A program made the translations under genes and the position numbers. From a virus, in the IMG/VR virus record IMGVR_UViG_3300045135_001742, positions 1 to 24,656 of that record: DNA of 24,656 bases, one strand, 5' to 3'. Every line of letters begins with the position of its first letter. The first letter of the stretch is position 1. Under the pieces are notes generated by a model. It did no database searches and was not told where the DNA came from. It saw only the letters and a program-made list of their open reading frames with translations. This document shows, piece after piece, positions 1-24,656 of the stretch.

Positions 1-507
1 ATGATAGAAGCAGATAAGGATGTGATATCTATACCTTACCCATTAAAAGCTTTTCTTTGGGATAAAGGTTTAGAAGCAATGCAGGAAGGTAGAATAAAAA
101 CACCCGAACAATTAGCACAATCTTTTAATAGTTATCCAATGAGAGTTCCAGATAATGCAGATATTAAAGTTGATAATGGTATTATAGAAGTAACACATAG
201 CCCTACTGGTTGTATGTTAATAAAGAGGTCAGTTTTTGATAAAATGATTAAAGCCTACCCAGATAAAGTAATTAAACAAAATACTGTAATAAACAGTAAA
301 GTTGTACCTAAAAAACACATGTGGAATTTCTTTGATACTTTACATGATCCAGAAACTAAAACATATCTAGGTGAAGACTTTGCATTCTGCAAACTATGGA
401 AAGATATAGGAGGTCAATGCTATGCCTATATTATGGATGAAATAACCCATGTAGGAGAGCATCAATATTCTGGTAGATTTTACGATGAGTTGATATTAGA
501 TAAGTAA
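1..507 (+). CDS. Glycosyltransferase-like protein, C-terminal part (5' partial)
   Basis: The product resembles the C-terminal half of a GT-A type glycosyltransferase-like protein common in marine phages. Visible signatures are a MLIKRSVF segment near residue 73, a FFDTLHDPE segment near 111, an acidic YLGEDFAFCKLW block near 120-131 (the family usually has Y-L-x-E-D-x-x-F/C) and a late histidine in THVGEH. The expected N-terminal nucleotide-sugar-binding half with its DxD motif is absent. The reading frame is open to base 1, so the ATG at position 1 is probably an internal methionine and the gene starts outside the window. It precedes virion genes by about 45 bases. A role in modifying virion or host surface glycans is inferred from the family; the sugar and acceptor cannot be told. 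Confidence 0.7.
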   Translation: MIEADKDVISIPYPLKAFLWDKGLEAMQEGRIKTPEQLAQSFNSYPMRVPDNADIKVDNGIIEVTHSPTGCMLIKRSVFDKMIKAYPDKVIKQNTVINSKVVPKKHMWNFFDTLHDPETKTYLGEDFAFCKLWKDIGGQCYAYIMDEITHVGEHQYSGRFYDELILDK

Positions 508-552
508 AATGGTAATATTCTTTATTTAGATCTAAAAGGAGAATTTTTATAA

Positions 553-1551
553 ATGTTAAACCTCTTACCTTATGCATTAGCAGCTTACGGTGGTTATCAA
601 GGATATCAATCAGCAAAGGATGCAGGAGCTTCAGGCTTAGGCAGATTATTTGGTGCTGGTTTAGGTGCTTATGGTGGCTACAATTTAGGACAAGTAGGGG
701 GTTTTGCTGCAAGAGCTGGTTTCGGTAATGCAGCATCAGCATCATTTGTTCCATCTTTCACACAACTTCCAGGAATGTCTGCGTTCGCAAAAACTGGTAC
801 AGTAAGTAACTTTATAGATCAATCTAAAGTACCTCCAAGTATGAGAAATGCTAATTTAAATAAACTTACTACAAAAGATGAAGGAAGATCATTAGCTGAT
901 ATCTTACTAAGAAAAAAAGATAGCGATGAATATGATATAATGAAAATTTCTGCACTTGCAGGAGGAGTTCCATTAGCTCTAGGTGCATTTAACAATCAAC
1001 CAACAGATATTTATTCACCAGGTTACAACATGGGTTATTTACAATTGAAAGAACAAAGAGGTAATTACAAATACATAGACCCGGCTACCGGACAAGAAAA
1101 AGAATATGAATCTATATATGCACCAGAGGAACAAGGAAGAGGCCAAAGACAAATAGGTCCTTATTCATATGACATACAAAGACTAAGAACTGGTGGTATA
1201 GCTGAAATCAAAAAATTTAATGAAGGTGGTGTCAACTATCTTCCATCAAAAGTTTCACACGATGAAAATGATTCTAATAACTATGTAAGAGCACATGGTT
1301 ATGTTGAAGATGGATCAGGAGCAGGTGATAAAGACGAGGATACAATGTTAGCTCAATTAGCAGACGGAGAGTTTGTAACAAGAGCAGATGGAGTGTTAGG
1401 TGCTGGAATCATAGCTGGAGCAAATCCAAACAGCATGAAGGACATGAGAGAAAAAGGTGCCCAATACTTCTACCAACAACAAGCAAGATACAAAAGAGTA
1501 TTTGATTTATTGAAGGAGAAGAATGGCGACAGTAAACAAAAAACGAATTAA
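553..1551 (+). CDS. Putative virion structural protein (glycine-rich N terminus)
   Basis: This 332-residue protein begins with a glycine/alanine/tyrosine-rich stretch of short hydrophobic repeats (residues 1-60). It ends with a conserved-looking block, DGEFVTRADGVLGAG near residue 272-286, followed by a helical tail ending QQQARYKRVFDLL. The 'DGEFV...A.GVLGAG' signature recurs in marine phage virion proteins of unknown exact role. An AAAGGAG Shine-Dalgarno lies about 8 bases before the ATG. The gene overlaps the next one by 29 bases, where that gene's own ribosome site sits. Its place just before the internal virion proteins suggests a tail-associated or internal virion component. I cannot assign a T7 counterpart. 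Confidence 0.7.
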   Translation: MLNLLPYALAAYGGYQGYQSAKDAGASGLGRLFGAGLGAYGGYNLGQVGGFAARAGFGNAASASFVPSFTQLPGMSAFAKTGTVSNFIDQSKVPPSMRNANLNKLTTKDEGRSLADILLRKKDSDEYDIMKISALAGGVPLALGAFNNQPTDIYSPGYNMGYLQLKEQRGNYKYIDPATGQEKEYESIYAPEEQGRGQRQIGPYSYDIQRLRTGGIAEIKKFNEGGVNYLPSKVSHDENDSNNYVRAHGYVEDGSGAGDKDEDTMLAQLADGEFVTRADGVLGAGIIAGANPNSMKDMREKGAQYFYQQQARYKRVFDLLKEKNGDSKQKTN

Positions 1552-1984
1552 ACCACTTGTAAGTGTTTTACCTATAGAGCCAAAAGACATAGAAAGATTT
1601 TGGCCACTAGCAGAGTTTATGGTTTCTGAAGCTCTTGCATTTTCAGGTAAGTACGCAGATTCTTCTTACATTTTTAGAGAACTTAAAAAAGATTTAATGC
1701 AACTATGGATTATGTTTGGATCTGATGAGCAAGAAGAAAACAAAGTTTTTGCTATCTGTGTTGGACGTGTTGGTGAGTTACCAAACTATAAACAATATGA
1801 AATTATAATTTGCACAGGTAAAAGAAGAGATCTTTGGGAAGATCAGTTAGTTAGAGAAATTACAGAATTTGCTAAACACAATAAATGCAAAAGACTAAGT
1901 ATTATGGCCAGACCTGGTTGGGAAAAAATTTCTAAAAAATGGGGATGGCAAAAGAAACATGTACAACTAGAGAAATGGATATAA
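1523..1984 (+). CDS. GNAT acetyltransferase-fold phage protein (T7 gp13-like)
   Basis: This 153-residue protein has the look of a GNAT-fold protein seen in T7-like phages at the position of gp13. Features are an N-terminal IEPKDIERFWPLAEFM helix, a central beta segment with FAICVGRVGELP near residues 80-91, a YEIIICTG strand, and a C-terminal RLSIMARPGWEKISKKWGW block typical of these phage proteins. Start choice rests on GAAGGAG six bases before the ATG, inside the end of the upstream gene. It is followed after one base by the next virion gene. Known relatives are needed for virion assembly rather than proven enzymes, so catalysis is uncertain. Confidence 0.6.
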   Translation: MATVNKKRIKPLVSVLPIEPKDIERFWPLAEFMVSEALAFSGKYADSSYIFRELKKDLMQLWIMFGSDEQEENKVFAICVGRVGELPNYKQYEIIICTGKRRDLWEDQLVREITEFAKHNKCKRLSIMARPGWEKISKKWGWQKKHVQLEKWI

Positions 1985-1985
1985 T

Positions 1986-2828
1986 ATGAGTTTTTTATTT
2001 GGAGGAAGAAGTTCACAAGCTGCAACACCATCAACATCTACTCAGATAATGAGAGAGGCTCCTGGTATTGAGGAGAGAAAAATAGAACTGATGGACATTG
2101 CGAGACAGGTCGCAAACCAACCAATAAATTTACCAGCTATTCAAGTTGCACCTTTATCTGGTTTAGAACAAACTGGTATTGGTCAAGCAGGAGTAACTGG
2201 TGTTGGCGCACCTACTGTTGGTACAGGTATCTCACAAATAACTGGAGCCGCAGCTCCTATTGGTGCATCACAGATTTCACAATATTTAAATCCTTATCAA
2301 TCGTATGTAACAAATGAAATTGGAAGACAAGGTCAAATGATGCAAAACCAATTAGCAGCACAAGCAGTAGGCTCAGGTGCTTTTGGTGGTGGTAGAGAAG
2401 GTGTACAACAAGCTGAATTGCAAGGAAGAACTTTAGAAGCAATGGGTAGAGCACAACAGGCAGGATTTAATACTGCTTTGGGTGCAGCTCAAAGACAACA
2501 GCAAGTAGGTTTGGCTGCAGGTCAACAACTTGGTCAAATGGGTCAATTGCAACAACAAATGGCGCAAGGCGACATTAATCAGTTAATGGCAGCAGGTGGA
2601 GTCCAAAGACAACTTGCACAAGCTGCTTTAGATGCACAAAGACAAACTACTTTACAACAACAATACGAGCCATATCAAAGAGCAGAATTTTTAGCTAACT
2701 TATATGCTGCTGGACCTAAAACACAATCAGGTGTTACTATGGGAACTACACCTACTACAAGCCCATTAGCACAAGCAGTAGGAACAGGAATAGGAGCATT
2801 CGCGGCTTATCAAGGTGCTAATCAATAG
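1986..2828 (+). CDS. Internal virion protein, T7 gp14-like
   Basis: The 280-residue product is rich in alanine, glycine and glutamine with long amphipathic helix-forming stretches (about residues 100-230 are almost free of charge clusters and packed with Q/A/G/M), and has a small hydrophobic C terminus. That composition, the length, and its position directly before two very large virion proteins match the small DNA-ejection protein of T7-like phages (gp14 position), which forms an outer-membrane pore. No sequence motif proves the match. The ATG follows the previous stop by one base, suggesting translational coupling; no clear Shine-Dalgarno is seen. Confidence 0.55.
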   Translation: MSFLFGGRSSQAATPSTSTQIMREAPGIEERKIELMDIARQVANQPINLPAIQVAPLSGLEQTGIGQAGVTGVGAPTVGTGISQITGAAAPIGASQISQYLNPYQSYVTNEIGRQGQMMQNQLAAQAVGSGAFGGGREGVQQAELQGRTLEAMGRAQQAGFNTALGAAQRQQQVGLAAGQQLGQMGQLQQQMAQGDINQLMAAGGVQRQLAQAALDAQRQTTLQQQYEPYQRAEFLANLYAAGPKTQSGVTMGTTPTTSPLAQAVGTGIGAFAAYQGANQ

Positions 2829-2837
2829 GAGGATTAA

Positions 2838-5060
2838 ATGAACAAAGTTTTAAACCGACCTATGTTTCGACAAACAGCACTACGTAAAGGTCATTTGAAA
2901 CCAATTAGAGCTCAAGTCGGTCAATTCATTGGACCTATGCCTGGACTAGCAGGTAATCAAGGACAAATGGTAGGAGGAGTTAGAACAGCAGCTCAAGTTC
3001 CAGCTATAAGAAAGGCACCTACATTCTTTGAAAGAATGAGTGTGAGTAGACCTGTACAATTTGCTAAAGGAATTTTTAATATACCTGCTGCTATGGGTTA
3101 TGAAGCAACAGGAAAAGTATTAGACGGTTTTGGAATGCAAGACAGTCCATATAAAATGCCACTTCAAGTAGCTGGAGGTTACGCAGCTACAAGATTACCT
3201 ATGATGGCACCTTTAATGGGTCTAGGTTTTGGGCCAAGTGCAGTAGGTTTAGCTACTCTTTATGGAATAGGAAACAGAGTTAATGCAGGGATTGAATTAA
3301 GAAAGAAAATAAAAGCAATGAGTCCTGCTGAGTATGAAAAATTTAAACAAGAGCAAGAGGCAAATGCTTTTGGTTACATGAGTAGTGAGGATTTTGATTC
3401 ACAATTTAAACAACCATTTATTCCAAAAATTGATGAAATAGTTCAACCAAAAACAGATGCCTCTGTTAAGGTAGGTCCTGGTTCTGGAAGAGTTAATGTT
3501 CCTGGTGGTAAGTCTAGAGAAACTTTACTTTCTGAAGGGGATCAACTTGTAGACGATAAGTTTGCATCTTTAGATGGAACTTCAGATATAAGTAAAATTC
3601 AAGAAGATTCTATGGGTATGCCTCCTGGCCCTCCAGGAAGTAGTGATGAGGATGCACTTACTGCTAAAGGTGGTAAGTTTCCGCCAAAAGAAGACGTAGC
3701 TGATCAAACAGGTGAAACTAGTAATAGTAATGCAGCTCAGAATGGAGATAACATTATAAACCAAGGTGGATCATCAGATGATGTTCAGTTTAATAAAACT
3801 ATTGCTTTAGCAAAGAAATATCAAAAGTTTGTTGATGAGGGTCAAGCTTCACAAGCTAATTTAGTATTTTTAGCAAACTTAGCTTCAGGATTGTTAACAG
3901 GTACTTCAAGAAAAGGTGGTATTGGAGGAGCAATGGAAGTTCTTGGACAAGCTTTAGGTCCAGCTGTTAATAATTATGCAACTATTAAATTAAAAGAAGG
4001 TGAACTTAGAAGAAATTCTAGAGAGGCTTCTCTTAATGCTGCTTTAGATCATATGGAATTTCTAAATGATAATGCAAAAGCAGATAGACCAGATCAGACA
4101 GGTGGTATCGTACAAATTCGTGGAGCAGATGGAAGATTAAGAAACTACAAAGCTTACCAAATGAAAGACGGAACTATTACAATGGCTGCTGGTATTGCAG
4201 GTGGAAGAGAATCTTTTGTACCTATAGCACAAGGTGAACCTATTAAGGATAGTCAAGGTAATGTTATTGGTCAATTTGAAAACTTTTTAGAACAAAAAAC
4301 TGTTGATAATAGATTATTCGACATACAAGATATTCTTGGTAATAGATACAATGCATTATCTGTAACTAGAGATGTATTAAAAACTCTTAATCAATTAGAT
4401 GATTCAGGAGATCCTGTAAAAGCCGGTGCTGCTCTATCTGTTGATCAATTTACTAGAAGATTGATGGGTGTATCTAAAGAACTATTTGGTTTTGAAGTAA
4501 GTGGATTAACCCTAGACCAATTAGAAAACAAAGTTGCTGAACTACAGGCAGATGAATATGCTGCAATAGATAGAGATCCTGATCTAAGTGATGAACAGAA
4601 ACAAAAAGCAAAAGAAAAATTAGATAGTAATAATCTAATAAAACAAGCTAAGGAAAGATTAAAATCAAGAGGTTTATTATCTGGTTTATCAAGAGAAGAA
4701 CAAGAAAAATTAGCGGTACAAGAAACTACTTTGGTTTATGCATTAGCTAATACATTTAAAGATCAAGATAGATTAACACAAAGAGATATTGATGCTGCAA
4801 GAAACATAGTAAATATATTCTCATTAACAAGATCTTCTAAAGATGTTAAAGCTTCAATTACAGCAATCGGAAGACAATTAGAAGCGGATATTAGACGACA
4901 AGAATCTCTATACACAACAGCTGGAGGACTTGAGACAACTTTACAAGATTTAAGAAGACTTAAAAACTTTGAAGTTTTTGAAGGCACTGTTACTCAACAA
5001 CTTACTTCTGATTTAGGAGTTGAAGAAATTAAAAAAGAATTAGAAGGGTTACAATTATAA
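2838..5060 (+). CDS. Internal virion protein, T7 gp15-like position
   Basis: The 740-residue product has an N-terminal third with small hydrophobic segments (GYAATRLPMMAPLMGLGFG near residue 113), a low-complexity acidic/glycine linker around residues 205-310, and a long charged, helix-rich C-terminal half with many KE/QE runs. An AGGAGG Shine-Dalgarno lies six bases before the ATG and the stop overlaps the next start (TAATG). Position two of three in an internal-core-like block, together with length, points to the gp15-equivalent ejection protein. No catalytic motif is visible. The linker region is glycine/serine/aspartate rich and probably disordered. Confidence 0.55.
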   Translation: MNKVLNRPMFRQTALRKGHLKPIRAQVGQFIGPMPGLAGNQGQMVGGVRTAAQVPAIRKAPTFFERMSVSRPVQFAKGIFNIPAAMGYEATGKVLDGFGMQDSPYKMPLQVAGGYAATRLPMMAPLMGLGFGPSAVGLATLYGIGNRVNAGIELRKKIKAMSPAEYEKFKQEQEANAFGYMSSEDFDSQFKQPFIPKIDEIVQPKTDASVKVGPGSGRVNVPGGKSRETLLSEGDQLVDDKFASLDGTSDISKIQEDSMGMPPGPPGSSDEDALTAKGGKFPPKEDVADQTGETSNSNAAQNGDNIINQGGSSDDVQFNKTIALAKKYQKFVDEGQASQANLVFLANLASGLLTGTSRKGGIGGAMEVLGQALGPAVNNYATIKLKEGELRRNSREASLNAALDHMEFLNDNAKADRPDQTGGIVQIRGADGRLRNYKAYQMKDGTITMAAGIAGGRESFVPIAQGEPIKDSQGNVIGQFENFLEQKTVDNRLFDIQDILGNRYNALSVTRDVLKTLNQLDDSGDPVKAGAALSVDQFTRRLMGVSKELFGFEVSGLTLDQLENKVAELQADEYAAIDRDPDLSDEQKQKAKEKLDSNNLIKQAKERLKSRGLLSGLSREEQEKLAVQETTLVYALANTFKDQDRLTQRDIDAARNIVNIFSLTRSSKDVKASITAIGRQLEADIRRQESLYTTAGGLETTLQDLRRLKNFEVFEGTVTQQLTSDLGVEEIKKELEGLQL

Positions 5061-8000
5061 TGGCAACATTAAAAGAAATCCAAGACGCGATTAATAATAA
5101 AACTTTTGACCCTAGTAAATATACAAGAAGACAAAGAGACGTTATTGATCAAGCTATTAAAAAAGGTCTTATAAAAGGACCTAGCATGGACGAATTGCAA
5201 TCTCAAAGATTTAGTGCTGCAAGAGATGTAGCTACAATGGAAGCTGCAGAAAAAAATCCAATTGGTGTACGATTACAACAAGAAGATAGTATGCTTAAAG
5301 GTAGAAACGAAGCTATACTTGCAGGAGACTTAATAGGATCTATTTACCCTTATGTATCTGATAGAAAAAAAATATTTAGTGCAGCAAAATCTAAAATTCC
5401 AGGAAACAAAGATACAGGTTTGTTTCCAAGATCAAGAATATTTAATAACTTTGCAGACAAACTTACACAAAAACTTCCTGGTAGATTTAAATTATTAGGA
5501 GGTGCTCTTAAATTATTATCTAAAGTTGCTGACCCAACTGTAGGAAGAGTGTTAGCAAGTCCTTTAGGAAGAACAGAAATTAAATCTGTATTAGGTGGTA
5601 CAGTAGGAGCTGGTGCTGGATCAGTTGCTTATGATGCTTTAAATGAAACAGCGGGAGTTTCTGTTATGGATGCAATTGCATCTGATTTAGATGGAATGAA
5701 TCCTAGAGAAGTTAATACAGATATGATGGCTAATGCTTCTGATGCTATGTTTACTGCATTAGCTTGGAATGCTGGAGCTGCTACGCTTACTCCTTTTATA
5801 ACAAAAGGTTTTGGCAAACTTGGTAGATTAGCAATTGGTGCAAAATCAAAAGATGCAAAACAATTAGTAAATATAGCTAGAGAAAAAGGTTTACCTATTC
5901 CATTAGTAATGACTGCACAAGAAGGTGTTGGATTGTTAGGTGGTTTTGCAAATAAATTTTTTAAAGTTCTTGGTATTATGCCATTCATTAATGGTATTGG
6001 TAAAGAAGCATTACAAGGTGCAGAAAGAGCTGCAGGTAATAATTATCTAAACACTAGTGTATTAACTTATGGACCACTAATTAAAACAGGTATGTTATCA
6101 GCAACTGTATTTAAACAAGCTGATGAAGCCTTTAAACAAAATTCAAAATTAATCAACGATGCCTACACAGGATTTGAATCTTTAGCTAATTACATAGGAA
6201 ATCCGAAAGTAATTGAATTAACAAAAACAAAACAATTTGCAAAAGACATGGTAGATAGACTTGCATTAAATTATCCTGGTCTAAGACAATACGCATCTGA
6301 TGCTTTTGGTGAACTACCACAAAAGGAAGTAGAAAAATTATTACAAACAGGAGATCCATTAACAACTTTTTACAGATATGTTAACTCACTAGATAATATG
6401 GTTTCTCCACTTCAATACAAAGAACTAATGAAGGTTATGAATAGAGCTATTGAGGATACTGCTTATCAAAATATCAGACCTAGTCTTTGGGCATTAAGAG
6501 AAGGTTTAGAAACAGATTTAAATAGTTTTGGTGGTAAACTTACCAAGGAACAATTTTTTAAAGATGAAGCATTTAAAGAGGCTTATGAGGCAACTGTTAA
6601 GACTGCAGGTAAAGAAACTGCAGATGCAAATTTAAGATTACAATTAAAACAAGCTGAGGATCTTAAAAACCAACTTTACAGAGCTAATGACACTTTTTCA
6701 ACTTTGATGAATTTTTACGAAAGAGCAAACATAACAAAAATATTTAGACAATATGACAACACTAAATTTACTAATAAAGCTCTTGCAGGTATATCAGGAT
6801 TAGAAAGAGGTAAAGCACAAAACTTCTTTAGAGATCTTGCAAACGATGTATTTACTCATGGTGATTCACAATCAATAAAACAACTAAGACAATTACTAGG
6901 TGCTGATAAAATAATTTCTAAAAAAACTGGTCAAGCAATAGGAATTACAAAAGGTGGTGGAGAAGCTTTATTCAATGCAATGAAAGCAAGATGGATGTTT
7001 AATACATTCTATAGAGGCTTTGACTCATCATTAACACCAGGTGGAAGAACTATGATGGATGACATCATGGGTGATGCAACTGTTAGAACTGGTATAAATG
7101 GTACTGTTGATGTTATGCAATCAATGCAAAATGTAGCTAAGGCAGGACAAGAAGAAATTTTAGATTTTAGTATTGATAAAGTAGCACGTGGTGACGGTAT
7201 CTTAGATGTTCAAAAAATAAAATTTAGTCCTAAAGATACATCACGTTTTAATATAAATAGATTTTTAAAAGAGTTAGGTATTCAAGATCCAACTAATGAT
7301 GTTGCTAAAGAAAAACTTATTTCATTACTAGGGGGTAGACCACAAGCTCAACAGTTTGAAAAATTTTTAACTTACATGAAAGCTATATCTGACACACCTA
7401 TTGCAGATACATCAACCTTCATGCAAAGAAGATTACAATTAGGTGGCTTAAACTCATTTGCAGGAGCGATGGTCCTTGGAGGTTCTGCAGCTATTAATCC
7501 GTTTGCACCTGCATTATTTATTTTACTTGCTAGAAGATTTGGTCAAATAGCAACAGATCCAATTGCAATGAAAGCATGGAATGATGCATTAAATCCTGAA
7601 GAACAAATTGCATTATTGATGGGTAAAAAAGTTGGAGATGGTGTTCCTGGTTTGTTAGGTATTGGTAGAAGATACTTTAAAGGAAGAGACATACAAACAG
7701 CAGCTAATGTTTTACAATCTCCTGGAGTTGTAGGAAGATTAGGTTTAACACAAAAGAGAGAAGCTTTCGCAAGACTTATGAATTATTTAAATGATAGTGA
7801 TTCAGATGTACCAAGAATAAATCCTAAAGATGTAAACCCAGAACAAATTACAGAAAGATTGTTACAATTAGACACTATAGTGCCTGATCCACAATACAAC
7901 GATAAAACTATTGATACTAAAACATTTCAAACATTATTTGCACATGATCTAGTGGGATCATCAGGTAATGTAGAAACAGATAATAATGCTGTAGCTTTTA

Positions 8001-8233
8001 TAAACACTGCAACTAAAAATGAAGAAGAATTAGAAGTTGCAGAAGCAGATGTTAATGATCAAGAAAGAACTTTACTTATGGAAGACTTACAACTTGAAGA
8101 TCCAGTAGCTAAAGCGCCTATAGCACCAGTGCCACCGGCTACCGGACAAGTAGATGCATCTCAGTTTCAAGCTTTATTTCCAAATGATCCGACAGGAACA
8201 GCGATAGCACAAAGAGGAGTTAGACGTGGCTAG
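5060..8233 (+). CDS. Large internal virion protein, T7 gp16-like position
   Basis: This 1057-residue protein is the longest in the window. It is helix-rich with scattered hydrophobic stretches (for example near residues 175-195 and near 810-830, where LNSFAGAMVLGGSA and FAPALFILLA lie) that could insert in a membrane. The C terminus carries a degenerate internal repeat, FQTLFAHDLVG near residue 950 and FQALFPNDPTG near 1040. No lytic transglycosylase motif is evident, unlike T7 gp16. Translation is coupled to the upstream gene through TAATG. By size and order it is the likely channel-forming DNA ejection protein; that is inference from synteny. Confidence 0.6.
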   Translation: MATLKEIQDAINNKTFDPSKYTRRQRDVIDQAIKKGLIKGPSMDELQSQRFSAARDVATMEAAEKNPIGVRLQQEDSMLKGRNEAILAGDLIGSIYPYVSDRKKIFSAAKSKIPGNKDTGLFPRSRIFNNFADKLTQKLPGRFKLLGGALKLLSKVADPTVGRVLASPLGRTEIKSVLGGTVGAGAGSVAYDALNETAGVSVMDAIASDLDGMNPREVNTDMMANASDAMFTALAWNAGAATLTPFITKGFGKLGRLAIGAKSKDAKQLVNIAREKGLPIPLVMTAQEGVGLLGGFANKFFKVLGIMPFINGIGKEALQGAERAAGNNYLNTSVLTYGPLIKTGMLSATVFKQADEAFKQNSKLINDAYTGFESLANYIGNPKVIELTKTKQFAKDMVDRLALNYPGLRQYASDAFGELPQKEVEKLLQTGDPLTTFYRYVNSLDNMVSPLQYKELMKVMNRAIEDTAYQNIRPSLWALREGLETDLNSFGGKLTKEQFFKDEAFKEAYEATVKTAGKETADANLRLQLKQAEDLKNQLYRANDTFSTLMNFYERANITKIFRQYDNTKFTNKALAGISGLERGKAQNFFRDLANDVFTHGDSQSIKQLRQLLGADKIISKKTGQAIGITKGGGEALFNAMKARWMFNTFYRGFDSSLTPGGRTMMDDIMGDATVRTGINGTVDVMQSMQNVAKAGQEEILDFSIDKVARGDGILDVQKIKFSPKDTSRFNINRFLKELGIQDPTNDVAKEKLISLLGGRPQAQQFEKFLTYMKAISDTPIADTSTFMQRRLQLGGLNSFAGAMVLGGSAAINPFAPALFILLARRFGQIATDPIAMKAWNDALNPEEQIALLMGKKVGDGVPGLLGIGRRYFKGRDIQTAANVLQSPGVVGRLGLTQKREAFARLMNYLNDSDSDVPRINPKDVNPEQITERLLQLDTIVPDPQYNDKTIDTKTFQTLFAHDLVGSSGNVETDNNAVAFINTATKNEEELEVAEADVNDQERTLLMEDLQLEDPVAKAPIAPVPPATGQVDASQFQALFPNDPTGTAIAQRGVRRG

Positions 8234-8402
8234 AAAATCTGCAATAGATCGAATTGATAATCATGAAAGAATATGTAGGTTAATGCAGAAACAAACTTTT
8301 GAAAGAATTGATAGAATGGAAACACGTATTGCACGTATGGAGAAATGGATTATCGGTGGCTGTATTGCAGTAGTTTTAGCTGTACTTTCAAATCATATGT
8401 AG
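8226..8402 (+). CDS. Small holin-like protein with coiled coil and one C-terminal membrane segment
   Basis: A 58-residue product starts at GTG, eight bases before the end of the preceding gene. A GAGGAG Shine-Dalgarno (8214-8219) sits six bases upstream, which decides this start. Residues 1-40 are highly charged with a heptad-like pattern (RIDRMETRIARMEKW), and residues 41-56 form a hydrophobic segment, IIGGCIAVVLAVLSN. This layout resembles XhlA-type holin-associated proteins and small phage holins, and the place after the gp16-like gene matches the lysis gene area of T7-like phages. No endolysin is recognised nearby, so the lysis role is inference. Confidence 0.7.
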   Translation: MARKSAIDRIDNHERICRLMQKQTFERIDRMETRIARMEKWIIGGCIAVVLAVLSNHM

Positions 8403-8414
8403 TATTAACTACGA

Positions 8415-9083
8415 ATGAAACTAATAAGGAAATACCCTTATAAACATTACAATAGATTTTCAGATACAACTGGTAGAAAATATTTAGTTGATAATATTAA
8501 AGTCCCTTCCGTTACAACTATATTAGGTGCTACAAAAGATATGCGCCAATTAAATAACTGGCGTAGACGTGTTGGAGAAGACGAAGCAAATCGAATTATG
8601 AATCAAGCTTCAACTGTAGGTACAGAGATGCATAAGGTACTAGAATATCATTTAACTGGCCAAGGTTATTACAATGATATGGAAGAAGGTGCTAAGCCAA
8701 GAATGATGGCCAAAACCATTTTAGATAATATTAAATTAGATGAAGTATGGGGTAATGAAATAAGCTTAGAATACAAAAACAAATTTGCAGGTACTTGTGA
8801 TTTAACTGCTGTTGCTTATGGAAAACCTAGTATTGTAGACTGGAAACAAGCAAATAGGCCAAAAAAAGAGGAGTGGGTAGAAGATTATAAACTTCAGCTA
8901 GGTGCCTATTATTTAGCCCATACAACGAATTACGGGCCTATAGAACAGGGGGTAATCAGTATTTGTACCAGAGACCTCCAATATCAAGAATTTAAGCTCT
9001 CAGAGGCGGATTTAAAGGAATATGGTGAAAAATTTCTACAAAGATTAGAGCAGTTCCATAAATTACAAGAGCCAGTCTCTTAG
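8415..9083 (+). CDS. PD-(D/E)XK exonuclease (RecB/Cas4-like)
   Basis: The 222-residue protein shows the RecB-nuclease pattern. There is VGTEMHKVLE (residues 68-77, the G-T-x-x-H element), FAGTCDL with Asp129, the catalytic IVDWKQ with Asp142 and Lys144, and QLGAYYLA with Gln161. Such proteins act as phage recombination or DNA end-processing nucleases and need divalent metal. The ATG has no good Shine-Dalgarno. The last 21 bases overlap the 3' end of the convergent minus-strand helicase gene. Pairing a RecB-type nuclease with helicases and a DNA-binding protein fits replication and recombination. Confidence 0.85.
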   Translation: MKLIRKYPYKHYNRFSDTTGRKYLVDNIKVPSVTTILGATKDMRQLNNWRRRVGEDEANRIMNQASTVGTEMHKVLEYHLTGQGYYNDMEEGAKPRMMAKTILDNIKLDEVWGNEISLEYKNKFAGTCDLTAVAYGKPSIVDWKQANRPKKEEWVEDYKLQLGAYYLAHTTNYGPIEQGVISICTRDLQYQEFKLSEADLKEYGEKFLQRLEQFHKLQEPVS

Positions 9084-10490
9084 GTCTTCTTCGCCTAATG
9101 TTTTTGCTGCAATCTGGCCTTTATTTACTAGTGACTTCATAACAGCTTCGTCTAATGTATTTTTTGCAACAATATCAATATAAACTACAGTCCCTTTTTG
9201 GCCCATTCTATGAGCACGGTCTTCTGACTGTTTTCTTACTTCTAGGTTGTAATTATTTGAATAATATATGACAGTATTACAAGCAGTAAGAGTGAGACCA
9301 AAACCACCAGTGGTAGGATTACCGACAAGAAATCTGGTTTTAGTGTCTTTCTGTATTCGCTCAACTGCTCTTTTTCTGTCTTCAACATTTACATCTCCAT
9401 AAATACTAACAACAGAATCAGCTCCATATTTCTTTTCTAAGAAAGCAATTATCTGTTTAATATTATAAATATAATTTGCCCATATGATTACTTTACCATC
9501 TGTTTCTTCTAGTATTTCCTCAAGAGCTGACAATTTTTGATTGTGTAAAGACACTATCTCACCATCATCATTCTTTGTAAAGCCATTGCATACCTGGTGT
9601 AACTTGATAATTTCTGTTAGTTTATTAGAAAATGATATCGTACTATCTTCTACTATGGCAAGCGCAGTCGTTCTTAAGCGATTATATATATTTTTGCTTT
9701 CACCTTCGAGTTCAATGTATCTCTTTTGACGAACCTTTGGCTTCAGGTCTAGACATTGGTCTTTTCGTATTCTAGTTGAGAACTGTTGTAATTTTGTCTC
9801 TAATTCTTCAAGTCTTTTGTAATACTTTGGAACACTAATAAATCTACCAGATCCCACAGGTATATCTGTCATTTCAGCGTATCTATTTCTAAAAGCAAGA
9901 TAGCTTGAAAAACCTAATAATTCTGGACTTAAGAATTGACATTGTGTAAATAAATCCAATGGAGATTTTGTTATTGGCGATCCTGTTAGGATACGCCTTA
10001 TATGGGATAGTCGTCTTAGTCCTAAAATGTTTTTTGTTCTTTTTGCTGATCTGTTTTTTATTGTGGTTGATTCATCCAATACTACAAAGTTTTTTTTATT
10101 TTTAGATAGGTAATCTATACAACCTTCTAAGCCACGTTTAGTTGATAAAGCTTCAACGTTAATTAGAAATATTTTTAAAAATTTATATTTATTAAGTTTT
10201 TCATAATCTTTTGGTTTATCTAAATTCCATTTAAATATTTTATAATTTATTTCGCTAGGAATATGGGTTTCTATTTCAGTTTCCCATACTGTATAAACAG
10301 ATTTTGGTGCAATAACTAATGCAGAATCTATTTCTTTTTTCAAATATAAGTATGCCATATTATCAATAGTTACCTTTGTTTTTCCTGTACCCATTTCCAT
10401 AAAATAGGCCCATTGGTTTTTGATAGCAGATTGATTTAAAGCATTACGTTGATGCTCGTAAGGTTTAGTTTTGTACGGGTATTTCCACAT
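9063..10490 (-). CDS. SNF2-family DEAD-like DNA helicase/translocase
   Basis: Counted from the ATG at 10490 the protein has 475 residues. Superfamily 2 motifs appear in order: MEMGTGKTKV (Walker A, about 31-40), LDEST (Walker B, Asp139-Glu140), LTGSPITKSP (motif III), VIIWANY (motif IV), NPTTGGFGLTLTACN (motif V) and QSEDRAHRMGQ (motif VI, the SNF2 hallmark). It probably remodels DNA or protein-DNA complexes in replication or recombination. The frame is open to an upstream TTG at 10520. I chose the ATG because the homologous domain begins right after it (KTKPYEHQRNAL). It is the only minus-strand gene in the replication block and is convergent with the exonuclease and divergent from the next gene. 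Confidence 0.9.
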   Translation of the reverse strand: MWKYPYKTKPYEHQRNALNQSAIKNQWAYFMEMGTGKTKVTIDNMAYLYLKKEIDSALVIAPKSVYTVWETEIETHIPSEINYKIFKWNLDKPKDYEKLNKYKFLKIFLINVEALSTKRGLEGCIDYLSKNKKNFVVLDESTTIKNRSAKRTKNILGLRRLSHIRRILTGSPITKSPLDLFTQCQFLSPELLGFSSYLAFRNRYAEMTDIPVGSGRFISVPKYYKRLEELETKLQQFSTRIRKDQCLDLKPKVRQKRYIELEGESKNIYNRLRTTALAIVEDSTISFSNKLTEIIKLHQVCNGFTKNDDGEIVSLHNQKLSALEEILEETDGKVIIWANYIYNIKQIIAFLEKKYGADSVVSIYGDVNVEDRKRAVERIQKDTKTRFLVGNPTTGGFGLTLTACNTVIYYSNNYNLEVRKQSEDRAHRMGQKGTVVYIDIVAKNTLDEAVMKSLVNKGQIAAKTLGEEDLRDWLL

Positions 10491-10560
10491 CTCGCAAATA
10501 AATATATTTTCTTGTTGCAAAATTCAAGAGATTATTTTAAGAGACCACCAGGAGGAAAAT

Positions 10561-11100
10561 ATGGATATAGAAAAAATGTCGTCCATTGACATTGATCAAG
10601 ATAATGTAAAATCAATATCAGATAAATGTCACCAACTTAATGAACTCCAAAGTCAACTCAAGGAAAAAGAAGAAGCTATTTCTTTACTCAAACATAAGAT
10701 CAGAGATTTAGAAGAGCGAATCATTCCTGAAATGATGCAGGAAGCAGGTGTATCTTTATTAAAATTAAAAGATGGATCTACTGTTGAAGTAAAACCTTTT
10801 TACGCAGCAAAAATTCCTGAGTCTAGAGTTGAAGAAGCTTTTAGCTGGTTAAGAGATAAAGGCTTTGAAGACTTGATTAAAAATACTGTGACTGCCTCGT
10901 TCGGTCGTGGTCAAGATAATCAAGTTTCTGAACTTATAGGTGTCTGTGAAAAGTTTGGTTTTAACTATAATAAAAAAGAAAAAGTTGAACCAATGACTTT
11001 GAAAGCATTTGTAAGAGAGCAAGTTGAAACTGGTAAGGAACTTCCATTCGACTTGTTTGGAGTATACATTGCTAACAAAACGAAAATAACAAACAAATAA
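10561..11100 (+). CDS. Coiled-coil phage protein of unknown function
   Basis: The 179-residue protein has a long N-terminal coiled coil (about residues 18-60, with LQSQLKEKEEAISLLKHKIRDLEERI), a small beta-type segment (LKLKDGSTVEVKPFYAAK near 70-85), and a lysine-rich C terminus. A textbook AGGAGG lies five bases before the ATG at 10561 (10550-10555). The frame extends upstream without start support, so the longer form is rejected. It sits immediately before the probable DNA-binding gene, with an 11-base gap, and both likely share a transcript. Similar proteins accompany phage replication genes, but I know of no proven function. Confidence 0.75.
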   Translation: MDIEKMSSIDIDQDNVKSISDKCHQLNELQSQLKEKEEAISLLKHKIRDLEERIIPEMMQEAGVSLLKLKDGSTVEVKPFYAAKIPESRVEEAFSWLRDKGFEDLIKNTVTASFGRGQDNQVSELIGVCEKFGFNYNKKEKVEPMTLKAFVREQVETGKELPFDLFGVYIANKTKITNK

Positions 11101-11111
11101 TAGGTAATAAT

Positions 11112-11903
11112 ATGAAAATAAAAGACGGACAATCGAACGAAGTATCGATAAAGAAAGAAGCCGGTGCAGTTGCTGCAATTAATATTGAGCAATTCGCTGA
11201 TGAAGGTTTTGATAATGTGGACTCAAAGAGTTTAGCATTACCATTCCTTAAAGTGCTTGGACAACTATCACCACAAGTAACTCAAGGTGATAGTAATTTT
11301 ATACCAGAAGCTAAAGCAGGTATGATCTATAACACTGTTACAGATGAACTGTATGATGGCCAAAAAGGTATAACAGTTATTCCATGCTTTTATAAGTTGG
11401 AATACATTGAGTGGAAAGACAGAGAAAAAGGTGCTGTAGCTCCTGTAAATGTTTATCCATCAGACTCAGACATCATGAGTAAAACTACAAGAGGTGATGA
11501 TGGTAAGGATAGATTACCGAATGGTAACTATATCGAAGAAACTGCATCTCATTATGTAATGGTTGTTGAGCCAGAAAAAACTTCAACAGCTTTAGTAACA
11601 ATGAAATCTACTCAAAGGAAGAAGTCCAAGAAGTGGAATTCTATGATGATGTCTCTAAGACAAAAGAAAAAAGATGGTCAAGGATTTTTTAAACCTGCAC
11701 CATTTACTCAACAATATAATATGAGAACTGTGTTAGAGAAAAATAATCTTGGTTCATGGTTTGGTTGGGAGATTGAACATTTAGGTCCTGTCCAAAGCCA
11801 AGAGGTTATGAAATCAGCTTTTGATTTTTACGAAAGTTGTAAAAAAGGTTCTGTGAGAGTGAATCATAATAAAGAAGAACAAGTCGAGAAAACTCCATTT
11901 TAA
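11112..11903 (+). CDS. Conserved phage protein, candidate single-strand DNA-binding protein
   Basis: The 263-residue product contains LALPFLKVLGQLSPQV (about residues 42-57), GMIYNTVTDELYDGQKGITV (about 70-90) and a lysine-rich stretch near 165-190. It matches a protein type found in many podoviruses and siphoviruses of proteobacteria beside primase and helicase genes. It is often listed as hypothetical, and sometimes suspected of being the single-strand DNA-binding protein. The context here (after the coiled-coil gene and four bases before the primase) supports a replication role. No OB-fold motif can be proven by eye. Only a weak TAGGT ribosome site precedes the ATG. Confidence 0.6.
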   Translation: MKIKDGQSNEVSIKKEAGAVAAINIEQFADEGFDNVDSKSLALPFLKVLGQLSPQVTQGDSNFIPEAKAGMIYNTVTDELYDGQKGITVIPCFYKLEYIEWKDREKGAVAPVNVYPSDSDIMSKTTRGDDGKDRLPNGNYIEETASHYVMVVEPEKTSTALVTMKSTQRKKSKKWNSMMMSLRQKKKDGQGFFKPAPFTQQYNMRTVLEKNNLGSWFGWEIEHLGPVQSQEVMKSAFDFYESCKKGSVRVNHNKEEQVEKTPF

Positions 11904-11906
11904 TTT

Positions 11907-13478
11907 ATGGATCTACTTGACAAGCACCTGGAGGAGTTTGTAGAACTCTTCCAGGGCTCTACTACATATTTTGGAGTATCCAAACCCACGGGTAAGAAAA
12001 ATTCCAAGGGTAAGGCAGAATTCAAACATTGGGTTGAACCTCAACCAATGACGAAAGATCATTGGATTAGTCATTTAAAAGGAGAATCTTATTATGGGTC
12101 TGTCCCTATTAGAGATGATAATACATGCAGTTGGGGGGTCATCGATGTTGATCGTTATAATATACGGCATCAAGACCTTATTTCTATCATCAGACAAAGA
12201 AAATACCCACTAGTTCCTTTTAGATCTAAATCAAACGGATTACATTTGATTTTATTTATTGATGGAGTTGTTGCAGCTTCAGCAATGAGAAAAAAATTAA
12301 TAGAACTTGCATCCGACTTAGGTATCAATGATACCACTACTGATATTTTTCCTGCACAAGATGAAGTTGATTTAACTCCTGACAATTGGGATGATAAAAG
12401 AAAAGGTAATTTTGTAAACTTACCTTATCAAAAAGCACACATGACAACTAGGGTTGCCATGGATGATAATTGTAATTCTATTAAGTTAGAAAATTTATAT
12501 GAGTTTGTGTCTAATTACAGACTTACACCTGCAGAATTTAAAAAATTAAAAATATTTCAAGATGACGAAACAAAAGATTACCCACCTTGTGTTGTTAATT
12601 TTATGAAAAACAAAGTACAAAAAGGTGAAGGTAGAAATGATGCAATGTTTAATGTAGCAGTTTTAGCTAAAAAAATAAATCCAGATCCTGTTATGTATGA
12701 AGAGTGGACAAGAGAGATGATGAGTAAAGTATGTAGTGAAAAACTACATCCAAAAGAATTACAAAATATTTTTAAAGGTGTTGAAAACAAAGAGTATGCT
12801 TATAAATGCAAAACATCTATAGCAAGAATGCATTGTGTATCTAGTGAATGTGTAAAACGTAAACTTGGTATTGGTGCAAATGAAGCTTTACCTGAAGTTG
12901 GAAAACTTATTAAAGTAAATTCATATCCAGAGCCTTATTGGATATTACCTATTCAAGGTAAATCAATTCGATTATCAACTAAACAACTATATCAACAACA
13001 GCTCCTGGGGGAACAACTATTAAATTACGATATAGTTTGGAGACCCTTAAAACCAACAAAACGTGACCCAGATCCATACAGAGATTGGTTAGAAGAACTT
13101 GTAACTAACAAACAAGACATGGAAGGGTTTGATGCAGTAGAAGAAAGAGATGATGTATTCAATAATAGAATGAACAGATTTTTAGAAGATGTGGAGGATA
13201 CTACAGAGTTTGATCAAATTGATTCTGACAATATATGGCGTGATGATAATGAAATGAGATTTAAGCTAGAAACATTTAGATCTTTTATGAAAAAATTAGG
13301 TTACAACTGGAATGAAAAAGAATGTACTAGATTTTTAGAACAAGGTGGAGCGAAACCAAAGAAGAAGTTTCAAGGGATAGATAGTAGACACTGGGTAGTG
13401 GCTTTACCAAAACAAACGGAGCATAAAAATAAAGATGTTAAATTCACTAAACCAAAAGCTGCGTGGGAAGACAATTAA
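11907..13478 (+). CDS. Archaeo-eukaryotic-type primase (TOTE-like AEP domain) with C-terminal cysteine domain
   Basis: The 523-residue protein carries archaeo-eukaryotic primase motifs. These are WGVIDVDRY with Asp80 and Asp82 (metal-binding hhDhD), KSNGLHLILF with His113 (sxH motif), and DIFPAQDEVD followed by GNFVNLPY (about 146-174), a pattern typical of the AEP domain in TOTE systems and related phages. A helical region (about 225-320) has Cys228, Cys301, Cys310 and Cys315, resembling the metal-cluster helical domain that follows many AEP domains. It would make primers for the downstream PolA. It lies four bases after the candidate DNA-binding gene and overlaps the UvrD-like gene by 44 bases. 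No Shine-Dalgarno is apparent. Confidence 0.8.
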   Translation: MDLLDKHLEEFVELFQGSTTYFGVSKPTGKKNSKGKAEFKHWVEPQPMTKDHWISHLKGESYYGSVPIRDDNTCSWGVIDVDRYNIRHQDLISIIRQRKYPLVPFRSKSNGLHLILFIDGVVAASAMRKKLIELASDLGINDTTTDIFPAQDEVDLTPDNWDDKRKGNFVNLPYQKAHMTTRVAMDDNCNSIKLENLYEFVSNYRLTPAEFKKLKIFQDDETKDYPPCVVNFMKNKVQKGEGRNDAMFNVAVLAKKINPDPVMYEEWTREMMSKVCSEKLHPKELQNIFKGVENKEYAYKCKTSIARMHCVSSECVKRKLGIGANEALPEVGKLIKVNSYPEPYWILPIQGKSIRLSTKQLYQQQLLGEQLLNYDIVWRPLKPTKRDPDPYRDWLEELVTNKQDMEGFDAVEERDDVFNNRMNRFLEDVEDTTEFDQIDSDNIWRDDNEMRFKLETFRSFMKKLGYNWNEKECTRFLEQGGAKPKKKFQGIDSRHWVVALPKQTEHKNKDVKFTKPKAAWEDN

Positions 13479-15060
13479 AATATTTGGACCACCAGGTACC
13501 GGGAAGACCGAGAATCTGTTAAAACGTGTGCAACGATATTTAAAAAAAGGATACTCACCAGATGAAATATGTTACATATCATTTACCAATAAAGCTGTGG
13601 ACGAATGTGTCGACAGAGTTCGTAAAAGGTTTACAGAATACAAAGAAGATGATTTCAAATATTTCAGAACCCTCCACTCTTTGGCCAGACAGCAATTCGC
13701 TGAAATTCCCGTTCTAGATCCAAGAGCAGATTTACTAATGTTTCATACTCAGTATGGAACTGTAAAAATAAATTACAAAGAAAATTATGATGATGCCAAA
13801 GTTTATAACAATTGGTCATTACAAATATATGACAGGTCAAGAAACATGAAAGTAGATCCTGTGTGGCTTTACAAACAACAATCTAGAAAAGCTGTTAGGT
13901 TGCAACAGTTCAAATCAATTATTAACGGTTACGAAGAATTTAAAACAATGGAATTGGAGAACGGACAACGGACACCGGACAGGTTAGATTTTACTGACAT
14001 GGTCGAAAGATACATTACAAATGGTTTAGTTGTACCTTTTAAAGTTTTGATGGTGGATGAAGCTCAAGATTTAACACCTTTACAGTGGGACATGGTTGTT
14101 AAAATAGCAAAACAAGTAGACAGAATTTACATTGCAGGGGATGATGACCAAGCAATTTATGAATGGAATGGTGCAGATGTTACCCTTTTTCAAACATTTC
14201 CAGGTAAATCTTTAGTGTTAAAAAAATCAGTTAGATTAAACAAAAATATACATTTCTTTTCCAAATGTTTACTAAATAGCATGGGAGACAACAGAATTCC
14301 TAAAGAGTTTTATTCTAATCAAAAAGAAGGAAGTATTCATAAATGGAATTCGTTAAAGAAAGTTCCTTGGGATATGGAAGGTAGTTGGATGGTATTGGCT
14401 AGAATAAATGATGTTAAGAAAGAGTTGCAACAGGAGGCACGTAACTTATCTTTGTATTACCAAGACGTGAAAGGTAACAAGTCCTTTGACCCTGCACAAT
14501 TTTTGGCAATTGAATATTGGAATAAAATATGTGATGGAGGATCAATTTCTAGAGAAGAAGCCTGCACTATGTATGAGTACTTATTAAACATAGATCATGG
14601 ATACCGATCAGCGGACAGTAAAAAATGGAGTTTTGCCCACCCAAATCAAGTGTTTAATTTTGATGAATTACATCTCAGATGTGGTATGAGAGATGAAAAA
14701 GGTCCATGGAATCAAGTGTTTAAAAGAAAATTTAAAGATAAAGATAAACAATATTTCACTAAATTAATGAAAGAAGGTGTCGATCTTAGACAACCACCAA
14801 AAATAATTATAGATACTATACATCAGGTTAAAGGTGGAGAAGCTGACAATGTAGTTCTTGCAAGTAAATGCAATTTTCCATCACACTTTGAAAAGAAAAA
14901 TTTAAAAGAAAAAGTAAAAGAGCTGAGAGTTTGGTACACAGGTGCAACAAGATCAAAAGGTAGTTTGCATTTATTGGGTACTTATCATCAATATAACTTT
15001 CCATTAGGAAAGTATTTTAAACTATATGAGGCTAACTATGACAAGCAAAGATATGTTTGA
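13435..15060 (+). CDS. UvrD/Rep-like superfamily 1 helicase
   Basis: The 541-residue protein shows SF1 helicase motifs in order. They are GPPGTGKT (Walker A, 18-25), ISFTNKAVDE (Ia, about 48-57), LMVDEAQDLTPLQW (Walker B, about 205-218), AGDDDQAIYEWNGAD (motif III, about 234-248), KKSVRLNKNI (motif IV), DTIHQVKGGEADNVVL (motif V) and VWYTGATRSKGSLHLL (motif VI). It likely unwinds DNA 3' to 5' at the phage replication fork. The only ATG before Walker A lies inside the primase gene, giving a 44-base overlap and suggesting coupled translation; a good Shine-Dalgarno is not seen. It overlaps the following DUF3310 gene. Confidence 0.9.
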   Translation: MLNSLNQKLRGKTIKIFGPPGTGKTENLLKRVQRYLKKGYSPDEICYISFTNKAVDECVDRVRKRFTEYKEDDFKYFRTLHSLARQQFAEIPVLDPRADLLMFHTQYGTVKINYKENYDDAKVYNNWSLQIYDRSRNMKVDPVWLYKQQSRKAVRLQQFKSIINGYEEFKTMELENGQRTPDRLDFTDMVERYITNGLVVPFKVLMVDEAQDLTPLQWDMVVKIAKQVDRIYIAGDDDQAIYEWNGADVTLFQTFPGKSLVLKKSVRLNKNIHFFSKCLLNSMGDNRIPKEFYSNQKEGSIHKWNSLKKVPWDMEGSWMVLARINDVKKELQQEARNLSLYYQDVKGNKSFDPAQFLAIEYWNKICDGGSISREEACTMYEYLLNIDHGYRSADSKKWSFAHPNQVFNFDELHLRCGMRDEKGPWNQVFKRKFKDKDKQYFTKLMKEGVDLRQPPKIIIDTIHQVKGGEADNVVLASKCNFPSHFEKKNLKEKVKELRVWYTGATRSKGSLHLLGTYHQYNFPLGKYFKLYEANYDKQRYV

Positions 15061-15283
15061 TAGTGTTTTTCCACAAGATAAGCAGATAGGCGGGAGTCAC
15101 TATAAATTTTTTAATATACAACCTTACGAGTTTATATCAAAAAATAATTTATCATTTTTTCAAGGTAATGTTGTTAAATATGTTTGTAGATATTTACACA
15201 AGAATGGAATTGAGGATTTAGAAAAAATAAAACATTACTGCGATTTAGAAATAAAAAAATTAAAAGATGCCAAGAAAAAGTAA
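15026..15283 (+). CDS. DUF3310 (SaV-like) small protein
   Basis: The 85-residue product contains QIGGSHYKFFNIQPYEFI (about 20-37), then FFQGNVVKYVCRYLHKNGIEDLEKI. This matches the DUF3310 family (G-x-x-H-Y... P-x-x-F/Y-I... G-x-V-x-K-Y-x-x-R-Y...G...DL.K). The family is widespread in phages and of unknown biochemical function, though sometimes called nucleotide kinase-like. The first methionine lies inside the helicase gene (35-base overlap). A start at a later methionine (residue 9, near 15050) is also possible, since the conserved part begins after it. It overlaps the next small zinc-ribbon gene by 17 bases. Confidence 0.85.
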   Translation: MRLTMTSKDMFDSVFPQDKQIGGSHYKFFNIQPYEFISKNNLSFFQGNVVKYVCRYLHKNGIEDLEKIKHYCDLEIKKLKDAKKK

Positions 15284-15443
15284 TATTATTAAATGTGAAG
15301 TTTGTAATTGTATAAATGCTGTGATAGTACACGAAAAAATTTATTATTGTGCTGATTGTTACATTTTCGAAAATAAAATTCCTATGCCACAAGCAATAAA
15401 TAATTTAAACATTGAAGGCACAAAAGATAAATTAAAAAATTAA
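15267..15443 (+). CDS. Small zinc-ribbon-like protein
   Basis: A 58-residue frame from ATG 15267 to TAA 15443 encodes two CxxC knuckles, Cys10-Cys13 and Cys28-Cys31, with an extra Cys15 and two aromatic residues before the second knuckle. This is a compact zinc-ribbon arrangement, followed by a polar lysine/asparagine tail. The start lies inside the end of the DUF3310 gene (17-base overlap), and the next gene begins two bases after its stop, so it fills a gap that would otherwise be empty. DNA or protein binding is plausible, but the partner is unknown. Confidence 0.65.
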   Translation: MPRKSNIIKCEVCNCINAVIVHEKIYYCADCYIFENKIPMPQAINNLNIEGTKDKLKN

Positions 15444-15445
15444 AT

Positions 15446-16063
15446 ATGAACGAAATTGTACCTCTATTCTCTAAACCTTTATATATTTCAACAATTGAAT
15501 ATGATTTTCAAAAATATCTCAAAGAAACACAACATGAATTTGTAGACTCTGGAGCAGGTGTAAAAGAAAATATTTCTAAAACATCAACAAACCAAAGAAT
15601 TTTAAATACCAATGAAGAATTAAAGACATTAATATATAAAAAAATTAATGAATATATTTATAAACACTTAAAATATTTAAACGAATTCAAAATTTGTTCA
15701 TCTTGGCTAACTAAAACAGGACCAGGACAAAGTTCTAATTATCATAATCACCAGAATTGTTTTCTTAGCGGAGTATTGTATCTTCAAACAAATGAAAACA
15801 GTGGTCAAATAAGTTTTGAAAATTTCAATACTTCAAGATGGAAATGTAATAGATCTGAATATAACATTTACAATTCTCCAGAAATAAGATTTAAACCTAA
15901 ACCAGGAATGATTTTAATTTTTCCAGCTGAAGTACATCATGCAATTTTACCTAATGAGTCTAATGAAGATAGATATTCTTTAGCATTTAATATTATTCCT
16001 GTCGGAAGTTTTGGAGATGGGGATAGTAAAATAAACATAACACTCAATGACACATCAACTTAA
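15446..16063 (+). CDS. 2-oxoglutarate/Fe(II)-dependent oxygenase family protein
   Basis: The 205-residue protein matches the '2OG-FeII_Oxy_5' type found in many marine phages. It has SNYHNHQNCFLSGVLYL with His100 and His102, a GQISFENF strand, GMILIFPAEVHHAI with His164/His165, and DRYSLAFNI with Arg176 as the probable 2-oxoglutarate anchor. The facial triad would be His/His(or equivalent)-His rather than a plain HxD. Enzymes of this family hydroxylate proteins, nucleotides or small molecules; the substrate here cannot be told. It overlaps the start of polA by 17 bases, so it is part of the replication transcript. A second, unrelated oxygenase lies at 22088-22591. Confidence 0.75.
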   Translation: MNEIVPLFSKPLYISTIEYDFQKYLKETQHEFVDSGAGVKENISKTSTNQRILNTNEELKTLIYKKINEYIYKHLKYLNEFKICSSWLTKTGPGQSSNYHNHQNCFLSGVLYLQTNENSGQISFENFNTSRWKCNRSEYNIYNSPEIRFKPKPGMILIFPAEVHHAILPNESNEDRYSLAFNIIPVGSFGDGDSKINITLNDTST

Positions 16064-17915
16064 TTTTATTTACAACGATAGTGACTGGGTATGCCCAAGT
16101 GAATACCCAGATTTATCCCAAGCAAAAGAAATAGCAATTGACCTGGAGACTAAAGATCCAAACATTAAAAATAAAGGTGCAGGTTGGGCTACCTTTGATG
16201 GCCATATTGTAGGATTTGCTGTAGCTGCTTTTGATCAGCAGTGGTATTTTCCAATTAATCACGATGCTGGTGGTAATATGGATGCTGCAATTACAACAGC
16301 TTGGATGCAAGATGTCTTAAAAACATCTGCAACTAAAATTTTTCATAATGCAAGTTATGATGTTGGTTGGTTAAAAATAAATGGTTTTGATATTAACGGA
16401 CCAATCGTAGATACTATGATTGCTGCCGCTCTTATAAATGAAAATAGATTTAGTTTTAGTTTAAACGCATGTGCTAAAGATTATTTAGGTGAAATTAAAA
16501 ATGAAACATTTTTAAATGAAAAAGCTAAAGAGTGGGGAATAGATGCTAAAGCAGATCTGTGGAGATTACCCGCAGGTTATGTTGGGTTCTATGCTGAACA
16601 AGATGCAGGTTTAACTTTAAGACTTTGGCAACATTTTAAAACTGAAATTTCTAAACAAAGTTTACATGATGTATGGGACATGGAGATGGAGTTGCTGCCC
16701 ATATTAATTGAAACTCGAATGAGAGGTATAAGAGTTGATGAGGAGAAAGCTGCTAAACTTAAAAAAGAATTTAAGAGTAAAGAGTCTAATGTATTAGGTG
16801 AAATTAAAAAACAAACTACTATGGATGTAGACATTTGGGCTGCAAGATCGGTAGCGCAAGTGTTTGATAGAATTGGTGTTGATTACCCACGGACACCGAA
16901 AACCGGAGAACCAAGCTTCACCCAAAACTGGCTAGTAAATTGTGATAACCCGATAGCGCAACTAATAAGACAAGCAAGAGAAATAAATAAATTCCATTCA
17001 ACATTTATAGACTCCATTCAACGTTATGTTCACAAAGGCAGAATACATTCAGAAATTAATCAACTACGTTCTGACCAAGGTGGAACAGTATCAGGACGTT
17101 TATCATATTCAAATCCAAACCTCCAACAAATTCCTGCGCGGAACAAAGAGTACGGAGATAAAATTAGAAGTTTGTTTTTACCTGAAGAAGGAAAACAATG
17201 GGGAAGTTTTGATTATAGCCAACAGGAGCCAAGATTGGTTGCTCATTATGCAGCAAGTGTTGATCAACAATTTACAGGTGCTGATGATTTTATTGAAGCA
17301 TATAAAAATGAAGCTGCTGACTTCCACCAGATCGTAGCTGATATGGCAGGCATCTCCAGGACACACGCTAAAACGATCAATTTGGGTCTTTTTTATGGTA
17401 TGGGAAAAGCTAAATTAGCAAAAGAATTAGGTATTTCTAAAGACAGAGCAGAAAGCCTTTTAAATCAATATAATTCAAGAGTTCCTTTTGTTAAGAGATT
17501 AGCAGAAGCTGTGACCAACTCTGCCTCAAAATATGGCTTTATTCGAACAATAAGGGGTCGTAAATGCCGATTTGACATGTGGGAGCCTGCTACCTTCGGA
17601 ATGAACAAAGCAATGCATTATGAGGAGGCTAAGGCCATATACGGAAATAACATTAGAAGAGCCTTTACTTACAAGGCTTTAAACCGATTAATTCAAGGAT
17701 CTGCTGCAGATCAAACCAAACAAGCAATGATAAATTGTTATAAACAAGGGTACAAGCCCTTGTTGCAAATCCATGATGAGTTATGCTTTTCAATTAATGA
17801 AGAAAGTGATATCGTTGGAGTAAAGGAGGTAATGGAAAATGCAATCGAGAACCTCAAAGTCCCTTTCAAAGTTGACGTTGCACTGGGAAGAAGTTGGGGA
17901 GAAGCAAAAGAGTAA
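16047..17915 (+). CDS. polA: Family A DNA polymerase with 3'-5' exonuclease (Leu at the 762 position)
   Basis: The 622-residue protein has an N-terminal proofreading exonuclease: IDLETKDP (Asp32, Glu34), HNASYDVGWL (Asp105), YAEQDAG (Tyr182, Asp186). The polymerase domain has GRLSYSNPNLQQIPARN (about 350-366), motif A FDYSQQEPRL (Asp389), motif B KTINLGLFYGMG (442-453) and motif C IHDELC (His576-Asp577). The 5'-3' exonuclease domain of bacterial Pol I is absent, as usual in phages. The residue equivalent to E. coli Phe762 is Leu446. The frame starts within the oxygenase gene, and its last 77 bases overlap a zinc-finger ORF. This is the replicative polymerase of the phage. Confidence 0.95.
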   Translation: MTHQLNFIYNDSDWVCPSEYPDLSQAKEIAIDLETKDPNIKNKGAGWATFDGHIVGFAVAAFDQQWYFPINHDAGGNMDAAITTAWMQDVLKTSATKIFHNASYDVGWLKINGFDINGPIVDTMIAAALINENRFSFSLNACAKDYLGEIKNETFLNEKAKEWGIDAKADLWRLPAGYVGFYAEQDAGLTLRLWQHFKTEISKQSLHDVWDMEMELLPILIETRMRGIRVDEEKAAKLKKEFKSKESNVLGEIKKQTTMDVDIWAARSVAQVFDRIGVDYPRTPKTGEPSFTQNWLVNCDNPIAQLIRQAREINKFHSTFIDSIQRYVHKGRIHSEINQLRSDQGGTVSGRLSYSNPNLQQIPARNKEYGDKIRSLFLPEEGKQWGSFDYSQQEPRLVAHYAASVDQQFTGADDFIEAYKNEAADFHQIVADMAGISRTHAKTINLGLFYGMGKAKLAKELGISKDRAESLLNQYNSRVPFVKRLAEAVTNSASKYGFIRTIRGRKCRFDMWEPATFGMNKAMHYEEAKAIYGNNIRRAFTYKALNRLIQGSAADQTKQAMINCYKQGYKPLLQIHDELCFSINEESDIVGVKEVMENAIENLKVPFKVDVALGRSWGEAKE

Positions 17916-18048
17916 TTGCAAGAGATGTGGTGGTACCGGTATAATTAGAACTTGGTACGATTGCTCAGAGACACACAAAATTACTTCTGAGTGTCCTGTG
18001 TGTCCTCCGAGTTTTGATCTTCATTCTCTTCGTCTTGCTGGTCTTTAA
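17839..18048 (+). CDS. DnaJ-type zinc-finger small protein starting inside polA
   Basis: The 69-residue frame contains CKRCGGTG (Cys28, Cys31) and, after about 20 residues, CPVC (Cys52, Cys55), with an extra Cys42. This is the CxxCxGxG plus CxxC pattern of DnaJ-type zinc fingers. A strong AGGAGG (17824-17829) lies nine bases before the ATG, embedded in polA codons, which supports real initiation and a 77-base overlap with polA. The first 25 residues are read in a second frame of polA and may be a spacer. The 3' third overlaps a convergent minus-strand ORF (17981-18109). It is probably a redox or nucleic-acid-binding accessory; the function is not known. Confidence 0.6.
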   Translation: MQSRTSKSLSKLTLHWEEVGEKQKSNCKRCGGTGIIRTWYDCSETHKITSECPVCPPSFDLHSLRLAGL

Positions 18049-18109
18049 ATTCTTCACGAAGTTTTTTTAGTTCCTTGTAGTAGTTTGGGTGTTTCCATTC
18101 AAACGTCAT
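17981..18109 (-). CDS. Small acidic-tailed protein (42 residues)
   Basis: This minus-strand frame of 42 residues begins MTFEWKHPNYYKELKKLREEF and ends in a Glu/Asp/Gln-rich tail. An AAGGAGAG ribosome site sits a few bases before the ATG, and an extended -10 element (18138-18146) lies about 30 bases upstream. Charge is split between a basic, aromatic N-terminal half and an acidic C-terminal half. It overlaps the plus-strand zinc-finger ORF by 68 bases tail to tail. It does not match a family I can name. The good initiation signals are the main support. Confidence 0.55.
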   Translation of the reverse strand: MTFEWKHPNYYKELKKLREEFKDQQDEENEDQNSEDTQDTQK

Positions 18110-18137
18110 AAGCTCTCCTTATTATTTTTTATTTACC

Positions 18138-18146
18138 ATTATACCA
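18138..18146 (-). promoter_or_regulatory. Extended -10 promoter element
   Basis: On the minus strand TGG-TATAAT gives an extended -10 element (TGn directly before a consensus -10). There is no good -35. Initiation about seven bases further would give a leader of roughly 20-25 bases carrying the AAGGAGAG site of the gene ending at 17981. Confidence 0.4.
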
Positions 18147-18189
18147 TACGCAAATTTTCGATTTTTTATTTTATTGAATAGTAGACGAC

Positions 18190-18213
18190 CTCCTGTTGCA
18201 GGGGTTTTATTCT
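18190..18213 (+). terminator. Possible rho-independent terminator downstream of the polA transcript
   Basis: CTCCTG, loop TTG, CAGGGG (one G-T pair), then TTTTATTCT. The stem is short and the loop small, so it is weak. Its place 140 bases after the zinc-finger stop fits the end of the replication transcript. Confidence 0.3.
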
Positions 18214-18285
18214 AGCTGCGACACTGAATGCTTTTTAGGTTTTTTTGGCGGATAGCTACCCTAGGAAAAAAATTGATTTTTTTAA

Positions 18286-18306
18286 AACTAGTTTTTAATT
18301 AACTAG
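18286..18306 (-). terminator. AT-rich hairpin after the minus-strand 62-residue gene
   Basis: On the minus strand CTAGTT, a seven-base loop and AACTAG are followed by TTTTAAAAAAAT. The stop codon lies in the loop. The stem is only six AT-rich pairs, so termination is uncertain. Confidence 0.3.
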
Positions 18307-18487
18307 CTATATCGTAAAGACCTTTTTTTGCATCTTCAACAGACTGATCTGCAATCTGTTTTTTGAGGTCTTTTATTTTAATGTCCATCCACTTCATATC
18401 AGTCGTTACTCGGCCCTGCGATAACGCCTGGTTGGCCCATTTGGATTCCAACTGAAGTTTTTCTGACACCAGTTGTTGTAGTGACAT
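18299..18487 (-). CDS. Small helical protein of unknown function
   Basis: The 62-residue product is predominantly helical and charged (KLQLESKWANQALSQ, then WMDIKIKDLKKQIADQ). An AGGAGG ribosome site lies nine bases before the ATG, within codons of the overlapping upstream gene, with which it shares 89 bases. The stop is followed by an AT-rich inverted repeat that may end transcription. It is the promoter-distal gene of the minus-strand cluster. No family is recognised. Confidence 0.55.
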   Translation of the reverse strand: MSLQQLVSEKLQLESKWANQALSQGRVTTDMKWMDIKIKDLKKQIADQSVEDAKKGLYDIAS

Positions 18488-18677
18488 CTCTGTCTACCTC
18501 CTCGAAAGTTATAAAAAGTCTGTTAGGATCTAAAAATCCACCAGAATCTTTTTCTGTTACATCTCCTGACTCAACTTTCGTAGCAAACGTGTCAAGAGCA
18601 GCCTTATCGTTCTCAGCCTCAAGCATCTCATCAATTAATATATTTTTGTATTTTGCTTGGACGCGATATAGCTTCAT
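18399..18677 (-). CDS. Small phage protein of unknown function, possibly leaderless
   Basis: The 92-residue product starts MKLYRVQAKYKNILIDEMLEA and resembles small phage proteins that begin with a YRVxAxYKN beta segment followed by an acidic helix; the function is unknown. No Shine-Dalgarno precedes the ATG. A -35/-10 pair (TTGCAT, 18 bases, TATAAT) places the expected transcript start at or next to the ATG, so the message may be leaderless. The last 30 codons overlap the next gene and are rich in Thr/Gly/Pro, so they look less constrained than the first 60. Confidence 0.65.
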   Translation of the reverse strand: MKLYRVQAKYKNILIDEMLEAENDKAALDTFATKVESGDVTEKDSGGFLDPNRLFITFEEVDRDVTTTTGVRKTSVGIQMGQPGVIAGPSND

Positions 18678-18712
18678 GTATTATTATATATCAAAATGGT
18701 GCAATAATGCAA
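18677..18712 (-). promoter_or_regulatory. Sigma70-like promoter, apparently giving a leaderless transcript
   Basis: Minus-strand -35 TTGCAT (18707-18712), an 18-base spacer and -10 TATAAT (18683-18688). A start six or seven bases further lands on the ATG at 18677, so the message would carry almost no leader; there is no Shine-Dalgarno. Confidence 0.55.
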
Positions 18713-18721
18713 CTATGCACC
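18698..18721. repeat. Inverted repeat overlapping the promoter (operator candidate)
   Basis: GGTGCA (18698-18703) and TGCACC (18716-18721) are perfect inverted arms separated by 12 bases. They flank and overlap the -35 element of the leaderless promoter and include the stop region of the upstream gene. This fits a repressor site. Confidence 0.35.
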
Positions 18722-18976
18722 GATTTTTGGTTTTGGTGGCGGAATTATGTCTGTGATTACTTCTTTACATTCAAATTTAACTACCATTTTATGGTAATTT
18801 ATATAGTCTTTTGTCCATTCTTCAGTATCTTCTAATTCTTTAAAAACTTTTTGAGAAAAACCATACCCACTATAAACACAATCCCAGTGAGTTTTATATT
18901 GATATCCAGGTATAATACTACTTGTGCATTTACCAGAGATGACACTACATAGCCAAAGAACTAAAACAAATTTCAT
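18713..18976 (-). CDS. Small secreted protein with signal peptide
   Basis: The 87-residue protein begins MKFVLVLWLCSVISGKC, a classic hydrophobic export signal. The mature part has Cys33 and Cys70, WDCVYSGY and a VKFECKEV segment near the end, followed by a proline-rich tail. Small exported proteins of this pattern (signal, D/WxC, C-terminal KFxCK) recur in marine phage genomes without known function. Two cysteines in an exported protein could form a disulfide. Only a weak AGGA precedes the ATG. The gene heads the minus-strand cluster and is divergent from the gene at 19073. Confidence 0.7.
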   Translation of the reverse strand: MKFVLVLWLCSVISGKCTSSIIPGYQYKTHWDCVYSGYGFSQKVFKELEDTEEWTKDYINYHKMVVKFECKEVITDIIPPPKPKIGA

Positions 18977-19072
18977 AAAATCCTATATTATCCTATAACA
19001 TTTATTCCTTGCATATCCCATTGAAATATGCATAACAGTAATTATGTATAAAACTTTAACAAAGAGGTTATC

Positions 19073-19357
19073 ATGAAAAGTGGAAAAGATACAGGTGCAT
19101 CAACAGAAACAGTTGCTGATGAACCTTTGGTTTTAAAACCCGATTGGGAGATGAAACCAAAAATAAGACAAAAGATCCATATTGTTTCATTAACTTTTGA
19201 TGAGGGTGATAACAAACTTACATTAGTAGTTAATGGCGATAAGTATCGAGAACTTGCTGTTAAGGATCGGTTATCTGGAACAATGAAATTCCATGAAGCT
19301 GTAGACTCAATGGTAAGACATTTTAGAGATTGGGGGTTTTATGAAAACTATAATTAA
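19073..19357 (+). CDS. Hypothetical protein (94 residues)
   Basis: The protein is soluble and mixed in charge. A likely disordered N terminus (about 1-28) is followed by a compact alpha/beta segment containing KIHIVSLTFDEGDNKLTLVVNG, then a short helix ending HFRDWGF. An AAGAGG ribosome site lies six bases before the ATG. It starts a plus-strand run of small genes and overlaps the next gene by 17 bases. I do not recognise the family. Confidence 0.6.
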   Translation: MKSGKDTGASTETVADEPLVLKPDWEMKPKIRQKIHIVSLTFDEGDNKLTLVVNGDKYRELAVKDRLSGTMKFHEAVDSMVRHFRDWGFYENYN

Positions 19358-19607
19358 TTCTGACTCTGAAGTGTTTAACAATTGGTCTCAACGAGTACAA
19401 AAAATACTTAATGAGGTTCCAATAATATCGGCCAACGGCCACATGCCACTTGAATATTCTGATGATGAATATCAAGCAGCAATGAAAAAACTTCAACAGT
19501 GTGCAATGCATTTTGAGGATATGCCAATTTATCCAATCAATGAAACAATTGCATCTAAACTTATTGAAGATCAACTAGAGGGAGCAAATGCAAGACCTGA
19601 TTATTAA
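19341..19607 (+). CDS. Hypothetical protein (88 residues)
   Basis: The product is mostly helical with a SDDEYQAAMKKLQQCAMHFED segment near residues 40-60, and no membrane segment or known motif. A G-rich GGGGGT stretch before the ATG can serve as a ribosome site. It starts inside the previous gene and overlaps the following tiny membrane-protein frame by 20 bases. Function unknown. Confidence 0.55.
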   Translation: MKTIINSDSEVFNNWSQRVQKILNEVPIISANGHMPLEYSDDEYQAAMKKLQQCAMHFEDMPIYPINETIASKLIEDQLEGANARPDY

Positions 19608-19695
19608 AATGGTTGTTTTGTTTCTTCTATTAACAATACCACCAAAATTATTATTGCTAATTTTTGGTGGTTTAACTTATCTAATCTTAAATTAA
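19588..19695 (+). CDS. Tiny hydrophobic membrane protein (35 residues)
   Basis: A frame from ATG 19588 to TAA 19695 encodes an almost wholly hydrophobic peptide (MVVLFLLLTIPPKLLLLIFGG and onward), enough for one or two membrane passes split by a PPK turn. A GAGGGAG ribosome site lies a few bases upstream. A strong RNA hairpin (19639-19670) is embedded in the middle of the frame, so the hydrophobic reading could be partly a by-product of that structure. If made, it could be a small membrane-acting protein such as a pinholin-like factor. That is speculation. Confidence 0.4.
   Translation: MQDLIIKMVVLFLLLTIPPKLLLLIFGGLTYLILN
19639..19670 (+). promoter_or_regulatory. Strong hairpin upstream of the ParB-like gene
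   Basis: CCACCAAAATTA, a seven-base loop and TAATTTTTGGTGG form a 12-pair stem with one bulged T, followed by TTTAACTT. It may be a terminator/attenuator, an RNA processing site or an operator ahead of the ParB-like gene. It lies within the tiny hydrophobic frame 19588-19695. Confidence 0.5.
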
Positions 19696-19708
19696 GGAGG
19701 AAAAGATT

Positions 19709-20494
19709 ATGTCGAGAGCAGTAAATAATAAATTTTTTGAAACTAGAGATTATTCTATGTTCAAAAAAGTCCGAGGCAATAGACCTGTGGACGAAGCACA
19801 TGTTAAGCAGTTAAAAAAATTAATTGCTGAAAAGGATTTAATGGATCCGATACGTGTGAACTCAAACATTGAAGTGGTAGATGGCCAACATACTTTACAG
19901 GCCAGAAAGGAATTAGGATTACCTGTTCCTTACATCATTATAAATTCTGATGATCCACTTGATGTTGCAAGACTGAACCAAGGTAGAAAGAACTGGTCCT
20001 TAGATCATTTCTTAGGTCACCATTGTGCAAGAGGTAAAATGGATTACAAAATTTGTAAATCTAAAATGCAACAGTGGGGATTACCAGTAGCAGAAACAAT
20101 TATTCTGTTACTAAAAATATCTTCAAGATACAGCACCATTGGAACAACTTTTAAAGAAGGTAATTTTAAAATACCCGCAGGTGGTATTGAACACTGTGAT
20201 AGAATTGGTGGTCAATTAAATTCTTTAAAAAAATATCTTATAGGTATTGATAATTCTGACAGAAGAATAAAACGTCAAATTATTACTGCATATATTATAG
20301 CGGATAGACACCCTAAATGGCAGTATGAGAGATTTAAAACTGCTTTGAAGAGTAAATCTGCTTGGTTGTTACATGGTACTACATCCAAAGATTACATTAA
20401 TATTTTTCAAAAAATATATAATGCTGGAAGATCACCAAAACAAAGAATAAATCTTGTTGAATTCTTTGAGTCAAAAGAATACAGAGATCAATAA
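19709..20494 (+). CDS. ParB/sulfiredoxin-like domain protein
   Basis: The 261-residue protein contains a ParB-type N-terminal domain: RPVDEAHVKQLKKLIAE (about 25-41), DPIRVNSNIEVVDGQHTLQA (about 46-65, with the DGQHR-like core as DGQHT) and a hydrophobic strand PYIIINSDDPLD. The rest is helical, with several basic stretches, and could bind DNA. ParB-like proteins in phages have roles from DNA segregation to transcription control or nuclease activity. An AAGGAGG ribosome site lies eight to nine bases before the ATG. It is followed by the ribbon-helix-helix-like gene after nine bases. Confidence 0.8.
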   Translation: MSRAVNNKFFETRDYSMFKKVRGNRPVDEAHVKQLKKLIAEKDLMDPIRVNSNIEVVDGQHTLQARKELGLPVPYIIINSDDPLDVARLNQGRKNWSLDHFLGHHCARGKMDYKICKSKMQQWGLPVAETIILLLKISSRYSTIGTTFKEGNFKIPAGGIEHCDRIGGQLNSLKKYLIGIDNSDRRIKRQIITAYIIADRHPKWQYERFKTALKSKSAWLLHGTTSKDYINIFQKIYNAGRSPKQRINLVEFFESKEYRDQ

Positions 20495-20503
20495 GGAGAA
20501 AAC

Positions 20504-20719
20504 ATGGACATCACTAAATGGAAATCTTGTGCAGTTGATATCGAATCATACACACTGATAAGAGCGATGGGAAAGGCAGGCTTCAGAAGACCTGGTAGCA
20601 TGATCGCTAAGTTAGTTGATGAAGAAGTAAGGAAGATTGCTAAGAAAGAGGGCAAGCCTTACGAAAAGATGAAAGAGAATTTACTATCGGAGGGCAAGAA
20701 GCTGCTCAATGGTAAATAG
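20504..20719 (+). CDS. Ribbon-helix-helix-like small regulator (tentative)
   Basis: The 71-residue product has a short N-terminal strand (KWKSCAVDIESYTLIRAMGK) followed by two helices (MIAKLVDEEVRKIAKKEGK), the order and size of Arc/MetJ-type ribbon-helix-helix DNA-binding proteins. An AAGGAG ribosome site precedes the ATG. The codons look richer in G and C than in neighbouring genes. The gene ends just before two hairpins, the second a strong terminator, so it is the last gene of its transcript. The match to ribbon-helix-helix proteins is by shape, not by a proven motif. Confidence 0.5.
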   Translation: MDITKWKSCAVDIESYTLIRAMGKAGFRRPGSMIAKLVDEEVRKIAKKEGKPYEKMKENLLSEGKKLLNGK

Positions 20720-20739
20720 ATCTGAATGATCCACAGATC
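20719..20739 (+). repeat. Hairpin directly after the ribbon-helix-helix-like gene
   Basis: GATCTG and CAGATC are perfect inverted arms around a nine-base loop, with the first arm overlapping the stop codon. It sits two bases before the strong terminator and may protect the 3' end or form a double hairpin with it. Confidence 0.45.
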
Positions 20740-20741
20740 GG

Positions 20742-20772
20742 AAAAGGGCCCGGGAGACTGGGCCTTTTTTTT
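20742..20772 (+). terminator. Strong rho-independent terminator
   Basis: The stem is AAAAGG(G)CCC with GGGCCTTTT around an eight-base loop, running into eight T. It is by far the clearest terminator in the window and closes the 19073-20719 gene run. Confidence 0.9.
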
Positions 20773-20774
20773 AC

Positions 20775-20803
20775 TTGCAATACAAATTATAATTTAATAA
20801 TAA
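20775..20803 (+). promoter_or_regulatory. Candidate sigma70-like promoter
   Basis: TTGCAA (20775-20780), a 17-base spacer and TAATAA (20798-20803). It lies immediately after the terminator and before the structured leader. The TTGCA-type -35 resembles the one at 18707-18712. Confidence 0.4.
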
Positions 20804-20820
20804 CAAATTACGTATTCCTA

Positions 20821-20857
20821 AGCCTAGAATGAAAAGGTGAGGCTAACAACACACCTT
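20821..20857 (+). ncRNA. H-type pseudoknot in the 5' leader of the 20908 gene
   Basis: Stem 1 pairs AGCCT (20821-20825) with AGGCT (20840-20844). Stem 2 pairs AAGGTG (20834-20839) with CACCTT (20852-20857). The stems interleave with no base between the 3' side of stem 2's first arm and stem 1's second arm, allowing coaxial stacking; the loops are eight bases and the A-rich AACAACA. This layout suits a compact ligand- or protein-sensing leader about 50 bases before the ribosome site. I do not match it to a named riboswitch. Confidence 0.45.
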
Positions 20858-20907
20858 ATTTCCATATAACAACGAACGCTAAAATTAACTTTTAACAAGG
20901 AGATTTA

Positions 20908-21159
20908 GTGGGTAAAGCTGCACAAAAAGGCAGTCCAGAAGCATTAGAAGAAGCTTTAAATAAGCTAGTATTGTTATGTCCTAACAAAAAAACTTATGAC
21001 GAGCTGACTAGTCTTATGTTTCAGTTGTATTGTGGTAATGATTTTGGTTTAGGTAATTTCAGTTTAACATTTCTTGATAAAATTGAGAAGTGTTGGCAAT
21101 CTGGTAGAAAAAAAGCTGCACAAGCTAAAGGTTTGAAACTGGTTGTCAAAAATGCTTAG
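20908..21159 (+). CDS. Hypothetical protein with pseudoknot leader (83 residues)
   Basis: The product is helical and basic at the end (KKAAQAKGLKLVVKNA). It contains KLVLLCPNKKTYDELTSLMFQLYCGNDFGLGNF, and I do not recognise it. The start is GTG, with AAGGAG about six bases before it. It is the first gene after a strong terminator and a new candidate promoter, and the leader between them can fold into an H-type pseudoknot. The stop codon lies in the left arm of an eight-base inverted repeat. Confidence 0.6.
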   Translation: MGKAAQKGSPEALEEALNKLVLLCPNKKTYDELTSLMFQLYCGNDFGLGNFSLTFLDKIEKCWQSGRKKAAQAKGLKLVVKNA

Positions 21160-21204
21160 CCAAGGTGTAATTCCACATCCATATCTTTTCCCGCATCTTG
21201 GCTA
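21157..21204 (+). repeat. Inverted repeat spanning the gap between two genes
   Basis: TAGCCAAG (21157-21164, beginning at a stop codon) and CTTGGCTA (21197-21204, ending at the next ATG) are perfect eight-base arms with a 32-base loop. Pairing would bring the stop and the next start together, and could aid re-initiation in the absence of a ribosome site. Confidence 0.4.
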
Positions 21205-21404
21205 TGCTAATGGACTTATTTGATAAACGCTACATAAACGCATCCATAGAATTTTGTAAAACCTTAGATGGTAAGGACAGAAGCGAATTTATTTCCGAAG
21301 CATACGAAGATTTAGAATTTTCAACTCAGCAAGGATCTCCATTAATTGTTCAAAGGAGGTTCCGTGAGTTATTCTCCAAACTTATTGAAAATTTTGGGCA
21401 TTAA
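21204..21404 (+). CDS. Hypothetical protein (66 residues)
   Basis: The frame from ATG 21204 (or ATG 21210) gives a small acidic helical protein, MDLFDKRYINASIEFC and onward, ending in QRRFRELFSKLIENFGH. No ribosome site is seen. The ATG lies on the right edge of an inverted repeat whose left arm is at the stop of the preceding gene, so translation may depend on RNA structure or coupling. It overlaps the next gene by about 41 bases. Function unknown. Confidence 0.5.
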   Translation: MLMDLFDKRYINASIEFCKTLDGKDRSEFISEAYEDLEFSTQQGSPLIVQRRFRELFSKLIENFGH

Positions 21405-21774
21405 AATGTCTGCTGAATTAATTAAAAATAATAAAAGCCCAGAACAAAGGTTGTTTCAAGCTATTATCTTACAAGGTTTTGAAGACGCTTTAACTAATCA
21501 AACAGGTAAACAAGAATCTTATATTAAAAAAGATGCACATGATTGGTTTTTAAAGAACGACCAACAGTTTCAAGAAATTTGTTGGTACGCTGGATTTGAT
21601 CCAGATTTAATTCATGATCGTTATAAAAAATTAATTAAAGAGAAAAAAATTGTTTTTTCTAAATTACAATTAACATGGATTAAGTATAGAAATTTATATA
21701 AAGATTATAGAGCTGCTAAAACCTCTGCTGAACGAAGAAAAATAATGATAGAGATTTGTAAATTAAAAAATTAA
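21364..21774 (+). CDS. Conserved phage protein of unknown function (136 residues)
   Basis: The start is taken as GTG 21364, preceded by AAAGGAGG with a short four-base spacer. ATG 21405 is a possible later start without a ribosome site. The product has EQRLFQAIILQGFEDALTN, then DAHDWFLKNDQQFQEICWYAGFDPDLIHDRYKKL, a helical pattern (W-F, I-C-x-x-A-G-x-D-P-D) that I associate with small phage proteins of unknown function in alphaproteobacterial phages. The rest is lysine-rich. It ends two bases before the stop of a convergent minus-strand gene. Confidence 0.65.
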   Translation: MSYSPNLLKILGIKMSAELIKNNKSPEQRLFQAIILQGFEDALTNQTGKQESYIKKDAHDWFLKNDQQFQEICWYAGFDPDLIHDRYKKLIKEKKIVFSKLQLTWIKYRNLYKDYRAAKTSAERRKIMIEICKLKN

Positions 21775-21775
21775 T

Positions 21776-21943
21776 TTACCATTTTCTTACAGGACAGTAA
21801 GATTTTTTTAATCTTACTTTTAATCTCATTACACATCCGCATTTGAGACATATACCTATTTTATAAAATGGACAGGTTCGACAGTGGTTGATTCTTTTTT
21901 TGATTGTTGGATGATCTGCTAGGAGGGAATTCGTCTTGAGCAT
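21776..21943 (-). CDS. Six-cysteine phage protein (CxxCP...CxxCGC...CP..KW type)
   Basis: This 55-residue minus-strand frame has Cys21-x-x-Cys24-Pro, Cys32-x-x-Cys35-Gly-Cys37, Met39 and Lys42, and ends Cys50-Pro-x-x-x-Lys-Trp. It is a pattern I recognise from a very widespread small phage protein of unknown function, probably zinc-binding. The start at 21943 is the only ATG in frame that keeps the domain; no good ribosome site is present. It is convergent with the gene ending at 21774. A perfect inverted repeat that may act as a terminator for that gene is built into its last third. Confidence 0.75.
   Translation of the reverse strand: MLKTNSLLADHPTIKKRINHCRTCPFYKIGICLKCGCVMRLKVRLKKSYCPVRKW
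21797..21817. terminator. AT-rich terminator-like inverted repeat inside the six-cysteine gene
   Basis: GTAAGATT, loop TTTTT and AATCTTAC form a perfect eight-base inverted repeat followed on the plus strand by TTTTAATC. It lies 20 bases after the stop of the plus-strand gene ending at 21774 and within the coding end of the convergent gene. Confidence 0.45.
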
Positions 21944-21972
21944 AGCATAGTCATGGTGGTCTAATATGTTTT

Positions 21973-22019
21973 ACCCCTGGGGGAAAGTTCTGAGAGCATA
22001 AAATGATAAAACCCCCAGG
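21973..22019. repeat. Pair of C/G-run palindromic sites
   Basis: ACCCCTGGGGGAA begins at 21973, and ACCCCCAGG occupies 22011-22019. The arms CCTGGGGG (21976-21983) and CCCCCAGG (22012-22019) are also perfectly inverted to each other across 28 bases. They precede the six-cysteine gene and follow the oxygenase gene, so they may be operators. A third related site is at 22636-22649. Confidence 0.4.
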
Positions 22020-22087
22020 AGCATTTACTAAATCGTGTAAGTTAAATAACACATAAAAAATATACCATAATACCGGCCACCGGACAA

Positions 22088-22591
22088 TTAATTTGTGTAA
22101 TTGATATTTAGAACAATTCTACTTTTGCTATCTGTGGTATTTGTGCCACAGTGTAGTAAATTTGAGTTAAAAGTGACTAATCTATTTGCTTTTGAATATA
22201 TTTTTGTACCATTTTCAAATTTAGTGTAGCCATTATTAGTATTTATGTAAAAAACTGAGGTTTTACATTTTACAGGTACATCAACATGTAGTCCAGATTC
22301 AAAAATTTTATTAGAGTACATGGTCATATTGATTTTACACCTGTATAATAGTTTGACGTTTAATTTTTGTAATATTGGTTGCACCACATCAAAATATCTT
22401 GATGTAATTTTTTCATTGTCGTAGTGTTTAAAGATATGCGTAAATTGGAATGATTCTAAAGTAGAATCTATTTCTGGTTCACCATTTTTGTTGTAGTTAA
22501 TGTATTTGTTAAAAAACCACGGAAATTCAGCACTTTCTAAATAAGATTGTATTTTATCAAAGGTTTTTTGGTCTAAAAAATTATCTTCCAT
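22088..22591 (-). CDS. 2-oxoglutarate/Fe(II) oxygenase-like protein (small)
   Basis: The 167-residue product has a GLHVDVP motif (His102-x-Asp104), a YTKFENGTKI strand, LVTFNSNLLHCG (His147) and SRIVLNINY (Arg158). This gives the HxD...H facial triad plus 2-oxoglutarate-binding Arg of Fe(II) oxygenases, similar to short forms in cyanophages. Family members hydroxylate proteins or small molecules; the substrate is unknown. No Shine-Dalgarno precedes the ATG. Palindromic C/G-rich sites lie on both sides of the gene, and a CCGG-type hairpin sits just past its stop. Confidence 0.7.
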   Translation of the reverse strand: MEDNFLDQKTFDKIQSYLESAEFPWFFNKYINYNKNGEPEIDSTLESFQFTHIFKHYDNEKITSRYFDVVQPILQKLNVKLLYRCKINMTMYSNKIFESGLHVDVPVKCKTSVFYINTNNGYTKFENGTKIYSKANRLVTFNSNLLHCGTNTTDSKSRIVLNINYTN

Positions 22592-22635
22592 AAATTTTAC
22601 TATATAGATATTCTAGACCCCTGACTAATAAAAAG

Positions 22636-22649
22636 TACCCCAGGGGGTA
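22636..22649. repeat. Perfect palindromic site TACCCC-AG-GGGGTA
   Basis: TACCCC (22636-22641) and GGGGTA (22644-22649) are perfect inverted arms around AG. It lies about 45 bases upstream of the oxygenase start and is related to the sites at 21973-22019. Confidence 0.5.
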
Positions 22650-22654
22650 AAACA

Positions 22655-22759
22655 GGTGTCCCTGGTGTCCCTGATGTACTATTAATCAATAATAGCAACA
22701 CTTCTAATCGATTTTAATGGTGTCCCTGTGGTGTCCCTGTGGTGTCCCTAGGGACACCA
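22655..22759. repeat. GGTGTCCCT iteron array ending in a 20-bp palindrome
   Basis: Direct copies of GGTGTCCCT occur at 22655, 22664, 22719, 22730 and 22741. The first two abut (period 9) and the last three have a period of 11, about one DNA turn. The last copy is followed at once by its reverse complement AGGGACACC (22750-22758), giving the perfect palindrome TGGTGTCCCTAGGGACACCA (22740-22759). The array may be a replication origin, a packaging site or a multi-copy operator. Confidence 0.75.
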
Positions 22760-22832
22760 CTCTTGCGGGAACGCTATCGAAACTTTTTCAGGTAGTTACT
22801 TTGTGATGAAATAATCTATATAGTAGAAAATT

Positions 22833-23054
22833 ATGTATAAAAAATATATTGAGCTAGGAAAACTTGGTTTGGAGTTTTTAAAAAAAACTAAACAGTATTA
22901 TAAACAAGGTGGAAAAAAAACTAAAGATATTATGAGTGAATCTGGTGTATCAAAAGAAATTGCTAAGAGTGATATAAAATCAGATATCAAACGTAGAGTA
23001 TTTGGAAGACATAGAAGACCATCTGACTTTTATGATAAACCCAAAGGAAGATAA
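22833..23054 (+). CDS. Small basic protein upstream of the terminase gene
   Basis: The 73-residue product is strongly basic, with an amphipathic N-terminal helix (YIELGKLGLEFLKKTKQYYKQ) and an Arg/His-rich tail (RRVFGRHRRPSDFYDKPKGR), suggesting nucleic acid binding. Its stop overlaps the start of the terminase small-subunit gene (TAATG), so the two are probably co-translated. No ribosome site is evident. The iteron array lies just upstream. I do not know the family. Confidence 0.6.
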   Translation: MYKKYIELGKLGLEFLKKTKQYYKQGGKKTKDIMSESGVSKEIAKSDIKSDIKRRVFGRHRRPSDFYDKPKGR

Positions 23055-23584
23055 TGCCAGGCGGATTAAAGAAAAAAGAATTACGAACTGAAGATGATCT
23101 GACTCCTAAACAAAGAATGTTTGTGGAGATTTATGTTAAAGATTGGGGCAGCATAACACAAGCCGAAGCACTTAAACGTGCAGGTTATGTTTGTAAAAAT
23201 GAAAATGATTATGGAGTAATTGCCTCCAGGTTGCTATCAAGAAGATTAAATCCTCATGTTGCAAAATTTTTTGACAAAAGATTTGAAAAAGAAATTAAAA
23301 TGTACGAAGGTGATAACCTTAGACGTTACAAAAGATTTGAAAGACTTGCTGACAAAGCTGAAAAGAAAGATCAATTTGCTGCGGCTATCAATGCCGAATA
23401 TAGGTCTGGTCAATTAGCCGGTGCTTTCATAGATAGAAAAGAAGTAAGAGTAACAGGTCTGGAGGGAATGTCACGTGAAGAACTTGAAAACAAGTTATCG
23501 GAGTTATCGCAGAAGATCGATGGCTATAATGCCAAAACGATCGAAGCTGAGCCAGAACACGTTGAAGAAATTAAAAACAGCTAG
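23054..23584 (+). CDS. Terminase small subunit
   Basis: The 176-residue protein has an N-terminal helix-turn-helix region, LTPKQRMFVEIYV followed by SITQAEALKRAGY (about 14-44), the usual 'LT.KQ..FV..Y' and 'N/TQA.. RAGY' pattern of phage terminase small subunits. A helical oligomerisation part and a charged C-terminal tail that would meet the large subunit follow. It would bind the packaging site and start DNA packaging. Translation is coupled to the upstream basic protein. The large subunit is not in the window and would be expected downstream. Confidence 0.8.
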   Translation: MPGGLKKKELRTEDDLTPKQRMFVEIYVKDWGSITQAEALKRAGYVCKNENDYGVIASRLLSRRLNPHVAKFFDKRFEKEIKMYEGDNLRRYKRFERLADKAEKKDQFAAAINAEYRSGQLAGAFIDRKEVRVTGLEGMSREELENKLSELSQKIDGYNAKTIEAEPEHVEEIKNS

Positions 23585-23675
23585 TTGGTCTGAGTGGATC
23601 AAAGTTTTTAATAGCGTACATAACTCCACCATGTTTACCTCACTTGGAACAGTAAAGGTAAAGGTAGATGACTAA
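23520..23675 (+). CDS. Possible overlapping small protein (51 residues)
   Basis: A frame +1 to the terminase gene from ATG 23520 runs past the terminase stop and ends at 23675. Its second half (TASWSEWIKVFNSVHN, then a strand SLGTVKVKVDD) covers the otherwise empty 23585-23667 stretch and looks like a real small domain, with Trp and hydrophobic spacing that random frames rarely show. The ATG has only a weak AGAAG before it. Its end overlaps the next gene's start by eight bases. It could instead be chance; comparison with relatives decides. Confidence 0.35.
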   Translation: MAIMPKRSKLSQNTLKKLKTASWSEWIKVFNSVHNSTMFTSLGTVKVKVDD

Positions 23676-23964
23676 GAAAAAAATTTCTATAAGTAAAAAA
23701 GCAAAACATTGGAAAGATAAATATCCATTGGTTGAGATTGAATGGTTGGACATTTGTTCTGACAGCTCATGGCAAAGTATTGATAATTTAAAATTAGCTA
23801 AGTTACCTGTATGTGTAACTAAAGGACATTTGCTCTCACAAGATAAAGGTATCACAAGAGTGTTTGGTGACTATTCTGAGACTGAAAAAGGAGAGATTGA
23901 AGAGATTGGTAATAGCACAATTATTCCTCAAAGTGTTATTCAAAACATCAGAAAACTGATCTAA
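23668..23964 (+). CDS. Conserved phage protein of unknown function (98 residues)
   Basis: The product contains EIEWLDICSDSSWQSI, VCVTKGHLLSQDKGITRVFGDYSE and IGNSTIIPQSVIQNI. It matches a small protein type often found near phage terminase or nuclease genes (W-x-D-x-x-S-D-S-S-W ... G-x-L-x-S...D...R...Y) whose function is unknown. An AAGGTAG ribosome site precedes the ATG. The stop overlaps the start of the VRR-NUC gene by one base. Confidence 0.7.
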   Translation: MTKKKISISKKAKHWKDKYPLVEIEWLDICSDSSWQSIDNLKLAKLPVCVTKGHLLSQDKGITRVFGDYSETEKGEIEEIGNSTIIPQSVIQNIRKLI

Positions 23965-24365
23965 TGAAACGCAACATAAATCAAGAAAGTTTGCTATGGC
24001 AAAGGACTAAAAAAGGACTGACTGATTGTTATTTAACCCGCATAGAAACTAGCACAATCAATGGTGTACCAGATGTTCATGGTGTTCATAAAAAAGGAAT
24101 ATTTTGGATAGAATTAAAATCAGATCAGCTCAGTTATCCTAAGCTAAATAAGTGGCAAATAGTTTGGATAAATAAATATGTTAAAGCTGGTGGTAATGTA
24201 TTTATCTTGAAAGAGACCCTCTCGAAGAGGTCTCTTAAACTGTACAAGCCGGTGTCACTGTTCACTGATCCTCGTTCACTGATACCTCGTTGCTCGTTCT
24301 CGTTTCCGTTTCAATGGCCACGGATCCAGGAGCAGCTGGTGAACCTTCTCAGGGAGGCAGCGTGA
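23964..24365 (+). CDS. VRR-NUC domain endonuclease, with odd C-terminal extension
   Basis: The first 95 residues match a stand-alone VRR-NUC nuclease: INGVPDVHGV (Asp37), IFWIELKSDQ (Glu50-x-Lys52) and KWQIVWI (Gln65), the PD-(D/E)XK core, then a GGNVFIL strand. Such phage proteins cut branched DNA. The normal domain ends near LKLYKP (about residue 96). After that the frame continues 37 residues through GC-rich repeat sequence (Ser/Phe/Pro/Arg rich) with no domain character. That part may be an artefact of a composition break near 24240-24260, so the true stop and end are uncertain. Confidence 0.75.
   Translation: MKRNINQESLLWQRTKKGLTDCYLTRIETSTINGVPDVHGVHKKGIFWIELKSDQLSYPKLNKWQIVWINKYVKAGGNVFILKETLSKRSLKLYKPVSLFTDPRSLIPRCSFSFPFQWPRIQEQLVNLLREAA
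24211..24236 (+). repeat. Near-perfect hairpin inside the VRR-NUC gene
   Basis: AAGAGACC(C)TCT, loop CGA and AGAGGTCTCTT give an 11-pair stem with one bulged C. It resembles a terminator stem but has no following T run. It lies immediately before the composition break of the last 400 bases, so it may mark the end of the genuine AT-rich gene or a junction. Confidence 0.55.
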
Positions 24366-24656
24366 TCCTCGTTCTCGTTTCTCGTTCTCCTCGTTCTCGT
24401 TCAAAGATCACCGAATGGCCCATCCCGCATCCTGCAGCTGGAGCTGGAACCTTCGCTTCACCGAATGCCGTTTCTCGCCCTCGTTTTTCTTCCCTCTTTG
24501 TTGTTTAACGGGGGCAAGTAACGGCATCCCGCTGGAGGCGCAGCAGGATCTCGTCTCGTTGTCAAGGAGAAAGGTCTCGTTCTCGTTTAACAAGTGGCAC
24601 TGGCACCTGCAGCTGGAAGCTCAGGAGCTGGGATTCAGGTAACTGCTGTGGGAAAA
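24260..24656. other. GC-rich, TCGTT-rich repetitive end region without a convincing gene
   Basis: Composition changes abruptly from AT-rich phage sequence to roughly half or more G+C. TCGTT occurs 13 times between 24272 and 24587, in runs such as CTCGTTCTCGTT; TTCACTGAT is repeated at 14-base spacing (24261, 24275); CACCGAATG occurs twice, and TGCAGCTGGA twice. Open frames here have low-complexity Ser/Arg/Phe products and are not credible genes. It may be a chimeric contig end, or a real terminal or intergenic repeat region. Confidence 0.7.

Follow-up and report, generated by a model that had tools for sequence, protein, structure and literature searches.

A conserved iteron array upstream of terS in marine phages: a candidate replication origin and its putative reader, the phage AEP primase

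Introduction

For most marine phages, the origins of replication and the initiator proteins are unknown. The viral DNA analysed here (IMG/VR record IMGVR_UViG_3300045135_001742; the whole stretch of 24,656 bases is called the window below) carries an array of short repeats in the gap between two divergent genes, and the question is what this array does and which protein reads it. A first-pass annotation, made from the letters alone, allowed three readings: a replication origin, a packaging site (cos/pac), or an operator for a phage regulator such as the ParB-like or ribbon-helix-helix (RHH)-like protein encoded at 19709-20719. According to our comparison of viral genomes, the repeats appear to be a conserved docking site in an abundant marine phage group, and most likely a start point for DNA copying.

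Results

The iteron array in the window

The nonamer GGTGTCCCT occurs in six exact copies within 22655-22758 (Table 1) and in no other exact copy in the window, so that all five direct copies, three of them phased at 11 bases, and the inverted copy of the first-pass annotation were recovered. With up to one mismatch, 10 matches were counted over the whole window against 2.0 expected, and none of 100 shuffles reached 10. The spacings between the direct copies are 9, 55, 11 and 11 bp, after which the inverted copy abuts directly. Iteron 5 and the inverted copy build a palindrome, GTGGTGTCCCT followed by AGGGACACCAC, which is perfect as previously described, with a length of 22 rather than 20 bp. 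The array is flanked by divergent open reading frames, as had been noted (22088-22591 on the minus strand and 22833-23054 on the plus strand), and forms the core of a larger element that is bounded by a 15-bp inverted repeat and contains further conserved blocks on either side of the array.

The minus-strand reading frame has a PHROG match whose name, 'DNA endonuclease V', is probably wrong, and a Pfam match to 2OG-Fe(II) oxygenases that does not reach the curated cut-off. The end of the window (24230-24656, about 430 bases) differs from the remainder by its higher GC content and many CTCGTTCTCGTT-like repeats, and probably stems from a chimera or a mis-assembly at the end of the contig.

Table 1. 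Features of the element, its downstream neighbour and the proposed reader (window coordinates; counts refer to the elements scored for architecture)
Feature	Position	Strand	Remark
Left arm of bounding inverted repeat (TTTTACTATATAGAT)	22595..22609	.	191/198 elements
GC palindrome GTACCCCAGGGGGT, conserved, left of array	22635..22648	.	similar block in 124/198 elements
Iteron 1 GGTGTCCCT, first copy of the tandem pair with 9-bp pitch	22655..22663	+	pair in 198/198 elements
Iteron 2 GGTGTCCCT	22664..22672	+	exact match
AT-rich spacer of fixed length (46 nt); candidate strand-opening or bending region	22673..22718	.	
Position of IHF-like site (WATCAANNNNTTR)	22693..22705	+	at least 2 mismatches in window copy; 0-1 in many relatives
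Iteron 3 GGTGTCCCT	22719..22727	+	exact match
Iteron 4 GGTGTCCCT, 11-bp pitch	22730..22738	+	exact match
Iteron 5 GGTGTCCCT, 11-bp pitch	22741..22749	+	exact match
Inverted iteron	22750..22758	-	inverted copy in 197/198 elements
Perfect palindrome, 22 bp	22739..22760	.	iteron 5 + inverted copy
Hairpin block TTGCGGGAACGC (GCG-GGAA-CGC), conserved, right of array	22763..22774	+	similar block in 155/198 elements
Right arm of bounding inverted repeat (ATCTATATAGTAGAA)	22814..22828	.	198/198 elements
Terminase small subunit (TerS)	23054..23584	+	constant downstream neighbour; reader role excluded by cross-class identity
AEP primase, TOTE-type AEP domain at residues 33-201; proposed iteron-binding initiator	11907..13478	+	
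Predicted C-terminal winged-helix domain of primase, about residues 449-499	13251..13403	+	
Codon of primase residue 486	13362..13364	+	K in window
Codon of primase residue 492	13380..13382	+	D in window

Conservation of the element among viruses

Pattern scans across viral contigs yielded over 100 loci; the majority share the layout of the window, in which copies stand at +0, +9, +62..64, +73..75 and +84..86 and are followed by the abutting inverted copy. Together with loci fetched via TerS, a further scan and an unsupervised layout search, 213 distinct elements were collected. A search of related phages for the nonamer at the same position had been recommended; at least 213 distinct viral loci carry the same element of about 230 bp, inside its inverted repeat and upstream of terS. 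The architecture was scored on the 198 elements with sufficient flank (Table 1); the 11-bp pitch is kept in 197 of these, as is a distance of 73-75 bp from the start of the tandem pair to iteron 4, and the median arm-to-arm span is 225 bp. An alignment of the elements displays the bounding inverted repeat (TACTATATAGAT... / ...ATCTATATAGTA), the GC palindrome on the left and a TTGCG-GGAA-CGC hairpin on the right. Six contigs of 54-63 kb contain one element each, in the gene order of the window and always upstream of TerS; on these long contigs the element is non-coding and single per genome. TerS is the downstream neighbour in 198 of the 213 elements.

These elements share two properties of iteron origins, namely short, phased direct repeats that are conserved and non-coding, and an AT-rich region next to the repeats, here the spacer of fixed length. 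In 40 of 66 distinct spacers the best match to an IHF site had 0-1 mismatch, compared with about 10% of shuffles, and it lay most often at the offset of 22693..22705 in the window, which is suggestive only of an IHF site in the spacer.

Loci without a divergent gene on the left still have the bounding inverted repeat (CTATATAGAT/ATCTATATAG), which may represent promoters, a structural boundary or a part of the origin. The interval between the element and terS (22833-23054 in the window) differs among relatives, which encode several small basic proteins there, one, or none, and this suggests a site of small-gene gain and loss. Arrays of GGTGTCCCT with a 12-bp pitch (L024, L118, L121) can be interpreted as repetitive coding sequence and were left out. 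A comparison of the element DNA with sequenced phages returned chance-level similarity only, the match in S-MbCM6 being two copies in a 50-bp gap.

A natural switch between two iteron types

Some loci fetched via TerS seemed to lack the element. In these, all iterons, including the inverted copy, were changed to GGTGTATCT. The two types differ in iteron bases 6-7, and the 213 distinct elements are split into 109 with GGTGTCCCT (CC) and 104 with GGTGTATCT (AT), with no mixed element; two CC elements hold one stray TGTATC/GATACA hexamer each within the scored stretch. A probe for the right arm, which is independent of the iterons, found 61 elements, all of one of the same two types. The joint switch of all copies implies a single sequence-specific reader with altered preference. 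Ten proteins were tested, and the class changes at least 7-16 times on their trees. These phages therefore recombine freely, which makes the search for a reader that follows the iteron class a sharp test.

The AEP primase tracks the iteron type

About 55 gene families from 28 long contigs were screened for a reader. Within the families present in 14 or more CC and 9 or more AT contigs, columns with disjoint residues between the classes were found only in the AEP primase (two columns); some families present in fewer genomes had such columns too, but at highly variable sites. The primase, encoded about 10 kb upstream of the array, was the only one of the roughly 55 families with near-fixed class-separating residues: residue 486 is K with GGTGTCCCT and A/S with GGTGTATCT, while residue 492 is D/S with GGTGTCCCT and Q with GGTGTATCT. 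For each of the 34 distinct primases that have a linked element, the two residues match the iteron class of that element. In the 129 distinct primases, only the combinations K+D/S/E or A/S+Q occur. Loci fetched later via the primase alone, about nine on new contigs and about five already seen, were concordant in 14 of 14 cases.

When columns 468-500 were left out, the primase tree placed seven switches of class and likewise seven each of residues 486 and 492. Independent pairs on supported branches agreed in five of five cases (sign test p = 0.06, the minimum for five pairs), and the full best tree holds seven independent pairs. When traits with seven random switches were simulated, 0 of 200,000 matched the class pattern under each of two schemes. 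From this co-switching of residues 486 and 492 with the iteron type we name the primase as the probable reader, and infer that the iterons are bound sequence-specifically by the phage's own primase.

The assignment as an AEP primase is based on matches to Pfam PF22548 (E=1e-13) and to the primase family phrog_21866 (E=4e-69; profile match over residues 6-502), with the catalytic motifs (DxD and SxH-like) present and the residues D80, D82 and H113 the same in all of 23 sequences, and on a structural model that matched solved AEP Prim-Pol domains in Foldseek with a probability of 1.0. The primase sequence itself had no match among solved structures. Residues 486 and 492 are located in or at the wing hairpin of the predicted C-terminal winged helix (modest confidence, pLDDT about 61-62). 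Foldseek gave no significant match for the C-terminal model, and a re-alignment retrieved, weakly, mostly winged-helix DNA binders, the best being TcpK with a Z of 6.5, a value in the range of common arrangements that does not imply homology; the origin-binding domain of P4 alpha was absent among the listed matches. Lysine commonly prefers G and glutamine A in base recognition. A lysine opposite the complementary-strand GG and a glutamine opposite A would fit these preferences.

Arrays in phages with distant primase homologues

Homologues of the window primase, some of them distant, are encoded by sequenced phages, whose arrays were found by an unsupervised search for repeat clusters; the groups of HTVC023P, PMBT28 and Bhz9 are likened to the window by array layout alone. 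In the isolate Pelagibacter phage HTVC023P, copies of CTAGGAAAA lie at about 11,680-11,775 of MN698239, directly upstream of terS: two in tandem (8 bp) and, beyond a spacer, two phased at 11 bp with an inverted copy abutting them. This is the layout of the window with a different iteron, and uncultured relatives carry variants of it. In a paper on uncultured HTVC023P-type phages, the terms 'iteron' and 'origin of replication' are absent from the text. Salmonella phage PMBT28 and Acinetobacter phage Bhz9 have two GGAAC-type arrays each, one of them directly upstream of the primase gene. The matching arrays of these two phages lie about half a genome apart (L563 20884-20985 and 43641-43790; L562 20919-21030 and 43294-43400). 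Phage DSL-LC04, which has a homologous primase, contains four intergenic copies of AACCGCACC at a 10-bp pitch (L560 23281-23320), possibly a counterpart array.

Discussion

Alternative readings of the element

The constant TerS gene downstream and the repeats on both sides of an IHF-like spacer, which resemble cosB, would suit a packaging initiation site (cosB/pac-like), at which TerS would bind iterons around a spacer bent by IHF, as in the R3-I1-R2-R1 arrangement of lambda. The most class-associated TerS columns (52, 55 and 56) moreover fall in its N-terminal helix-turn-helix region. TerS was rejected as the reader despite these columns, as identical TerS proteins are found with both iteron types (L122/L330 and L067/L280) and 19 cross-class pairs differ by no more than two residues, whereas a cosB or pac site is read by its cognate TerS. 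Contig ends upstream of TerS are scattered and mark no single cut, although contig ends from metagenomes say little about the ends of virion DNA, and contig G009 runs straight through the element. A fixed cos cut is likewise disfavoured, if weakly: contig starts near TerS seemed overrepresented, but fall at scattered points. The packaging reading of the first-pass annotation is thus very unlikely. An operator for a phage regulator is more improbable still. Its proposed reader would be the RHH-like protein (20504-20719), the ParB-like protein (19709-20494) or the product of 20908-21159 or 21346-21774, with the arms acting as divergent promoters; in the window, each of the two divergent start codons indeed has an arm directly upstream, and the candidate regulator genes are co-conserved beside the element. 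The DNA-reading residues of a regulator should change with its site, but the RHH-like proteins of ten cross-class pairs are identical, the ParB-like proteins and the 20908 product come within one residue of each other across classes, and the left arm is retained where no divergent gene adjoins. For the 21346 product all cross-class pairs differ by at least five residues, but no site discriminates the classes consistently. The 73-aa protein and the 23668 protein have identical forms with both classes, and these two, the 19341 product and VRR were dropped as readers together with the regulator candidates, being identical or nearly so across classes or lacking a consistent residue. As TerS, the RHH-like and the 73-aa proteins can be identical across the classes, none of them reads the variable bases.

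Another possibility, which we consider improbable though less so than packaging or an operator, is that the primase binds the iterons at a site other than an origin, that is, a site of repriming or lagging-strand assembly, a locus for regulation or incompatibility, or a site next to terS that couples replication with packaging. Co-variation identifies the binding partner only and not the outcome of binding, the terS neighbourhood is constant, and PMBT28 and Bhz9 have two arrays each. GC skew, a check that the first-pass annotation had recommended, does not change sign at the element when taken at third positions (GC3), which agrees with such a site but is uninformative and not decisive as an origin test. 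Against it, the phages studied here carry a single non-coding array per genome, with an iteron and AT-rich layout that is typical of origins. An origin in turn leaves the constant place of the element beside terS unexplained, and a coupling of the element to packaging is possible there.

A model for initiation

We posit, with a probability of about 0.76, that the array is the core of a replication origin and that the AEP primase binds the 9-bp iterons via its C-terminal winged helix, the wing reading bases 6-7. What we infer from the comparative patterns is that the primase physically binds the DNA, that its wing makes the contacts, that the site acts as an origin, and in which order the later steps follow. 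Of the earlier proposals, the origin is hence the one best supported, while the binding proteins named with it give way to the primase 10 kb upstream. The winged helices of the primase would occupy the five direct sites and the inverted site at fixed helical phase, and several molecules may assemble on one DNA face around the AT-rich, possibly IHF-bent, spacer. The cooperative binding of one protein to one face that was suggested for the repeats fits the fixed 11-bp pitch. The strands might then be opened at the spacer by the UvrD-like and SNF2-like helicases of the phage, which are encoded by reading frames separate from the primase, or by host factors, and the AEP domain would synthesize the initial primers for the PolA of the phage.

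Comparison with known systems

The iteron of phage P4 begins with GGTG, as does that of the window. As far as described in PMC4234260 (citing Yeo et al. 2002), P4 alpha is a primase whose winged-helix domain binds origin repeats, and primase and origin-binding winged helix would be likewise united in the window protein, where the winged helix is predicted only. According to the same source, P4 alpha has a bacterial-type (Toprim) primase and is a single multifunctional protein for unwinding and priming; the window primase is of AEP/TOTE type with 523 aa, and its phage encodes the helicases separately. The window system works like P4 alpha but is not a member of that class, given its AEP-type primase and the lack of a fused helicase.

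The primase-polymerase of phage NrS-1 is an AEP that recognizes TTTGGTTA, GTGG/GTG, in the template, and a specific replication start has been suggested for it (PMC8718748). Both are phage AEPs with sequence-specific recognition, here a predicted one, and the invariant half of the window iteron contains GTG; in NrS-1 the reading of the template is assigned to a helix-bundle domain, in contrast to the predicted C-terminal winged helix and the phased iteron array of the window. ORF904 of the archaeal plasmid pRN1 is an AEP primase whose C-terminus forms a winged-helix domain for DNA binding (PMC4234260), the same combination as predicted for the window primase. The pRN1 origin differs in being a large stem-loop without iterons. 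ORF904 also has a fused helicase domain. In SCCmec (Cch2/CCPol) and SaPI (Rep), a mobile-element initiator binds short iterons beside an AEP-type polymerase (PMC7581432), but the iterons there are bound by the helicase and not by a primase. TcpK, the best structural match to the primase C-terminus, is a winged-helix protein as well; mainly via its beta-wing, it binds the oriT boxes of pCW3, a tandem repeat of 9 nt (PMC6137059). It differs in being an accessory protein of conjugation without a primase.

Implications for marine phages

The joint switching of the primase wing and all iterons might define two origin-compatibility groups, exchanged by recombination between co-infecting phages, in which a primase fires origins of its own type only. 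This is a tentative proposal, to which we give somewhat less than even odds. If true, selection in ocean populations would maintain these groups as the phage counterpart of plasmid incompatibility groups, and the two residues would represent a natural code by which an AEP initiator recognizes its sites. That the winged helices of AEP primases from mobile elements recognize origins has been put forward as a speculation by Kazlauskas et al. (PMC5862659), and our model, if true, would sharpen this to a prediction that names the residues and the bases. Sequence alone has thus led to a candidate origin, its proposed binder and the residues that may set specificity, and the layout reaches the cultured pelagiphage HTVC023P, which makes the model testable.
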